From: Stenotrophomonas maltophilia D457 | Lineage (GTDB): Bacteria > Pseudomonadota > Gammaproteobacteria > Xanthomonadales > Xanthomonadaceae | DNA: 64,000 bases | Assembly: GCF_000284595.1 (NCBI RefSeq) | Contig: NC_017671.1 | Coordinates: forward strand, 2,699,001 to 2,763,000 | Direction of reading: 5' to 3' | In this document: one piece after another, positions 1 to 64,000 of the stretch | Layout: each line of letters begins with the position of its first letter | Numbering within the stretch: the first letter of the stretch is position 1 | Program-made: the position numbers and the translations under genes | The notes under the pieces: model-generated | Told to the model about the DNA's origin: nothing | Databases searched by the model: none | The model's input: the letters and a program-made list of their open reading frames with translations, nothing else

Positions 1-224
1 TCCACCCAGCACGCTGCACCGGCTGCCTCCGGCATCACCAGCAGCTGTCCGCAGCAGGCCGTGCGCAGGCCAGCGTGCTCGGGCACCGCCTCGCACTGCA
101 GCCCCTCCAGCACGGCGCGCAGCACGTCCGGTGCGACCTCGCGCGCGGCACCGGCCACGTCGGTCCAGCGGACCAGCAGGCCCGCACGGCGGGCCGTCTC
201 CCGCACCGCTGCATCCGTATTCAT
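1..224 (-). CDS. malQ: 4-alpha-glucanotransferase, N-terminal part (cut by window edge)
   Basis: Only the first 74 codons are inside the window; the gene continues to the left. The translation begins [20 protein letters not shown] and continues with a stretch of the W-x-D-x-x-G type followed by a helix, which matches the N-terminal region of amylomaltase (MalQ). MalQ transfers 1,4-glucan segments between maltodextrins in the cytoplasm. The ATG overlaps the treZ stop (ATGA), so the two are translationally coupled. Gene order glgA-glgB-treZ-malQ is usual for the glycogen/trehalose operon of xanthomonads, which supports the name. A treY gene would be expected further left but cannot be seen. Confidence 0.75.
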   Translation of the reverse strand, partial: MNTDAAVRETARRAGLLVRWTDVAGAAREVAPDVLRAVLEGLQCEAVPEHAGLRTACCGQLLVMPEAAGAACWV

Positions 225-1939
225 GCGGCGACCCAGCAGGCCAGCACGCCGCCGCCTGCCGGCAGCATCCCGGCAGCGTCCGGCCCCACGACGCACTCGC
301 CGGCCGGCACCGCATGCGCCACCGGCACAGGGCCCACGTTGATCGCGATCCACCATTGGCCCGATGGCAACTGCCAGCCCGCCTGCACCGCGCCTTGGCC
401 CAGCACGCGCGCGCCCAGCGACCGCGCCTGCAGCAGGCCCGGCTGCAGATAGCGCCTGCGCAGGCCGAGGAACTCACCCGTGCAGCGCAGCCAGTGCTGC
501 GACCAGGGACCATCGCCGGGCGGCGGCGTGTACGACGCCTGCAGGGTCGCCGCATCGTTCGGGTCCGGAATACGCGCTCGCGCGGCGGCGTCGGCAAAGG
601 CGCTGAAACCAGCGAACTCACGGCGACGCCCTTCGCGCACCGCCTCGTCCAGCGGCGGCGCGTAGTCGGTGAAGAACAGGAAGGGCGATTGCGCCTGCCA
701 CGGCTCGCCCATGAACAGCAGCGGGATCATCGGCGTCAGCAGGGTCAGCGCCAGCGCCGCGCGCAGCGGCGCAGGATCGGTCAGCATCGACAGGCGCTCG
801 CCGAAAGCGCGGTTGCCCACCTGGTCATGGTTCTGCGCGAATACCACAAAACGCGCGGGCGACAGGTCGGCGCTGGGTTCGCCGCGGGGGTCGCCGCGCA
901 GGTCCGGTTCACCCTGCCAGGCGAATCCCTCGGCCAGGCAGCGCGCCAGCAGTGCTTCGGCGCGACCGGCATAGGCCGCGTAATAGCCTTCCTGCTCGCC
1001 GGTCAGCATCACGTGCAGCGCATTGTGGAAGTCATCGTTCCACTGCCCCTGGTAGGCGCCGCGCAGCCACCGCGCCTGGTTGCGCTCGTTCTCCAGCACC
1101 AGGTGCGCGTGCGGGGCCACCGCACGTACCTCATCGGCCAGCTGCTGCAGGAAACGGTCATCGTCAATGGCGTGCACCGCGTCCAGGCGCAGGCCATCGA
1201 AGCCGTAGTCGCGCAACCACATCAGCGCGTTGTCGATGAAAAAGCGCCGCACCCAGGGCTGGCAGAAGTCGATGGCCTCGCCCCACGGCGTGCTGCGGTC
1301 GTCACGGAAGAACCCGCGCGCGTAGTCGCGCAGGTGGTTGCCCTGGGGTCCGAAGTGGTTGTAGACCACATCCAGCAGCACCGACAGCCCTGCATCGTGC
1401 GCCGCTTCGATGAAGGCCCTCAGCGCTGCCGGCCCGCCATAGGCATGGGCCGGCGCATACGGGAACACGCCGTCGTAGCCCCAGTTGCGCTGGCCGGGAA
1501 ACTGCGCGACCGGCATCAGTTCAATGGCGGTGATGCCCAGCGCGGCCAGCATCGGCAGTTGCGCGGTCAACGCCGCGAAGCCGCCCCCGGCCTCGATATG
1601 CACCTCATAGATCACCAGGTCCTGCCAGGCATGCCCCTGCCAGGCAGGCCGTGCTGCCTCCGTATCCAGCACCACCGCGCTGTCGCCGTCGATGCCGTCC
1701 GGCTGCCAGCGCGAGGCCGGGTCGGGCACGTCCTGGCCAGAAGGCAGGCGGAACCGGTAGCGGTCGCCATGCGATGCCGGTACTCGCAGCCAGTGGCAGC
1801 CGTCCGGGTCGCGCTGCATCGGCCGCTGGGTGCCTTGCAGGCACAGCGCCATCGTCCTTGCGCCCGGTGCCCACACGCGGAACTCCACCCCGTCACCGGC
1901 CACCGGCCAAGCGCCCAGGCGCGGGGCCACTGTGGTCAT
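221..1939 (-). CDS. treZ: malto-oligosyltrehalose trehalohydrolase
   Basis: 572 aa GH13 enzyme that releases trehalose from maltooligosyl-trehalose made by TreY, in the cytoplasm. An N-terminal beta-sandwich (about residues 1-95) precedes the (beta/alpha)8 barrel. Visible barrel motifs are YEVHIE (about 110), [11 protein letters not shown] (about 190), [10 protein letters not shown] with the nucleophile Asp (about 247), [12 protein letters not shown] with the acid Glu (about 280) and [10 protein letters not shown] (about 373). The ENERNQARW segment and the placement between glgB and malQ are typical of TreZ rather than of a branching enzyme. The ATG overlaps the glgB stop by four bases and the stop overlaps the malQ ATG, so all three are coupled. 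Confidence 0.93.
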
Positions 1940-4170
1940 GCATCAACCTGCAGGTAGAGCGTGGACAGCGGCGGCAGCGTGAGCCGCAGCGACTGCGCGT
2001 GGCCGTGCATCGGCCTCGGCTCGGTATGCACTGCGCCGAGGTTTCCCGCATTGCTGCCACCGTAATACGCGCTGTCGGTGTTGAGCCGTTCGCTCCAGCG
2101 CCCCGGTTGCGGCACCCCGACCCGGTAGCCGTCGCGACGCAGCGGGGTGAAGTTGCTCACCACCAGCAGGGTGCGGCCGCTGCCGGCAGGATCCCGGCGG
2201 ATGAAGGCGTAGACGCTGTTGCGACTGTCGTCCGCCACGCTCCAGTCGAAGCCGCGTTCGTCGCGTTCGTCGCGATGCAACGCAGGTTCGGCGCGGAGCA
2301 CGTTATTGAGGTCGCCCACCAGGCGCGACAGGCCCTGGCCCTCGTTGCTGGCCGCCCGTGCCCAGTCCAGTGCCGCATCGTGCGACCACTCATGGCCCTG
2401 GCCGAACTCGCCGCCCATGAACAGCAGTTTGCTGCCCGGGTGCGCCCACATGAAGCCGTAATACGCGCGCAGCTGGGCCAGCCGCTGTGCCGGCTCGCCC
2501 GCCATCTTGGCCAGCAGCGCGCCCTTGCCATGCACCACCTCGTCGTGGGACAGCGGCAGCACGAACCGTTCGGAGAAGGCGTAGACCAGGCCGAAGCTGA
2601 TCTGGCTGTGGTGATGCGAACGATGGACCGGATCGCGGCCCAGGTACTGCAGGGTGTCGTGCATCCAGCCCATGTTCCACTTGTGGGTGAAGCCAAGCCC
2701 GCCCTCCTCCACCGGCGCTGTCACCCCCGGCCACGCGGTGGATTCCTCGGCGATCACCAGCACGTCCGGGAAGCGCTCCCGCAGCGTCTGGTTCATCCGC
2801 CGCAGGAAAGCGACCGCCTGCAGGTTCTCGCGCCCGCCCTGCTCGTTGGGTACCCACTCCCCCTCGGCACGGCTGTAATCCCGGTACAGCATCGACGCTA
2901 CGGCGTCCACGCGCAGACCGTCGACATGGAAGCGCTCCACCCACTCCAACGCACTGCCGATCAGGTAGGCGGCCACTTCGTTGCGGCCGTAGTTGTAGAT
3001 CAGCGTGTCCCAGTCGGCGTGCACCCCTTCGCGCGGGTCGGCATGCTCGTACAGCGCGGTGCCATCGAACCCGGCCAGGCCATGCGCATCGTTGGGGAAG
3101 TGCGCGCTCACCCAGTCCACGATCACTCCCACGCCGGCCTGGTGACAGCGGTCCACGAAGCGTGCGAAGGCCTGTGGCGTGCCATGGCGTGCCGTCGGCG
3201 CGTAGATCCCCAGCGGCTGATAGCCCCAGGAACCGCCGAAGGGATGCTCGCTCACCGGCAACAGCTCGATATGGGTGAAGCCAAGACCGGCCACGTACGG
3301 AATCAAACGGTCGGCCAGGGCATCCCAGTCCAGCGGCGCACCATCGTCGCTGCGCTGCCAGGAACCGGCATGCACTTCGTAGATCGACAGCGGCGCGCAG
3401 GTTCCGGCCAGGCGGCGGGCCGCCAACCAAGCATCATCGTGCCACTCCATTGGCCCAGCCGAAGGCACCCGCGATGCGGTCGCCGGTGGCAGCTCGGCCC
3501 AGCGCGCCATCGGATCGAACTTGTCGGGCATCACCCGGCCGTCGGCGCCGACGATGCGGAATTTGTAGCGGGCACCGGCCTGCACGCCCGGCAGGAACAG
3601 CTCCCACACGCCGGCGGTGTGACGCAGCCGCATCGGATGGCGTCGGCCGTCCCACCCGTTGAAATCGCCAACCACGGCGACCCGCTGGGCATTGGGCGCC
3701 CACACCGCGAAGCGCACGCCCGCAATGCCCTGCACCTGCATCGGCACCGCACCCAGCTGCCGCGCCGCATCGGCATCACCGGCATGGAACCGCTGCAGCA
3801 GGGCTTCGTCCAACAGTGGACCGAACGCATAGGCATCGTGCACCTGCTCCACGCCCTGTTCGAAATGCAGGGCAAGCAGCGGTATCGCCGCGTCACCGGC
3901 CGCGCCCTCGAACAGGCCGGGCAACGGGCCAGGGGACAGGTTCCAGCGCCGCCCATCGTCTGCAATCACCTCGACGCGCTGCGCATGCGGCACCAGCACG
4001 CGCAGCTGGCGTCCGCCTTCTGGCTGGCGATGCGGGCCCAGCCAGGCGAATGCATCGGCCGGGCGCGCGTGGACGAGGTCCTGCAGCGCCGGGGCGATAC
4101 GCTGATCCAATCCCGTCTCCGTGATCGCTTCATCCTCCAGGGCGGCCAGATGCAGGCTGTCGTGGCTCAT
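1936..4170 (-). CDS. glgB: 1,4-alpha-glucan branching enzyme
   Basis: 744 aa GH13 enzyme that introduces alpha-1,6 branches into glycogen; E. coli GlgB is about 730 aa. There is an extra N-terminal domain (about 1-125), then a CBM48 domain with [13 protein letters not shown] (about 170), then the catalytic barrel: IYEVHAGSW (about 268), [15 protein letters not shown] with the nucleophile Asp (about 421), [13 protein letters not shown] with the acid Glu (about 475) and [11 protein letters not shown] (about 541). The reading frame is open far upstream, but the ATG at 4170 (MSHDSLHL) overlaps the glgA stop as ATGA and gives the usual family length, so that start was chosen. Confidence 0.95.
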
Positions 4171-5693
4171 GCGGCCACCTGGCAGGTCTGCTGGTACAGG
4201 GCCAGATACGCGCGACCGGCCGCATCCCAGCCACCCGGCCGCAGCATGGCGGCGCGGCGCATGGCCTGCAGCAGGCCGGCCAGGCGGAAGGTGCGCATCG
4301 CCCGTTCCACGCAGCGGCGCAGGCCATCGGCATTGGCGCCGTGGAACAGGAATCCGGTCACGCCATCCTCGACGGTATCCACCAGCCCGCCGGTCGCGTG
4401 TGCGATGGGCAGGCAGCCGAAGCGCTGCGCGTACATCTGGCTCAGCCCGCAGGGTTCGAAGCGTGAAGGCATCAGCAGGAAGTCGGCGCCGGCAAACATC
4501 TGGCGGGCCAGCGCCTCTTCGAAGCCGATGAATGCGCCCACCCGTCCGGGGTAGCGCCGGGCCAGCGCCTGCACCTGCGCTTCCACCTGCGGCTCGCCGC
4601 CGCCGATGATGACCAGCTGGCCGCCGGCCGCCACGATCTGCGGTGCCACATCGCAGGTGATGTCCAGGCCTTTCTGGTGCACCAGGCGGGAGACCACCGC
4701 GAACAGCGGGCCGGTCGACGGCGCCAGCCCGAACGCCTTGCGCACCGCATGCGCGTTGGTGGCGCGCCCGGTCCATTCGCCGATGCCGAAATGGGCCTTG
4801 AGGTGGATGTCGCGGCGTGGATCCCAGCTGGCGTCGATGCCGTTGACGATGCCACTCAGGTGTCCGCCGGCCGCCCGGCGCGCCAACAGGTCATGCAGCC
4901 CGCAGCCGTCATCCGGGGCGGTGATCTGCTGCGCGTAGCGCAGGCTGACCGTGTTCAGCCGCGTGGCATTGGTGATGCCGCCCTGCAGGAACGACATCTG
5001 CCCGTGGAAGTGCAGTTCATCCAGGTGTTCGGCCGGCACGCCCAGCACCGGCGCAAGCGCGTAGGGAAACAGCCCCTGATAGGCCAGGTTGTGGATGGTC
5101 AGCAGGGTCGGCACGGCTGTCCGGTCCCAGCGTACGTAGGCGGCAGCCATGGCCACCGGCCAGTCATTCAGGTGCAGCAGCTGCGGCGCCCAGTCCAGCC
5201 CGGCGCGCCCGGCCGCAATCTCCGCAGCCGCATGCGAAAGCGTGGCGAAGCGGACCGCGTTGTCTTTCCACTCCTGTCCCTGCCCATCCACGTAGGGCGA
5301 GCCCTCGCGCTCGTACAGCCCAGGCGACAGCAGCACGTAGATAGGAAGGCCGTCGGCCTGCACCGCCATGCCGATCGTGCACGCGGGCAACCCGGCTCGG
5401 GCGCTGACCCGCCCCACCGGTCGCAGCTGTGGCAGGCGCTGCAGAACCTCCGGGTAGCCGGGCAGCAGCACGCGCGAATCACATGCACCGCGCACCGCAC
5501 GCGGCAACGCCGCGGCCACATCGCCCAGTCCGCCGGCCTTGATGAAGTCGGCCATCTCGGTGGCGACGAACAGCACGCGCTGCACCAGTTCTGGGAGATC
5601 CAACGGTTGCGAGTGGCCGCGGCGAGTGCCGATCGGCACGGGCGTGAGCGGAGAGATCGCAACGGGTGAAGCGGACTGGGCGGCGCGGGCCAT
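4167..5693 (-). CDS. glgA: glycogen synthase (ADP-glucose starch synthase family)
   Basis: 508 aa GT5 glycosyltransferase that extends alpha-1,4-glucan from ADP-glucose. The N-terminal motif [13 protein letters not shown], which binds ADP-glucose, lies at about residue 53, where E. coli GlgA has it near residue 15. The protein therefore carries about 38 extra N-terminal residues if the ATG at 5693 is used, and no clear ribosome site was found, so a later start is possible. The C-terminal half contains [11 protein letters not shown] and [20 protein letters not shown] (about 410), typical of the family. It is the first gene of the glgA-glgB-treZ-malQ operon. No ADP-glucose pyrophosphorylase (glgC) lies in the window. 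Confidence 0.92.
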
Positions 5694-5922
5694 GGGGATG
5701 ATCTCGGATGCTTCAGGCAGACAGACGCCAGCGGCGCCCGGACGGGCGCTTGTGCTGGGAAGGAAGTCGACGCAGGACGTGGGGGACGTCAGCGAGAGGC
5801 TCAGGACGACAATAGCCCTCCATGCGATCAATCAACCGTGAAGCCATGGCGATTTCTTTGTGACAAGGCGTCATGAGCTCAGTACACATGACAGGCGCCC
5901 GCCTCCTGCCCGTGTCTCTCAT

Positions 5923-5994
5923 GTAGAGCCGAGCCCGCGCCCGGCTGCCGGCAATCCCGTTTGCCCCGTGAGCCGAGCATGGGCTCGGCTCTAC
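5923..5994. repeat. SMAG-type GTAG palindromic repeat
   Basis: The element starts GTAGAGCCGAGCC and ends GGCTCGGCTCTAC, two inverted arms around a less conserved middle. The GTAG terminus and the size of about 70 bp match the SMAG repeats known from S. maltophilia genomes. A second copy with almost the same arms is at 8102-8173. Confidence 0.85.
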
Positions 5995-6041
5995 AGAGAT
6001 TCTTCCCGCGACACCCGGTCGCAGGCCATCGAGCGACGCGC

Positions 6042-6055
6042 TTGACCAATGTCAA
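6042..6055. promoter_or_regulatory. FNR/Anr-type operator
   Basis: TTGACCAATGTCAA is a perfect dyad (TTGAC, four bases, GTCAA) differing from the FNR consensus TTGATNNNNATCAA by one symmetric base in each half. It lies 80 bases before the ATG of the PAS gene, a reasonable place for activation. An FNR-family regulator with the iron-sulfur cysteines is encoded at 10290-11066. Confidence 0.6.
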
Positions 6056-6134
6056 ACCGCCCGCCGCCGCGCGGGCGTATTTCTATGCAGGACCCGAACA
6101 CGCCGGCACTGCCGGCATCCACAAGGACCCTGCG

Positions 6135-6563
6135 ATGAGCTACACCCCCGACAACGCCCAGCTGCTGAACGCCATGCAGAACGTCATGGTGATCTCCACC
6201 ACCGACCTGCAGGGCAACATCACCTACGCCAATGACCTGTTCTGCACGCTCACCGGCTTCGCCCGCGAGGAACTGATCGGCCAGCCGCACAGCATCGTGC
6301 GCCACCCGGACGTGCCCAAGGCCGTCTACAAGGACATGTGGGACACCATCAAGGCCGGCAAGACCTGGACCGGCATCGTGCCCAACCTTGGCAAAGGCGG
6401 CGTGCTCTACGTGGTCGACACCACCGTGCAGCCGCTGTTCGACGCCGACGGCAACATCACCTCGTACATCAGCATCCGCCGCGTGGTGAACGACCTGATG
6501 CAGAACTACGACCTGGTCGAGTTCAGCAAGGAAAAGTTCGACGACTTCTACGAGGCCGCGTGA
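6135..6563 (+). CDS. Aer-like PAS domain protein
   Basis: 142 aa single-domain PAS protein with no transmembrane segment or output domain. The segments ITYANDLFCTLTGF, LIGQPHSIVRHPDVP and MWDTIKAGKTWTGIVPN follow the PAS fold of the E. coli aerotaxis receptor Aer, which binds FAD and senses redox state. The C-terminus (LMQNYDLVEFSKEKFDDFY) is a short acidic helix. The ATG at 6135 was chosen because the PAS domain begins right after it; the frame is open further upstream without homology. The stop overlaps the GTG start of the diflavin reductase, so the two are translationally coupled. A role as redox sensor or electron-transfer partner of that enzyme is inference. Confidence 0.8.
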   Translation: MSYTPDNAQLLNAMQNVMVISTTDLQGNITYANDLFCTLTGFAREELIGQPHSIVRHPDVPKAVYKDMWDTIKAGKTWTGIVPNLGKGGVLYVVDTTVQPLFDADGNITSYISIRRVVNDLMQNYDLVEFSKEKFDDFYEAA

Positions 6564-8089
6564 ACGCTGTCCCGACCAGTACGCCCTTCAGCCGCCTGCT
6601 GGTGGGTTTTGCGTCCGAGTCGGGCAACGCCCGCGTCCTGGCCCAGCGCCTGGGCGCGGGCCTGCAGCTGCACGGGCCGCAGGTACTCCCGTTCAACGAC
6701 ATCGACGTGGCCAGTCTCGGCCAAGGCGATGTGCTGCTGGCAATCTCCAGCTCATTCGGCGATGGCGAACCGCCGGCCAATGGCGAGCAGTTCTTCGAAA
6801 CACTGCGCCAGACCCCGACGCTGCGCGGCCTGCGCTATGCGGTGTTCGGCCTTGGTGACACCGGCTACCCCAGCTTCTGCGGCTTCACCAAGGCGCTGGA
6901 TGCTGCATTGAGCGAGCGCCAGGCCCAGCCGCTGCTGCATCGGGTGGACGCCGACCTGGGCTACGAGCAGTTCTTCCAGCAATGGCAGCCGGTGCTGGGC
7001 CAGGTGCTGGAGGGTGACCTCAGCGCTGGCCAGCACCTGCACCTGCAGGTCACCGCCTATGGCGAAGACAATGCCTTTGCCGCGCGCATCCTCGAACGCC
7101 GCCGCTTGAACAGCAGCGACCCGGCCGCGTGGCACCTGCAACTGGACATTGCCGGCAGTGGCATGGCCTATCGCGCGGGCGACACCCTGCACGTAGTACC
7201 CGGGAACGATCCTGCCCTGCTGCAGGCGTTGGCCACCTGGTACGGCGACACCGCCGCCGTGGCCGCCCTGCACGACCGCGAGCTGCGCCTGCTGAGCAAG
7301 GGCGTGCTGCGCGAACTGGCCCGGCTGGGCGGTAGTGAGGCACTGAAGGGCCTGCTGAAGGTCAGCCAGAAGCGCGAGCTGGACGCCTACCTGCACGGCC
7401 TGGACCTGCTGGACGTGCTGCAGGACCACGCCACGCCGGACAGCGTGCCGCTTGCCCGGCTGCGCGAACTGCTGTCACCGCGGCTGCCGCGCGCCTATTC
7501 GATCGCCTCGCACCCGTGCGACGACCAGCTGAGCCTGTGCCTGCGCGAAGTGCGCTACACCCTGCGCGGCCGCGAACGCTTCGGCACTGCCACCGGCAGC
7601 CTGCTGCATGGAGGCGACTATGCCCGTGTGTACTGCCGCTCCAACCCCGGCTTCCACCTGCCGGATACCGGCGAGGCACCGCTGCTGCTGGTCGGTACCG
7701 GTACCGGCATCGCACCCTTGATGGGCCTGCTGCAGGAACTGCAGGCCAACGCCTGCGAACGCGAAGTGCACCTGGTGTTCGGCGAGAAGCACCGCCAGCA
7801 CGACTACCTGTACCGTGACCAGCTGCTGGACTGGCGTACGCGTGGCGTGCTGGCCGGCCTGCATACCGCGTTCTCGCGCGATGGCGCCGAAAAGATCTAT
7901 GTGCAGCATGTGCTGCAGCAGCGCGGCGATGAAGTGCGCGATGTGCTGGCCCGCGGTGGGCATCTGTACCTGTGCGGCAACAAGCGCCACCTGGAAAGCG
8001 CGGTGCGCGAGGCCATCGATGCCATCGGCGGCGAAGGCCACTGGGACACGCTGCGCAATGAGGGCCGCACGCACTGTGAGCTGTACTGA
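6560..8089 (+). CDS. diflavin reductase (CysJ/CPR-like flavoprotein)
   Basis: 509 aa. An N-terminal flavodoxin domain (about 8-150; ASESGNARVLAQRL and SSSFGDGEPPANG bind FMN) is followed by an FAD-binding region (RAYSIASHP at about 311) and an NADPH-binding FNR module (GTGTGIAPLMGLLQEL at about 380), ending in CELY. This is the cytochrome P450 reductase/CysJ architecture, somewhat shorter than E. coli CysJ (599 aa). It would pass electrons from NADPH through FAD and FMN to an unknown acceptor. No cysI sulfite reductase subunit or cys gene is nearby, so a classical CysJ role is not supported. The start is GTG at 6560, overlapping the PAS stop. A SMAG repeat follows the stop. Confidence 0.85.
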   Translation: MNAVPTSTPFSRLLVGFASESGNARVLAQRLGAGLQLHGPQVLPFNDIDVASLGQGDVLLAISSSFGDGEPPANGEQFFETLRQTPTLRGLRYAVFGLGDTGYPSFCGFTKALDAALSERQAQPLLHRVDADLGYEQFFQQWQPVLGQVLEGDLSAGQHLHLQVTAYGEDNAFAARILERRRLNSSDPAAWHLQLDIAGSGMAYRAGDTLHVVPGNDPALLQALATWYGDTAAVAALHDRELRLLSKGVLRELARLGGSEALKGLLKVSQKRELDAYLHGLDLLDVLQDHATPDSVPLARLRELLSPRLPRAYSIASHPCDDQLSLCLREVRYTLRGRERFGTATGSLLHGGDYARVYCRSNPGFHLPDTGEAPLLLVGTGTGIAPLMGLLQELQANACEREVHLVFGEKHRQHDYLYRDQLLDWRTRGVLAGLHTAFSRDGAEKIYVQHVLQQRGDEVRDVLARGGHLYLCGNKRHLESAVREAIDAIGGEGHWDTLRNEGRTHCELY

Positions 8090-8101
8090 TCCGTTGATCC
8101 T

Positions 8102-8173
8102 GTAGAGCCGAGCCCACGCTCGGCTGCTGTTGGCGTTGTCGCGCAGAGCAGCCGAGCATGGGCTCGGCTCTAC
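8102..8173. repeat. SMAG-type GTAG palindromic repeat
   Basis: It begins GTAGAGCCGAGCCCACGC and ends GGGCTCGGCTCTAC, close in sequence to the copy at 5923-5994. It sits between the convergent stops of the diflavin reductase and modC, where it could also act as a bidirectional terminator or mRNA-stabilising hairpin. Confidence 0.88.
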
Positions 8174-8182
8174 AGGTGCAGG

Positions 8183-8854
8183 TCAACCGTCGACCATGCG
8201 GCCATCCACCACGCGCGCCACCTGCTGGCCGAACATGGCCACATCCTGCGGGTCATGGCTGATCAACAGCAGCGGAATGCCGGTCCTGTCCAGCACGGTC
8301 TCCAGCTCCTGGCGCAGGTGCTGGCGCAGGTCATGGTCCAGCGCGGAAAACGGTTCATCCAGCAGCAGCGCCTGCGGCTGTGTCACCAGCGCGCGCGCCA
8401 GCGCGGTACGCTGGCGCTGTCCGCCGGAAATCTGTGATGGCAGCAGATCGCCCACCGTGTCGATGCGGAAGGCGTGCAACCACTGTTCCACCGCGTCGAA
8501 GCGCTGGCCGATCCGCGGATTCAGCCATCCCTTCTGCAGCCCGAACGCCACGTTCTGGCGCACGCTCAGGTGCGGGAACAACGCGTAATCCTGGAACACG
8601 TAGCCCAGCCGGCGGCGCTGCGGCGGCAGATTCACAGCGGTGGCCGCGTCGAACAGGGTCTGCCCCTGCAGGCGCACATGGCCCTGGCCCGGCCGCAGCA
8701 GCCCGGCCACCGCCTTCAGGGTCAGGCTCTTGCCGGCGCCGGAGGGTCCGAACAGCACCACCTGCCGCTGCGTGCACTGCAGCGATACGTCCAACACGAA
8801 ATCCTGGCCGGCCGCCTGCAGGCGACGCTGCACCTGCAGGTCAAGCCACATCAC
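8183..8854 (-). CDS. modC: molybdate ABC transporter ATP-binding protein, short form
   Basis: 223 aa ABC ATPase that powers molybdate import with ModB. Walker A is GPSGAGKS (about residue 36), the signature is ISGGQRQRTALARAL (about 133) and Walker B is ALLLDEPFSALD, followed by the switch His in LLISHDPQDV. E. coli ModC has about 350 aa with a C-terminal MOP domain; that domain is absent here. The start overlaps the end of modB by 14 bases. It is the last gene of the Moco/mod operon. Confidence 0.88.
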   Translation of the reverse strand: MMWLDLQVQRRLQAAGQDFVLDVSLQCTQRQVVLFGPSGAGKSLTLKAVAGLLRPGQGHVRLQGQTLFDAATAVNLPPQRRRLGYVFQDYALFPHLSVRQNVAFGLQKGWLNPRIGQRFDAVEQWLHAFRIDTVGDLLPSQISGGQRQRTALARALVTQPQALLLDEPFSALDHDLRQHLRQELETVLDRTGIPLLLISHDPQDVAMFGQQVARVVDGRMVDG

Positions 8855-9524
8855 GCAGCTCCCGGCGACGTCCGCCCACCAACCGCGCAGCCAGCAACAG
8901 GATCACGATGCACACCACCGAGGTCAGGATCACCAGCGCATTGGCCTTGCCGTCCTGACCGGCCTGCACCGCCTCGTAGATGGCGATCGACAACGTCTGC
9001 GTCCGGCCCGGAATGCTGCCGGCCACCATCAACGTCGCGCCGAATTCACCCATCGCGCGTGCAAACGCCAGCAACAGGCCGGCAAGAATGCCGCGCCAGG
9101 CCAGCGGCAGCGTGACGCGGAAGAACACCGCCGCTTCGGACACACCCAGCGTCCGCGCGGCCTGCTCCAGCTGTCCGTCCACTTCCTCGAACGCCGCGCG
9201 TGCCGGCTTGAACACCAGCGGCAGCGAAGCCACCGCCGCCGCAATCACCGCAGCCTGCCAGGTGAACACCAGGTTGATGCCGAACCACGACTGCAGCCAC
9301 GCGCCGATCGGGCCGTTGCGACCGATCAGCACCAGCAGGTAATACCCCAGCACCGTTGGTGGCAGCACCATCGGCAGGGTCAACAGCGAATCCAGCAGCT
9401 CACGGCCGGGAAAGCGCCGACGCGCCAGCAGCGCGCCCAGCGCCACGCCCAGCACCAGGTTGATCGCGGTGGCCCAGCCGGCCACCTTCAGCGACAACCC
9501 CAATGCACTCCAGTCCAGATCCAT
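8841..9524 (-). CDS. modB: molybdate ABC transporter permease
   Basis: 227 aa inner-membrane permease with about five hydrophobic segments and the EAA-type loop (EEVDGQLEQAARTLG) that contacts ModC. MVLPPTVLGYYLL and AFARAMGEFGATLMVAGSIPG are characteristic of ModB/CysU-type permeases. It lies three bases after modA and overlaps modC, so it acts with both as a molybdate importer that feeds the adjacent cofactor pathway. Confidence 0.93.
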   Translation of the reverse strand: MDLDWSALGLSLKVAGWATAINLVLGVALGALLARRRFPGRELLDSLLTLPMVLPPTVLGYYLLVLIGRNGPIGAWLQSWFGINLVFTWQAAVIAAAVASLPLVFKPARAAFEEVDGQLEQAARTLGVSEAAVFFRVTLPLAWRGILAGLLLAFARAMGEFGATLMVAGSIPGRTQTLSIAIYEAVQAGQDGKANALVILTSVVCIVILLLAARLVGGRRRELRDVA

Positions 9525-9527
9525 GCG

Positions 9528-10271
9528 TCAGGGCTTGCCGAATCCGTGCCGGGCCAGGATCGCCTGGCCCTGCGCCGAACGCACAAAGGCGACAAACCGC
9601 TTGGCCTCTGCCGGCTGCGCGCTGGCCCTGGTCACCGCCAGCGGATAGGCGATGCGCCCGGACACCGGTACCACGAAGGCACGGCGTACCCGGTCCGGCA
9701 TCGCCTGCGCGTCAGTGGCATAGACGAAGCCGGCATCCACTTCACCGCGCGCCACGTAATCCAGCGACTGGCGCACGTTCTGCGTGGTGATGATCCGGCC
9801 CTGCACCGACGGCCACAGGCCGGCCGCTTCCAGCGCGCCCTTGGCATATCGGCCGACCGGCACGCTGTCCGGGTTGCCCAGTGCGATGCGTTGCACGCCG
9901 GCACCGACCAGGTCCTTCAAGCTGCGCGGCGCGGCCCTGGCCTGCGGCGGCGCCACCACCCACAGCGCGTTCACCGCGAACACCGCGCGGCTGCCGGCCG
10001 CCAGCAGGTCCTGCTGCTGGGCCTGGTCCATGGTGGCTTCATCGGCCGACGCGAACACATCCACCGGCGCGCCGCGGCTGATCTGCTGCAGCAGTACGCC
10101 AGAGGCGGCGAAGTTGAAATCGACCTTGGTTCCCGGGTGCGTCTTCTCATAGGCCGCACCCAGTTCGCGGAAGCTCTCGGTCAGGCTCGACGCCGCCGAC
10201 ACCGTCAGGTCGGCCGCCCAGGCCGGTACCGTGGCCAGCAGGCCCAGCCACAACAATGCCGCTCGCTTCAT
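9528..10271 (-). CDS. modA: periplasmic molybdate-binding protein
   Basis: 247 aa. A Sec signal peptide (MKRAALLWLGLLATVPAWAA) is followed by LTVSAASSLTESFRELG, FNFAASGVLLQQISRGAPVDVFASAD and DAGFVYATDA, the oxyanion-binding segments of ModA. It captures molybdate in the periplasm for ModBC. The gene starts 18 bases after the fnr-type gene, in the same direction, and is probably cotranscribed with it and the moa/moe genes upstream. Confidence 0.93.
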   Translation of the reverse strand: MKRAALLWLGLLATVPAWAADLTVSAASSLTESFRELGAAYEKTHPGTKVDFNFAASGVLLQQISRGAPVDVFASADEATMDQAQQQDLLAAGSRAVFAVNALWVVAPPQARAAPRSLKDLVGAGVQRIALGNPDSVPVGRYAKGALEAAGLWPSVQGRIITTQNVRQSLDYVARGEVDAGFVYATDAQAMPDRVRRAFVVPVSGRIAYPLAVTRASAQPAEAKRFVAFVRSAQGQAILARHGFGKP

Positions 10272-10289
10272 GCCCAGCCCCCTGCCTGA

Positions 10290-11066
10290 TCAGTCCAGTC
10301 CGGCGTCCCGGGCTACGGCCAGTTCCGCCAGCCGGTCCGGGTCCAGCAACAGCATCTCACGTTGGTTCACCGCAATCACACCGTCGTCGCTCAAGCGGCG
10401 CAGTACCCGGCTCACCGTCTCCGGCGCCATCCGCAGGTAGTTGGCGATCTCGGTGCGGGCCATGCTCAGGTTGAAACGGGTGGCGGAGAATCCGCGCCGG
10501 GCATAGCGCTCGGAAAGATCCAGCAGGAACGCCGCCATGCGCTCCTCGGTGCGATGGTTGGCGGCCAGCGTGGCGACCTTGCCGATCTCGGCGCTGAGCA
10601 GGCTGAACAGCCGCGCCTGCAACCCCGGCATGCGCGTGGCCAGCAGGCTCAATCGCGGAAACGAGATCCGGCACAGGTAGACGGTGTCCAGGGCCACGGC
10701 GTTGCAAGGGAAGCGCGCGCCGTGGATGGCATTGAGCCCGATCACCTCGCCCGGCAGGCTGAAACCCAGCACCTGCTCGTTGCCCTGGCTGTCATCGACG
10801 AACGTCTTGACCATGCCGGCACGCACCGCGGCGATCGAGTCGAATGGATCGCCGGCACGGAACAGGTAGTCGCCGGCCTGGAACGGGCCGACGTGGTCGA
10901 CCAGCACATGCAATTCGCCCAGCGCGGTCTTGTCGTAGCCCTGCGACATGCAGGCGTCGGAGAACGCACAGGTGCTGCAGAAGTGCAGCGCGTCTCCGTC
11001 ATCGGCTGCTGCCGGATTGGGCGTGGCCGGCCGGGACGCAGAGGGAGCGGAGGGGTTCAGAGGCAT
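10290..11066 (-). CDS. fnr: FNR/Anr-type oxygen-sensing transcription regulator
   Basis: 258 aa CRP/FNR-family regulator. The N-terminal cluster FCSTCAFSDAC and a central Cys in RFPCNAVAL supply the four ligands expected for an oxygen-labile 4Fe-4S cluster. The cAMP-type beta-roll domain follows, then a helix-turn-helix with SMARTEIANYLRMAPETVSR (recognition helix ETVSR, about residue 217), which reads TTGAT half-sites in FNR/Anr. It lies inside the Moco/mod operon, so the regulator is made together with the cofactor pathway. Its targets are not shown by the sequence, but the dyad at 6042-6055 fits. The ATG has only a weak ribosome site. Confidence 0.88.
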   Translation of the reverse strand: MPLNPSAPSASRPATPNPAAADDGDALHFCSTCAFSDACMSQGYDKTALGELHVLVDHVGPFQAGDYLFRAGDPFDSIAAVRAGMVKTFVDDSQGNEQVLGFSLPGEVIGLNAIHGARFPCNAVALDTVYLCRISFPRLSLLATRMPGLQARLFSLLSAEIGKVATLAANHRTEERMAAFLLDLSERYARRGFSATRFNLSMARTEIANYLRMAPETVSRVLRRLSDDGVIAVNQREMLLLDPDRLAELAVARDAGLD

Positions 11067-11134
11067 TGCAGCGAGGCAGGAACGAAGGCCCTCATCATAC
11101 GACAGCGCACCGCCCGGCCCTGCGCAACGTGCAC

Positions 11135-11500
11135 CTACTCTGGCGCGGGTTCGGAACGCCGCTGCGGGCCACGCTGCCGCATGCTGTCGCGCACGTCCAC
11201 GTCGAACTGCAGCTGCAGCATGCTGTCGTCATCCAACGCGATACCGAAGCCCAGCCCATCCCGGCAGGGCAGCCTGCCCGCCAGCGACTCAACGGCCTGG
11301 CGAGGCAGTACCAACCGGCAGAATGTCCCGCCATCGAGCAGCACCGCCTGATCGCCGGCATGCAGCGACAGCGCCACGCCCCAGCCACCACTGCCACCAA
11401 AGCGCGTCAGGTTCTCCACTGATTCGCCGGCCAGCAATCCTGCCAGTTCTTCTTCATCCACGCGCAGGCGCATCGATTGCTGTTGCAGCTGGACCTTCAT
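11135..11500 (-). CDS. small unknown protein of the Moco operon
   Basis: 121 aa, no signal peptide or membrane segment, Gln-rich N-terminus (MKVQLQQQSMRLRVDEEEL). Not assigned to a named family with certainty. The ATG at 11500 overlaps the mobA stop as ATGA, showing translational coupling to molybdenum cofactor genes. The middle is Gly-rich (RFGGSGGWGVALSL) and hydrophobic beta-like segments alternate to the end. A gap of 68 bases separates it from the fnr-type gene. Coupling suggests a Moco-related role, but the residues show no catalytic pattern. Confidence 0.7.
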   Translation of the reverse strand: MKVQLQQQSMRLRVDEEELAGLLAGESVENLTRFGGSGGWGVALSLHAGDQAVLLDGGTFCRLVLPRQAVESLAGRLPCRDGLGFGIALDDDSMLQLQFDVDVRDSMRQRGPQRRSEPAPE

Positions 11501-12057
11501 GCTGTGATGGACTCCCATTCCGACGGGGTATTGCAGTTGAGCAGCAACGCCTGATCCTCCGGCGCCAATGGCAGCCGGATTACGCCCAGGCGTTGCTGCA
11601 GGGCGCGCAGTGAACGACGCGCCGTCGGATCCTCAATCAGCTCCTGCAGCACGCGGCGGCAATGATCATCGATCCGCAACCGCATCGGCAACGGTTCATC
11701 GTCGAATACCGTGCAGTCACGCCCTTGATCGGCCTGCAGCCGCTGCAACAGCGCGGGTGTCACCCGCGGCGTATCGACCGGCACCACCCAGGCGGGGCCG
11801 TCTGGCATCTGCATCGCCACACTGTAGAGGCCGCCCAGCGGGCCGCAGCGTGCGACCCGGTCCGGGATGCCACCAAAAGCTGGGTAGTCGCCGCTCACCC
11901 ATACCCTCCCGGCGCCGGCCTGCAGCAGCAGGCCGCGCATGTGTTCCAGCAGCGTGCGGCGGTGCCAGGGCAGCAGCGCCTTGTCGCGGCCCATCCGGCT
12001 GGACAGGCCGCCGGCCAGCACGATGCCATCAATGGGGATGTTCGTGATCGTGCGCAT
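11497..12057 (-). CDS. mobA: molybdenum cofactor guanylyltransferase
   Basis: 186 aa enzyme that adds GMP to molybdopterin to form the MGD cofactor of nitrate reductase-type enzymes. The GTP-binding signature LAGGLSSRMGRDKALL is at the N-terminus, and VVPVDTPRV holds the metal-binding Asp. The gene overlaps the end of moaE. ATG at 12057 (MRTITNIP) was chosen because the family motif follows directly; ATGs at 12063 and 12084 are also in frame, none with a clear ribosome site. Confidence 0.85.
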   Translation of the reverse strand: MRTITNIPIDGIVLAGGLSSRMGRDKALLPWHRRTLLEHMRGLLLQAGAGRVWVSGDYPAFGGIPDRVARCGPLGGLYSVAMQMPDGPAWVVPVDTPRVTPALLQRLQADQGRDCTVFDDEPLPMRLRIDDHCRRVLQELIEDPTARRSLRALQQRLGVIRLPLAPEDQALLLNCNTPSEWESITA

Positions 12058-12529
12058 GGTCATGGCCGGGTTCGCTGTCCGCATGGCACAGGCTGCAACC
12101 TTCGCTCCACTGGCTGTCGCCGTCCTCGTAATGCTCCTGCTTCCAGATCGGGCACTGGTGCTTGACCACCTCGATCAACTGCCGGCAGGCCCGGAACGCC
12201 TCGTCACGGTGCGGGCTGCCGGCGGCCACCACCACCGCCACATCACCGATGCCGAGCCGGCCCTTGGCATGCGCCACATACAGCTTCAGCTTCGGACCGA
12301 ACGTGGCTTCGACCTCGGCGGCCAGGCGCTTGAATTCGTTCAGCACCAGCGGTTCGAACAGATCGTAGGTGATCCCGGTCACCCGCCGGCCCACGTTGAC
12401 GTCGCGCACCTTGCCGATGAACACATCGATGCCGCCGAAGCCCGTATCGGAAACCGCCGCGATGCCCTCGGCCGGATCGATTGCCGCCTGCGCGCGGTCC
12501 ACGACCTTGGCGATGATCGTCTCGCTCAT
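12029..12529 (-). CDS. moaE: molybdopterin synthase catalytic subunit with His-rich tail
   Basis: 166 aa. MoaE takes sulfur from thiocarboxylated MoaD to convert precursor Z into molybdopterin. FIGKVRDVN and YDLFEPLVLNEF are seen near the N-terminus, AHAKGRLGIGDVAVVVAAGSP in the middle, and the active-site Lys in CPIWKQEHYEDG. E. coli MoaE is 150 aa. The extra end here reads HADSEPGHDHAHDHEHPH, with two Cys just before it (CSLCH), a potential metal-binding tail. It follows moaD by three bases, the usual pair. Confidence 0.93.
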   Translation of the reverse strand: MSETIIAKVVDRAQAAIDPAEGIAAVSDTGFGGIDVFIGKVRDVNVGRRVTGITYDLFEPLVLNEFKRLAAEVEATFGPKLKLYVAHAKGRLGIGDVAVVVAAGSPHRDEAFRACRQLIEVVKHQCPIWKQEHYEDGDSQWSEGCSLCHADSEPGHDHAHDHEHPH

Positions 12530-12532
12530 CGC

Positions 12533-12793
12533 TCAGCCCCCGCTCACCGGCGGCAGGATCGCCACCCGGCCATCGTCGGGCAGCGCCTCGTGGTCGCGCA
12601 GCACGCGTTGCTGATCGGCGAATGCCGAGTAGTCCAGCAGGCCCGCGCGGAAACCCGGCCAACGCAGCGGCAGCAGCTCGCGCAGCGCCTGGCGCAGATC
12701 GGCCACGGTGCCACCGGCTACATCCACGGCGATCTCGCGGCTGGCATCCAGATCGGAAAACGCACCGAACAATTGCAGATTCACCTGTCTCAT
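12533..12793 (-). CDS. moaD: molybdopterin synthase sulfur carrier subunit
   Basis: 86 aa ubiquitin-fold protein ending in the Gly-Gly pair (ILPPVSGG) that is adenylated and thiocarboxylated to carry sulfur to MoaE. LQLFGAFSDLDAS and TVADLRQAL are in the positions expected for MoaD. The ATG at 12793 shares bases with the moeA stop (TGATG), so it is translationally coupled; a GTG one codon earlier is also possible. Confidence 0.93.
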   Translation of the reverse strand: MRQVNLQLFGAFSDLDASREIAVDVAGGTVADLRQALRELLPLRWPGFRAGLLDYSAFADQQRVLRDHEALPDDGRVAILPPVSGG

Positions 12794-14046
12794 CACGGCT
12801 CCTGGCTCGCCAGCTGCACAGGGTCCTGATGACCCCAGCCCTGCACGCGCACTGGCGTGCCGGCAGGGGCGAGACCGCCCTCGCCGTCCAGCACCACCCA
12901 GGCGTTGGCCTGCAGCGTGGACATCAAACGGAACGACTCCTGCCCAGCCAGCACGCGCGCACTCAGGCGGCCCTGCGCGTCCACTTCCACCCGGGCCCGC
13001 GCATGGAAGCGCAGGCCCGGCGGCGTGCGCACGTCGGCCTGCAGCGGCAACATCAGCACCTGCTCCGGTGCCAGCCCCAGCAGGCGGCGCAGCACCGGCT
13101 CGACAAAGAAGCGCTGGCCCACCGCAGCCGACACCGGGTTGCCCGGCAGGCCGAAATACAGCGTGCCATTGGGCAGCACCGCGAACAGCAACGGCTTGCC
13201 GGGGCGGATCGCCACCTTGTGGAACACGATGCGCGCACCCCGGCCGCGCAGCGCGTCGGGAATGAAATCGTAGCGGCCGGCCGACACCGCGCCGGTGCTG
13301 ATCAACAGCTGCGCACCCGCGTCCAGCGCTTGATCCAGTACGGCATTGAAGGCGGCCACCTCATCGCCCACCGTGCCCTGCCAGACCACCTCGGCACCGG
13401 CGGCCTGCAGGCGGCCGACCAGGTATGGCCGGTTGCTGTCACGGATCTGCCCGGATTCCAGCGCCTGCGCCGCCTCGGTCACCAGCTCCTTGCCGGTGGC
13501 GATCACCGCTGCCTTTGGCCGCGCCACCACCGCCACCTCGCCCACGCCGATCGCATGCAGCAAGGTGCGCGCGTTGATGTCCAGCACCTGCCCGGCCTGC
13601 AGCACGCGCTCGCCGTCGCTCACATCCTCGCCACGCAGGCGCACGTTCTGGCCCGGCTTCACCGCGCCCTTCAGGGCAATGCGGGTCGGGCGTCCATCTT
13701 CGCTGGCGAGGATCTCCACATTCTCGACCGGCACCACCGTATCCAGCCCAACCGGCATGCGCGCGCCGGTCATGATTTCCCAGGCGCCCTCGCCGCCTTC
13801 GGCGCCGGCATCGCCGGCTGCCTGCCAGCCCTGCACGGCAAATTCGGTACCAGCCTCGAACGTCGCGCCGTTGGCGCGCAGCGCGAAGCCGTCCATCGCC
13901 GAATTGTCGAACGGCGGCAGCGACTGTGCGCTGTGGATGTCACGGGCCAGCGTGCGGCCCGCGGCCTCGTGCAGCGGCAGGCGTTCGGCCGGCAGCTGCT
14001 TGGCCGCGTCCAGCAGGTGCTGCAAGGCATCGCTGTAGGGGATCAT
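12793..14046 (-). CDS. moeA: molybdopterin molybdenumtransferase
   Basis: 417 aa. MoeA inserts molybdate into adenylylated molybdopterin. The N-terminus has the family pattern PLHEAAGRTLARDIHSAQ and LPPFDNSAMDGFALR; the central MoCF-fold domain has LLISTGAVSAGRYDFIPDAL and YFGLPGNPVSAAV. The usual family motif after STG is GGVS/VSVG; here it reads AVSAGRYD. Start at 14046 overlaps the stop of the upstream fusion gene (ATGA). Confidence 0.93.
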   Translation of the reverse strand: MIPYSDALQHLLDAAKQLPAERLPLHEAAGRTLARDIHSAQSLPPFDNSAMDGFALRANGATFEAGTEFAVQGWQAAGDAGAEGGEGAWEIMTGARMPVGLDTVVPVENVEILASEDGRPTRIALKGAVKPGQNVRLRGEDVSDGERVLQAGQVLDINARTLLHAIGVGEVAVVARPKAAVIATGKELVTEAAQALESGQIRDSNRPYLVGRLQAAGAEVVWQGTVGDEVAAFNAVLDQALDAGAQLLISTGAVSAGRYDFIPDALRGRGARIVFHKVAIRPGKPLLFAVLPNGTLYFGLPGNPVSAAVGQRFFVEPVLRRLLGLAPEQVLMLPLQADVRTPPGLRFHARARVEVDAQGRLSARVLAGQESFRLMSTLQANAWVVLDGEGGLAPAGTPVRVQGWGHQDPVQLASQEP

Positions 14047-15053
14047 GCGTGGCCATCCCCCTCGACCATCGCCAGGGCGTGGCACAGTACCGGCGCCAGG
14101 ATGTCCAGGCACTGCGCCGCCGCCTTCGGGCTGCCCGGCAATGCAAACACCAGCATGTTGCCCAGCTGCACCACCTCGGCGCGGCTCAGCCAGGCCATCG
14201 GCGTGTGCTGTGCGCTCAGTGCCCGCACCATCTGCGCCAGGCCATGCACCGGCCGCGCATTCAACGAACGCAGCGCCTCCGGGGTCAGGTCACGCGGGCC
14301 CAGCCCGGTACCACCGGTACACAGGCACAGGCGCACGCCCTCGGCAGCCAACGCCTGCAGGCGGCCCGCCAATGGCTCGATGCCATCGGGCAGCACTTCG
14401 GCGGCCACCACCTCGCCCCCCAGCTTCTTCAGCCCGGTCACCAGGGTCGGTCCAGAGATATCCTCATAGGTGCCTTCGCTGGCGCGATCGCTCAGCGTGA
14501 TCACCGCGCAGGCCGCGCCTTCCAGGCCCTTCGGCGCACGCGGCTTGAACCGCTCACGCTCGGCCTCGTCCATGCCGTCCGGGTGCAGCCAGACACCGCG
14601 CTTGCCGCCCTCCTTGAACAGCAGGCGGATGCCTTCGATGCGCAACGCCGGCTCCACCGGCTTGCTCAGGTCGTACAGGGTCAGCAGCGCCGCGTTGACG
14701 CCGGCCAGTGCCTCCATCTCCACGCCGGTGCGCGCCTCGCTGGCGCACTCGCACCACACGCGGATCGCCTGCCGTTCCGGTACCGGCGCGCAGAACACCT
14801 GCACCAGTTCCAGCGGCAGCGGGTGGCACAGCGGCATCAGCATCGAGGCCATCTTGGCGCCCTGCAGGCCGGCAATCTCGGCCATCACCAGCGCATCGCC
14901 CTTGGGCAGGCGGCGCTCGACAATCAGCGGATAGGCCACTGGACCGGCATGCAGCTCGCCCACCGCCACCGCACGGCGGCGGCTGATGCGCTTGTTGCGC
15001 ACATCGGCCATGTGGAAGGCCGCGTTCAATTCCCCACTCATCGTGTTGCTCAT
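14043..15053 (-). CDS. moaCB: MoaC-MoaB/MogA fusion, Moco biosynthesis
   Basis: 336 aa fusion of two enzymes. Residues about 1-160 are MoaC (cyclic pyranopterin monophosphate synthase): FHMADVRNKRISRRRAVAVG, LPKGDALVMAEIAGLQGAK, MPLCHPLPL, and RTGVEMEALAGVNAALLTLYD. Residues about 180-336 are a MoaB/MogA-type adenylyltransferase domain: ITLSDRASEGTYEDISGP, LCTGGTGLGPRDLTPEAL and FALPGSPKAA. One polypeptide therefore covers the first ring closure and the adenylylation step. It overlaps the moaA stop and the moeA start, so it is coupled on both sides. Confidence 0.93.
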   Translation of the reverse strand: MSNTMSGELNAAFHMADVRNKRISRRRAVAVGELHAGPVAYPLIVERRLPKGDALVMAEIAGLQGAKMASMLMPLCHPLPLELVQVFCAPVPERQAIRVWCECASEARTGVEMEALAGVNAALLTLYDLSKPVEPALRIEGIRLLFKEGGKRGVWLHPDGMDEAERERFKPRAPKGLEGAACAVITLSDRASEGTYEDISGPTLVTGLKKLGGEVVAAEVLPDGIEPLAGRLQALAAEGVRLCLCTGGTGLGPRDLTPEALRSLNARPVHGLAQMVRALSAQHTPMAWLSRAEVVQLGNMLVFALPGSPKAAAQCLDILAPVLCHALAMVEGDGHA

Positions 15054-16030
15054 CCTCCGATGGAGGCCAGGTGCGGGGTCAGCCCGGTCTGGCCCTGGTG
15101 CAGTCCATGCCCGGCCGCTTTCAGGCCAAGCTGGGTGGTGATGCGTGCCAGCAGCGCGTCGTGGTCCTCATCGCGCTGCAGCAGCGGACGCAGCGGCACG
15201 CCGAACTCGCCGAACAGGCACAGCCGCAGGTCGCCCTTGGCGGTCACCCGCAGGCGGTTGCAGCCCTTGCAGAAGTCACGCGAATACGGGGCGATGATGC
15301 CGATGCTGCCGCGATGGTCGGGGTGGCCGAACTCGCGCGCCGGGCCGGCGTCGGCCGCGCGCGGACGCTCGTGCCAGCCCGCGGCCAGCAGCTGCTCGAC
15401 CACCACGTCGGCGCGCAGGTGGTGGCGCTGGAAATAGGCTTCGTTGTCGCCGGTGCGCATCAGCTCGATGAAGCGCACGCTGAAGGGGCGGTCACGCAGG
15501 TAGTCCATCCACTGCGGCAGCTCGTCGTCGTTCAGGCCCCGCAGCAGTACCGCGTTGAGCTTGATCGCCGGCAGGCCCAACGCCTGCGCCAGCGCCAGGC
15601 CCTGCTGGATCTCCGGCAGGCGGTCGTGCCCGGTGATGGTGTGGAAACGCTCGCGTTGCAGGCTGTCCATGCTCACGTTCAGCGCGGTCAGGCCGGCCCG
15701 GTGCCAGCCCCGCAGGCGCCGCGGCAGCAGCGTGCCATTGGTGGTGATGGCCACCTTGCGGATGCCCGGCACCGCCGCCACGGTGGCGATGATCTCGTCC
15801 AGATCCTTGCGCAGGCTGGGCTCGCCGCCGGTCAGGCGGATCTTGCTCATGCCCAACGCCGCGAAGGCCCGCACCAGGCGGCCGATCTCATCCACCTGCA
15901 GGAAACGCGGGTGGCCATCGGCCTGGTACCCGTCGGGCAGGCAGTAGCTGCACCGGAAGTTGCAGGCTTCGGTGAGCGACAAGCGCAGGTACGGAAAGCT
16001 GCGTCCGAAGCTGTCGGTGAGTTGGCTCAT
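15050..16030 (-). CDS. moaA: GTP 3',8-cyclase (radical SAM)
   Basis: 326 aa enzyme that starts molybdenum cofactor synthesis from GTP. The N-terminal radical SAM motif CNFRCSYC is at about residue 27, the SAM-binding IRLTGGEPSLRKD follows, and the second cluster Cys are in DFCKGCNRLRVTAKGDLRLC. The C-terminus ends in Gly-Gly (LASIGG), which MoaA needs for activity. ATG at 16030 (MSQLTDSFGRSFPYLR) fits the family start; the open frame continues upstream without homology. It is the first gene of an eleven-gene run that ends with modC. Confidence 0.94.
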   Translation of the reverse strand: MSQLTDSFGRSFPYLRLSLTEACNFRCSYCLPDGYQADGHPRFLQVDEIGRLVRAFAALGMSKIRLTGGEPSLRKDLDEIIATVAAVPGIRKVAITTNGTLLPRRLRGWHRAGLTALNVSMDSLQRERFHTITGHDRLPEIQQGLALAQALGLPAIKLNAVLLRGLNDDELPQWMDYLRDRPFSVRFIELMRTGDNEAYFQRHHLRADVVVEQLLAAGWHERPRAADAGPAREFGHPDHRGSIGIIAPYSRDFCKGCNRLRVTAKGDLRLCLFGEFGVPLRPLLQRDEDHDALLARITTQLGLKAAGHGLHQGQTGLTPHLASIGG

Positions 16031-16596
16031 GGCTGTTCTGCCTCCTGGTACCACCCTGCAGCCCTGCCCCTGAACGGGTTGTCGACCCCAGCCCGCAGAG
16101 TGCGCTGGGGCGTTGAAAGCGTCAACCCGGGAGGCACGCAGCCTGAATTGGCGCCGCCTGTCGTGATAGGCCCTCCCCGCCCGTCCCGTTCGCCGTGACA
16201 ACCTCGACACATGTCGCAGATTGCACGTTGCGGGCGGATCACTACGCCAGCCAGCACTGGCGGGGCTTAACAGCGTAGGACAATGTCAAAAGCGTCTCCA
16301 ATCGAGTGATGTTTACAACTCTTCTGATTGGCATTGCACAGCGCCAGGGGCTCAGATGGCGTGCCACCGGAAAAGGGTGGCCGGGCTTCGAACACCCGAG
16401 TTGATGTTGATGTATGCGCTTGCCAGCCGGCGCCACCCTAGCGTGGCGCCGGCTGGCAATCCGTCTGCCGGCTATGGCGGGCGGTGCGTGGGGGCCTTCG
16501 GGCCCACCGGACTGACATCAACCCGGTGTTCGAACCACGTACCGTCCGCCACTTTTATGGGTGGCGGCTACCGATTGCCCTGCACGGAGCCTTGCC
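16031..16596. other. long intergenic region, promoter of the Moco operon and structured leader
   Basis: 566 bases without a supported gene. The left part should carry the moaA promoter; no clear FNR box or molybdenum-cofactor riboswitch was recognised. The right part (16387 onward) is a dense set of inverted repeats in front of the small gene at 16597 and is listed separately. Confidence 0.6.
16387..16567 (+). promoter_or_regulatory. candidate structured regulatory RNA/leader
   Basis: Several nested inverted repeats are readable. An outer stem joins 16387-16407 with 16515-16534 (TTCGAACACCCGAGTTGATG against its near-complement). Inside it, TGCCAGCCGGCGCCAC (16421-16436) pairs perfectly with 16443-16458, and GGGCC-TTCG-GGCCC forms a tetraloop hairpin near 16490-16505. 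GGCGGGCGGTGCGTGG (about 16476-16491) can pair with 16535-16550, allowing two G-U pairs, whereas CCGCCAC (16546-16552) can instead pair with GTGGCGG (16561-16567), directly before the ribosome site of the next gene. The two pairings exclude each other, as in attenuators or riboswitches. Confidence 0.5.
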
Positions 16597-16971
16597 ATGA
16601 ACGAATCGGACTTCCCGCATCTGCACGCCTACCGCAGCACCGCCGGCGACGACGGTGCGCCACAGGCTGCGCCAACAGTGGACAGGAACACCTTCATTGC
16701 CAACCTCCACCGCATCGGCTCCGGTGCTGCGGCCGACGGACAACCCTGGCCGGAGCGTCACCAGCTGCCCGGGCGCTGCCTGGCCCTGGCCGACGCCGAT
16801 TGCGCGTTGAGCGGGTCGCGGGTGGTGCTGGAAATGCTGCTGGCGGCCGAACGCACCCGTCAGAACGGCGAACCCGGGCAGTACGTGGGCGACCGGGTGA
16901 TGGAGGGGTTGGTCATGGCCTGCCAGTCGTTGTGCGCCCAGGCGGTGGGGCGGTTGCAGCCCGAAGGGTGA
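16597..16971 (+). CDS. small protein of unknown function behind a structured leader
   Basis: 124 aa, soluble, no signal peptide. Start at 16597 is supported by CGGAG eight to nine bases upstream. The N-terminal half is polar and probably flexible. The C-terminal half (ADADCALSGSRVVLEMLLAA, then a stretch ending MACQSLCAQAVGRL) looks like two or three amphipathic helices. It resembles small Pseudomonas and Xanthomonas proteins that also follow structured intergenic repeats, but no family name can be given with confidence. It stands alone between the Moco operon and the RHS island. Confidence 0.6.
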   Translation: MNESDFPHLHAYRSTAGDDGAPQAAPTVDRNTFIANLHRIGSGAAADGQPWPERHQLPGRCLALADADCALSGSRVVLEMLLAAERTRQNGEPGQYVGDRVMEGLVMACQSLCAQAVGRLQPEG

Positions 16972-16990
16972 ATGCCATGTGCAACGGACT

Positions 16991-17470
16991 TCAGCGAGGA
17001 TCGCCTCCCGCCCGACACGCCGTCGGCGCAGCCCCCTTGTTCGGGGGAACCGCGTGTACATTCCAGCGATCTGCCAAAGCGCGTTCGACGCGGAAAGAGA
17101 ATGACCATGCCTCGGCGGGCATCTTCCCTTCAGAGAAACCAATAGCTATCTCGAAGCGATCCAATCCGAGGTTCCCCGCCTCCAGTCCCGAGCCATCTTC
17201 GCGCTTCACTCCGATGTAGACGACAGGGCGTTGCACGTCCACCTTTGCCCTGGCAAGCTGGCGATCCAATTCAGCGCTGCCATCGAAGAACTGCATTCCT
17301 TCGTCCTTGGCAATAGAGCTGAGGGTCTGCTTGAACCGCTTCAAGCCGTCTTGGTCATGCACGCAGAACTGGAGCATCTTGAAGGGCCGCTTTCCTAGAG
17401 CCCATGCGCCGCCAGAGAATCCAAGTCCGACTCCAATCAGAAGTAGTGCTGTCAGGATCCTCACCATCAT
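16991..17470 (-). CDS. hypothetical protein with N-terminal signal/TM segment, RHS island
   Basis: 159 aa. The N-terminus MMVRILTALLLIGVGLGF is a signal peptide or membrane anchor; the rest is soluble (CVHDQDGLKRFKQTLSSIA, RPVVYIGVKREDGS). Not recognised as a named family. GGGA lies five bases before the ATG at 17470; an ATG one codon later is equivalent. GC is lower than in the flanking housekeeping genes. It belongs to a row of small minus-strand genes behind the RHS locus, where orphan immunity genes usually collect, but an immunity role is inference. Confidence 0.55.
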   Translation of the reverse strand: MMVRILTALLLIGVGLGFSGGAWALGKRPFKMLQFCVHDQDGLKRFKQTLSSIAKDEGMQFFDGSAELDRQLARAKVDVQRPVVYIGVKREDGSGLEAGNLGLDRFEIAIGFSEGKMPAEAWSFSFRVERALADRWNVHAVPPNKGAAPTACRAGGDPR

Positions 17471-17621
17471 CAAGGTCCCAATTTGCAGAGTGTGGCGGCC
17501 AACGTCGCCGCAGGGCCAAAAATCATGACCCCAAGGATATCTCCGCTCGGTCTTCTCAGGCGCCTTCCGCCGGATGAGGGAGACCTTGTCGGGGGTGAGG
17601 AATCTGGGCACGGAATGTCTT

Positions 17622-18011
17622 TCAGGGCACTGCACCCGCCATCGGCAGATGCTCGATCCGCCATGTCCTGGCGTAGATCAGAATGACGCTACCGGTCGAG
17701 GTGGTCTCGATACGAAAACACTTCAGGCCGGACAGCGGATAGCCGACCGCCTTCCAACGATCAAGAAGATCAGCGAGTCCCGGCGCGTCATCGTCAACTC
17801 TGGCGAACTCAATTCCCTCGTCACCCAGTACGCCGAAGTTCATGAGCGCAGAGCACCCGTAGGCTTCCGAGAAGCAGACGGTTGCCTGCCGGCCGTCCGG
17901 CCAGCGCACTTGGACCTTTACCTCGTCGCATACGCCAGGTTTGCTCCTGTCAATATTGATGGCCAGCAACGTGGCGTCACACCATTCGAGCAAGTTGAAA
18001 TCTTCATTCAT
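17622..18011 (-). CDS. putative immunity-type protein
   Basis: 129 aa, cytoplasmic by composition. The stretch LLEWCDATLLAINIDRS, then DEVKVQVRWPDGRQATVCFS and ALMNFGVLGDEGIEF, resembles small proteins encoded beside RHS or contact-dependent toxins in Xanthomonadaceae; no exact family is named. ATG at 18011 (MNEDFNLLEW) was preferred to an upstream in-frame start because the latter would overlap the next lipoprotein gene and the similarity begins at MNEDF. It lies in the RHS island downstream of the main toxin gene. Confidence 0.5.
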   Translation of the reverse strand: MNEDFNLLEWCDATLLAINIDRSKPGVCDEVKVQVRWPDGRQATVCFSEAYGCSALMNFGVLGDEGIEFARVDDDAPGLADLLDRWKAVGYPLSGLKCFRIETTSTGSVILIYARTWRIEHLPMAGAVP

Positions 18012-18072
18012 CCACTGGAATCCGTCAGATGCATACGACGGAGGTGCGACCCCGGTCGCCCCTTCCTCTCTC

Positions 18073-18432
18073 TCACCGCTCCTGGAGCTCCCCAAGATCG
18101 AGATCCCGGGCATAGGAGCGCCGACTACTGATCAGCACCGGCTTGGATGCGAACCTCCGGCCGTCCCTGCATTCAACGGCGAATTGGTAGCTCTGGGGTT
18201 CCGGCCCTGCAACGACCATCATGGGGACCGCGAATGTGCTTCCAACCGGTTTCGACGAAACTACACCTTCGCCCTCCCCGAGCATGCTCAGCTCACAATC
18301 TAGAGCGCGAACGTCACCCTGACCTGGCGGCACGCTTCCCGAGACGCGCACGATCATATCGCCACCCGATGTTGCACAGCCGGCCAGAACCAGACCGGCA
18401 ACGACAGCGGCGGCATACCTCACCTTCGGCAT
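18073..18432 (-). CDS. small lipoprotein, RHS island
   Basis: 119 aa. A lipoprotein signal peptide (MPKVRYAAAVVAGLVLAGC, lipobox LAGC) predicts anchoring to a membrane through the Cys at residue 19. The mature part is beta-rich (MIVRVSGSVPPGQGDVRALD, YQFAVECRDGRRF) with no recognised domain. The start at 18432 directly precedes the signal peptide. A periplasmic immunity or envelope role is possible; neither is shown. Confidence 0.6.
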   Translation of the reverse strand: MPKVRYAAAVVAGLVLAGCATSGGDMIVRVSGSVPPGQGDVRALDCELSMLGEGEGVVSSKPVGSTFAVPMMVVAGPEPQSYQFAVECRDGRRFASKPVLISSRRSYARDLDLGELQER

Positions 18433-18498
18433 CCCCGAATTCTCAGTACGCACTGCGACGTCTACGCCGATTAGCCATTCAGGGATGCATCAATCTCA

Positions 18499-18828
18499 TC
18501 AATAGATACCCGCCATGATACGAATGTAGTCGTCGAGCGAATCCACCCGCCGATCGACTGCAATACCACGCTTTTTTGCGAGCGATTGAAGCTCGAATAT
18601 CAACACCCCATACCCCGAGTCCCAGCCATGAGCTTCACCAGGCGACAGTTCCTTCGAAAATCGATCTCCAGGACGGAGCCTCCCGGAGGGCAAACGAAGC
18701 TCGTCTGCAACATGCTCCAGCAGCTCCACTACGGTTTCCTGATCCAGACCACTCTCCGCATAGTATTGGTCATAGAAGCCAGTTGGCGACAGCACGCCTC
18801 TTTCTCTCAGGCATTCTTTCATGTCCAT
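18499..18828 (-). CDS. small acidic protein, DUF1493-like
   Basis: 109 aa. A strong ribosome site (GGAGG, four bases before the ATG at 18828) fixes the start, although the frame stays open to 19044. DQETVVELLEHVADELRLPSG followed by RLRPGDRF and the C-terminal DSLDDYIRIMAGIY resembles the acyl-carrier-like DUF1493 family, which often sits beside RHS or other toxin genes. That match was made by eye and is tentative. Low GC and position within the RHS island suggest an orphan tip or immunity gene. Confidence 0.5.
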   Translation of the reverse strand: MDMKECLRERGVLSPTGFYDQYYAESGLDQETVVELLEHVADELRLPSGRLRPGDRFSKELSPGEAHGWDSGYGVLIFELQSLAKKRGIAVDRRVDSLDDYIRIMAGIY

Positions 18829-19140
18829 TCGCCTCCATCCACCACCTGCGCTGCAGCCACAATAGACCATGGAGCCGATATCCCATAGGTCCTCCCGCAC
18901 AGTCGTCACCGCGGCCCAGCAATCTTCCTGCCGAACGCCTGGGTGCTTGAAGCTTGCCGGACCATCCGATCTTCTTACACGGCCCTCCCATTCGTGAACA
19001 CGGACAAGTGGCAAGGTCGATTTGACACATACCCGAACCCACACGACGCTCGGCCGGAAAGTGCCGAATCAGGCACCGGGAAAGGAGATCGCCACGTGCC
19101 ACTCACGCATTTCGCTTACTAGGTGAGACCGCCCAGCCAC
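18829..19140. other. gap inside the RHS island
   Basis: 312 bases with no supported gene. The frame of the downstream 109-aa protein is open back to 19044 and reads a Cys-rich stretch (DIGSMVYCGCSAGGGWRR) that resembles nothing recognised; it may be debris of an older cassette. Confidence 0.4.
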
Positions 19141-19599
19141 CTATAACTTTATTCCGCTGTAAACAAGGCCCAGCTCTTCATCGCGCATGACCCAGCGGCC
19201 AGCATTTCCCTCCGGACACAGATAGAACTTGCCGCCATAGCTTGATGCTCGTGACCACGCGCTGCGAGCAGACTGTGGAAATCTCCGCATGACTCGCGCG
19301 CCGGACAGCTCCGGCCTGCTCACCAGCCTACATTCTTCGGGCAAAGTAAGAACCCCGCTGGTCAGGCGGAAAACCAGCCAAGATTCATTTGTGTCAATGT
19401 CGTGCGACTCGCGTATATTGACTGCATCCTCTGGCAACCATGAAGGCAACCATTTGGATTCACCGATTGCTTGCCTTGAGACGACTTGATTGCGGTCTGC
19501 ATACTCGGTGCTGGCAACTTCCATGCAACCAGAAAGTGCGATTGACAGCGTCACGATTTGGAGCAGCTTGGAAGCGTACATCTGAGGCATCCGAGTCAT
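19141..19599 (-). CDS. lipoprotein, YbbD-like (RHS-associated)
   Basis: 152 aa. A lipobox (ALSGC) follows a hydrophobic segment, so the mature protein should be lipid-anchored. The middle reads SKWLPSWLPEDAVNIRESHD, then DTNESWLVF, and further on LPEECR; this pattern is also present in the lipoprotein at 33671-34138 and resembles the YbbD-type proteins found near rhs elements. The start is uncertain: 19599, 19590 and 19581 are all in-frame ATGs before the signal peptide. It lies immediately after the displaced RHS fragment, the place where a cognate immunity gene would be expected. Confidence 0.55.
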   Translation of the reverse strand: MTRMPQMYASKLLQIVTLSIALSGCMEVASTEYADRNQVVSRQAIGESKWLPSWLPEDAVNIRESHDIDTNESWLVFRLTSGVLTLPEECRLVSRPELSGARVMRRFPQSARSAWSRASSYGGKFYLCPEGNAGRWVMRDEELGLVYSGIKL

Positions 19600-19663
19600 C
19601 AGCAAGGGAAGTTTCCACCGGGTCGATAGCTCCCGCACATCTGCGAGCAACTCCGCGTACGGC

Positions 19664-20101
19664 TCATTTGTCCAGATGATCGTCCGAGGCGGTTTGCCAG
19701 CTGATCCGCAGCGAAGTCAGCGGCGGAGTCGCCCTTGATGTTTTGATCGAACCACTATAGTTGTAAAACAACCCGCTCGCATCCGTGGCCTGCTGGCCCG
19801 GGAAGCGCAGCGCCAGCTCAAACGCCACACCATCGCCATCCGGGTCGGCACTCGGAATCTGGTTGCCGAACACCTCGCTCTTGTTGCTCCACTCCCAGAT
19901 CGAGACGTTCCGTACCGGGTCGATCACCACGCGCGGCGTACCTAGGTGATCCGGCTGGACGTAGGCCAGTTCCGGCACGCCGGTACTCGGCACATTGATC
20001 AGCGCCACCGGGTAGTTGTCCAGCCAGATGGCCTGCTGTTGCGCCTGGCCCGTGATGGTTGGTTGCCGGATGGGTGTGGCTCTCGCTTCCTGCCAAGATG
20101 G
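19664..20101 (-). pseudogene. displaced RHS core/tip fragment
   Basis: Bases 19760-20061 repeat 20941-21237 of the full RHS gene at roughly 90 percent identity by eye. The encoded PVALINVPSTGVPELAYVQP matches the RHS core just before the toxin tip. The fragment has no proper start and loses the core hallmark (DPxxGRYSQSDPxG): after GLFYNY it runs into SGSIKTSRATPPLTSLRISW and stops. It is a remnant of an earlier RHS C-terminal cassette pushed downstream of the current one, as is typical of RHS loci that exchange tips by recombination. Confidence 0.8.
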
Positions 20102-20186
20102 TCAGTGTGGTGCGATTGCCAGTATCGGTAGGCAGAGGTCCCAATCGGCCTGCTGGAGAACTTTAATTAGCGGACGTAACATTAGC

Positions 20187-20414
20187 TCACAGTCCCCAGA
20201 AGCCATCCCAGATCAAGCGCCACCAAGATTTGGCTATTCGGGCCGCTTCACTTGGCTTTCTTGTGAGAGCCATAATGACCCATACGGTGCTTCCGCCCAT
20301 GATGACTAGCGCAACCAACGTCATTAGCGCGGGGCTTATGTGCCTATAAAACCACCAGCCTAGGAGGACCAGGATCATCAAAGCAACATAGCGGAGCAGC
20401 AATCCAGTTTTCAT
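20187..20414 (-). CDS. candidate immunity protein for the RHS tip, two TM segments
   Basis: 75 aa with two predicted membrane helices (LRYVALMILVLLGWWFYRH and MTLVALVIMGGSTVWVIMAL) and a basic-to-aromatic C-terminal tail (ARIAKSWWRLIWDGFWGL). The ATG overlaps the stop of the RHS gene as ATGA, the arrangement seen for RHS toxin/immunity pairs. A membrane immunity protein would fit a toxin that acts on or in the inner membrane. Not recognised as a named immunity family. Confidence 0.6.
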   Translation of the reverse strand: MKTGLLLRYVALMILVLLGWWFYRHISPALMTLVALVIMGGSTVWVIMALTRKPSEAARIAKSWWRLIWDGFWGL

Positions 20415-23400
20415 AGTCCTATGGTTCCTACTTCCTGCAAGAATTCCCTTGGCTTATGGACAGCCTCCTTAACGTGCTTCTCCATAATATCAATCCAAAA
20501 AGGCTCACCGGGGTCATCTGACTCAGTTCCCCAAGGCAACAAACCCGAGTATGTCTTCAGGACGTCGCCCCTCGAATAGTTGCTACTGTCTTCACAGGCT
20601 GCCTCCGCCCACTGCTGCTCGGCGCGAGCCCACGCCTTCTGGCCACTAGTGATGTTCCAGACGCCCAGCCCAATACTTGCGGAGCCCGGTGCGGCAGTCA
20701 CTACTGCCCCCTCCATGCCAAGTCCTCCAGCGATCCTCAGCGTACCCGAAGCAAGCAAGCGCCCAGCGTTGATCGCATTCCCAATTGCGACGGCTGTCTT
20801 GTGCACGTTCCTTAATCCCAACGGGTCTATTAAGCTAAGTGAATTTCCGCCAACGTATCCGTAGGTGCTGATTCCGCCTCGTAACCCAATCGGATCACTC
20901 TGCGAATACCGACCCACTGCCGGGTCGTACTCGCGCTGGAAGTTGTAGAACAACCCACTCACATCCGTCGCCTCCTGGCCCGGAAAACGCAACGCCAGCT
21001 CGAACACCACACCATCGCCATCCGGGTCAGCACTCGGAATCTGGTTGCCGAATACCTCGCTCTTGTTGCTCCACTCCCAGATCGAGACATTCCGCACCGG
21101 ATCGATCACCACGCGCGGTGTGCCCAGATGATCCGGTTGCACGTAGGCCAGTTCCGGCACGCCGGTACTCGGCACGTTGATCAGCGCCACCGGATAGTTC
21201 TCCAGCCAGATGGCCTGCTGCTGCGCTTGGCCCGTGGCCGAGTAGTTGCCCAGCCATTGCCCTGCTTCGTCGTACAGCGTGATCTGGGCAGCTCCACCGG
21301 TCGGGGTGCGCAGTACGCGCTCTCCACGATGGTTGTAGGCGTAGCTTTCCAGCACCGCATTGCCCTGCTTCACCGCGTTCATGCGGTTGGCGTCGTTGTA
21401 GGTGAACGCCTTGCTGCCGATGCTGGTGGTATTGCCCGCTGCGTCATGGGTGCGCGCCTCGCCATCCACCGCGGTCAGCCGGTGGCTGGTTGCGGGATAG
21501 GTGTAGCTGGCAGTGCCTGCCGAGGTGGTCAGCGCGGTGCGATTGCCGGTGGCGTCATACGCATAGGTTTCAATCGGCGTGCCGGTCGCGCCGTCCTGGG
21601 TCTGGGTCAGGCGACCCAGCGCGTCGTAGGCGTACTTGGCCAGCACCGACGAGCCTGCGCCGTTCTTCAGCTCGGTAATTGAACCGACCGGGTCATAGCC
21701 GTAGCCCAGTGACAGGCCGCCCGCGGCCGGGTCATGCACCGCTTGCGGGCGATAGTCCAAGTCCAGCGGACGCTGCAGCTGGCGGCCATTGCCATAGGTC
21801 CAGCCCGTCGCCGGGCCGAAGGCCGCGTAGGTCACGTTGTTCACCACGATCTGGCGCGCTTGGCCGGGGCGGGTGAGGCCGATCTGAGTGATGCGGCCCT
21901 GGGTATCGCGCACGTAGTCGGCCACGCTGCCGTCGGGGTAGGTCAGCGCGGTCAAGCGACCCGACTTGCTGTAGGCATAGCGCAGGGTGGTGGCCACACC
22001 ATTGACGGTCTGCACCTTGCGGGTGACCTGGCCGAAACGGTCATGGCAGTACTGGGTGCTGCCATTGGCGTGCAGCACCTGCCCCAGGCGCCCCTTGGCA
22101 AAACGCTCGTCGGCGGTACACGCAGCAGGCGCCACGTCATAGCTGTAGCCCACGTCCAGATTGGGGTCCGGGTAGGCGATACCGATCAGGCGGTTGAGTG
22201 CATCGTAGTGATAGGTGGCGGTGACGCCACGCGCATCGGTAGCCGTCTTGCGATTGCCGGCGGCGTCCACGGTGAAGCTGCTGGCGCCACTGTCCGGGCT
22301 GACTTGCCCGGTCATATCACCGAAACCGTTGTAGGCATAGGTGGTATGCAGGCCCTTCGGGTCGGTGACCTGGGTGACCTGGTCCAGCGCGTTGTACTGG
22401 CTGCGGATCTCCGCCGCGACGCCGCCGACGTCCTGCAGCGTCTGCGCCAGGCGGTTCAGCGGGTCATACTGCTGGCTGGTCACGCGCTGCAGTGCGTCGG
22501 TGATCGTCTGCGGGTTTCCGTTGGCATCGTAGGCGAAGCCTGTGGCGTGATTGCCTGCGTCCTTCAGCGCGGTCAGCTGGCCGAGCGTGTTGAACGTCCG
22601 TGCCAGGGTACGGCGCAGGGTGCCGCCGGTATCCAGCGTGTCCTCCTTGAGGCGGTTGCCGGCGTTGTCCAGCGTGTAGTGAATCGTGTTGCCTACGTTG
22701 TCCTCGATATCAGTCAAGCGCAGCGCCGCGTCGTAGACATAGGAAACGCTGCTGCCGTCGGGCTCGGTGATCTGTTGCACCTGGCCGGTCGGCCAGTAGC
22801 TGATCTGGGTGACCCGATCCTCGTCAGTGGTCGCGCCGCGCACGGTGATTGAGGTCGGCCAGCCGCGGGCATGGTAGGTGTAGTCGGTGACCACGCCGTT
22901 GGCATCCTTGACCGACAACGGCCGCTCGAACGCGTCGTAGGCCAGAGTCTCGGCCGTCTGGCCCAGCGCATTGGTCACACTGCGCAGGTCGCCCTTGCGA
23001 TAGGTGCAGGCGCCTCCGATCGCGCACCCTGCATCATCCGCCGAGTAATAGGCATAGGTAACGGCATCGGCCACATCCGTGCGCGGGCCATCCACACTCT
23101 TCAGCAGCCCCTCCACCGGGCAGCTGCCTGCCGCTGCCACATCAGCGGCTTCGCAGTACGTGTAGCTGGTGATGCGCGTCTGACCGGAAGCGGTGTCGGT
23201 CACCGTGTTGGCCGTCGGCTGGCGTCGGGAATTGAAGGCCGTGCGGGTTTCGCGGCTACCGATCCGGGTGGTCAGTACCGCGTTGATTTCGACGTCGCGC
23301 GCCGTGGTCACCACCCGCTGCTCGGGCAGGCCGACCGCTTCGGTCACGGTATGGATGCTGACGGCACGACCACTCACCGGATCGGTGCCCTGCGCATAGG

Positions 23401-25096
23401 TGTGCTTGGTCTGGATGCCGCGGCGATCGGTGTAGGTATCCAGACGCCGGCGGAAGTCGACACTCTGGTCGTAGTAGGTTCGGCTGACGGTTCCCTGCGA
23501 ATCCGTCAGGCCGGTCACCTTGCGCGACGGAGCGCTATCGCCGCCGGGTGTCAGGGTGTAGTCGGTCTGCCGCCCCAGCGCGTCGGTCACCACCGCACCA
23601 CCATTGGGGCTGTAGGCCAGTGTCACGCCATCGGCACCGCCGGCATGCTGACTGGAAATCACACGGCCGATGGAATCGTAGGTGAAGGTGCTGTAGCGGC
23701 GACCGTCCTCGGCGGTGATACCCGTCAGGTGCTGGGGAAAAGCCTGGTTCTCGTAGTGATACGTGCGCACACCGCCACCCGCATAGGTCACCGTGGCGAC
23801 CTGGTTCTGCGGTGTGTAGGTGTAGGTGGCGAGCGAAATGCCTTCGACCAGCACCGAACTGATCAGCGCCTCATAGTCGTTGGACTGGTAGACGAACTCC
23901 AGTGTGCGGCCACTGCTGTGGGTAACGGCCGCAAGGCGGTCGCTGTCGTCGTAGATATAGGTCAGCGACGTGCCATCCGCGAAGCGCTTGGCGGCCAGAC
24001 GCCCGTCCGCGTCGAAGGTCGAGATGGAGCCCTTCGAGTACAGTGTCCAGTTGCCGTTCTGGACCAGACGATCGCCACTGTCGTCGTCCGCCTCATAGGC
24101 TTGGCCGACCTTCTTGAATGCACGCTGGAAACCAGTACTTTCAATGATGCCCACACTGTCAACGCCATCCAGTGCCAAGTGGGCGCCTAGCGAATGGGTC
24201 CAGCCATAACCGAAGCCACCGGATGAGGTCGAGATGCCGGAGTGATAGAAGCGCGTCAGCGCGATCCAGCCCAGATCGAAGTCCGGCGCGATTTCGTATT
24301 TCTCGCCCGTTTTGACGTCGCACGGATTGCCTACTGTGCCGTCGCAAGGCGCGTTGTTTGCCTCCTCACCTTTTTCTGTCGAGGGACAACTCGGACCCGC
24401 GCTGTCCTTGTCGCACTTCTGCGACTTCGAGGTAATGGTTGCAACGAATTCTTCGCTGACGCAGGCGTTGTGTGTGTTGGACCACTGCGTGAAGGGGATC
24501 GGGCAGTTCAAGCGTCGCATGCGAGCAAGCCCTGTCGTTCCTGCGTCGAAGGGCACGCACGGAGACTCCGCCGAATTGCTGCCCAGCATGCCGGTGACCC
24601 GGTACTCCCTGACCTCCGAAATTCCGTCCATCCCTGGAGCAGTTGGGCCCCATTCTCCTTCCGGCACAGCAGTTTCCCCAGGACACTGGGGATTGATGTC
24701 CTGCAAGTCTGCAATGAGCGCTTCCAGCACTTCCTCTTCGGACAGGAAGCCACCATCACCCGCGCCGTAGTAAGTCCAGTCAGGGTCGGAGGGCTGCGTC
24801 CTTCCCATCCAGTAGGTGATCGACGTGTTTCCGTTCAAGTCCACGACTTTCGACTTGATCTTGTCGACGTACTGCCAGCCGAACTGGAACTCCGGCGGGA
24901 AGGGGCTGGGCGCCGGCAGGTTCTTGATGCCGGCCACCGCCGCCTGCTGGGTCTTGTACTGGGTCGCATCGCCGCCGGGCTGTGAAATGCGCCAGGTGAT
25001 CTTGCTTTCCTGCGCATGCGCCACAGCAGGGGCGAAGCAGCCGAGGGCGACAATCGCCAGCACGGCACACGAAATGGTCTTCAGTCGTTCCAACAT
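20411..25096 (-). CDS. RHS repeat protein with Sec signal and variable C-terminal toxin-like tip
   Basis: 1561 aa. A Sec signal peptide (MLERLKTISCAVLAIVALGC, cleavage after AHA) is followed by a DUF6531-type start (CDVKTGEKYEIAPDFD, about 255-310), then many YD repeats (for example YAYDALGRLTQTQDG) to about 1350, and the RHS core with REYDPAVGRYSQSDPIGLRG (about 1400) and DPLGL (about 1427). The last 134 residues are a unique tip with hydrophobic stretches (GLGMEGAVVTAAPGSASIGL) and no recognised nuclease or deaminase motif. AGGAG before ATG 25096 supports the start. There is no PAAR domain, so export through Sec rather than type VI secretion is suggested. An immunity candidate overlaps the stop. 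Confidence 0.9.
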   Translation of the reverse strand: MLERLKTISCAVLAIVALGCFAPAVAHAQESKITWRISQPGGDATQYKTQQAAVAGIKNLPAPSPFPPEFQFGWQYVDKIKSKVVDLNGNTSITYWMGRTQPSDPDWTYYGAGDGGFLSEEEVLEALIADLQDINPQCPGETAVPEGEWGPTAPGMDGISEVREYRVTGMLGSNSAESPCVPFDAGTTGLARMRRLNCPIPFTQWSNTHNACVSEEFVATITSKSQKCDKDSAGPSCPSTEKGEEANNAPCDGTVGNPCDVKTGEKYEIAPDFDLGWIALTRFYHSGISTSSGGFGYGWTHSLGAHLALDGVDSVGIIESTGFQRAFKKVGQAYEADDDSGDRLVQNGNWTLYSKGSISTFDADGRLAAKRFADGTSLTYIYDDSDRLAAVTHSSGRTLEFVYQSNDYEALISSVLVEGISLATYTYTPQNQVATVTYAGGGVRTYHYENQAFPQHLTGITAEDGRRYSTFTYDSIGRVISSQHAGGADGVTLAYSPNGGAVVTDALGRQTDYTLTPGGDSAPSRKVTGLTDSQGTVSRTYYDQSVDFRRRLDTYTDRRGIQTKHTYAQGTDPVSGRAVSIHTVTEAVGLPEQRVVTTARDVEINAVLTTRIGSRETRTAFNSRRQPTANTVTDTASGQTRITSYTYCEAADVAAAGSCPVEGLLKSVDGPRTDVADAVTYAYYSADDAGCAIGGACTYRKGDLRSVTNALGQTAETLAYDAFERPLSVKDANGVVTDYTYHARGWPTSITVRGATTDEDRVTQISYWPTGQVQQITEPDGSSVSYVYDAALRLTDIEDNVGNTIHYTLDNAGNRLKEDTLDTGGTLRRTLARTFNTLGQLTALKDAGNHATGFAYDANGNPQTITDALQRVTSQQYDPLNRLAQTLQDVGGVAAEIRSQYNALDQVTQVTDPKGLHTTYAYNGFGDMTGQVSPDSGASSFTVDAAGNRKTATDARGVTATYHYDALNRLIGIAYPDPNLDVGYSYDVAPAACTADERFAKGRLGQVLHANGSTQYCHDRFGQVTRKVQTVNGVATTLRYAYSKSGRLTALTYPDGSVADYVRDTQGRITQIGLTRPGQARQIVVNNVTYAAFGPATGWTYGNGRQLQRPLDLDYRPQAVHDPAAGGLSLGYGYDPVGSITELKNGAGSSVLAKYAYDALGRLTQTQDGATGTPIETYAYDATGNRTALTTSAGTASYTYPATSHRLTAVDGEARTHDAAGNTTSIGSKAFTYNDANRMNAVKQGNAVLESYAYNHRGERVLRTPTGGAAQITLYDEAGQWLGNYSATGQAQQQAIWLENYPVALINVPSTGVPELAYVQPDHLGTPRVVIDPVRNVSIWEWSNKSEVFGNQIPSADPDGDGVVFELALRFPGQEATDVSGLFYNFQREYDPAVGRYSQSDPIGLRGGISTYGYVGGNSLSLIDPLGLRNVHKTAVAIGNAINAGRLLASGTLRIAGGLGMEGAVVTAAPGSASIGLGVWNITSGQKAWARAEQQWAEAACEDSSNYSRGDVLKTYSGLLPWGTESDDPGEPFWIDIMEKHVKEAVHKPREFLQEVGTIGL

Positions 25097-25453
25097 CCCT
25101 GTTCTCCTTCCTGGACGAACACAGCGCCGGCGGGAACGAGAACGCGGAGCTGTGCCCACGCGTCATGCATCGGATCGTCCCTGGTCCGGAATGCGGCAGT
25201 GCCACATGCCGCCTTTATCGTCGAGGACGCTTGCACACTCAAGTGTGGAGTCGCGTAACCGATCACAGATTCAGGCATCCAACGCCATTCAGCGGACTAC
25301 GCTCCGTCCCCATGACTTCCTGCACAGGGAGTCGGTGTTATACCTCACTACATTACCAGCACGACCTGTCGCGAGGCCGGCAGGCTGCGGCACTCCGCTG
25401 CAGACCTGACCCATCGGAAGGGCCGGCACGCGTCACGGCCCAGGGGAATGGCA
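25097..25453. other. intergenic region upstream of the RHS gene
   Basis: 357 bases without a supported gene, between the divergent RHS and hydrolase genes. A perfect 14-bp palindrome CACACTCAAGTGTG lies at 25234-25247, about 140 bases before the RHS ATG, and could be an operator. No clear promoter was identified. Confidence 0.5.
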
Positions 25454-26275
25454 ATGAAGAGCAGCCGAGTGACGTTGTGGGTGCTGGCCGCGATGATGGC
25501 CACTGCAGGCACCGCCCACGCAGGGGAAATCCAGGTGGATCGCGGCGCCTACGCGCTGCAGGCCGAAGAGACCGGGGCCGGCCCGATCACCGTGGTCTTT
25601 GAATCCGGCTTCGGGCAGGGCGCGGGGGCCTGGAAGGAGGTGGTTGCCGGTCTGGGGCGCGACTACCACAGCATCACCTACGCCCGTGCGGGACTCGGCA
25701 AGTCCGGCAGCGACGGTCACCCCAAGCGCATCGATGCGCATCTGGCCGACCTCACGGCCGTGATCGATACGCTCGCCCCCGGTCGCCGCGTGGTGCTGGT
25801 GGGTCATTCCTATGGCGGCCTGCTGGCCACGGAGTTTGCACGCCGCCAACCGGAGCGCCTGCAGGGCCTGGTGCTGGTGGACCCGGCCACGATGGGTCAG
25901 CGCCATGCGTTCAAGCAGGCCGACAGTGCCCGCGTGCAGGCAGATGATGCCCAGCTGCGGGCGATGCTGCCGCCGGCCATGGCCGCCGACTACGCCGTCC
26001 TGACCGAACAGCTGGATGCACCCGGTGCGGAAACCCCGCGCACGATGCCGGACGTGCCGGTAGCGCTGCTGACTGCAACCCAGCTGGCTGCCGAACCGCT
26101 GTTCTTCGAGGAAACCGCAGAGGGCAAGGCACTCTGGAAAGCACAGCACGCCCTGCTCTTTTCGGGATTCACGCGCGGCTCGTACCGCTACCTGGCAACC
26201 GGCCACACCCTCCAGCGCGAGGAGCCTGCTGCGGTGGTGGCCACGATTCAATCGGTCTCCGGCACCTCGAAGTAG
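25454..26275 (+). CDS. secreted alpha/beta hydrolase
   Basis: 273 aa. A signal peptide (MKSSRVTLWVLAAMMATAGT, then AHA) precedes an alpha/beta-hydrolase fold: oxyanion region FESGFGQGAGAWKEV, nucleophile elbow GHSYGG with the catalytic Ser (about residue 121), acid in VLVDPATMG or later, and the catalytic His in LATGHTLQREEP near the C-terminus. Substrate unknown; esterase or lactonase activity is plausible. AGGGG seven bases before ATG 25454 favours that start over the ATG at 25448. It stands alone between the RHS island and an AraC regulator transcribed toward it. Confidence 0.85.
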   Translation: MKSSRVTLWVLAAMMATAGTAHAGEIQVDRGAYALQAEETGAGPITVVFESGFGQGAGAWKEVVAGLGRDYHSITYARAGLGKSGSDGHPKRIDAHLADLTAVIDTLAPGRRVVLVGHSYGGLLATEFARRQPERLQGLVLVDPATMGQRHAFKQADSARVQADDAQLRAMLPPAMAADYAVLTEQLDAPGAETPRTMPDVPVALLTATQLAAEPLFFEETAEGKALWKAQHALLFSGFTRGSYRYLATGHTLQREEPAAVVATIQSVSGTSK

Positions 26276-26310
26276 CTGTTCCAGGCAGGGGCTTCCCGGG
26301 TTGTTCCCCG

Positions 26311-27105
26311 CTACTGCCCGCGCAGCCGAACCGCGAAGTACCGCGCCGGGGAAAGGCCAAGCGCCTTCTTGAACATCGTGATGAAAGCCGTCACCGACTC
26401 ATAACCCAGCGTCTCGGAAACGCGTTGTACCGGTGCGCCCGCGGCAAGTTCCCGAATGGCGATGAGCAGGTGCAGCTGCTGCCGCCAGCGACCGAAGGAC
26501 AAGCCCGTTTCGCGTTCGATGAGGCGGGTCAACGTGCGCTCGCCGAGGGCCAGGCGCACGGCCCACTGGCCGATGGTGCTGCGGTCTGCCGGATCCGCCG
26601 ACAGCGCTGCAGCCAACGCCCGCACCTTCGGGTGATGGCTGACCGGCAGCGACAGATGCTCGGCCGGCATCTGCACCAGTTCGTCCAGCAACACCCGCGC
26701 CAGCCGGTCGGTGTGGCTGCCATGCGGGTAGTCCAGCGGCGCGTCGGCCAGGTGCAGGATCATCTCGCGCAGCATCGGCGAGATCGCCAGCGTCACGCAC
26801 TGCGCCGGCAGGTCGACGATGCCGGGCTCGACGAACAGGTAGCACAGGCGCGCGTTGGCGGTGGCGCGGTTGCTGTGCGGCATGCCGCCCGGAATCCATA
26901 CGCCACACTGGGGCGGCACGATCCACAACGCATTGGCCACTTCGCAGGTCACCGCCCCATGCAGCGCAAGAATGAGCTGGCCCTTGCGGTGCTCATGCAC
27001 CGGAATTTCCGCGTCGTGCTCGGCCACCTGCAGGCGGCTGGCAACCGCCGGGCGATCGGTCTCGTCAGGGTCCAGGTCAAAGCCGGGGAGCGAAATGCGA
27101 GCCAT
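26311..27105 (-). CDS. AraC-family transcriptional regulator
   Basis: 264 aa. A cupin-type N-terminal domain (EIPVHEHRKGQLILALHG, PPQCGVWIPGGMPHS) is followed by two C-terminal helix-turn-helix motifs ending LGYESVTAFITMFKKALG and SPARYFAV, typical of AraC/XylS. It is transcribed away from the FUSC efflux operon and shares its 70-bp promoter region, so it most likely controls that operon and itself. The inducer is unknown; related regulators respond to small aromatic or drug molecules. The open frame continues upstream to 27288, but that would run into the efflux gene. Confidence 0.88.
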   Translation of the reverse strand: MARISLPGFDLDPDETDRPAVASRLQVAEHDAEIPVHEHRKGQLILALHGAVTCEVANALWIVPPQCGVWIPGGMPHSNRATANARLCYLFVEPGIVDLPAQCVTLAISPMLREMILHLADAPLDYPHGSHTDRLARVLLDELVQMPAEHLSLPVSHHPKVRALAAALSADPADRSTIGQWAVRLALGERTLTRLIERETGLSFGRWRQQLHLLIAIRELAAGAPVQRVSETLGYESVTAFITMFKKALGLSPARYFAVRLRGQ

Positions 27106-27175
27106 TCTCACATTGACCGGTTTTAGCGATTGATTGTCATTGTAGCGAAATTCGCCAGTGCGGCCGATCACTAGC

Positions 27176-29146
27176 ATGAGCCGCATGCACGCCCCCACCC
27201 CTGCCCGTCTCCACGTGTTCCAGGCATTCGCCTGGTTGAAAAGCCCTGCCCTCAGGACCGACCAGGAGGCGGTGCTGTTCTCGCTCAAATGCCTGCTCGC
27301 CGCGTCGCTGGGGCTGTATGTCTCCCTGAGGATCGGCCTGAATCGCCCGTTCTGGGTGATCGGGACGGTCTATCTGGTGTCGCAACCGCTGTCCGGGGCG
27401 ACACTCAGCCGCGGCCTGTTCCGCCTGCTCGGTACCGTGGGCGGAGCCGTCGCCACCGTCGTGCTGGTGCCACGTTTCGCCAATGCACCCCTGGTGCTGA
27501 GCGCCGCGCTTGCCACCTGGATGGCGCTGTGCCTGTACCTGGCGATGCTCGACCGCACGCCGCGTGCCTATGCGTTCCTGCTGGCCGGCTATACCACCAG
27601 CCTGATCGGGTTTCCTGCGGTGATGGTGCCGGCAGACGTGTTCACCATCGCCATCACGCGGGTGCAGGAAATCGCCATCGGCATCCTCGCCGCAACGCTG
27701 GTACACGCGCTGGTGCTGCCGCGCCGGGTCTCGATACGCGTGCACGCGCGGGTTGCTGCCGTACTGGATGACGCGGAACGATGGACACGGGACATGCGCG
27801 CCGGTGCATCGGACACGGTGCTGGCGACGGACCGCTCGAAAGTGGCCGCCGACCTGCTCGAGCTGCATGTGCTGTCGATCCACCTGCCCTTCGACAGCGC
27901 CCACGGCGTGGCCCAGGTGCAGATCCTGCGTGCCCTGCATGACCGGATGCTGGACGTACTGATGCTGTCCAGCGCGGTGGAAGATTCCCTCGCACGGCTG
28001 CGCTCATCACAGGCCAGCGCGATGGATTCGCCTGGCTGGCGCGAGCTGATGCAGACCGGCCTCGCCGCGCAACAGGCCGAGCTCGACCTCGCCCACGCCG
28101 ACTGCCGCGTGCTGCAGGCACAACTATGCACTGCCCGGCCCGACTGGCGCCGGCATGTACCTGCCCGCCTTGCGCGACATGCGCAGGGTGCGGTACTTCA
28201 CCGGGATCATCGGCTTGCCCTGCGCAGCGCGCTGGGCGCGTTCGTCGGCATCCTGCTGAGCTGCGTGTTGTGGATCGTTACCGGCTGGTCGGACGGCGCC
28301 ACGGCGGTGTCCATCATCGGCACGGCGTGCGTGCTGTTCGGCACGATCGAAGCGCCTGCGCCGCATGTCATGCGCTATCTGGTGGGATCGTTGATCGGCG
28401 TTGGCGTCGGCCTGCTCTACGGTCTGCTGATCTTCCCCGCGCTGTCCGATGTCGTCGGCCTGACTGCCGCGCTGGCGCCTGCGCTGCTGCTGTGCGGATC
28501 GTTCCTGGCCCGGCCTCCCTTCATCATGGCTGCCCTGGGCGTGGTGCTGACGTTTCCGCTCATCGCGGGACTGGGCGCGACCAATACGGTCAACATCGTC
28601 GGCGCACTCAACAACAGCGTAGCGTTGTTCGTGGGTACGACAGTGGCACTGTGCAGCATGCAGCTGTTCCAGACCGCCGATGCGGGCCGCAACCGCGCAC
28701 GGCTGGAGCGTTCGATCCGTCGGGATATCGCACGACACGCCGCCGGACAAGGTGGCGTGGCCCGGGCCTGGCTCAGCCGCATGCTGGATCGAATCGGGCT
28801 GCTCGCTCCCCGGTTGCGGGGCGGTTCCAGTGCCGCAGACGACCTGCGGGCATTGTTTGCGGACGTGCGTGCGGTACGTGCATCCAACCAACTCCGCGCA
28901 CTGGACAAGTGCCAGGAAAACCCGCAGGTCCGGGTGCTTCATGCGGCGCTGATCGAACGCGTCGCCGCACATTTCAGGGTTCGTGCCCACGCGCCACGCA
29001 GCGTCGACGCCCATCTTCTGGAACTGCTCGACCGCATGCGCGAGGCAGCAGTGGCCAGCAGCGGGGATGATCGTGAGCATCTGTCGCACCTGCTCTGCGG
29101 ATTGCGCCGCGACCTGCTGGCGCCTGCTCTCACCCTTCGGCACTGA
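27176..29146 (+). CDS. FUSC-family inner membrane efflux protein (AaeB/FusB-like)
   Basis: 656 aa. Two sets of hydrophobic helices flank a soluble central region: the first about 30-170 (FWVIGTVYLVSQPLSGATLS is the FUSC signature), the second about 340-510 (CVLFGTIEAPAPHVMRYLVG, ALLLCGSFLARPPFIMAALG). This is the fusaric acid resistance/AaeB family, which exports aromatic carboxylic acids. The gene is followed at once by DUF1656, HlyD and NodT genes, forming a tripartite pump. The ATG at 27176 is preferred to a GTG six codons earlier. An AraC regulator is divergent. Confidence 0.9.
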   Translation: MSRMHAPTPARLHVFQAFAWLKSPALRTDQEAVLFSLKCLLAASLGLYVSLRIGLNRPFWVIGTVYLVSQPLSGATLSRGLFRLLGTVGGAVATVVLVPRFANAPLVLSAALATWMALCLYLAMLDRTPRAYAFLLAGYTTSLIGFPAVMVPADVFTIAITRVQEIAIGILAATLVHALVLPRRVSIRVHARVAAVLDDAERWTRDMRAGASDTVLATDRSKVAADLLELHVLSIHLPFDSAHGVAQVQILRALHDRMLDVLMLSSAVEDSLARLRSSQASAMDSPGWRELMQTGLAAQQAELDLAHADCRVLQAQLCTARPDWRRHVPARLARHAQGAVLHRDHRLALRSALGAFVGILLSCVLWIVTGWSDGATAVSIIGTACVLFGTIEAPAPHVMRYLVGSLIGVGVGLLYGLLIFPALSDVVGLTAALAPALLLCGSFLARPPFIMAALGVVLTFPLIAGLGATNTVNIVGALNNSVALFVGTTVALCSMQLFQTADAGRNRARLERSIRRDIARHAAGQGGVARAWLSRMLDRIGLLAPRLRGGSSAADDLRALFADVRAVRASNQLRALDKCQENPQVRVLHAALIERVAAHFRVRAHAPRSVDAHLLELLDRMREAAVASSGDDREHLSHLLCGLRRDLLAPALTLRH

Positions 29147-29150
29147 CCTC

Positions 29151-29360
29151 ATGTTTTCTGATCTCTCCATTGATGGCGTGCTGATCCCCGGCCTGCTCGC
29201 CGTGGCCGCCGCCGCGCTGGCGCTGTCGATGCTGACCTCGCGCCTGCTCGCCAGTCTCGGTCTGTACCGCTTGTTCGCCGCGCGACCACTGGTGGGCCTG
29301 TCCCTGTTCGTGATCCTGGCGGAGCTGATGATCCGGCTCTCGCCCCTGCTCGAGAAATGA
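29151..29360 (+). CDS. DUF1656 small membrane protein (AaeX-like)
   Basis: 69 aa with two hydrophobic helices (LIPGLLAVAAAALALSML and RPLVGLSLFVILAELMIRL). DUF1656 proteins such as AaeX are encoded between the FUSC pump and its periplasmic adaptor in this type of operon. The gene begins four bases after the pump stop and ends one base before the adaptor ATG. Its function in the pump is not known. Confidence 0.88.
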   Translation: MFSDLSIDGVLIPGLLAVAAAALALSMLTSRLLASLGLYRLFAARPLVGLSLFVILAELMIRLSPLLEK

Positions 29361-29361
29361 A

Positions 29362-30246
29362 ATGAAACACCTGCTTGCTGTCATCGGGCGCTGGAGCGCT
29401 ACGCTGGTTGTATTCGCGATTGCTGTCGTCGCCGCGCTGTCCATCTGGAAGCGTTACGAAACACGCCCGTGGACGCGGGATGGACGGGTCCGCGCCGATG
29501 TGGTGCGCGTTGCGTCGGACATGGGGGGGCTGGTCACCCAGGTGCTGGTGCACGACAACCAGCGGGTCAGCGCCGGACAACTGCTGCTGGTGCTGGATCA
29601 GCCACGCCTGGCTGCCGCGCTTGAGAAGGCCGACGCAGCGGTCAGCAGCGCACGCGCGACGCTGGCGCTGGCCCGCCGCGAATCGACGCGGGACAACGCA
29701 CTGGGCAACCTGGTCGCCTCGGAGACACGCGAACGCAATGCGGCCAAGGTCGACACCGAGCTGGCCGCCTTGGCGCAGGCACGGGCCGAACAGCGCGTTG
29801 CCCAGCTCAACGTGCAACGCACCGAGGTGCGCGCGAGCACCGACGGCATCGTCACCAACCTTGACCTGCATGCGGGCGATTACCTGCAACCGGGCGCGCA
29901 GGCGCTGGCGCTGATCGACACCGGCAGCCTGCGTATCGAGGGCTACTTCGAGGAAACCAAGCTGGGCTGCATCACCGAGGGCGATGCCGCCGTGGCGCGG
30001 CTGATGGGCGACACCCGCGATGTCCGCGGACACGTGGAGACCATCGCCGCCGGCATTGCCGACGATCAGCGCTCCAGCACGCACAACCTGCTGCCTGCCG
30101 TAGCGCCGACCTATACCTGGGTGAGGCTGGCACAGCGCATCCCGGTACGCATCCGTATCGATGATGCGCCGCCGGATACGCGCCTGATCGTGGGTCGCAC
30201 TGCGAGTGTGACCATCACGCCCTCGGCACCGGGAGCCTGCAAGTGA
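29362..30246 (+). CDS. HlyD-family periplasmic adaptor (AaeA-like)
   Basis: 294 aa. One N-terminal membrane anchor (VVFAIAVVAALSIWKRYETR) is followed by the biotinyl-lipoyl-like halves (RADVVRVASDMGGLVTQVLV and TEVRASTDGIVTNLDLHAGD), a short coiled-coil hairpin between them, and a beta-barrel domain (LRIEGYFEETKLGCITEGD). It links the FUSC pump to the outer-membrane channel encoded next. Its stop overlaps the GTG start of that gene. Confidence 0.92.
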   Translation: MKHLLAVIGRWSATLVVFAIAVVAALSIWKRYETRPWTRDGRVRADVVRVASDMGGLVTQVLVHDNQRVSAGQLLLVLDQPRLAAALEKADAAVSSARATLALARRESTRDNALGNLVASETRERNAAKVDTELAALAQARAEQRVAQLNVQRTEVRASTDGIVTNLDLHAGDYLQPGAQALALIDTGSLRIEGYFEETKLGCITEGDAAVARLMGDTRDVRGHVETIAAGIADDQRSSTHNLLPAVAPTYTWVRLAQRIPVRIRIDDAPPDTRLIVGRTASVTITPSAPGACK

Positions 30247-31679
30247 GCGTGCGGACAGTACGTGGTGGGCTGCTTGCCCTGTTGCTGCCCCTGACGGCCT
30301 GCGTATCCGGCCCCGACTATCACCTGCCTGCGAACGCCGTCGCAGCTTCACAACGGGCTGCGCGGGCGTTCGTCTCAGGCCAGGACGCATCGTTCAGCCA
30401 CGACGCGCCACCGGATCGATGGTGGCACCTGTATGGCGACCCTCAGCTTGACGCCTACGTACGCGAAGCACTGGCGGCCAATACCGACCTGCGCGCCGCC
30501 GATGCCAACCTTCGGCGCGCCAGCGCTACCGTGCTGGAGTATCGCGCGCGCGGTGCCGTACAGGCCGACGTGGATGCATCGGGCACGCTCACCCATGCCG
30601 GTGGCTACACCCAGGCGTCGGCCGCCCCGCAGTCGTACGCGCTGGGCCTTCACCTCTCCTATCCACTGGATCTTGCAGGTGGCATCCGCCGCGGCATCGA
30701 AGCCGCCAACGCCGACGCGGAGGCGGTTGCTGCGGCACGCGACCAGGTCCGCGTGGTCGTCGCTGCGGCCGTCACCCGTGCCTATCTCCAGGTGTGCACC
30801 CGAAATCACACGCTCGCTGCAACCCGGCAGGTGCTGGCGGTGCAGCGCGCCACCCTGGACGCAACCCGACGCCTGGCTGCAGGCGGGCGCGGAACGGACT
30901 TCGATGTCAGCCGTGCCGGTGCCGCCATCAATCGCAGCGCGGCGGCGGTACCGCACCTGCTGGCGGAACGCCAGGCCGCACTGTTCGAACTGGCCGCATT
31001 GATGGGCAGGCTCCCGGCGGACTATCCCAGGGAGGCCGAAGCCTGCCCACGCCCCCCGGAGCTGGAGCAGGCGCTGCCGGTCGGTGATGGTTGGCAGCTG
31101 CTCCAACGACGCCCTGACATACGTGCCGCCGAGCGCAGCCTTGCCGCAGCCACGGCGATGATCGGCGTAGAGACGGCGGGTCTCTATCCGCAGATCACCT
31201 TGGGCGCCTCTTCGGGCGTGGCCGGCACACCGGCGCATCTGCTGTCGGCCGACGGCTTCGGTGCGAGCATCGGTCCCGTGCTGTCATGGCACTGGCCCAA
31301 CCGCCGCGTAGCCAAGGCCCGCATCGCGGCGGCCGGCGCCAATGCAGATACCGCGCTCGCGTCCTTTGACGGCGTCGTGCTGCAGGCACTGCGGCAGACC
31401 GAGACCGCGCTTTCTGCCTGCACGCAGGAGCTTGAACGCGAGCGCAGCCTGGCGCAGGCGCGTGGGGATGCAGCGCGGGCCGCCGGGCAGGCGCAGCAGC
31501 TCTACCGTTTCGGCAGGATCGATTTTCTCGACCTGCTTTCGGCCCAGGCCGCGCTGGCAGATGCGGAGTCCGCATTGGCTGCATCGCGCGCGGACCGGGT
31601 CGACCGCCAGCTGGATCTTTTCCTGTCGTTGGGCGGAGGCTGGGCCGCAACGGATTCGGCCGCGCGCGGTGCCCGGTGA
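30243..31679 (+). CDS. NodT-family outer membrane efflux lipoprotein
   Basis: 478 aa TolC-like channel. The signal peptide ends in the lipobox LTAC, followed by VSGPDYHLP; WWHLYGDPQLDAYVREALA and the C-terminal YRFGRIDFLDLLSAQAALAD are the two repeats typical of NodT/OprM proteins. It completes the FUSC/HlyD efflux complex across the outer membrane. Start GTG at 30243 overlaps the adaptor stop (GTGA). Confidence 0.93.
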   Translation: MSVRTVRGGLLALLLPLTACVSGPDYHLPANAVAASQRAARAFVSGQDASFSHDAPPDRWWHLYGDPQLDAYVREALAANTDLRAADANLRRASATVLEYRARGAVQADVDASGTLTHAGGYTQASAAPQSYALGLHLSYPLDLAGGIRRGIEAANADAEAVAAARDQVRVVVAAAVTRAYLQVCTRNHTLAATRQVLAVQRATLDATRRLAAGGRGTDFDVSRAGAAINRSAAAVPHLLAERQAALFELAALMGRLPADYPREAEACPRPPELEQALPVGDGWQLLQRRPDIRAAERSLAAATAMIGVETAGLYPQITLGASSGVAGTPAHLLSADGFGASIGPVLSWHWPNRRVAKARIAAAGANADTALASFDGVVLQALRQTETALSACTQELERERSLAQARGDAARAAGQAQQLYRFGRIDFLDLLSAQAALADAESALAASRADRVDRQLDLFLSLGGGWAATDSAARGAR

Positions 31680-31812
31680 CCCGTTCAGGGCAGCGACTGC
31701 ACGCCGCGCCGTCTGTTCAGGAACGTACCGCCTACACCCGTATTCATTCACTCTGACTGCCCTATATTCCTGCCACAGCGCCGCATGCTGCGGCCATGAC
31801 GGAGGCATATCC

Positions 31813-32160
31813 ATGAAGACAACACGTTTGCTGGCCATCGCCTTGACCACCGCCACCGCTTTCGCTGCGGCCCCCGCGTTCGCCGATCCGCCGCACCACG
31901 CCCGTGGCAACGGCCCGCCGCCGCACGCAGGCGGCCCGCACAACCGCGAAGCGCCGCCGCCGGGCTGGCAGAAGAAGGCCTGGCGACGTGGCGAGCGCCT
32001 GCCGTGGGCCGAAGTGGACCGCCGCTACTGGGTAGACGATTACGCGCGTTATGACCTGCGCGAACCGGGCCGCGACCGGCGTTGGGTGCGCCAGTCCGAT
32101 AACGAGTACCTGCTGGTGGAGATCGCCACCGGGCTGATCATCGACGCCCTGCATCGCTGA
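31813..32160 (+). CDS. RcnB-family periplasmic protein
   Basis: 115 aa. A signal peptide (cleavage after APAFA) is followed by a His/Pro/Gly-rich segment (DPPHHARGNGPPPHAGGPHN) and the RcnB-type domain with GWQKKAWRRGERLPWAEVD, RYWVDDYARYDLREP and NEYLLVEIATGLI. E. coli RcnB takes part in nickel/cobalt homeostasis in the periplasm; the family name is used here without proof of metal binding. GGAGG at 31801-31805 supports the start. It stands alone after the efflux operon. Confidence 0.85.
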   Translation: MKTTRLLAIALTTATAFAAAPAFADPPHHARGNGPPPHAGGPHNREAPPPGWQKKAWRRGERLPWAEVDRRYWVDDYARYDLREPGRDRRWVRQSDNEYLLVEIATGLIIDALHR

Positions 32161-32210
32161 AGCGACCTGCAGCGTCCGCACACGCAGCGATTTACATCGG
32201 TGCAGACACC

Positions 32211-32525
32211 TTACGACCGGGGCCGCCCCGGTCGGCGGTGTCTGCGCCCACGGCGCCCCGCCCGCCTCCGCGGCCCGCCATGCAGGCCCTCCCGCAGCGC
32301 GATATACCCGCACATCAGCGCTGTGGCAAATAGCCCCATCGCCACCAGTATTTCGAATCCCCGATCACCAAAGAGCAGGCGGATGGAGGTCTCCAGTGAG
32401 CACAGCCTGCCGCAGCGCAGGCCGTGCTCGTTGAAGCCATGGATGAGCACCAGTACGCCCATCAACCCGCACCACGCCATCAGGGCCAGGCTTGCGATGA
32501 AGATGAAAGGTCGATGGATACCCAT
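32211..32525 (-). CDS. small hypothetical membrane protein
   Basis: 104 aa with two hydrophobic helices (FIFIASLALMAWCGLMGVLVL and ILVAMGLFATALMCGYIAL) separated by a Cys-containing loop (GLRCGRLCSLETS), and a long Arg/Gly-rich C-terminal tail. No family recognised. It starts 17 bases after the lipoprotein gene upstream and is likely cotranscribed with it. Confidence 0.55.
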   Translation of the reverse strand: MGIHRPFIFIASLALMAWCGLMGVLVLIHGFNEHGLRCGRLCSLETSIRLLFGDRGFEILVAMGLFATALMCGYIALREGLHGGPRRRAGRRGRRHRRPGRPRS

Positions 32526-32542
32526 GCGCTCGTCGCGGTCTT

Positions 32543-32866
32543 CTACGGTGATGCCCAGCGCGACGTTGCGAGCACGCGATCGGAAGCATCCAGCTCTACC
32601 GACCAGGCTTCGGTATCCAGTCCCAGCCGGTTCTCATACCACCATCGCTGCGCACAGCGACCACTGCATCCACGGCTGGCATAGCGGGTAAAGGGAACAT
32701 CGGCGTGCTCCACCACGTCAGGGGGCCCCAGCGCCCGCAGTACCTCGCCCCTGCTCGCCCCGACCGGGACCGAGGCAAGCGCGTGGGAATGCCACGCCGA
32801 GATCGCCGAGCAACCGGCCACGTACGCCACGAACAGGCCCGCAAGCCCCCACATTAGTGCCCTCAT
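32543..32866 (-). CDS. small lipoprotein, SmpA/BamE-like pattern
   Basis: 107 aa. The signal peptide MRALMWGLAGLFVAYVAGC ends in a lipobox (VAGC). VPVGASRGEVLRALGPPDVV followed by YASRGCSGRCAQRWWYE recalls the small beta-lactamase-inhibitor-like fold of SmpA/OmlA lipoproteins, which begin with a G-x-S/T-x-x-E-V-x-x-x-x-G-x-P motif; two Cys pairs could form disulfides. AGGAGGGG eight bases before ATG 32866 is a strong ribosome site. Function unknown. Confidence 0.65.
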   Translation of the reverse strand: MRALMWGLAGLFVAYVAGCSAISAWHSHALASVPVGASRGEVLRALGPPDVVEHADVPFTRYASRGCSGRCAQRWWYENRLGLDTEAWSVELDASDRVLATSRWASP

Positions 32867-33005
32867 TGACAGATCCCCTCCTGCGCCGCGCGCCCGCGCA
32901 TCATCCGCGCAGACCTTCTTCAACGTCAAACCTCGACACGCGGGCCTGTTGCAGCGCCCGGCATCCGTGCTAGCGTGCGCCGTCAAACTCTCCATGGGGT
33001 GCAGG

Positions 33006-33638
33006 ATGCGCAATGGAATGGGACGGAATCTGGTGATCGCCTGCATGGCCCTGGCTGTTGCCCCAGCGGCGGCAACAGCGGCCGCAACAGCGACCGCAAT
33101 GCCGGGCGATCGTGGGCAGGATTTCGTGCAGACACAGGCGATCGCCGCGCGCTGCCAGAAGAGCCTGCCCGGCCTGGAACTGCAGTTGCAGGAGGGCCGC
33201 AAGCACTGGCTGTCGACACTCGACGCCGCGCAACTGCAGGCCGCCGAGGCCTATGCCAGCAGCAAGGAAGGCAGGACTCTGGGAAAGAGTGTGGAGCGGG
33301 ATGCCTCCCGCGCCTTCGGTCGCAATACCTTGTCCGCCGCAGCGACCTGCGTTGGCCTGCTCGCCGAGTACGGCCCGGCCCACCCGCTGCCTTCCGGCAC
33401 GGCAATGCCGGCCGACCGGGTGCAGCACTACATGCTGCACTTTGCACCGATGGTGCTGGCTCGGCTGCAGTGCGCGCGCCTGGACGGCATCGACGTGGCC
33501 GCCCAGCCCGATGGCTCGGAAACCTGGCAGTACCGGGCCTGTGGCCAGACCGAATCCGTGCGCATGGCCCCGCTCGGGCAGAGCTGGTCGATGAGCGATG
33601 CGGACCGCAATCGCCTGTTCGACGCACTGACCCGATAG
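33006..33638 (+). CDS. secreted hypothetical protein
   Basis: 210 aa. The N-terminus (VIACMALAVAPAAATAAATA) is a signal peptide; the mature protein is helical with Gln-rich segments (QDFVQTQAIAARCQKSLPG, LELQLQEGRKHWLSTLDAAQ) and four Cys that could form disulfides. No family recognised. Starts at 33006 and 33018 are both possible. It precedes a YbbD-like lipoprotein gene in the same direction with a 32-base gap. Confidence 0.6.
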   Translation: MRNGMGRNLVIACMALAVAPAAATAAATATAMPGDRGQDFVQTQAIAARCQKSLPGLELQLQEGRKHWLSTLDAAQLQAAEAYASSKEGRTLGKSVERDASRAFGRNTLSAAATCVGLLAEYGPAHPLPSGTAMPADRVQHYMLHFAPMVLARLQCARLDGIDVAAQPDGSETWQYRACGQTESVRMAPLGQSWSMSDADRNRLFDALTR

Positions 33639-33670
33639 GTCGGACGGTATTCCCCGGGGTAGCAGGAACC

Positions 33671-34138
33671 ATGTTTCCACCCACCACCTGGATCAAGTTG
33701 CGATCTGCCTTTACATTGGCGGCCTGCACGGTGCTATGCGCCTGGGTGCTATGCGCCTGCGGCCTGGTTATGGACAGTTCGTTCGACACTCTGCGCGAGG
33801 CGCTTGACTCCGACATGGTGAACAAGGGATGGATTCCCGGCTGGGTGCCCCACGAGGCGACCGACCTGCGCGAGGTGCACGACCTCGACTCGAACACCAG
33901 CGCGCTGGCCTTCACCAAGCCTCCTGCGATACCACTGCGGCTGCCTGCGGATTGCCAGGCAACGACATTCAGTCACAGCGATCCTGTTGCGTTCGATCGA
34001 TACTGGTGGCCGGGCGACGGGACGCTCAAGTCGTCGTATCGCGTCTTTCGCTGCGCGCCCGAATCCGGAAAATCAGTCTTTGTCGCCATCAACAGGACCG
34101 AAGACCACGTGCTCTTCTGGCGAACCTACGCGCGGTGA
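33671..34138 (+). CDS. lipoprotein, YbbD-like, paralogue of the RHS-island gene
   Basis: 155 aa. Lipobox LCAC after a hydrophobic segment. KGWIPGWVPHEATDLREVHD, then DSNTSALAF and LPADCQ, follows the same pattern as SKWLPSWLPEDAVNIRESHD, DTNESWLVF and LPEECR in the lipoprotein at 19141-19599. The end (SVFVAINRTEDHVLFW) also aligns with the other protein's RWVMRDEELGLVYS. AGGA before ATG 33671 supports the start. No RHS gene is near this copy. Function unknown. Confidence 0.65.
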   Translation: MFPPTTWIKLRSAFTLAACTVLCAWVLCACGLVMDSSFDTLREALDSDMVNKGWIPGWVPHEATDLREVHDLDSNTSALAFTKPPAIPLRLPADCQATTFSHSDPVAFDRYWWPGDGTLKSSYRVFRCAPESGKSVFVAINRTEDHVLFWRTYAR

Positions 34139-34173
34139 TGCGCCCGCGCCACCCTATTCCTCCCCAGGACCCC

Positions 34174-34704
34174 ATGATGCCCAACGCACGTGCACGCTTC
34201 GTCGCCCTCGCCCTGTTGCTCCCGGCGTGGCTGCCGGCCTACGCCACGCAGAATGCCCCCGCCGACGTCAAGGCGATCGAACAGGTGGTCGAAGCGTTCC
34301 GCACCTCGCTGATCAACAAGGACAAGCCGACCTACATGGGCCTGTTCTTCTCTGATAAACCGGAAGACATCGGCTGGCAGTTCGTTTCCGAGGATGTGCG
34401 CCTGCAGGACATCCGCAAGGCCAAGCCCGATGCGATCAAGGCACGGCAGATTCCCGCCAACAACTTCATCGCGCTGATCGACGGGGCGGTCGCCTCGCCG
34501 AAGCCGAAGGAGGAGAAGTTCTCCAACACGAAGATCGAAACGGACGGCGATGTGGCCTCGGTCTCGTTTGACTACAGCTTCCACGACGATGGGGTGAAGA
34601 CCAACTGGGGCAAGGAAATGTGGCAGCTGGTCCGCACCGAGCAGGGCTGGAAGATCTTCTCGGTGATCTACTCGATCCGCGATTCACGCAGCCCGGGCGA
34701 TTGA
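34174..34704 (+). CDS. secreted NTF2-like (SnoaL-type) protein
   Basis: 176 aa. A signal peptide (ALALLLPAWLPAYA) precedes ADVKAIEQVVEAFRTSLINK, FSDKPEDIGWQFV and WQLVRTEQGWKIFSVIYSIR, the cone-shaped NTF2/SnoaL fold. Such proteins bind small ligands or act as non-catalytic domains; the role here is unknown. ATG 34174 is preceded by CCAGGA; ATG 34177 is equivalent. It lies upstream of the ColR-like regulator with a 104-base gap. Confidence 0.75.
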   Translation: MMPNARARFVALALLLPAWLPAYATQNAPADVKAIEQVVEAFRTSLINKDKPTYMGLFFSDKPEDIGWQFVSEDVRLQDIRKAKPDAIKARQIPANNFIALIDGAVASPKPKEEKFSNTKIETDGDVASVSFDYSFHDDGVKTNWGKEMWQLVRTEQGWKIFSVIYSIRDSRSPGD

Positions 34705-34808
34705 ACGTCGCTTGACCGGGCCGAACCCAGGCCGCGATCCATTCAGCAAGGGCATTGGCATTCGGCCATCGATCGGGCAGAGTTCGGCCACGCGCAAGGA
34801 CGCATGCC

Positions 34809-35483
34809 ATGACCCGCCTGCTGATCATCGAAGACAACCCCGAGCTGGTTGCCAACCTGTATGCCTTCTTTGAACCGCTCGGCTACGTGCTGGACGACGC
34901 GCGCGACGGCGCCAGTGGCCTGCGCCGGGCCACGCAGCACGACTACGACGCCATCCTGCTGGACCTGATGCTGCCGCGCCTGGACGGCATGACGCTGTGC
35001 CAGAAGCTGCGCCAGGAGTTCCAGAACCCGGTGCCGATCCTGATGCTGACCGCACGCGATCCGGTCGAAGACCGTGTGCAGGGCCTGGCCCTGGGCGCGG
35101 ATGACTACCTGGTCAAACCGTTCTCGCTGGTGGAACTGGATGCACGGATCAAGGCCCTCGTACGAAGGGCACAGGGGCGCCAGGTCCAGAGCGTGCTGGC
35201 GTGGAAGGACCTGCAGGTGGACACGCGCTCGCCACAGGCCTGGCGGCAAGGCCGCTGCATTGCGCTGACGCCCACGTCGCACAAGCTGCTGATGTGCCTG
35301 GTGCGTGCAGCTCCCGCCGTGGTGCGCAAGCAGGAGATGGAATACCTGGTCTGGGGCGACGAGCCACCGGACAGCGGCGCGCTGCGAACCCACATCCATG
35401 AGCTGCGCCTGCAGGTGGACCGCAGCTTCGACACCGCGCTGATCACCACGGTGCACAGCGTCGGCTGGCGCATGCAGGCGTGA
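34809..35483 (+). CDS. colR: OmpR-family response regulator, ColR-like
   Basis: 224 aa. The receiver domain has the acidic pocket IIEDN, the phosphoacceptor Asp in AILLDLMLPRLDG (about residue 54) and the Lys in YLVKPF. The DNA-binding domain is a winged helix ending VWGDEPPDSGALRTHIHELR and ITTVHSVGWRM; PDSxxLRxHxHxLR and TVHxVGxRM are close to Pseudomonas ColR. The GTG of the kinase gene overlaps its stop. Pseudomonas and Xanthomonas ColR control envelope genes, and dgkA and eptA lie just downstream here. Confidence 0.75.
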   Translation: MTRLLIIEDNPELVANLYAFFEPLGYVLDDARDGASGLRRATQHDYDAILLDLMLPRLDGMTLCQKLRQEFQNPVPILMLTARDPVEDRVQGLALGADDYLVKPFSLVELDARIKALVRRAQGRQVQSVLAWKDLQVDTRSPQAWRQGRCIALTPTSHKLLMCLVRAAPAVVRKQEMEYLVWGDEPPDSGALRTHIHELRLQVDRSFDTALITTVHSVGWRMQA

Positions 35484-36721
35484 GCCCTGCCTCCCTCTAC
35501 CGCCGCCTGAGCCTGCGCACCCGCATCACGATCTCGTTCGTGCTGTTGATGGCCGGTGCCATGGGCTTCATCGTACTGGCCGAACAGGTCGACTACGACC
35601 AGGTCCGGGCTGCTGTCGTCGCACGGACCCAGCACGGCGAAGTGCAAAGGCTGCAGGCCGCGCTGGATCGTGGCCAACGCCCCGCCCTGCCACCAGGGAC
35701 CCAGCTGTTCGATGCCCAGGACGTGCCATTCGTACTGCGCCAATACGGCCCGGGCTACCACGGCGAAGAGGCGCCCAACGAGTGGCACCTGCGTGTGTTC
35801 GACAGTGGTGGCCAACGCTACTACCTGCTGCAGGACGCCGCACCCTATGGCTATCTGGAACACCTGATCAATGCCTTTGCGGCACTGGTCATTTCGGTCT
35901 GCGTGCTCGGCGCCTTCCTCATCGGCCGCAAGGTCGCTACCCACGTCATCGCGCCCATCACACGATTGGCCGATGCGGTGCAGGACGGCCACAAGCCCTT
36001 ACCCTACCAGGACGCACGCGACGAGATCGGCGTGCTCGCGCGCGCCTTTGCCCGCCATAGTGACGAGCTCGAACGGTTCCTGCATCGCGAGCAGTGCTTC
36101 AGCGGCGATGCCAGCCACGAGCTGCGCACGCCCTTGGCCATCATCGGCGGTGCTGCCGAAACGCTGGCCTGCCAGCTTCCGGCCGACAGCCACCTGGTTC
36201 CCAGCGCGGCACGCATCCTGCGTACCACCCAGGAGATGCAGCGCCAGCTGACCTGCCTGCTGCTGCTCTCGCGTGCCCCCGGCGCCGTGCCGCGCAACGC
36301 GGTGGCCCTGCGTCCGCTGCTCGAATCCTCCATGGAGCGCTGCCAGCCCTGGCTTTCCGGCAAGCCGGTGACCGTTGCGTTTGATGCCCGGCATGACGCC
36401 GTGCTGGTCACCAACGCGGATCTGGCGCACAGCATCATCTGGAATCTGCTGCGCAATGCCTGCCAGTACACCGAAAGCGGCGAGGTGCGAATCACCCTCC
36501 ACGACACCGCACTCATCGTCGCTGACACCGGACCCGGCCTGCCGTCCAGCATCGACCCACGGCAGTTCCAGCGCTTCGTGCCCGGTGGCGCGCACAGCGG
36601 CGAGGGGCTGGGGTTGTCGATCGTGCAGCGCATCGTCGAGCACCTGGGCTGGACGATGACCGTGCAATCCTCCGGGCAGGGGTGCCGGTTCACCCTGCGC
36701 TGGCCCCGCCCCCGCATCTGA
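35480..36721 (+). CDS. colS: sensor histidine kinase, ColS-like
   Basis: 413 aa. Two membrane helices (ITISFVLLMAGAMGFIVL and INAFAALVISVCVLGAFLI) bracket a periplasmic sensor region of about 110 aa, then HAMP, the HisKA box FSGDASHELRTPLAII with the phosphorylated His (about 218), N-box NLLRNACQYTESG, and G-boxes VADTGPGLPSS and GEGLGLSIVQRIVEH. The GTG start overlaps the response-regulator stop. The periplasmic domain should detect an envelope signal, metal ions in known ColS proteins; the ligand is not readable here. Confidence 0.75.
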   Translation: MSPASLYRRLSLRTRITISFVLLMAGAMGFIVLAEQVDYDQVRAAVVARTQHGEVQRLQAALDRGQRPALPPGTQLFDAQDVPFVLRQYGPGYHGEEAPNEWHLRVFDSGGQRYYLLQDAAPYGYLEHLINAFAALVISVCVLGAFLIGRKVATHVIAPITRLADAVQDGHKPLPYQDARDEIGVLARAFARHSDELERFLHREQCFSGDASHELRTPLAIIGGAAETLACQLPADSHLVPSAARILRTTQEMQRQLTCLLLLSRAPGAVPRNAVALRPLLESSMERCQPWLSGKPVTVAFDARHDAVLVTNADLAHSIIWNLLRNACQYTESGEVRITLHDTALIVADTGPGLPSSIDPRQFQRFVPGGAHSGEGLGLSIVQRIVEHLGWTMTVQSSGQGCRFTLRWPRPRI

Positions 36722-36733
36722 CGGATTCCTGAC
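36717..36733 (+). promoter_or_regulatory. tandem TC(C)TGAC repeats before dgkA
   Basis: TCTGAC (36717) and TCCTGAC (36727) are direct repeats about one helical turn apart, overlapping the stop of the kinase gene and 47 bases before the dgkA ATG. Similar half-sites stand before eptA at 37175-37193. OmpR-type regulators bind such tandem repeats; control by the adjacent ColR-like regulator is inference. Confidence 0.35.
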
Positions 36734-36779
36734 ATCGGGCTGCACATGCTCCGGGCTGCTCCCCCGCTCTGGAGACGGC

Positions 36780-37166
36780 ATGCAGCACCCCAAGGACAGC
36801 GGCAAGTACCCGCACGGCAAGACCGGATTGAGCCGCATCTTCCACACCCTTATCCATTCGCGCGATGGCTTCATCGCCACCTTTCGCGGCGAGGCGGCGT
36901 TCCGCCAGTTGTTGCTGCTGCACGCGCTGCTGATGGCGGCTGCGTTCGTGCTGGACATCAGCACGGTCGAGCGGGCACTGGTGCTGGCGGTCTGCTTCAT
37001 CAGCCTGCTGGTGGAACTGCTCAACTCGGCGATTGAAGCCGTGGTTGATCGCATCTCGCTGGAGAAGCATCCGCTGTCCAAGAACGCCAAGGACATGGGC
37101 AGCGCCGCGCAGACCACCGCGTTGTTGATGGTGGGTGCGGTGTGGGGCGTGATCCTGCTGGGCTAG
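36780..37166 (+). CDS. dgkA: diacylglycerol kinase
   Basis: 128 aa inner-membrane enzyme (E. coli DgkA 121 aa) that phosphorylates diacylglycerol to phosphatidic acid. GLSRIFHTLIHSRDGF and the signature LVELLNSAIEAVVDRISLEK with the metal-binding Glu are clear, with three membrane helices. GGAG five bases before the ATG is a good ribosome site. It lies between the ColRS-like genes and eptA; EptA releases diacylglycerol when it uses phosphatidylethanolamine, so the kinase recycles its by-product. Confidence 0.93.
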   Translation: MQHPKDSGKYPHGKTGLSRIFHTLIHSRDGFIATFRGEAAFRQLLLLHALLMAAAFVLDISTVERALVLAVCFISLLVELLNSAIEAVVDRISLEKHPLSKNAKDMGSAAQTTALLMVGAVWGVILLG

Positions 37167-37174
37167 CCCGGCAA

Positions 37175-37193
37175 TCCTGACAACTTCCTGATA
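37175..37193 (+). promoter_or_regulatory. tandem TCCTGAYA repeats before eptA
   Basis: TCCTGACA (37175-37182) and TCCTGATA (37186-37193) are direct repeats offset by 11 bases, one turn of DNA, 47 bases before the GTG of the phosphoethanolamine transferase. They match the half-sites before dgkA. This is the geometry bound by OmpR/PhoB-type regulators. Confidence 0.4.
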
Positions 37194-37239
37194 AGGCCGT
37201 TTCGATACTGCGCGCACTCCTGTTCCGCGGAACCTGCTC

Positions 37240-39048
37240 GTGCGTCAATGCCTCCGTTTCCCGCGATCCCATCCAATCGTTCTGGTCTGGGCCGCCGCAC
37301 TGTTCTTCGCCACGATTGGAAACATTGCCCTCTGGAAGACGCTGTGGGGGCTGATCGATCTCAACAGCCTGCGCAGCATGCTGTTCCTGGCCAGTCTGCC
37401 GCCGCTGCTGTTCTGCCTGTTCAACCTGCTGCTGACGCCACTGCTGGCACTGCCATTCCTGCGCAGGCCGCTGCTGTTGCTGCTCGTTGTCGTCAGCGCC
37501 GCGTGCAGCTACTTCATGCTGCACTACAACGTGCTGATCGATCGCAGCATGGTGCAGAACGTGTTCGAGACCAATCAGGCCGAACTGAACGCCTATCTGT
37601 CGCTGCCGCTGCTGTTGACCCTGCTGGCGCTGGGCGTGCTGCCCGCTGCCGGGCTCGCCCTGGTGCGCACCACCAGCGGGGCCGGTTCGATACGTTCGCT
37701 GCTGGTGTGGCCGGCCAACGTCCTGGCGTCGCTTGTGGTGCTGCTGGTGATCGGCTTTTCGTTCTACAAGGACTACTCCTCGCTGCTGCGCAACAACCGC
37801 TACATCCGCGACCAGGTACTGCCGTTGAACGTGGTGCGCCATACCCACGGCTACCTGAAGAGCCTCTACAGCACCCGCCAGCAACCGTTGCGCCCAATCG
37901 GCACGGACGCGCGGCGCGTTCCGGGCCCGCGCCCGAAGCTGGTGGTCATGGTCGTCGGCGAGACCGCGCGTTCACAGAACGTCCAGCTCAACGGCTACCC
38001 ACGCGCGACCAATCCCCGGCTCTCGCGCAAGGATGGCGTCATCAGCTTCAGTGATGTTTCCTCATGCGGAACCGCAACGGCGATTTCGGTACCGTGCATG
38101 TTCTCGCAGATGACCCGCCAGCAATACGACGACGTCCGCGCGGCGACCGAGGAGAACGTGCTGGACATCCTGCAGCGTACCGGCGTCGGCGTGCTCTGGC
38201 GCAACAACAACAATGGCGGCTGCAAGGGCGTGTGCGAGCGCGTGCCGACCGAGGACATGCCCGCACTCAAGGTGGCCGGCCAGTGCGTCAACGCCGACGG
38301 CACCTGCTACGACGACGTGCTGCTGCATCGGCTCGGCGCACGCCTCGACGCCATCCATGGCGATGCCCTGGTCGTGCTGCATCAACTCGGCAGCCATGGG
38401 CCGACCTACTTTGAACGGTATCCCGCAGCGTCGCGGGCCTTCAGCCCGACCTGCGACAGCAACCAGATCCAGCACTGCAGCAACGAGGCACTGGTCAACA
38501 CCTATGACAACACCCTGGTGCATACCGACCAGGTGCTGGCGGAGACCATCGACCTGCTGCAGGGCTATTCGGACCACCGCGACGTTGCGCTGATCTATGT
38601 CTCCGACCATGGTGAGTCGCTCGGCGAACGCGGCATGTACCTTCACGGCACGCCCTACTTCATCGCCCCGCGCGAACAGACCCAGGTGCCGATGGTGATG
38701 TGGCTCTCAACGGAGTTCAGCCGCAACGCGGGCCTGGACATGGCCTGCCTGCGTGGGAATGCGCTGCGCCGCGCCTACAGCCACGACAATGTCTTCCATT
38801 CCCTGCTGGGCCTGTTCGGTGTCAGCAGCAGCGTGTACCAGCGCGATCTGGATGTCTTCGCCGGCTGCCGGGCGACGACCGGCGCGCCGCTCGCCACCGC
38901 GCCGGCCAAGCGGCACCGGCTGATGCCGGTCACCGCCCGGAACGTGGCGCGTTACTGTGCGGCCAGGGCGAAATCCAGGCCGGCGCATACCGCCGCCACC
39001 TGGGCGTCGTTGCATTCCTGCGGGTTGGTGCGCGGGCTGTCCGGGTAG
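37240..39048 (+). CDS. eptA: lipid A phosphoethanolamine transferase (EptA/MCR family)
   Basis: 602 aa. Five N-terminal membrane helices (to about residue 185) precede a periplasmic sulfatase-fold domain: VVGETARSQNVQLNGYPR, the nucleophile Thr in CGTATAISVPCMFS, and metal ligands in YVSDHGESLGERGMYLHG. Several Cys pairs suggest disulfides. It transfers phosphoethanolamine from PE to lipid A, which lowers binding of cationic peptides such as polymyxins. The family usually ends near DVFAGCR; about 55 further residues continue into sequence that is antisense to the M14 peptidase gene. Start is GTG at 37240. Confidence 0.9.
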   Translation: MRQCLRFPRSHPIVLVWAAALFFATIGNIALWKTLWGLIDLNSLRSMLFLASLPPLLFCLFNLLLTPLLALPFLRRPLLLLLVVVSAACSYFMLHYNVLIDRSMVQNVFETNQAELNAYLSLPLLLTLLALGVLPAAGLALVRTTSGAGSIRSLLVWPANVLASLVVLLVIGFSFYKDYSSLLRNNRYIRDQVLPLNVVRHTHGYLKSLYSTRQQPLRPIGTDARRVPGPRPKLVVMVVGETARSQNVQLNGYPRATNPRLSRKDGVISFSDVSSCGTATAISVPCMFSQMTRQQYDDVRAATEENVLDILQRTGVGVLWRNNNNGGCKGVCERVPTEDMPALKVAGQCVNADGTCYDDVLLHRLGARLDAIHGDALVVLHQLGSHGPTYFERYPAASRAFSPTCDSNQIQHCSNEALVNTYDNTLVHTDQVLAETIDLLQGYSDHRDVALIYVSDHGESLGERGMYLHGTPYFIAPREQTQVPMVMWLSTEFSRNAGLDMACLRGNALRRAYSHDNVFHSLLGLFGVSSSVYQRDLDVFAGCRATTGAPLATAPAKRHRLMPVTARNVARYCAARAKSRPAHTAATWASLHSCGLVRGLSG

Positions 39049-39872
39049 ACCTCGGTGGTGGTGGCAAAGCGTGCATCGGTGAAGCCGGCGCAGGCACCAA
39101 TCGAACGCGATTCGCCCCAGACCACGCCCGGCGACTGCAACGGCAGGCCGACCAGGTTGCCCTCGGCGTCGGCCGGGGCGATATGGGTGACCGGGGCGAC
39201 GGCGGCGATCAGGGCCTTCTGGAACTCGGCCTGCGGATCCTCGCTGTTGCCGATCACGTAGAAGCCGTCCGGAATGGTGTCGCGCTCGAACGGCTTGCCG
39301 TCGCGAGCGCAGCGGGCCGGATCGAACTCGTGCAGGTCGCTGTCGGTGGTCTCGTGCAGGTCCAGGTGCACCAGCAGGTTCGGCTTGCGCTCGGCCACCC
39401 AGCGCATCAGCGCGGCGGCTTCCTCGATCTGGCCGCCGTCACGGAAGCTGCGGTTCGGGTCGACGGCATCCGGGTTCCAGCGCTGGATGCGCTCGTAGCC
39501 CCATGGGCTGACGCACGGCGCCACGATCAGGTTCAGCCGGCCCAGGTAGCGCTCGGCCTGCTGTTCCAGGAACTGCAGGGCGCCATGCACGCCACTGGTC
39601 TCATAGCCGTGCACGCCGCCGGTGATCAGCGCGGTCGGCAGCGCCGGGTTCCAGTCGTGGTTGACCACGGCGAACAGCGGGTAATGGTCCGGCGCGTAGT
39701 CCAGCTGACCGTACTGGATCACATCGAAGCTGTCGTCCAGGCGTTCAAGCGCGGCCACCACATCGTCGTGGTAGCTGCGCTGGCGCTGCTGGCGGGCCCG
39801 CCACTGTGCGCGTTCCGCGTCGCCCCAGGGCTGTCCGGGGGTGCCGATCGGGTAGAACTGCGCAACAGTCAT
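38952..39872 (-). CDS. M14-family metallocarboxypeptidase
   Basis: 306 aa cytoplasmic zinc peptidase. GGVHGYE provides the first His/Glu zinc ligands (HxxE) at about residue 85 and VHLDLHETTDSD the third His; NPDAVDPNRSFRDGG matches the substrate-binding Asn-Arg segment; the catalytic Glu is likely in TTTEVYPDS. The ATG at 39872 precedes the conserved start; the frame remains open further upstream without homology. Its 3' end overlaps that of eptA by 97 bases, tail to tail. Confidence 0.88.
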   Translation of the reverse strand: MTVAQFYPIGTPGQPWGDAERAQWRARQQRQRSYHDDVVAALERLDDSFDVIQYGQLDYAPDHYPLFAVVNHDWNPALPTALITGGVHGYETSGVHGALQFLEQQAERYLGRLNLIVAPCVSPWGYERIQRWNPDAVDPNRSFRDGGQIEEAAALMRWVAERKPNLLVHLDLHETTDSDLHEFDPARCARDGKPFERDTIPDGFYVIGNSEDPQAEFQKALIAAVAPVTHIAPADAEGNLVGLPLQSPGVVWGESRSIGACAGFTDARFATTTEVYPDSPRTNPQECNDAQVAAVCAGLDFALAAQ

Positions 39873-39981
39873 TGGGGAACTCCAGGGGTCGAACGGATGG
39901 GTGCAGCCGGACATTCTAAGCCTTGTCGCGCCCGCGGGCCCCTCCCCCGGCCCCGCCTTCATCCAGCCGGGGTCATCTGGT

Positions 39982-39989
39982 TGTAAAAT
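39982..39989 (+). promoter_or_regulatory. possible extended -10 of the motor operon
   Basis: TGTAAAAT is an extended -10-like element in otherwise very GC-rich DNA, about 30 bases before the ATG of the DUF3348 gene. No -35 is recognisable, and no ribosome site precedes that ATG, so a short, nearly leaderless transcript is possible. Confidence 0.35.
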
Positions 39990-40016
39990 CAACGGTTTTT
40001 GGCCCCTCACCCCTTG

Positions 40017-40670
40017 ATGGCGAACGCAGCGCAGCCGGTCCTGGGTGGACCGGAGTTCCTCCGCCTGCTCGCCCGTCTCAGCGACGGCGCGATGCCGGCC
40101 ACCAGTCCCGCCCTGACCGATCGCCTCGGCCAGTGGGTGGACTGGAGCCGCGCCGTGGCCCTGTCCGGGGCGCTCGGCGGACGCCTGCCCGAGCCCGGTG
40201 AAGCCGCCGAAGCGCTCGAGGATGTGCTGGCCGACTGCGCGCAGGCGCACGCCAGCCTGCTGGCCTCGATCAGTGAGGATGCCGAAGCCGAGCGCCTGCT
40301 GGACCTGGCCGAAGCCGCCGCTGTACCCAACTTCGCCTCGCTGCGCCAGCGCTATCGGGTGCTGCAGCAGGCCATCCAGACCGCCACCGGGCGCCTGCGC
40401 GGCCGCCTGCGCGACCAGCTGGTGCAGGTTTCGCCCGAGCTGGCGCGGCTGGCCGAGGTCGATGCGGTGATGGAACAGACCCTTACCCCGCGCGAGCACA
40501 GCCTGCTGGCCACGGCGCCGGCGGTGCTCGGCGCCCGGTTTGAACGCGTGCACGGCCAGCCCGGCTGGCGCGCGGCCTTCCGCCATGACATGCGCACCCT
40601 GCTGCTCGCCGAGCTGCAGCTGCGCTTCCACCCGATCGAAGGGCTGCAAGACGCCCTGCGCTCCCACTGA
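40017..40670 (+). CDS. DUF3348 protein, first gene of the MotAB/ZorAB-like operon
   Basis: 217 aa, soluble and mostly helical (EALEDVLADCAQAHASLLAS, LRQRYRVLQQAIQTATGRLR), with RLLARLSDGAMPATSPALTD near the start and FRHDMRTLLLAELQLRFHPI at the end. The pattern is that of DUF3348, proteins of unknown function that are encoded before DUF802 membrane proteins. The next gene begins ten bases after its stop. The ATG at 40017 has no visible ribosome site. A role in the cytoplasmic part of the motor complex is inference. Confidence 0.7.
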   Translation: MANAAQPVLGGPEFLRLLARLSDGAMPATSPALTDRLGQWVDWSRAVALSGALGGRLPEPGEAAEALEDVLADCAQAHASLLASISEDAEAERLLDLAEAAAVPNFASLRQRYRVLQQAIQTATGRLRGRLRDQLVQVSPELARLAEVDAVMEQTLTPREHSLLATAPAVLGARFERVHGQPGWRAAFRHDMRTLLLAELQLRFHPIEGLQDALRSH

Positions 40671-40680
40671 CCGGAACACC

Positions 40681-42945
40681 ATGTCCAGAACTGCTTTCCA
40701 TGTCGTTGTTTTCCTTGTCGGCCTGCTGGCCGTGTGCTGGATCGGCATTGGCTACGTTTCGGTGCATCCGCTGGGTGCAGCGGTGGCGGCGATCATCGCG
40801 GCCTGCTACGTCGCCGGTGGCGTGGAGCTGTATCGCTACCGCCAGGCCAGCAACGGCCTGCGCAGCGCGCTGAACGACCTGTCCAGCGCGAAGGAAAGCC
40901 TCGCCGCCTGGCTGGAACGCGTGCCGCTGGGCCTGCGCAACGCCGTGCGCCTGCGCGTGGAAGGCGAGCGCACCGCCCTGCCCGCACCGGTGCTGACCCC
41001 ATACCTGGTTGGCCTGCTGGTGCTGCTGGGCATGCTCGGCACCCTGCTGGGCATGATGGACACGCTGCGTGGCACCGGCCTGGCGCTGCAGAGTGCGACC
41101 GACATGGCCGCGATCCGCGGCTCGCTGGCCTCGCCGGTGCAGGGCCTGGCGGTGGCATTCGGTACCTCGATCGCCGGTGTGGCCAGCTCGGCCATGCTCG
41201 GCCTGCTGGCGGCACTGCTGCGTCGTGACCGCCTGCAGGCCGTGCAGCAGCTGGACCGCGCCATTGCCGGCGACCTGCATCCGTACTCGCAGGCCTGGCA
41301 GCGCGCCGAATCGCTGCGCCTGCTGCAGGCACAGTCTGCGGCGCTGCCGGCGCTGGTCGACCGCCTGCAGGCGATGACCAGCACTTTTGAACAGCACAGT
41401 GCGGCCGCCAATGAGCGCCTGCTGGCCGGCCAGGCCGAGTTCCTGACCCAGAGCCAGGCCCTGCAGGAACGCCTGGCCGTCTCGCTGCAGCAGTCGCTGC
41501 GCGAAGGTGCCGAAGCCAGCGCCGCCGCCATCGGTGGTGCGCTGCAGCCGATGGCCGAAACCACCCTGGCTGGCCTGGCCCATCACGGCGAAGCACTGCA
41601 TGCCCGCGTCGAGCAGGCCGTGCAGCGGCAGCTGGCCGGCCTGAGCGAGGGTTTCGAGCGCAGCCGCGTCGCCACCGAGGCCAGCTGGGCCAAGGTGGTG
41701 AGCGAGCAGACCCAGGCACAACAGGCGCTGGTCAGTGATCTGCGCCAGCACCTGCAGGCCTTCAGCGATGGCCAGGGCACGCACGCCGAAGCACTGGTCG
41801 CGCGTCTCGGCGAGCGCCTGCAGGCCGATGCCCGCGGCAATGCCGAGGCATGGCGCGCCGCCGCCGAACAGCAGCAGGCACTGAACAGCGCGCTGGTCGA
41901 ACGCCAGCAGCAGGCGTTGCTGGCCTCCAGCGAGCATCTGGACGCGCGCGCGCAGGCGCTGCTACAGGCGCTGGAGCAGCACCACAGCACCAGCCAGGCG
42001 CTGCTGCAGGACCACGAACTGCAGCGTTCGCAGCAGTGGCAGGCCGCGCAGGCCGCTGCCGCGGCCGCGCACGCCGAACTGCAGGCTGGCCTGGACAGCC
42101 GCGAGCAGCAGCGCCAGGCGCGCTGGGACGCGATCAACGCCGAGCTGCAGCAGGCCCACGCCGCGCTGCAGGCGCAGCTGCAGGCCGGCGACGAACAGCG
42201 CCTGCAGCGCTGGAGCGAAGCCTTGCAGCACGTTTCCAGCGACCTGACCGAGCGCCTGCAGGCCAACGGCGAACACCTGGCCGCGCAGCAGCAGCAGGTC
42301 TGCGACACCCTGGCGGCCACCGCACAGCAGATCGGCGAGAACGGTCGCGCGCAGGCCAGCGCCACGCTGGCTGAAGTGTCTACCCTGCTGCAGACCGCCG
42401 CGGCCGCTCCGAAGGCTGCTGCCGACGTCATCAACGAGCTGCGCAGCACGCTGTCCGAGAGCCTGGTGCGTGACAACGCGATGCTGGAAGAGCGCGGCCG
42501 CCTGCTGGCCACCGTGCAGACCCTGCTGGATGCGATCAATCACGCTTCGCACGAGCAGCGCACCGCTGTGGACGCACTGGTCGGTGGCTCGGCCGAGCTG
42601 CTGGAGCGCGTTGGCAATCGCTTCACCGACCATATCGCCGCAGAGACCGGCAAGCTGGATGGAATTGCCGCAGCGCTCAACGGCAGCGCTGCCGAAGTGG
42701 GCCAGCTGGCCGGCACGTTCGGCGAAGCGGTCGCGCAGTTCGGCAGTGCCGCCACCGAGCTGTCCGGCCGCCTGGAACAGATCGGCGGCGCACTGGATGC
42801 CTCGCTGGCCCGCAGCGACGAGCAGCTGGCCTACTACGTAGCCCAGGCGCGCGAGGTGGTCGACCTCAGCCTGCTGTCGCAGAAGCAGGTGATGGAAGAA
42901 CTGCAGCAACTGGCCGCGCGCCGCGGCAAGGCCGGCAGCGCATGA
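40681..42945 (+). CDS. DUF802 membrane protein with MotA/ZorA-like core and long coiled tail
   Basis: 754 aa. Two N-terminal helices (HVVVFLVGLLAVCWIGIGYV and a second at about 30-48) are followed by a MotA/TolQ/ExbB-like pair: YLVGLLVLLGMLGTLLGMMD (about 105-125) and VQGLAVAFGTSIAGVASSAM (about 150-175). From about residue 210 to the end the sequence is a Gln/Ala/Glu-rich coiled coil of more than 500 residues. ZorA of the Zorya defence system has the same plan: an ion-channel core with a long cytoplasmic tail. The OmpA/MotB-type partner overlaps its stop. Function of the operon is unknown. Confidence 0.75.
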   Translation: MSRTAFHVVVFLVGLLAVCWIGIGYVSVHPLGAAVAAIIAACYVAGGVELYRYRQASNGLRSALNDLSSAKESLAAWLERVPLGLRNAVRLRVEGERTALPAPVLTPYLVGLLVLLGMLGTLLGMMDTLRGTGLALQSATDMAAIRGSLASPVQGLAVAFGTSIAGVASSAMLGLLAALLRRDRLQAVQQLDRAIAGDLHPYSQAWQRAESLRLLQAQSAALPALVDRLQAMTSTFEQHSAAANERLLAGQAEFLTQSQALQERLAVSLQQSLREGAEASAAAIGGALQPMAETTLAGLAHHGEALHARVEQAVQRQLAGLSEGFERSRVATEASWAKVVSEQTQAQQALVSDLRQHLQAFSDGQGTHAEALVARLGERLQADARGNAEAWRAAAEQQQALNSALVERQQQALLASSEHLDARAQALLQALEQHHSTSQALLQDHELQRSQQWQAAQAAAAAAHAELQAGLDSREQQRQARWDAINAELQQAHAALQAQLQAGDEQRLQRWSEALQHVSSDLTERLQANGEHLAAQQQQVCDTLAATAQQIGENGRAQASATLAEVSTLLQTAAAAPKAAADVINELRSTLSESLVRDNAMLEERGRLLATVQTLLDAINHASHEQRTAVDALVGGSAELLERVGNRFTDHIAAETGKLDGIAAALNGSAAEVGQLAGTFGEAVAQFGSAATELSGRLEQIGGALDASLARSDEQLAYYVAQAREVVDLSLLSQKQVMEELQQLAARRGKAGSA

Positions 42946-43580
42946 GCGACGAGCTGGAGGTCGACGGCGGTTCGCATGCCCCGATCTGGGCAGCCTTCGG
43001 CGACCTGATGTCGGTGCTGCTGGGCGCGTTCGTGCTGATACTGGTCGGTGTGGTCGCCGTGCAGCTGGAGCTGTCGCAGCGACTGGACCAGGAAGTGAAA
43101 CAGCGCCAGGCCGAAGCCAAGCGCCTGCAGACGCTGGAGCAAGCGTTGGCTGGACCGCTGGCGGCCGGCCGCGTGACGCTGGTGGATGGCCGCATCGGCA
43201 TCAGCGGCAGCGTGCTGTTCGCGCTGAACTCCGACCAGCTGCAGCCGGAAGGCCAGGAGCTGCTGCGCAGCCTGGCCGCACCGCTGGCCGCCTACCTGGG
43301 CAGCCGCGAAGAGATCCTGATGGTCAGCGGCTTCACCGATGACGCGCCGGTACGCGAAGGCAACCGGCGTTTCGCCGACAACTGGGAGCTGTCGGCGCAG
43401 CGCTCGCTGACCGTGACCCGCACCCTGATCGCCGATGGCGTACCGGCTGACGCCGTGTTCGCCGCTGCGTTCGGCAGCGAGCAGCCGGTCAGTTCCAATG
43501 CCGATGAGGAAGGCCGCGCACGCAACCGTCGCGTCGAGATCGCGCCGATTCCCAAGCCCAAGGCCCCGGATGCCAAGTAA
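42942..43580 (+). CDS. OmpA/MotB-like protein, partner of the DUF802 protein
   Basis: 212 aa. A single N-terminal helix with the motif WAAFGDLMSVLLGAFVLIL places a conserved Asp (D21) at the start of the membrane segment, as in MotB, PomB and ZorB, where it carries the ion. A short coiled coil follows, then an OmpA-type peptidoglycan-binding domain: VSGFTDDAPVREGNRRFADN, WELSAQRSLTVTRTLIADG and EEGRARNRRVEIAP. It would act as the stator half of an ion-driven motor that grips the cell wall. ATG overlaps the DUF802 stop (ATGA). Confidence 0.82.
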   Translation: MSDELEVDGGSHAPIWAAFGDLMSVLLGAFVLILVGVVAVQLELSQRLDQEVKQRQAEAKRLQTLEQALAGPLAAGRVTLVDGRIGISGSVLFALNSDQLQPEGQELLRSLAAPLAAYLGSREEILMVSGFTDDAPVREGNRRFADNWELSAQRSLTVTRTLIADGVPADAVFAAAFGSEQPVSSNADEEGRARNRRVEIAPIPKPKAPDAK

Positions 43581-43953
43581 GTCGCCAGCGCTCGAAGGCC
43601 TGCGCGCACTGGTGCGCGACCTTGATGCAGGGTCGCGCTCGCTGCCGCATTACCCGCAGGTGCCGATGCTGCAGCAGGTGCAGCGCGAGTGGACGGAGCT
43701 GCGCAGCGAACTGCAGGTGCGCCGCTCCCTGCGCACAGAGGCCCCGGCTGACGGCGGCCCGCTGAACTCGGCGGTGCTGGTGCAGCGCATGCTGGACACG
43801 ATGCAGGCCACCAGCCCCGGCTACCTGCGCCACTTCATCGACTACGTGGACACCTTGTCCTGGCTGCAGGCACTGCAGGATGGCGCCGCCAGCGGTGCGG
43901 ATAGCGCAAAGCCGAAGCGCACGCGCAAGCCGCGCCAAACGCCGAAGGAGTAG
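43570..43953 (+). CDS. DUF2894 protein, last gene of the motor operon
   Basis: 127 aa, soluble, helical, with a Lys/Arg-rich C-terminal tail (AKPKRTRKPRQTPKE). VPMLQQVQREWTELRSELQV and LDTMQATSPGYLRHFIDYVD match the DUF2894 pattern, a family of unknown function found after DUF802/OmpA genes. It overlaps the OmpA-type gene by 11 bases. Its TAG stop is part of the GTAG end of a SMAG repeat. Confidence 0.72.
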   Translation: MPSKSPALEGLRALVRDLDAGSRSLPHYPQVPMLQQVQREWTELRSELQVRRSLRTEAPADGGPLNSAVLVQRMLDTMQATSPGYLRHFIDYVDTLSWLQALQDGAASGADSAKPKRTRKPRQTPKE

Positions 43954-44239
43954 CGCCGGCCGCTGGGCGGCAGCTACGCATCTCCGCGCGGGTCATGGGG
44001 TTGCCGGCCAGCGGCCGGCACTACCATCGCGGGTGCTCTGTGCGCGGAACACGATCTGCGCTGCGCTTCGGTTCTGCCGTGGTACTGCCGGCCGCTGGCC
44101 GGCAGCTACGCGTCTCCGCGCGGGTCATGGGGTTGCCGGCCAGCGGCCGGCACTACCATCGAGGGTGCTCTCTGCGCCGCAGCGCGATCTGCGCTGCGCT
44201 TCGATTCTGCCGTGGTAGTGCCGGCCGCTGGCCGGCATC
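43950..44239. repeat. cluster of five SMAG palindromes in a 132-bp tandem duplication
   Basis: Five GTAG...CTAC-type hairpins with the core GCCGGCCGCTGGCCGGC stand at about 43950-43977, 44001-44025, 44082-44108, 44132-44156 and 44215-44239, in alternating orientation. The unit 43971-44102 is repeated as 44103-44234 with few differences. The first element supplies the stop of the DUF2894 gene and the last abuts the stop of the RAYT transposase, which is the enzyme thought to mobilise such repeats. Confidence 0.85.
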
Positions 44240-44684
44240 ACACCCAGTCCGACCACGCATGCGGATACTCGCCAATCTGCCCAGCAAGACCGGCGCGTAC
44301 CGGATTCCCCAGGATGTACAGCGCTTGCCGCGCCATCGACTCCTCGGCCCTCACGGCATGATCGAAGTAGCCGGGCTGCCACACCGTACTTCGACGGCCC
44401 GCCAGGCGATTCAGGGCAAGCGCGCTCGACGATTTCATCCGGCGTGCGATGTCTGGAAGGTCAGCTGCGCGCAGCTCGAACATCCAGTGGACGTGATCCG
44501 GCATGACGACCCATGCGTGTGACCGTACGAGCCCGCGCTGCTCGATGTAATCGAACTGGTCGATCACACATGCTGCAGCAGCTTTGCTTTCAAGGAGCCG
44601 GCGGCGCTGATGCGTGGTAGTTGTCAGAACGTAGACCTGGCCGATGATCGAGTGACGGCCCAGGCGGAGGCGATGGCTGCTCAT
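44238..44684 (-). CDS. REP-associated tyrosine transposase (RAYT)
   Basis: 148 aa IS200/IS605-like Y1 transposase. MPDHVHWMF holds the HUH metal-binding pair (about residue 63) and QALYILGNPVRAGLAGQIGE the conserved tyrosine (about 122). RAYTs recognise REP palindromes as single-stranded hairpins and are considered the source of their spread. There are no insertion-sequence ends; instead five SMAG palindromes lie on one side and two on the other. Start at 44684 (MSSHRLRLGRHSIIG); an ATG seven codons earlier is possible. Confidence 0.9.
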   Translation of the reverse strand: MSSHRLRLGRHSIIGQVYVLTTTTHQRRRLLESKAAAACVIDQFDYIEQRGLVRSHAWVVMPDHVHWMFELRAADLPDIARRMKSSSALALNRLAGRRSTVWQPGYFDHAVRAEESMARQALYILGNPVRAGLAGQIGEYPHAWSDWV

Positions 44685-44767
44685 GCGCCATGGTGGGTCG
44701 ATCATTGGGCGTTGGCTGTCGGGCCCTGCCTCGATGGAGGTTGGGAGATGTCTGAAGTTGAATGAGG

Positions 44768-44829
44768 TTGCCGGCCAGCGGCCGGCACTACCGGGGGCCG
44801 TAGGTTGCCGGCCAGCGGCCGGCACGACC
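44768..44829. repeat. two SMAG palindromes upstream of the RAYT gene
   Basis: Two copies with the core TTGCCGGCCAGCGGCCGGC are at about 44768-44791 and 44804-44829. Together with the cluster on the other side they flank the RAYT gene. They lie between the RAYT start and the entA stop. Confidence 0.82.
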
Positions 44830-44854
44830 ACAGCCGGCAGGCGGCCGTCGGGGC

Positions 44855-45613
44855 TCAGCCGCGCAGGGTGGCGCCGCCGTCGACGTACAGGTCGCTCATG
44901 GCCACGTGCCCGGCCTGATCGGAGAGCAGGAACATCACCGAGTGCGCGATGTCCTCGGGGGTGGCCAGCTTGCGCAGTGGAATGCCGGCCTTGTAGGTCT
45001 CCAGGCTGCCGGCGATCACCCGCTCGGCACCGTGCTCGTCCTGCCACATGCCGGTCTGCATCGGGGTCAACGTCGATCCCGGGGCGACGATGTTGCAGCG
45101 GATTCCCAGCGGCGCCAGCTCCAGCCCGAGGCAGCGGGTGAACATGGTGGCGGCGGCCTTGGATGCCGCATAGGCGGCCATCCCGTGTCGCGGCACACCG
45201 GCCGCATTCGAGCTGACGGTAACCATCGCGCCCTGCCCGCGCGGCGACATCACCCGCGCCAGGGCACGCCCGACATGGAACACGCCGTCGGTGTTCACCG
45301 CGAACACCCGGCGCCAGTCGTCATCGCCGGTCTCGGTCACGCCGCCCACATGCAGCACACCGGCCACGCTGGCGGCCAGCATGATCGGCCCGATGCTGGA
45401 CTCGACCCGATCCACCAAGGCGTCGACGGCCGCACTGTCGGTCACGTCAAGAGCAAACGCCTGCACACGTGCATCCGCGAACATGGGTGCCTCGCGATCG
45501 GTCGCCACCACGGTGCAACCGGCCGCGGCCAACAGCCGTACCAGTGCCTCACCGATGCCCCCGGCGGCACCGGTCACCAGCGCCACACGACCTTCAAAAC
45601 CGGTCAATTGCAT
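44855..45613 (-). CDS. entA: 2,3-dihydro-2,3-dihydroxybenzoate dehydrogenase
   Basis: 252 aa short-chain dehydrogenase that oxidises 2,3-dihydro-DHB to 2,3-dihydroxybenzoate. The NAD site is [20 protein letters not shown]; the catalytic Ser is in [14 protein letters not shown] and the Tyr/Lys in AAYAASKAA. The start overlaps the last ten bases of entF. It is the last gene of the minus-strand entS-C-E-B-B'-F-A operon. Confidence 0.92.
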
Positions 45614-48600
45614 GTTGCGGTCTCCTGTTGCTCGTCCCAGTGGCGCAACCGCGCCGACAACCACGGTGCCAGCTGCGCCACCGCATCGCGGCCGGTCAGT
45701 TCGGCGTGCAGGAACGGCAGTTCCAGTGCCTGCACCTTGCGCGCGTGGCTCCGCCACAACGCCGACTGCAGCTGTGGCCGCGCCTGGTGATCCCGGCCAG
45801 CGCGGACGTGCACCAGCGTGCCCTCGAACGGCCGGTGGATATGTTCACGGATCAGCCGATTGGTACCGGTCACCGCGCGCACCACGCCGTCAAGCACCAC
45901 ATCCGGCAGGCTGCCCAGTGCACTCCCGCCGCGACGCAGGAACGCGAGTATGCGTTCCCGGCTGTCCAGTTCCGGATGCGCATCCGGGTCGTGGCCGGCA
46001 ATCGCCAGTAGTGCCCGCAGTGCGGCGATGGCGTCCGGTTCAGGCTCGGCCCGCCAGCACTCGCTGGGATAGGCGTCCAGCAACACCAGTTCGCCGACGT
46101 CGCGGCCGATCTCATGCAGCCGCACCGCCATCGCCTGGGCGAGGATGCCGCCCACCGACCAGCCCAGCAGATGCACCGGCCCCTTCGGCTGTAGTGCGAC
46201 CACGCGCTGTACGTAATCGTTGGCCATCGCCTCGATGCTGCTCGGCAGTGGCAGCCGCGCGTCCAGTGCCGGCGACTGCAGGCCATACACCGGGCGGGCT
46301 GGTTGCAGTGCCCGGGCGAGGGTGCGGTAGTTCCAGGCGATGCCACCGGCCGGGTGCAGCACGAACAGCGGAGTGGGCCCGGCAGCGTCGGTTGCGGCCA
46401 GCGCGATCACCGGCCCCAGCGCGTGATCGGCCAGCGCGGGTGGCGCGGCAATACGAACCGCCAGCGCGGCCACGGTGGGCTGGGCAAACAAGGCGCCCAA
46501 ACCCAGATCGCAGCGCCAGCGCTGCTCGATCGCCAGCAGCAGGTGCACCGCCGACAGCGAGTCACCGCCGAGACTGAAGAAGTCCGCATCCACCGCCACC
46601 GGCGCCTCACGCCCAAGCGCCTGTGCGAACAGCAACGCCAGCTCTTGTTCCAACGGCGTGCGCGGCGCCAAGCCGGCAACTTCACGTTGCGGTGGCTTCG
46701 GCAACGCGTTGCGGTCGAGCTTGCCGTTGGCGGTCACCGGCCAGTGGTCCACACCAACGATGGCCGAGGGCACCATGTAGTCAGGCACACGCGTGGCGAG
46801 GTGGCTGCGCAGCATTACGGCATCGGCAAGCGCGGTCGGCACATAGGCCACCAGACGCGCTTCGCCGGGAGCATCCTGGCGTAGCTGCACTTCCACCCGC
46901 TCCATGCCCGGCAGTTCGCGCAAAGCCGCCTCGATCTCGCCCAGTTCGATGCGCAGGCCGCGCAGTTTCACCTGATGGTCGCTGCGGCCCAGGTACTCCA
47001 CCGCACCATCGCGGCGCCAGCGCGCCACGTCGCCGGTGCGGTAGATGCGCTCGCCCGCCAGGAAAGGATCGGCAAGGAAGCGTTCGGCGGTCAGATCGTC
47101 GCGACCGAGATAGCCGCGTGCCAGCTGCACGCCGCCCAGGTACAGGTCACCGGCCACACCGACCGGCACCGCCTGCATCCGGGCGTCCAGCACGTACAGG
47201 CGGGTGTTCCAGACCGGGAAGCCGATCGGCACCGGCCGCGAGCGATCCTGCGCTGACGCCGGCCAATAGCTGACGTCCACTGCGGCCTCGGTCGGGCCAT
47301 ACAGGTTGTGCAGTTCTGCGTGCACGCGCGCATGGAAGCGGTCGCGCAACGCAGCGTCCAGCGCCTCGCCACTGGTGAATACGCGGCGCAGCTGCAAACC
47401 TTCGGAGGCCGGCGCAGCGAGGAAGGCGTCGAGCATCGACGGCACGAAATGCGCGGTGGTGATGCCATGGCCCCGGATCAAGCGCGCCAGTTCAGTGGGA
47501 TCGCGATGCGCATCGGGCCTGGCAACCACCAGCGTTGCCCCGCACAGCAGCGGCAGGAAGAATTCCCAGACCGAGACATCGAAGGTGGCCGGGGTCTTCT
47601 GCAGCACGCGGTCATCGGCGCCGATGTCGTAGTGCTCGCGCATCCACAGCAGGCGATTGACGATCGCGCGGTGTTCGACGACCACGCCCTTGGGCTCGCC
47701 GGTCGAACCGGAGGTATAGATCACATAGGCGGCATCGCTGGGCGCAGGATCCGCCCATGGCGCCGCGAAACTCAGCGCGGTCCACTGCTCCGGCGCGAGC
47801 ACCGGCACACCGGCCACGCGCACCGATACGTCTGGCGCAGCCAGTACGCACACCGGCTGCGCCGACGCAAGAATACGTGCCAACCGCTCGTCAGGATGGG
47901 CAAGGTCCAGCGGAAGATAGGCCGCGCCTGCGCGCAGCACCGCGACCAGCGCGAGCACCAGTTCCAGCGAGCGCGGCAATGCCACCGCGACTACGCTGCC
48001 CGGGCCGACGCCCATCCCGCGCAGTTGTGCGGCAAGCGCGAAACTGCGCGCTTCCAGCGTTGCATAGTCGAGCGTAGTGCCGCCGAACACCAGCGCCGGC
48101 GCGTGCGGATCCCGATCCATGCCCTGCTGCAGCAGTTCAACCAGGGTAGTCTCGGGAAGCGCGTGCGCGGTGGCATTGAAACCGTGCAGCACCTGCTGCG
48201 CCTCCTCAAGCGTCGCCAACGGCACGGCTGCAATATCGTCAGCCTGCAATGCTGCCGACACGAAATGCAGCAACCGCGCTGCATGCGCATCGACATCCTC
48301 GCGACTGTACAGCGCGGGATTGGCCTCGATCTCCAGATCGAGAAGGTGCTGGCCATCGCCACGGAAGCCCAGTGTCAGATCATCCACCGGCCCGGTGCAC
48401 AGCACCTCCAGCGTCGCCTGCACGCCGGCCAGCGCCAGCGGCTTGTAGAACGGCTGCACATTCACCAGCGGACCGTGCAGGCGCTGCTGCGCGCCGACCA
48501 GCCCCAGGTCGCGGCGCAGCTGCTCACTGCGGTAACGGCCGTGCTTGCGACCCTGGCTGAGCTGCCGGCCCAGGCCGCGGGTGAAGGCCTCGACGCTGCC

Positions 48601-49494
48601 CTCGCCGGCCGCTACGCGCAGCGGCAACACGTTCATCACCATCGCCGGCACCCGCGCCGACGCGTTGCCGAGCCGGCCCATGTAGGGCACGCCCAGCACC
48701 ACTTCATCGGCAGCGCTCATCCGCCGCAGGTACTCGGCCGCCAGCGCGGCCAGCACATCCGGCCAGGGCTGCAGCCAACGTGCCGACGCCTGCAGCAGCT
48801 GCTCGCGGAAGGCCGCATCGAGCGGCCGCACCCAGCGCAGCGCATCGTCGCTGGCCGCCACGGTGCCTGCCAGGCCCACGCCCGCCGGCGCCCCCTGCAA
48901 CTGCTCGCGCCACCAGCGCCCGGCCTGCGCACGACGCGGGTCGGCACGATAGGCGGCGTCATCCGCCAGCACGCCCGCCAGCCCTGGCAGCGGTTCAGCC
49001 ATGCGACCGGCATGCAACGCGCACACGCGATCGGTGAACAGCGCCATGCCGTAGCCATCGGCGGCCAGATGATGCACGCGCAGGTACCAGACCCAGCGCT
49101 GCCCGCCCAGGTCAAACAACACCTGCTGACTGATCCGGTCACGGGTGGGATCGACCGGGCTCAGACGGTCGGTGTGCATCAGGTTGCGTGCCGCAGCGGC
49201 GGGATCCGCCGCGGTGGAAACATCGCGCACCGAAAGCAGCGGCACGTGTGCCGGGTCATGCCACTGCAGCGGCTGGCCATCGGCCCCTTCGGCAAAGCGC
49301 AATGCGAAGGCCTGGGCCTCGCCTGCAGCCTGGTCTGCCGCTGCAATGAACGCGGCCACGTCCAACGGGCCGTCGATCCACACCGCGTGCGCGGTATTGA
49401 ATGACGGATTGTCCGGTGCCAGCCGCTGTGCGAACCACAGTCCGGCCTGGGCCTCGGTCAATGCCACCGGTGTGGCCAGCGCAGCGGCGTTCAT
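45604..49494 (-). CDS. entF: enterobactin synthase component F (serine NRPS)
   Basis: 1296 aa single-module NRPS, matching E. coli EntF (1293 aa). Condensation domain with [14 protein letters not shown] (about 135-145), adenylation domain with [20 protein letters not shown] (about 600), carrier domain with [15 protein letters not shown] (about 985), and a thioesterase with nucleophile [15 protein letters not shown] (about 1120). It activates serine, joins it to DHB from the aryl carrier protein, and cyclises the trilactone. The ATG overlaps the stop of the small carrier protein gene. No MbtH-type partner gene (ybdZ) was found in this cluster. Confidence 0.93.
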
Positions 49495-49751
49495 GCGTTC
49501 TGCGCGGCCTGCAGTTGCTGCACCACAGCCCACCACTGGCGCAGCGTGGTGTGCTCGGCCAGCTGCGAGAACTCAATGGGCAGGCCGGTGTTGCCCCAGG
49601 CCAGGACCAGGCCGAGCATGCGCATCGAGTCCAGGTCCAGGTCGATCAGGTTGTCGTCGTCACCGATCTCGGCCGGGGCACATTCCAGCACGCGCGCCAC
49701 GTCGGCACGCATGCGCTCCAGATCCAGCACCTCACCCGTGGCGGCCATCAC
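49491..49751 (-). CDS. stand-alone aryl carrier protein (EntB C-terminal domain)
   Basis: 86 aa. LIDLDLDSMRMLGLVLAWG contains the Ser that takes the phosphopantetheine arm and matches the ArCP domain of E. coli EntB. In E. coli this domain is fused to the isochorismatase; here it is a separate gene overlapping both the isochorismatase stop and the entF start. It carries DHB, loaded by EntE, to EntF. Often called entB' in S. maltophilia. Confidence 0.9.
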   Translation of the reverse strand: MMAATGEVLDLERMRADVARVLECAPAEIGDDDNLIDLDLDSMRMLGLVLAWGNTGLPIEFSQLAEHTTLRQWWAVVQQLQAAQNA

Positions 49752-50380
49752 AGCACCTCCAGCAACTGGTCGGTGGTCATCGGTACGCCACAGGTGCGGG
49801 CAATCCAGTGCAGGGCCTGATCGTGGTCAGCACGCGAGAAATCCGCTACCGCATCGGCCGCGATGAACGCCTCGATGTCGCGCTGGAAGGCTTCGACCAC
49901 GGTGGCCGTGCAGCCTATATGCGCATACACGCCAGTGACCAGCAGCTGGTCGCGTCCACGCACCCGCATCAGCGTCTCCAGGTTGCTGCGCTGGAACGCG
50001 CTGTAGCGGTGCTTCACCAGCACGTGCTCGCCAGGCTGCGGTGCCAGTGCCTCGATGATTGGTTCATGGTCGGCGCTGCGACGCATGCCTGGTCCCCACA
50101 GGTCGGCCTGCAGGCCACGGTCACGGCGGTCCTGGTCGCCATGCTGGGCGGTGTAGAACACCGGAATGCCGTGCGCGCGGCAATGCGCCAGCAGCCGTGC
50201 GATGTTGTCCACTGCCGGCCGCAGCGGTGCGTTGCCGGCGTCGAATGCGGCCAGGAAATAGCGCTGCATGTCGTGCACCAGCAGGGCGGCACGATCGCGC
50301 TGCGGGCGCCACGGGCCGCGCGCCTGCGGCAGCTCGGCGGCAGTCGGCAAGGGGTAATCGGTGATACGGGGCAGCGCCAT
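49748..50380 (-). CDS. entB: isochorismatase
   Basis: 210 aa. It converts isochorismate to 2,3-dihydro-2,3-DHB and pyruvate. LLVHDMQRYFL provides the catalytic Asp, VLVKHRYSAFQ the Lys, and TGVYAHIGCTATVVEAF the EntB-type loop where amidohydrolases have the nucleophilic Cys. It corresponds to the N-terminal domain of E. coli EntB only. ATG overlaps the entE stop; its stop overlaps the carrier gene. Confidence 0.92.
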   Translation of the reverse strand: MALPRITDYPLPTAAELPQARGPWRPQRDRAALLVHDMQRYFLAAFDAGNAPLRPAVDNIARLLAHCRAHGIPVFYTAQHGDQDRRDRGLQADLWGPGMRRSADHEPIIEALAPQPGEHVLVKHRYSAFQRSNLETLMRVRGRDQLLVTGVYAHIGCTATVVEAFQRDIEAFIAADAVADFSRADHDQALHWIARTCGVPMTTDQLLEVL

Positions 50381-52032
50381 CAGCGCGTTCCTCCTGTCTG
50401 TTGCAGATGACGCGCACGCAGCTGCGCGCGCAGTTCGCGGCGGCTGATCTTGCCGACCGCGGTGGTATCGAAACTGTCGACGAACACGACCTGGTCGGGC
50501 ACCTTGAACGCGGCCAGGCCGCGCCCGCGCATCCAGGCCTTCAGTGCCGGGGCCTTGATCGGCTCACCCTGCTGGATCACGAACGCGCAGCTGCGCTCAC
50601 CGAGATACTCGTCAGGAATGGAGACCACGGCGGCGTCGAATACGCCGGGGTGGGCCAGAAGGTGATCTTCGATCTCCTCGGCGGAGATTTTCTCGCCCGC
50701 CCGGTTGATGTGGTCACCGGCACGGCCCTGCACCACCAGGTAGCCTCCGGGCAGCTGCTGCACGCGGTCGCCGGTGCGGTAGAAGCCGTCGTCGGTGAAC
50801 GAACGCGCATTGGCCACCGCATCGTTGTGGTAGCCACGGATGGTGTAAGGGCCGCGGGTCAGCAGATGCCCTACCTCGCCTTCCGGCACCGGCTGGTCAT
50901 GGTCATCGACCACGCGCACCTCGTCGTCCGGGCTGATCGGCCGGCCCTGGCAGGCTACGATCAGTTCTTCCGGATCATCCAGCCGTGTGTAGTTCACCAG
51001 GCCTTCGGCCATGCCGAACACCTGCTGCAGCGTGCAGCCAAGACCGTCAATCACCCGCCGTGCGGCTTCCGGCACCAGTTTGGCCCCGCCTACCTGCAGT
51101 ACCTGCAGGCTGGACAGGTCGTGCTTGCTGGTGGCGGCGGCCTGTGCCCACAACAGCGCCAGCGGCGGCACCAGCCCACAGCAGGTCACTTGCTCGCGCG
51201 CGATCAGCGGGAAGGCCGCGTCCGGCCCCGGACCGGGGCTGAGCACCACGCGGGCACCGGCATACAGCGCGCCGAAGAAACCGGGCGAGCTCATGGGAAA
51301 GTTGTGCGCGGCCGGCAGCGCGACCAGATACACGCTGTCGCGGTCGATGCCGCAGAGGTCATTGCTGGCACGGAACGAGTAGATGTAGTCGTCGTGGGTG
51401 CGTGGAATCAGCTTGGACAGCCCGGTGCTGCCGCCGGAGATCTGCAGGAACGCCACCGACTGCGGGTCCGGGTCGGCCGGCAGCTGGTTGCGGTCTCCCT
51501 GCAGCGCCTCGAGCGCGGTGAACTCTGCTGCATCGCCATCGATGACCACGTGGCGCAGCGCCGGCACCTCGGCCTGCAGCGCCCGCGCCAGCCCGCGATG
51601 ATCAAAGCCATCGTGCAGGTCGGCAGTGATGTAGGCACTGGCTTCGGCCTTGTTGGCGAAGTGCACCAGCTCGGTGATGCGGTGCGCCGGCAGCGCGTAC
51701 ACCGGCACCAGGCCGGCGCGGAACAGCCCGCATACGGTGGCGATGAACCCGGCGGTGTTGCCCAGCTGTACCAGCACCCGCTCACCGGGTTGCAGGCCGA
51801 GTGCCAGCAGTCCGGCACCGATGCGACCGGCCTCGTGCCACAGCTGCGCGTAGCTCAGGCGCACATCGCCAGCGACCACGGCGATGTCATCAGCGTAGCG
51901 TTCCGCACGCTCACGCAGGAACGCCGGGAAGGTCTCGCCGCGCCAGTAGCCCGCCTCGCGATAGCGCGCCACCAGCGCATCGGGCCATGCCTGCTGCAGT
52001 GGCAGGCGGGAAGAAACAGTGGGCGTGTTCAT
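50380..52032 (-). CDS. entE: 2,3-dihydroxybenzoate-AMP ligase
   Basis: 550 aa stand-alone adenylation enzyme (E. coli EntE 536 aa) that activates DHB and loads it on the carrier protein. [20 protein letters not shown] is the ATP loop (about 190), [19 protein letters not shown] the aryl-binding region, [15 protein letters not shown] holds the hinge Asp, and [10 protein letters not shown] the catalytic Lys. It overlaps entC and entB by ATGA junctions. Confidence 0.94.
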
Positions 52033-53222
52033 GCAGCAGGCTCGATGACGGGCGCGGCGTCGTGGACGCCCAACGCGTTCAACAGGGCGGCAAACTTCGC
52101 CGCGGTTTCGGCGACCTCGGCCTCGGGCTGCGACTGGGCAACGATGCCGGCGCCGGCGTACAGGCGCAGCTGCGTGCCCTGCAGGCGTGCGCAGCGGATC
52201 GCCACATACCAGTCACCATCCCCTTGCGCATCCAGCCAGCCGACCGCACCGGCGTAGAAGCCACGCGGCACCGGCTCAAGCTCGCGGATACGCTGCAGTG
52301 CCGCCAGCCGGGGTGTACCGCAGACCGCCGGCGTTGGATGCAACTGCGCCAGCAGCTCGGCCGCCGATGTCTGCGGATCCTTCAGGGTGGCGTGGATGCG
52401 GGTGCCGAGATGCCACATGCTGGCGGTGGCATGCAGCACCGGGCGCGGCTGCGCATCGATGTGGCTGCAGTACGGCGCCAGGCCCTCGATGATGGCCTCG
52501 ACCACGTGGCGGTGCTCGTCATGGTCCTTGTTCGAAGCCAGCAGCGCCTGCGCGGCGCGCTCGTCCTCGGCGGCATCGGCACTGCGGCGCGCGGACCCGG
52601 CCAGCGGGTGCGACAACAGCTCGGCGCCACGCTTGCGCAGCAGCAGCTCCGGTGTTGCGCCGACCAGCCAGGCCGGTGCGTGCCCCGGTTCAACCGGAAG
52701 CGGCACCGCATAGGTCGCCACCGAGGGATCCGCGCCCAACCGCGCCAGCAGCACCTCTGGAGACAGCGCATGGCGGCTGTGCGCCAGCAGGCTGCGCGCC
52801 AGCACCACCTTGTGCAGGTCCTGGTCGGGCGCGCGCAGCGCCTTCACTGCCTCGGCAACCGCGGCTGCATAGTCCTGCGCTGCGGGCTCCGCCTGCAGCG
52901 GGCCCTGCAGCGCCGGCGCCGCCCGTGGTTGCAACGGCAGGGCCGGCAGCAGGCGCTCGGGCTGGTACAACGCGTCGTCGGCACGCGGTTCGAATGGCAC
53001 CGCACCGACCAGCAGGCCCGGACCGCCACGCTGCTGGGCGAAGAAGGCCGCAACGCGCTCCGCCAGGGTTGCCAGCGCGCCACCCGGCAGCGCGAGGCGG
53101 CAACCGCGTGCGTGCACATGCTGGCCGGCATGCTGCAGCAGGAACAACGACGCGTCGTCAGTGCTCTCGAGCGGCGCGGGCGCAGCCTCCGGCCACGCGC
53201 CCTGCATCAGGGAATCGTTCAT
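52029..53222 (-). CDS. entC: isochorismate synthase
   Basis: 397 aa. It converts chorismate to isochorismate, the first committed step. [13 protein letters not shown], the Glu/Arg region [45 protein letters not shown] and [10 protein letters not shown] are the chorismate-binding segments. ATG at 53222 overlaps the exporter stop. Confidence 0.93.
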
Positions 53223-54415
53223 GGGGTCTCCTTCATCCGATGCGCTGCAGCCAGCGCGCACAGCAACAGCAGCAGCGCGCCGACCAGCAGATATGGCAGG
53301 CTGGGCCCGCCGCGATACAACAGCGTGCCGAGCATCGGCCCGGCCACCATGCCCAGCCCCTGCGCGGCAGCGACCGTGCCCGCCGCGGCACCCTGCTCGT
53401 GCGCTTCCACCGCGTCGGCGGCCAGCGCCTGGAACGAGGGGAATACGAAGCCCATGCCGAACGCGGCCAGCGCGTATGCCGCCGGCAACTGCCAGCCCTG
53501 CTGCACGCCCGCCACCGAAGCAAAGCCAATGCCGGAAATCAGCGCGCCGAGGATGATCCAGCGGCGCGGATGCACCTCCAGCTTCATCACCAGCGCCTGC
53601 GCCAGGATCAGGCCGATGCCGACCGCGGTCAGCGCGATGCCGGCCATGCGTGCACCAGCGGCAGCATCCAGGCCCAGGCGATCAATCGCGAAAAAGCCCA
53701 CCGTCACCTGCGCGATGGTCACCGAGACCATGGCGATGAGCGCCGCCAGCTGCGGCAGGCGCAGGCGCGGGTCGAGGCGGCTCATCGGCGCGCGGCGCTG
53801 TGCGGACGCGCCAACCACCGGCGGTGTAGCCGGCAGCCGCCAGGCCAGCAATGCCAGTGCCAGCAGCGGCAGCAACGCGGCCACGTACAGCGCCAGCGAA
53901 AGGTTGGTATAGGCAAGCCAGCCGGCAGCGGCCGGCCCGAGCACCATGCCCAGCGCATTGGCGCTGCCCAGTCGGGCGAGGAATTTCGCACGTTGGCCGG
54001 TCGGTGCCTTGTCGGCGATGATCGCGGCTGCGGTGGGCGGCACCGCCGCGTAGAACAGGCCGATCAGGCCTCGCGCACCGACCAGCACCAGCACCGATAC
54101 CAGTACCGGCGGCACCGCCTGCAGGGCAACGTCGATGAACACCGCCAGCGCGATGTAGACCACGGTGTAGGCGCTCATCGCCAGCATCAGCACGCGCTTG
54201 CGGCCGATGCGGTCGCTGAGCTGGCCCCATGGGCGCGCGGCCAGCATCCACAACGCGCCCGCGGCGGTGACCGACAGTCCGGCATGCCACTCGGACAGCC
54301 CGAGCATGCGGACCACCGGACCGATCACGGCGACGAAGGACATCATCGCCATGGTGCCGATCAGGGCGGCCACTACCAGCGCCGGCAAGCCGGGAACGAC
54401 GGGACGTGCGTGCAT
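53219..54415 (-). CDS. entS: MFS siderophore exporter (EntS-type)
   Basis: 398 aa with about twelve hydrophobic helices. The loop RPWGQLSDRIGRKRVLMLAM is the MFS signature between helices 2 and 3. As first gene of the ent operon it should export the finished catecholate from the cytoplasm, like EntS. The ATG at 54415 (MHARPVVPGLP) lies about 90 bases after a Fur-like box. The assignment to EntS rests mainly on context. Confidence 0.85.
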   Translation of the reverse strand: MHARPVVPGLPALVVAALIGTMAMMSFVAVIGPVVRMLGLSEWHAGLSVTAAGALWMLAARPWGQLSDRIGRKRVLMLAMSAYTVVYIALAVFIDVALQAVPPVLVSVLVLVGARGLIGLFYAAVPPTAAAIIADKAPTGQRAKFLARLGSANALGMVLGPAAAGWLAYTNLSLALYVAALLPLLALALLAWRLPATPPVVGASAQRRAPMSRLDPRLRLPQLAALIAMVSVTIAQVTVGFFAIDRLGLDAAAGARMAGIALTAVGIGLILAQALVMKLEVHPRRWIILGALISGIGFASVAGVQQGWQLPAAYALAAFGMGFVFPSFQALAADAVEAHEQGAAAGTVAAAQGLGMVAGPMLGTLLYRGGPSLPYLLVGALLLLLCALAAAHRMKETP

Positions 54416-54501
54416 GGAACACCAGCCGTAACAGGAAGGGATCGCCGGGCGCACCTGCGCCCCGCCCGGCGCCGGCCCTGCTCAGGACCGGACGCCATCC
54501 T

Positions 54502-54535
54502 CAAATGATAACGGCTCGTATTTGCATTTGATACC
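54502..54535. promoter_or_regulatory. Fur-like box upstream of entS
   Basis: CAAATGATAACGGCTCGTAT followed by TTGCATTTGATAC is AT-rich in a GC-rich context and contains hexamer-type repeats (AATGATAAC, and TGCAAATAC on the other strand) resembling xanthomonad Fur sites. GCATTTGATACC recurs in inverse orientation at 54916-54927. Iron repression of the ent operon is expected from the family. Confidence 0.5.
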
Positions 54536-54566
54536 CATTCTCTTGAACGGGCACGCAACAGCGACT

Positions 54567-54896
54567 TCAGCGCACCGCGCGCAGGCCCAACAGGCCACGG
54601 CGCTTGAACCACCATTCCAATGGCAGCGTCACCAGCGGCGGGATGGCTGCCAGTAGCGCCAGCGCACTGGCCCACCACGGCCAGCGCAGGCGCAGCGCCG
54701 CGAACAGCGTCACCGCCACATAGAGCAGGAACGCCACGCCGTGCAGGGGTCCGAACAGCTTCACCAGCGCCACGTTGGCCATGGGGCCGTACTTCATCCA
54801 CATGCCGATGAGCAGGCCGGCCCAGGTCACGGCCTCGATGAAAGCGACCGCGGCGAACAGGCGTCCGCTCGGGTGCATGGGGGAACGTTGGGTCAC
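54567..54896 (-). CDS. DUF3817 integral membrane protein
   Basis: 109 aa with three hydrophobic helices (FAAVAFIEAVTWAGLLIGMW, LHGVAFLLYVAVTLFAAL, ASALALLAAIPPLVTLPLEW). The pattern E-A-x-T-W-x-x-L and G-x-x-H-G-x-x-F is DUF3817 (YdzA-like). CCGGAG seven bases before GTG 54896 supports that start; ATG 54878 has none. A Fur-like box stands just upstream. Function unknown. Confidence 0.78.
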   Translation of the reverse strand: MTQRSPMHPSGRLFAAVAFIEAVTWAGLLIGMWMKYGPMANVALVKLFGPLHGVAFLLYVAVTLFAALRLRWPWWASALALLAAIPPLVTLPLEWWFKRRGLLGLRAVR

Positions 54897-54915
54897 ACGG
54901 GGCTCCGGCAGCGGG

Positions 54916-54936
54916 GTATCAAATGCGAATGATACG
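54916..54936. promoter_or_regulatory. Fur-like box upstream of the DUF3817 gene
   Basis: GTATCAAATGCGAATGATAC carries two hexamer-type repeats (AAATGC, GAATGA) and shares GGTATCAAATGC, read on the opposite strand, with the box before entS. It lies just upstream of the ribosome site of the DUF3817 gene, a repressor position. Confidence 0.45.
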
Positions 54937-54952
54937 CAGATGCACACTGCAT

Positions 54953-55007
54953 GTAGAGCCGAGCCGTGCTCGACTGCTGGAGCGTGTCCACCAAGGTGGA
55001 CACCTAC
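54953..55007. repeat. GTAG-type palindromic repeat, divergent member
   Basis: It starts GTAGAGCCGAGCC like the SMAG at 5923 but ends in a different hairpin, GTGTCCACCaaGGTGGACAC-CTAC. It looks like a composite of two subtypes. Read on the minus strand, its terminal GTAG gives the TAG stop of the LLM oxidoreductase gene. Confidence 0.7.
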
Positions 55008-55939
55008 CGGGGCATATTCGGCAGAACCTGCTCCCCGATCTCACGCAACACCGCGTCCATCTGCCGCCCGTTGTCGACCAGATTGAACATCACGTGCGCC
55101 ACGCCCTGCCCATGCACGCGCAGCAGATAGTCACGCAGGCCATCGCGGCCGACCTTCAGGCCCAGCGGCAGCGGCTCGGCTGGCGCCTGCGGATCTGCCT
55201 GCAGATCCAGAAGCATCGACTGCACGAATGGCTTGCCCGGCCCACCGCGCTGCACCAGCGCCTGCTGCCACAGGCCGATGCGCCCCTCCTGCGCGGCCTC
55301 CTCACGATGATAGGTGGCCCAGCCTTCGGCCTCGCGCGCGATCCACTGCAGGCTCTGCCGTGCGGTACCCACCACCAGCATCGGGATGCGGGTTGCCGGC
55401 GCCGGCAGCACGTCGAAGCCACCCGTGGCCTGCAGTACGGCGATCCGCGCATCGGCCTCCGGTGACAATGCCGCGCGCAGCAACGTCCAGCGCTCACGGA
55501 AGGTCGCCGCCCTGCCCTCCAGATCCTCGCCGAAGGCGGCGAATTCTTCCGGGCGGTCACCCGAACCCAGGCCCAGCACGAACCGCCCTGCACTGATCCG
55601 GTCCAGGCTCAAGGCCGACTTCGCCACCTGCAACGGCTGGCGCAACGGCAACACGATGGCGGCGGTACCGACCACGATGCGCGTGGTCGCGGCGGCCAGC
55701 ATGCCCAGCCACAGGAAGGGGTCGTCCAGCGCGCTCGCCGTCGCGTCCGGACCCTGCGGCACCATCAGCGGTACATCGCGCGCCCACAACGCGGCGAAAC
55801 CAAGATCGTCGGCCAGCCGCGCAATGCGCCGCGCCGCGCACGGATCGGCCAGCCCATGCGCCGCAACGGGCGTCATCAGGCCCAGGCTCAGTCCCTGTTG
55901 CGGAAACAACGAAGCGTAGGCGGGATTGAATTCACTCAT
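55004..55939 (-). CDS. LLM-class (luciferase-like) oxidoreductase
   Basis: 311 aa flavin-dependent monooxygenase-type TIM barrel. Typical segments are LADDLGFAALWARDVPL, AAATTRIVVGTAAIVLPLRQ, LDRISAGRFVLGLGSGDRPE and RIPMLVVGTARQSLQWIARE. Substrate unknown; F420 or FMN dependence cannot be told from the sequence. The gene stands alone, and its stop is formed by a repeat. Confidence 0.85.
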   Translation of the reverse strand: MSEFNPAYASLFPQQGLSLGLMTPVAAHGLADPCAARRIARLADDLGFAALWARDVPLMVPQGPDATASALDDPFLWLGMLAAATTRIVVGTAAIVLPLRQPLQVAKSALSLDRISAGRFVLGLGSGDRPEEFAAFGEDLEGRAATFRERWTLLRAALSPEADARIAVLQATGGFDVLPAPATRIPMLVVGTARQSLQWIAREAEGWATYHREEAAQEGRIGLWQQALVQRGGPGKPFVQSMLLDLQADPQAPAEPLPLGLKVGRDGLRDYLLRVHGQGVAHVMFNLVDNGRQMDAVLREIGEQVLPNMPR

Positions 55940-56005
55940 GGGACCAGCTTAGCGTGCAGGCAACCGGCGACGATGACACGCCACACACCACAGGAAGATC
56001 GCTGC

Positions 56006-56455
56006 ATGCCGAGGATCCGCCCCGCCCACATCGATGACCTGCCCGCGATGAGCGCGGTATGCCTGGCCGCATTCACTGCGGCCGTCGCGCCCTCGCTCAG
56101 CGCGGCCGGCATTGCTACGTTCGGCAGTGTCGCCGCCGCCGATGCGTTCGCTGCACGCCTGCAGGGTGACAACCACATCCTGGTGGCCGAGCAGGATGGC
56201 CGCATCCTCGGCGTGGTAGAGCTGAAGGAAGGCCGCCACCTGGCGATGCTGTTCGTCGATCCCGCCTGCCAGGGCCAGGGCATCGGCCATGCCCTGTTCG
56301 AAGCCGTGCTGCCGCACCTGCGCACACCGGTGCTGACCGTGCGCGCCTCGCTCAACGCAGTGCCTACCTACCTGCGCTATGGCTTCGTGCTGGACGGTGA
56401 TATCGGCGAGTTCAACGGGCTGGTGTACCAGCAGATGGTGCGGGCAGCCGCCTGA
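56006..56455 (+). CDS. GNAT-family N-acetyltransferase
   Basis: 149 aa. LAMLFVDPACQGQGIGHALF is the acetyl-CoA-binding motif A (about residues 85-105); RIRPAHIDDLPAMSAVCLAA is the usual N-terminal strand and helix. Substrate unknown. AGGA about ten bases before ATG 56006 supports the start. It lies between the divergent LLM gene and a thioredoxin-type lipoprotein gene. Confidence 0.87.
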   Translation: MPRIRPAHIDDLPAMSAVCLAAFTAAVAPSLSAAGIATFGSVAAADAFAARLQGDNHILVAEQDGRILGVVELKEGRHLAMLFVDPACQGQGIGHALFEAVLPHLRTPVLTVRASLNAVPTYLRYGFVLDGDIGEFNGLVYQQMVRAAA

Positions 56456-56552
56456 GGGCAGCGCGTGTCATGCCCCGCTGCACGGCCGATATAAGCAAAC
56501 TGAATCAGCACACTCCCCGGCCATTCCTACAATGGACTGTCCCCCATTCGAG

Positions 56553-58073
56553 ATGCCGCCGATGCGCGTCGCGCTTTCCGTGTTGCTGCTGGCTTCGGCG
56601 CTGAGCGCCTGCACCCCGGCCCCGGTGTCCACCGCCAGCTCCGCCGAGGCGCCCGCGCCGGCGTCCGCCATCGCCTGGCGCCAGGGCGATGTGGACGATG
56701 CCTTCGCCGAGGCCGCCGACAGCGGAAAGCCGGTGCTGCTGTACTGGGGCGCGGTCTGGTGCCCGCCGTGCAACCAGCTCAAGGCCGGCCTGTTCAAGGA
56801 CCCGGCGTTCATCGCGTTGACCGGCAAGTTCGTGCCGGTCTACCTGGATGGCGACGAGGAAGGGGCACAGGCCTGGGGCGAACGCTTCGGGGTGCGCGGC
56901 TATCCGACCCTGATCGTGCTGGACCCACAACGCACTGAGCTCACCCGCGTGGCCGGCGGCAACGACGCGGCCGAACTGACCCGTGCGCTGACCGTCGCGG
57001 CCGGGCGCCGCAGCGCCATCGCCGCCACCCTGGCGACGGCACTGGCCACGCCGGACAGGCTGGCCGCCGAAGACTGGCAGGTGCTGGGCGACTACGGCTG
57101 GGAAGTCGACGCCAACCGCCTGGCCGGCGAGCGCAGGAGCCAGGATGTGCTGCGCCAGCTGTCCAAGGCCGCACCCGACGCGGCGCTGCAACGCCGCTTC
57201 GCCCTGCTGGCCCTGGCCACCGCCGACACGCCCGCCAGCTCGCCCACCGAGGTGCGTGAGCTGCTGCAGGCAGTGCTGGCGCAACCTGCCGAAGTCCGTC
57301 GTAACCGCGAACTGCTGGGCTACGCGGGCGCGACGCTGGTCAAGCAGGCCAGTGCGGGGCCGGCCACCAGCAACACGCTGGGACAGCAGCTGCTGGTCGC
57401 ACTGGAGCGCGCAGATGCCGAGCGCGGCAACCGTGCCGACGACGCGCTGTCGCGTGCGCTGACCGAAGTGTCGCTGGCCCGTCAGCAGCAGCCCAACGGC
57501 GCACTGCCCGCGGCCCTGGTTGAGCGGGTCAAGCAGCGCGTGGCCGCTGCCGATGCCGCCGCCACCGATGCGCATGCACGCCAGGCCACGATCAGCAGCG
57601 CGGTCTACGCACTGCGCCAGGTCGGCGACGACGCGGGCGCCGAGGCGCTGTTGCTGGCCGAGCTGAAGCGCAGCGAGCAGCCGTACTACTACATGCCCGA
57701 GCTGGCCGAACTGGCCGAGCAGCGCGGCGACACCGCCGGCGCACTGGAGTGGCTGAAGCGCGCCTACGATGGCGCGCAGGGCCCGGCCACCCGCGTACAG
57801 TGGGGCGTGCTGTACGTGGAGGGCCTGTTGAAGCTCGCGCCGGACGATGCACCACGCATCGAGCAGGCCACCGCCTCGCTGATCGCCGAACTGGAAGCGC
57901 AGCCGTCGGGCTACCACCAGCGTACCCGCCAGCGTTTCGAGCGCCTGGCCGGGCAGTTGAAGACGTGGAGCGGCAAGCACCAGGGCGCCGAAACACTGGC
58001 GCGGCTGCAGCAGCGGATGCAGCAGGCGTGCGGGGAACAGGTTGATGGTGCGTGCAAGGATTGGTTGAGTTGA
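56553..58073 (+). CDS. thioredoxin-fold lipoprotein with helical repeat region
   Basis: 506 aa. The signal peptide ends in lipobox LSAC. A thioredoxin domain (about 35-150) has the active site WGAVWCPPCNQLK and the cis-Pro in VRGYPTLIVLD. The remaining 350 residues are Ala-rich helices, probably TPR-like (for example YYYMPELAELAEQRGDTAGA). It is likely a periplasmic thiol protein on a lipid anchor, of the DsbD-gamma or YyaL-like type; partners are unknown. ATGs at 56532 and 56562 are also in frame. Confidence 0.82.
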   Translation: MPPMRVALSVLLLASALSACTPAPVSTASSAEAPAPASAIAWRQGDVDDAFAEAADSGKPVLLYWGAVWCPPCNQLKAGLFKDPAFIALTGKFVPVYLDGDEEGAQAWGERFGVRGYPTLIVLDPQRTELTRVAGGNDAAELTRALTVAAGRRSAIAATLATALATPDRLAAEDWQVLGDYGWEVDANRLAGERRSQDVLRQLSKAAPDAALQRRFALLALATADTPASSPTEVRELLQAVLAQPAEVRRNRELLGYAGATLVKQASAGPATSNTLGQQLLVALERADAERGNRADDALSRALTEVSLARQQQPNGALPAALVERVKQRVAAADAAATDAHARQATISSAVYALRQVGDDAGAEALLLAELKRSEQPYYYMPELAELAEQRGDTAGALEWLKRAYDGAQGPATRVQWGVLYVEGLLKLAPDDAPRIEQATASLIAELEAQPSGYHQRTRQRFERLAGQLKTWSGKHQGAETLARLQQRMQQACGEQVDGACKDWLS

Positions 58074-58180
58074 TGAAGGCGCTGGCGGCTGGTTCGCCTG
58101 CCGGCGCTTTTGTTGATCCGTGTGGGAGGGGGCGGGGGCAGCGCAACAGCGCGCCGGTGAGGTTCGAAAAGCGGGTTCTG

Positions 58181-58243
58181 GTAGTGCCGGCCGCTGGCCG
58201 GCAACCCGACCTTCGCTGATTGCCGGCCAGCGGCCGGCACTAC
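58181..58243. repeat. SMAG palindrome pair
   Basis: GTAGTGCCGGCCGCTGGCCG opens the element and GCCGGCCAGCGGCCGGCACTAC closes it in inverse orientation. The core is that of the copies around the RAYT gene at 44 kb. Confidence 0.85.
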
Positions 58244-58303
58244 CATGCCGCTCCTGCTCCTGCCTTTGACTCCGTCTCCGCGCCAGCGCAGGGAGCTGTC
58301 CTG

Positions 58304-58407
58304 CAGGGGCTGATGGGTCAGCGCAGGACCGTTGGCGCCACGGATGGCGCCATCGAGCCCCCATGGATGGGTTCACGGCGTGTCCTGCGCTGACCCATCA
58401 GCCCCTG
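58304..58407. repeat. long inverted repeat, 26-bp perfect arms
   Basis: Arms 58304-58329 and 58382-58407 are exact complements (left arm begins CAGGGGCTGATGGGTC). The loop holds a second hairpin, GGCGCCA-CGGA-TGGCGCC, at 58334-58351. It lacks GTAG ends and so is distinct from SMAG. No gene is inside. It could be a small non-autonomous element or a structured RNA. Confidence 0.65.
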
Positions 58408-58459
58408 CCTGCCAGGAAGAATCAAGGCGACGAACGCGCACGCATTTCAATCCCGCCCC

Positions 58460-58490
58460 TTGACCTCAACCAATGTTGAGGTGCGATAAC
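58460..58490 (+). promoter_or_regulatory. SoxR/MerR-type promoter of sodA
   Basis: A -35 TTGACC (58460-58465) and a -10 GATAAC (58485-58490) are separated by an overlong 19-bp spacer that carries the dyad CCTCAACCAATGTTGAGG (58464-58481). The E. coli soxS promoter has the same layout: TTTACC, CCTCAAGTTAACTTGAGG, TATACT, 19-bp spacer. The arms CCTCAA/TTGAGG are identical to the SoxR site. The sodA ATG follows 47 bases after the -10. Confidence 0.6.
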
Positions 58491-58537
58491 AATCTCCCCA
58501 CGGCCAGCCCCTGGCCTTCCCCACGGAGATTGCTTCG

Positions 58538-59167
58538 ATGTCGTACTCGCTTCCCCCGCTCCCCTACGCCTACGACGCCCTTGAGCCGCACTTCGATGCG
58601 CGCACGATGGAGATCCATCACAGCAAGCACCACCAGGCCTACGTCAACAACCTCAATGCCGCCATCGAGCAGGCCGGCATCGCCGAGCTGCCGGTCGAGG
58701 CGCTGATCGCCAACCTCGGTGCCGTGCCCGAGGCGCAGCGTGGCGCGGTCCGCAACAACGGCGGTGGCCACGCCAATCACAGCCTGTTCTGGACCGTGCT
58801 CAGCGCCGACGGTGGTGCACCCGATGAGGAACTGGCCACCGCCATCGACCGTGACCTGGGCAGCTTCGATGCCTTCAAGGACGCCTTCAGCAAGGCCGCG
58901 CAGACCCGTTTCGGCAGCGGCTGGGCCTGGCTGACCAGTGACCGCGATGGCCGCCTGCAGGTCGAAAGCAGCGCCAACCAGGACAGCCCGCTGATGGGTG
59001 CAACCGTGGGCCTGTCCGGCAATACCCCGATCCTCGCGCTGGACGTCTGGGAACACGCCTACTACCTGCACTACCAGAACCGTCGCCCGGACTACATCGG
59101 TGCGTTCTTCAACATCATCAACTGGGCCGAGGTCGGCCGGCGCTACCGCCAGGCCCGGGCCTCATGA
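58538..59167 (+). CDS. sodA: manganese superoxide dismutase
   Basis: 209 aa enzyme that converts superoxide to H2O2 and oxygen. Metal ligands are in [16 protein letters not shown] (His), [14 protein letters not shown] (His), and [19 protein letters not shown] (Asp, His). The second-sphere Gln comes from the C-terminal domain (ANQDSPLMG), which marks the Mn type rather than the Fe type. There is no signal peptide, so it is cytoplasmic. The stop overlaps the next gene (ATGA). Confidence 0.95.
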
Positions 59168-59742
59168 GCGGCGAGACAGTGCCGTACGCCGGGCCGTGGG
59201 CGGGGGTCTTCCCCGCACCGGCGCCGGTGCCGTCGGTCGAGATGCCGCCGCGTGCCCTGCGGCGGCTGCTCGGCCATTTCCCGACCGGCGTGGCCATCGT
59301 CTGCGCGCGCGATGCACAGGGCAAGCCGGTCGGCCTGACCATCAACTCGTTCGTACCGGTCTCGCTGCAGCCACCGCTGGTGCTGTGGAACCTGGCGTTG
59401 CACGCGCAGAGCCTGTCCACCTTCCAGCGCGCCACCCGCTTTGCAATCAGCGTGCTGGCGGCCGACCAGGAAGCGCTGGCCCGGCGCTTCGCCGATCCGC
59501 AGGTCCGCAATCGCTTCGACGGCCTGGCATTGCTGGATGACGACGAGGACGCCGCACCCCGCATCGCCGGTGCGGTCGCCCATCTCACCTGTACCCGCCA
59601 CGCACAGTGGCCGGTGGGCGATCACCTGCTGCTGGCCGGCCGCATCATCGACGTGCACGAGAACGGCGGCGCGCCGCTGCTGTTCCATCGCGGCCGCTTC
59701 CAGCCCGGCCCGGCCGAACTGCTGGTGGAGGTGCGCGGATGA
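59164..59742 (+). CDS. flavin reductase-domain protein
   Basis: 192 aa FMN-binding split-barrel protein. [20 protein letters not shown] and [20 protein letters not shown] are the family motifs; FHRGRFQPG near the end is also typical. Such enzymes reduce free flavin with NAD(P)H for a partner oxygenase or act alone. It is translationally coupled to sodA and to the following TPR gene. No partner monooxygenase lies beside it; the LLM protein at 55 kb is on the other strand. Confidence 0.85.
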
Positions 59743-60074
59743 ACATCGAAGCTCTGGAATGCATGCTCGCCGCCGGCAAGGATGGCGCGCTGCTGCGCTT
59801 CGGCCTGGGCAAGGGCTGGCTGGATGCCGGCAACCCGGTGCGCGCGGCCACCCATCTGGGCCGTTGCGTCGTGCTTGATCCGCAGTACTCGGCGGCGTGG
59901 AAGCTGCTGGGCAAGGCCTGGCTGGCCAGTGGCCAGCCGCAGGCGGCGCGCGAAGCCTGGCAGCGCGGATTGAGCGTGGCCGGCAGCAAGGGCGACCAGC
60001 AGGCACGCAAGGAAATGCAGGTGTTCCTGCGCCGCCTGGACCGCGAGCAGGCGGAGCCGGCGAAGGCGGGCTGA
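59739..60074 (+). CDS. small TPR-repeat protein
   Basis: 111 aa made of about three TPR-like helix pairs (LLRFGLGKGWLDAGNPVRAA, THLGRCVVLDPQYSAAWKLL, GKAWLASGQPQAAREAWQRG). No signal peptide. The ATG overlaps the flavin reductase stop as ATGA, so it belongs to the sodA operon. TPR proteins mediate protein contacts; the partner is unknown. Confidence 0.8.
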   Translation: MNIEALECMLAAGKDGALLRFGLGKGWLDAGNPVRAATHLGRCVVLDPQYSAAWKLLGKAWLASGQPQAAREAWQRGLSVAGSKGDQQARKEMQVFLRRLDREQAEPAKAG

Positions 60075-60079
60075 GTTGA

Positions 60080-61228
60080 TCAGCCCGCGTTGGCCGATGC
60101 CGGTGCGGACATGATGTCCGACATCGGCAGGCGGCGCGGCTTGCTCGGGAATGCGTGGCGCAGGATGCGCCAGACCACCTGGCCAAACTGGCGCGGCAGC
60201 GAGCCGTTGTTGTAGTGCTGGCCGTAGCGACGGCAGATGTCCTTCACTTCCTTGGCAATGGCCGCGTAGCGGTTGGCCGGCAGATCCGGGTAGAAGTGGT
60301 GCTCGATCTGGTGGCTGAGGTTGCCCGACAGCACGTTGATCAGGAAGCCGCCGCTGATGTTGGATGAACCGCGCAGCTGGCGCAGGTACCAGTGGCCGCG
60401 CGATTCATTGCGCAGGCATTCCTTCGGGAAGGTTTCCGATTCGGCGGTGAAGTGGCCGCAGAAGATGATCACGTAGGTCCAGATGTTGCGCAGTCCGTTG
60501 GCCACCATGTTGCCCAGCATCACGGTGAGGAAGAACGGGCCGGCCAGCAGCGGGAAGAACACGTAGTCCTTCAGCACCTGGCGGGCCATTTTCCGCGCCA
60601 CCGGGCGGGTCTGCAGCCACATCGCACGGCCGCTGATACGGCCCTTCAGCCAGCGGCCCAGGCGCAGGTCCTGCGCGGCCACGCCCCACTGGAACAGCAG
60701 CGCGAAGATCGGCGCGATGATCGGCTGCAGCAGGTAGAACGGCTTCCAGCGCTGCTCCGGGAAGATGCGCAGCAGGCCATAACCGATGTCATCGTCCATG
60801 CCACGCACGTTGGTATAGGTGTGGTGGCGGAAATTGTGGGTCTTGCGCCAGTTGTCGGCAGTGGCAACGATGTCCCACTCATAGGTATTGCCGTTGAGCT
60901 TGGGGTCACCGGTCCAGTCGAACTGGCCGTGCATGACGTTGTGGCCCAGCTCCATGTTCTCCAGGATCTTCGACAGCGCCAGCAGCAGCGTGCCGGTGAT
61001 CGCGGCCGGCCACAGCAGCGGCATCCAGAACAGTGGCGAGAACGCCGCCAGGAACAGCAGGCCACGGCCCCCCACGCCAAACCAGCGCACGGCGGCGGCC
61101 ACGCGGCGGATGTAGCGGGTATCGGAGGCGCCGAGGCTGCCGATCACACGGTCGCGGATCGCGTCGAGTTCCTCACCGAAGGCATGCATCTCGGCAGTAC
61201 TCAGGGCACGGTCGGTAGCGCGGGTCAT
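60080..61228 (-). CDS. desB: acyl-CoA/fatty acid desaturase (DesB-type)
   Basis: 382 aa membrane di-iron desaturase. The three His boxes are HNVMH (about residue 95), HNFRHH (about 131) and HQIEHHF (about 306), with four or so membrane helices between them. The adjacent ferredoxin reductase and the divergent TetR regulator reproduce the Pseudomonas aeruginosa desB-reductase-desT locus, in which saturated acyl-CoAs from outside are desaturated to keep membranes fluid. Its gene lies 11 bases after the reductase gene. Confidence 0.85.
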   Translation of the reverse strand: MTRATDRALSTAEMHAFGEELDAIRDRVIGSLGASDTRYIRRVAAAVRWFGVGGRGLLFLAAFSPLFWMPLLWPAAITGTLLLALSKILENMELGHNVMHGQFDWTGDPKLNGNTYEWDIVATADNWRKTHNFRHHTYTNVRGMDDDIGYGLLRIFPEQRWKPFYLLQPIIAPIFALLFQWGVAAQDLRLGRWLKGRISGRAMWLQTRPVARKMARQVLKDYVFFPLLAGPFFLTVMLGNMVANGLRNIWTYVIIFCGHFTAESETFPKECLRNESRGHWYLRQLRGSSNISGGFLINVLSGNLSHQIEHHFYPDLPANRYAAIAKEVKDICRRYGQHYNNGSLPRQFGQVVWRILRHAFPSKPRRLPMSDIMSAPASANAG

Positions 61229-61239
61229 GGCAGGCGTCC

Positions 61240-62310
61240 TCAGAGATCCAGGGTCAGGTCGGTGGTCGGTGCGCTCACGCAGATCCGTACCGGCTGCGCC
61301 GATTCGGACTGCAGGTCGCCGGTGCGCAGGTGGCGGGTGGCGCCACTGACGCGGTCACAGCTGCAGGTGTTGCAGATGCCCATGCGGCAGCCATGCCTGG
61401 GCTTGATGCCATGGGCTTCCAAGCTTTCCAGCAACGAGCTGCCACGCGGCACGCTCAGCTGGCGGCCACTGCGCGCCAGCGTCAGCACGACCTCCCCTTC
61501 ACTGCTGGCGTCACGCAGCGGTGCGGGAGGAGTGAACGCTTCCGCCTGGAAACCGGCAACCTGGTGCGCCAGGCGTTCGCGGGCGGCGGCAACGAAGCCG
61601 TCCGGGCCGCAGGCCAGTACATGGCGCTGCGCCAACGGGGTGTCATCGCCCGCCACCTGCAGGTCGTGGGCATCGATACGTGCGGCGGGCACATCCCCTT
61701 CGCGGGTGGTCAGCAGATGCACACGCAGGTTCGGCTGGCTGGCGGCCAACGCCTGCAGCTCATCACGGAACTGCAGGTGGGCGGCGCTGCGTTCCCAGTA
61801 GAACAGGTCCACCGGCGCTGCCAGCGGGCGCTGGCAGGCGTCGCGCAACAGGCTGCGCATCGGCGTGATGCCACTGCCGGCAGCCAGCAGCAACACCGGC
61901 GCCGCAGCCGGCATGTGGAACTCGCCGAAGGCGGCATCGAGGCGGAACAGTTCACCCGGCTGCGCGTGGTTGACCAGGTGCTGGCTGACGAGGCCGCCGT
62001 CGATCGCCTTGACGGTGATCGCCAGCTCGCGCCGACCCAGTACGGTGGGGCTGTAGCTGCGCTGCCACAGGCGCCCTTCAATCTCCACGCCCAGGGTGAC
62101 GTGCTGGCCGGCGCGCATGCCGGCCCAGTGCCGGTTGGTGCGCAGGACCAGGGTCGCCGCGCCCTCGCCGGCCGGCTCTCGCCGGACCAGGCGGGCCACC
62201 GGCTCGCGCAGGGTCCACAGGGGATTGAGCTGGCCCGCCCAGAAATCGAACAGCGACGGCGAGACCCAGCGGTACGGAGAGAACAGGGACGGACGGACGA
62301 CAGCGCTCAT
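61240..62310 (-). CDS. ferredoxin reductase with C-terminal 2Fe-2S domain
   Basis: 356 aa. An FAD-binding barrel (RLWQRSYSP, about 100) and NAD(P) domain (LLAAGSGITPMRSLLRD, about 160) are followed by a plant-type ferredoxin domain with CRMGICNTCSCDRVSG and a distant fourth Cys in RICVSAP. It should supply electrons to the desaturase encoded next, as in the P. aeruginosa DesB system. ATG at 62310 (MSAVVRPSLFSPYRW); the frame is open a few codons further but runs into the regulator's operator. Confidence 0.9.
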   Translation of the reverse strand: MSAVVRPSLFSPYRWVSPSLFDFWAGQLNPLWTLREPVARLVRREPAGEGAATLVLRTNRHWAGMRAGQHVTLGVEIEGRLWQRSYSPTVLGRRELAITVKAIDGGLVSQHLVNHAQPGELFRLDAAFGEFHMPAAAPVLLLAAGSGITPMRSLLRDACQRPLAAPVDLFYWERSAAHLQFRDELQALAASQPNLRVHLLTTREGDVPAARIDAHDLQVAGDDTPLAQRHVLACGPDGFVAAARERLAHQVAGFQAEAFTPPAPLRDASSEGEVVLTLARSGRQLSVPRGSSLLESLEAHGIKPRHGCRMGICNTCSCDRVSGATRHLRTGDLQSESAQPVRICVSAPTTDLTLDL

Positions 62311-62331
62311 GGGCGAACTATACGGGCGCAC

Positions 62332-62355
62332 ATACACCTGTGTATACATGTGTAT
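62332..62355. promoter_or_regulatory. DesT-type double operator
   Basis: ATACACCTGTGTAT (62332-62345, ATACAC/GTGTAT around two bases) overlaps ATACATGTGTAT (62344-62355), two palindromes one helical turn apart in the promoter shared by the reductase/desaturase genes and the divergent TetR regulator. It is the most likely binding site of that regulator. Confidence 0.5.
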
Positions 62356-62402
62356 ATTGAACCGGATTGGGTATGATTCAGCCTCGCCCCACCGGAACCC
62401 CC

Positions 62403-63059
62403 ATGGCCGCCGCCACCGCCTTGTCGACGCCTGAAGATGCCAACAGCCCGGCCCGCCGTACGGTGAGCCGCGAGGACCTGCTGGCCGCCGCCCTGAAACT
62501 GATCGGGCCGCACCGCAGCCTGTCCACGCTCAGCCTGCGCGAAGTGGCACGTGAGGCCGGCATCGCGCCGAACAGCTTCTACCGGCAGTTCCGCGACATG
62601 GACGAACTGGCCGTGGCGCTGATCGACGCCGCCGGCCGTTCGCTGCGGACCATCATCGGCGAGGCCCGCCAGCGTGCCACCTCCACCGCCACCAGCGTGG
62701 TGCGGGTTTCGGTGGAGACCTTCATGGAACAGCTGCGCGCCGACGACAAGCTGCTGCACGTACTGCTGCGCGAAGGCGCGGTGGGTTCGGACGACTTCAA
62801 GCACGCGGTCGAACGTGAGCTGCACTATTTCGAGGAAGAGCTGCAGCACGACCTGGTGCGCCTGGCCGCGCTGGACGGCGCCGTGCTGCATGCCCCGGAA
62901 CTGGTGGCCAAGGCCATCACCCGGCTGGTGTTCGCGATGGGTGCCACCGCCATGGACCTGCCGCCGGAGAAGGACCCGGAGCTGATCGAAGAGATCTCCA
63001 CGATGATCCGCATGATCATCGTCGGCGCCCGCACGCCCGCCGCGTTCCGCCGCGGCTGA
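62403..63059 (+). CDS. desT: TetR-family regulator, DesT/FabR-like
   Basis: 218 aa. The N-terminal helix-turn-helix is LSLREVAREAGIAPNSFYRQ (about 40-62), which is the FabR/DesT recognition helix pattern, followed by FRDMDELAVALID. The all-helical C-terminal part should bind acyl-CoA and sense saturated versus unsaturated chains. It is divergent from the reductase and desaturase genes, which it should control. Upstream in-frame starts at 62373 (ATG) and 62367 (TTG) are possible. Confidence 0.82.
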   Translation: MAAATALSTPEDANSPARRTVSREDLLAAALKLIGPHRSLSTLSLREVAREAGIAPNSFYRQFRDMDELAVALIDAAGRSLRTIIGEARQRATSTATSVVRVSVETFMEQLRADDKLLHVLLREGAVGSDDFKHAVERELHYFEEELQHDLVRLAALDGAVLHAPELVAKAITRLVFAMGATAMDLPPEKDPELIEEISTMIRMIIVGARTPAAFRRG

Positions 63060-63070
63060 CGATCGCCCCC

Positions 63071-63109
63071 GGGGTCGGATCCCTTTCCAGGGGAAAGGGC
63101 TCTGACCCC
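63071..63109. terminator. strong stem-loop after desT, repeat-like
   Basis: GGGGTCGGATCCCTTTCC and its partner at 63092-63109 form an 18-bp stem with two mismatches around three bases. There is no T-run after it. It can end the desT transcript, but the GGGGTC...GACCCC ends also suggest a dispersed palindromic repeat. Confidence 0.5.
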
Positions 63110-63172
63110 AACCACACAGCAACACCAACCTCCGTGCATGACCACAGGCAGGGTTGCGGCTGCCAAATGTAA

Positions 63173-63253
63173 TGTTATAACACCGCTATGATCTGACTCG
63201 ATCGGCGTTCCGCTCGGAATGACTGCGGCGTCCTTATATAGCACTTGCTATAT
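63173..63253 (+). promoter_or_regulatory. two palindromes before the TonB receptor
   Basis: TGTTATAACA (63173-63182) and ATATAGCACTTGCTATAT (63236-63253, 8-bp perfect arms) stand in AT-rich DNA upstream of the receptor. The second one is 75 bases before the ATG and looks like a repressor operator or lies over the -10. The regulator is unknown; neither is a good Fur box. Confidence 0.4.
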
Positions 63254-63327
63254 TGATAAGCCACTGCTTTCATATGCGTCAGCCAGGTCGCCCTCGCCGC
63301 CTTTCTTTCCCCAAGGACGACGCCCTC

Positions 63328-64000
63328 ATGCCCGTTGCCACGCCCCTCTTCCATCGGCTGCCCCTGGCCGCCGCCATTGCCCTGACCCTGCCGCTGCCTG
63401 CACTGGCCGCCACTCCGAAACCGACCGAACTGGACCGTGTGCAGGTCAAGGTGAGCACCGCCACGCGCAGCGAACGCCTGCTGTCGGACGTGCCGATCCG
63501 CACCGAGGTGCTGCGCAAGGAAGACATCGCGCTGCGCGCGGCCACCGACTTCTCGCGCGCCGCCGAGCTGATCAACGGCCTGCGCGTGGAGAGCAACTGC
63601 CAGAACTGCAACACCAGCGAAGTGCAGCTGCTGGGCCTGCCCGGTGCCTACAACCAGCTGCTGTTCGATGGCATCCCGCTGCTGTCCACGCTGGGCAGCG
63701 TGTACGGCCTGGAACAGATCCCGGCCGGGTTCGTCGACCGCATCGAAGTGGTCAAGGGCGGTGGCTCGGCGCTGTACGGCCCGGGTGCGGTTGCCGGTGT
63801 GATCAACCTGATTCCGCCGCTGCCGGCGCGCAGTGGTGGCCATGTGCAGGCCGGCGTGGATGTCCTGAAAGGTACGCCGCAGAAGAACGCCGACGTGCGG
63901 CTGGACCTGGTGGCCAAGGAAGTAGACGCCGGCCTGTCCGTGATTGCCCAGCGCAACTGGAACAACGGCATCGACTACAACGGTGACGGCTACACCGAGA
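63328..64000 (+). CDS. TonB-dependent outer membrane receptor, N-terminal part (cut by window edge)
   Basis: The first 224 codons are in the window. A signal peptide (about 27 residues, ending PALA) is followed by a TonB box-like LDRVQVKVSTATRSERLLSD and the plug domain: RAAELINGLRVESN, CQNC, VQLLGLPGAYNQLLFDGIPL, VYGLEQIPAGFVDRIEVVKG and GGSALYGPGAVAGVINLIP. The CQNC pair in the plug is shared by a subset of receptors related to BtuB/CirA. The substrate cannot be told; siderophore, heme or metal are possible. AAGGA upstream of ATG 63328 supports the start. Confidence 0.85.
   Translation, partial: MPVATPLFHRLPLAAAIALTLPLPALAATPKPTELDRVQVKVSTATRSERLLSDVPIRTEVLRKEDIALRAATDFSRAAELINGLRVESNCQNCNTSEVQLLGLPGAYNQLLFDGIPLLSTLGSVYGLEQIPAGFVDRIEVVKGGGSALYGPGAVAGVINLIPPLPARSGGHVQAGVDVLKGTPQKNADVRLDLVAKEVDAGLSVIAQRNWNNGIDYNGDGYTE

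Follow-up and report, generated by a model that had tools for sequence, protein, structure and literature searches.

Judged by its sequence, the operon at positions 40017-43953 is a Zorya type III system, a known and already classified system type which would form a cell-wall-anchored, ion-driven motor. We consider it likely that this motor acts on a conserved tail end through a tail whose length can be adjusted, and that the two small partner proteins DUF3348 and DUF2894 dock at this end. The finding is real and, as a published system type, ordinary in kind. Beyond the known class, our analysis adds a near-core distribution, a tail length that changes by whole modules, a DUF3348 protein predicted to be helical and a basic DUF2894 C-tail.

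Results and discussion

Operon layout and assignment to Zorya type III

The window, the 64,000-nucleotide stretch of DNA analysed here, is part of a single chromosome of 4,769,156 bases. It holds four plus-strand genes in the order DUF3348-ZorA-ZorB-DUF2894 which overlap or nearly abut, with a gap of 10 bases between DUF3348 and ZorA, an overlap of 4 bases between ZorA and ZorB and one of 11 bases between ZorB and DUF2894 (Table 1). The initial annotation had described this four-gene operon with coordinates, domains and Asp21 that were all correct, and the coiled tail of more than 500 residues it had proposed agrees with the approximately 550 residues that we found after the ZorA motor core.

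Table 1. Features of the operon and its neighbourhood (window coordinates).
Feature	Position	Strand	Details
Histidine kinase, diacylglycerol kinase, EptA-type phosphoethanolamine transferase (upstream neighbours)	within 35480-39929		
M14/AstE-like hydrolase	within 35480-39929		divergent from operon
DUF3348 gene	40017-40670	+	217 aa; Pfam 1.5e-58; PADLOC ZorG3 254.2 bits
ZorA/DUF802 gene	40681-42945	+	754 aa; PADLOC ZorA3 1080 bits; MotA/ExbB-like motor subunit, long tail
ZorA motor core, residues 101-180 with T121, T162, S163	40981-41220	+	mean conservation 0.92
ZorA variable middle tail, residues 331-540	41671-42300	+	conservation 0.43; relatives gain or lose tandem modules here
ZorA conserved tail end, residues 557-640 and 709-732, proposed docking site	42349-42876	+	conservation 0.84 and 0.92
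ZorB/OmpA gene	42942-43580	+	212 aa; PADLOC ZorB3 384.6 bits; MotB-like helix and peptidoglycan-binding domain
ZorB Asp21 codon, proposed ion-carrying aspartate	43002-43004	+	invariant in 24 ZorB
DUF2894 gene	43570-43953	+	127 aa, short form; Pfam 4.6e-25; PADLOC 225.9 bits
Y1/IS200-like transposase gene	44238-45047	-	
Short-chain dehydrogenase and 1310-aa condensation/adenylation/thioesterase protein	44855-49536		

The PADLOC type III models match all four proteins (bit scores in Table 1), the best type I and II scores being far lower (ZorA1 45.6 bits, ZorB1 67.3 bits), and none of the four operon proteins matched the ZorC, ZorD or ZorE models of PADLOC. The seven window neighbours scanned with Pfam carry other domains. 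The window's zorA and zorB are flanked by DUF3348 and DUF2894 genes, the arrangement for which the name Zorya type III was introduced in 2021; the definition in PMC8565338 prints the zor pair as 'zorBC', while the discussion section there speaks of ZorA, ZorB, ZorF and ZorG. A 2025 paper repeats this definition and lists Stenotrophomonas among the main carriers (PMC11890865). The names of the two partners are swapped between sources: DUF3348 is ZorF and DUF2894 is ZorG in the 2021 and 2025 papers, and the reverse holds in PADLOC-DB 2.0.0. The NCBIfam Zorya models do not take in these operon proteins. ZorA reaches 27.5 bits against a cut-off of 100 for the antiphage ZorA model NF033915, which describes another ZorA subfamily, and the NCBI equivalog for ZorB is titled 'hypothetical protein' only. 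The earlier description of a ZorAB-type machine whose operon holds no recognised nuclease or helicase thus stood, while the gene set proved to be more than Zorya-like, having already been named. Since the operon is devoid of a recognised nuclease or helicase, DUF3348 and DUF2894 are the candidates for sensor or effector.

In PMC8565338, a Stenotrophomonas nitritireducens locus expressed from a plasmid in E. coli BL21-AI reduced plaque formation by at least one phage, which supports the defence reading. Among named loci, those most similar to the window in ZorA and ZorB come from Stenotrophomonas maltophilia and its close kin, members of the same genus as this tested representative.

Gene order was compared in 69 regions. 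Of the 87 DUF3348 carriers within the genus, 39 were included, together with every one of the 29 DUF3348-carrying genomes from outside the genus in the order sample, and genome G030. The four genes occur in the same order in 68 of these; G030 shows DUF2894 only, on a 3,283-base contig beginning inside ZorA. Among 80 named loci, the best 80 of at least 540 ZorB relatives, all four genes were counted in 72 under our first counting rule. DUF3348 is present in two of the remaining eight, its 3' part lies at the contig edge in three and the sequence is cut before DUF3348 in two, leaving L265 as the one named locus of the 80 in which DUF3348 was not found. Because the order is constant in 68/69 regions and 72/80 named loci hold all four genes, the gene set is not a chance grouping.

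The probable ZorA-ZorB motor

In ZorA, Pfam places DUF802 at two positions (5e-09 over the full protein), and MotA_ExbB scores 20.8 bits, below its cut-off of 22.9. Compared with PDB sequences, a profile of 37 ZorA cores gave a single convincing match (E 1.4e-5; the following one 0.071), namely ZorA of 8vvn, the solved Shewanella type I Zorya structure. The conserved G-T and T-S motifs of the ZorA core align with the same motifs in 8vvn ZorA, and T121, T162 and S163 are invariant across the 37 sequences. The OmpA domain of ZorB (PF00691, 5.6e-18) is assigned from sequence only. ZorB contains the GDLMSVLLG motif with Asp21, which is conserved in 24/24 aligned ZorB proteins (F[GA]DLM in 70/70), and it is 67-87% identical to 23 relatives. 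A profile of 24 ZorB sequences matches MotB-type and OmpA-type proteins and aligns with 8vvn_B over residues 9-206 (E 4.7e-8), while the MotB_plug model of Pfam stays under its cut-off (13.2 bits against 24).

By analogy, ZorA and ZorB probably form a 5:2 inner-membrane ion motor, and the wall-anchored, ion-driven machine suggested earlier is probably right. For types I and II, PMC11890865 reports solved ZorA5B2 structures, a requirement for both the ZorA tail and the ZorB wall-binding domain, and recruitment of ZorE to the membrane in dependence on ZorAB. A study on stator evolution treats Zorya as a remote relative (PMC12505986).

The likeness of ZorB to MotB and OmpA could also be read as indicating an accessory flagellar or surface-motility stator. 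Presence of the operon does go with FliG (both in 65, Zor only in 20, FliG only in 38 and neither in 75 of 198 family genomes, uncorrected for kinship), and the window's own genome has FliG. However, FliG is absent in 20 of the 85 carriers, 11 of them in one genus, and the MotB plug model remains below threshold. The long tail, DUF3348 and DUF2894 are not known as stator parts, and we regard a stator role as extremely unlikely.

A ZorA tail of variable length with a constant end

Conservation over 135 ZorA sequences is highest in the motor core and in the last stretch of the tail end, lowest in the middle tail and high again in the first stretch of the tail end (Table 1); a less conserved stretch separates the two parts of the end. 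The row counts 135, 147 and 149 come from pooling named loci with further genomes, two sets that overlap in part. In 22 of 25 Burkholderiales loci, ZorA length deviates by no more than 4 residues from 698 + 87n, where n is the number of extra modules and is zero in seven of the 22, and the lengths in the other three are off by 27 to 30 residues. At the DNA level, the extra tail sequence of locus L237 is a tandem array with a period of 261 and 5.0 copies at 86% matches, and the tail array of L244 has 2.8 copies. A Xanthomonas locus (L215) carries an array with a period of 186 (about 62 residues), and the ZorA tail of a S. rhizophila locus (L209) is offset by 51 residues. On a tree built without the tail region, at least 13 tail-length changes fall among the 25 Burkholderiales rows. 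In the window's own ZorA no long DNA array was found, only two DUF802 repeats.

Across 77 named loci with frames of more than 500 residues, type III ZorA ranges from 595 to 1046 residues. It thereby departs from the size constancy within Zorya families, component size being described as well conserved within each family in the passage of PMC11890865 on types I and II. The tails of L253 and L258 repeat best at 58 residues and the ZorA lengths of L253 and L257 fall about 29 residues below a whole number of 87-residue steps, hinting at a base unit of 29 residues.

A constant far end past a changing middle would be expected if partners dock at the end. Further, the combination of constant ends and a length-changing middle allows a direct test of the ZorA tail as a transmission rod.

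The partner proteins DUF3348 and DUF2894

The AlphaFold2 model of DUF3348 is all-helical with nine helices (pLDDT 88.5, pTM 0.82), and we consider the protein a candidate adaptor at the ZorA tail end. The Pfam match of DUF2894 covers profile positions 101-184 of 185. The window's protein has a GPLNS core, of which GPL is invariant among relatives. The N-terminal half is present in most relatives and missing in the window's clade (14 short forms in 77 rows); on the tree the short form requires two changes, one of them, the second, being in Luteibacter. The DUF2894 model also matched in Corynebacterium glutamicum, a species remote from the other carriers.

The C-terminal 25 residues of DUF2894 carry a net charge of at least +4 in 131 of 136 distinct sequences (142 of 149 pooled rows), the window's protein reaching only +4. 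The same test was positive for 0/117 DUF3348, 1/124 ZorA and 67/133 ZorB distinct sequences. Because half of the ZorB tails are basic too, a basic C-tail is not special to DUF2894.

Family scans with Pfam and NCBIfam named no catalytic domain in DUF3348 or DUF2894, and therefore the two proteins may not cut DNA themselves but obstruct or trap it, or bring in a host enzyme. Type III may thus stop phages in another way, or via a host enzyme. The result of the scans is also compatible with abortive depolarisation, in which the motor would open and leak ions, DUF3348 and DUF2894 serving only as its gate. The 2021 paper (PMC8565338) cites a proposed proton-channel role of ZorAB and proposes type III ZorF and ZorG as ZorAB regulators, which fits such a leak. 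However, in types I and II nuclease complexes are concluded to be recruited, according to PMC11890865, and a leak alone leaves the conserved tail end unexplained. We thus judge depolarisation to be very unlikely.

Distribution, mobility and inheritance

Among 91 species genomes of the genus, 87 carry DUF3348 and 88 carry DUF2894, the additional one being G030, and 47 carry the HSDR_N control. Neither marker is present in three genus genomes, two of which are at least 99% complete and one 76%. Wider carriage, own genus included, amounts to 85/198 genomes in the family, 42/200 in the order and 9/377 in the class. DUF3348 occurs on 27 of 72,556 plasmid records (20 non-mobilizable, 7 mobilizable, 0 conjugative), all of at least 366 kb and all from Burkholderiales genera or Azoarcus. 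ZorB at E 1e-40 likewise gave 27 plasmid records with identical genus and mobility counts, and the ten among the matches listed are all within the DUF3348 set. The HsdR control was found on 2,587 plasmid records, 1,041 of them conjugative. DUF3348 had no match in 50,697 phage records, and 123 pattern matches in viral contigs included no confirmed relative. Near-universal presence and the lack of conjugative plasmids are unlike the restriction control and count against a defence reading.

Mean identity over 69 genomes (2,346 pairs) was 76.7% for ZorB, 59.9% for ZorA, 53.2% for DUF3348 and 45.3% for DUF2894, compared with 80.5% for GyrB; across two families, ZorB identity was 74.9% versus 69.1% for GyrB. 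The tree of the concatenated operon has 25 of 66 splits in common with gyrB; of its 50 strong splits, 19 are contradicted by strong splits of the gyrB tree. The operon is therefore resident but sometimes replaced by transfer. In a 78-row tree, built from the window together with 77 named loci, the 25 Burkholderiales rows form one supported clade, while Stenotrophomonas needs two changes. In L126, from a genome of another family (G165, f12), the Zor operon is nested inside a Stenotrophomonas lineage and was likely acquired by transfer.

Flanking genes were called by a simple G+C rule and named by likeness to the window's genes. Downstream siderophore-type genes recur (short-chain dehydrogenase in 18/68 regions, EntF-like in 15/68) while other flanking genes change between groups. 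We take the 1310-aa protein of the window to resemble the EntF siderophore synthetase. Directly 3' of the operon (43954-44240) and beside the transposase gene, palindromes of the type GCCGGCC-GC-GGCCGGC are repeated at 44003, 44087, 44135 and 44220; these are presumably REP elements with their own transposase.

These data bear on the alternative that the operon is a resident envelope or DNA-maintenance machine whose anti-phage effect is secondary and was seen on plasmid expression, which we consider unlikely though worth keeping in mind. Carriage of DUF3348 by 87/91 genus species, a ZorB identity across families above that of GyrB, the lack of phage-record matches and the 0/27 conjugative plasmids favour it, as do the histidine kinase, diacylglycerol kinase, EptA and EntF-like protein among the seven scanned neighbours. 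Published expression data count against a defence reading: PMC12584637 does not name Zorya III among the systems called active in Burkholderia cenocepacia, and within each predicted Zorya I or III locus it reports a transcript change on phage infection for no more than the leading one or two genes. However, phage protection was measured for a relative (PMC8565338), and two species at 99-100% completeness are without either marker gene, so that the operon is not essential to the genus. Carriage amounts to 85/198 in the family and 9/377 in the class, the operon tree is partly incongruent with gyrB, and the distribution of the three Zorya types is called typical of anti-phage systems in PMC11890865.

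Proposed mechanism

In the motor reading that we prefer, the OmpA domain of ZorB would tie a ZorA5:ZorB2 motor to the cell wall, an assembly proposed by analogy with the type I and II structures. If the envelope is disturbed, for example by phage entry, this would free the motor, and ions passing Asp21 would turn ZorA against ZorB and thus move the cytoplasmic tail. The tail would serve as a transmission rod, its length variable by whole modules and its far end nearly constant. The DUF3348 helical bundle may dock at the tail end as an adaptor, and the basic tail of DUF2894 may contact nucleic acid.

More tentatively, and with the odds against it in our estimate, the operon could be a chromosomal machine that is resident and near-core in Stenotrophomonas, not a roaming defence cassette, its ZorA shaft evolving in whole-module steps (Burkholderiales 87 residues, a Xanthomonas about 62, a S. 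rhizophila about 51) with motor and end fixed. The shaft would then drive a non-enzymatic DUF3348/DUF2894 head, and selection would tune tail reach, not catalysis.

Comparison with known systems

The 2021 survey counts 6,401 type III loci, against a combined 7,742 for types I and II (PMC8565338). Our literature search, to which most subscription papers were out of reach, returned among the matches listed no study on how type III works, on its tail modularity or on near-core carriage. Zorya type III is simply listed in a Variovorax study (PMC11953036), and ZorA and ZorD homologues of Xylella fastidiosa are judged an incomplete system in PMC9148166. Types I and II have been solved, and the type II effector is a nickase, as PMC11890865 states.

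The present operon agrees with Zorya type III as defined by Payne 2021 (PMC8565338) in all four genes and domains. Compared with type III elsewhere, the window's lineage differs by its short DUF2894, and comparison with other Stenotrophomonas lineages gives identities of roughly 45-60% for ZorA and DUF3348. Zorya type I (ZorABCD; 8vvn) shares the ZorAB motor plan, the Asp, the OmpA domain and the long tail, whereas its ZorC and ZorD are absent among the four operon proteins and the tails of type III relatives vary in module number. The motor plan is likewise common to Zorya type II (ZorABE; 8vvi), whose ZorE nickase is absent among the four proteins. The flagellar MotAB/PomAB stator resembles the operon in its ion-carrying Asp helix and peptidoglycan-binding domain; the operon differs from it by a MotB plug score below cut-off, by the extra tail and partners and by its occurrence in genomes without FliG.
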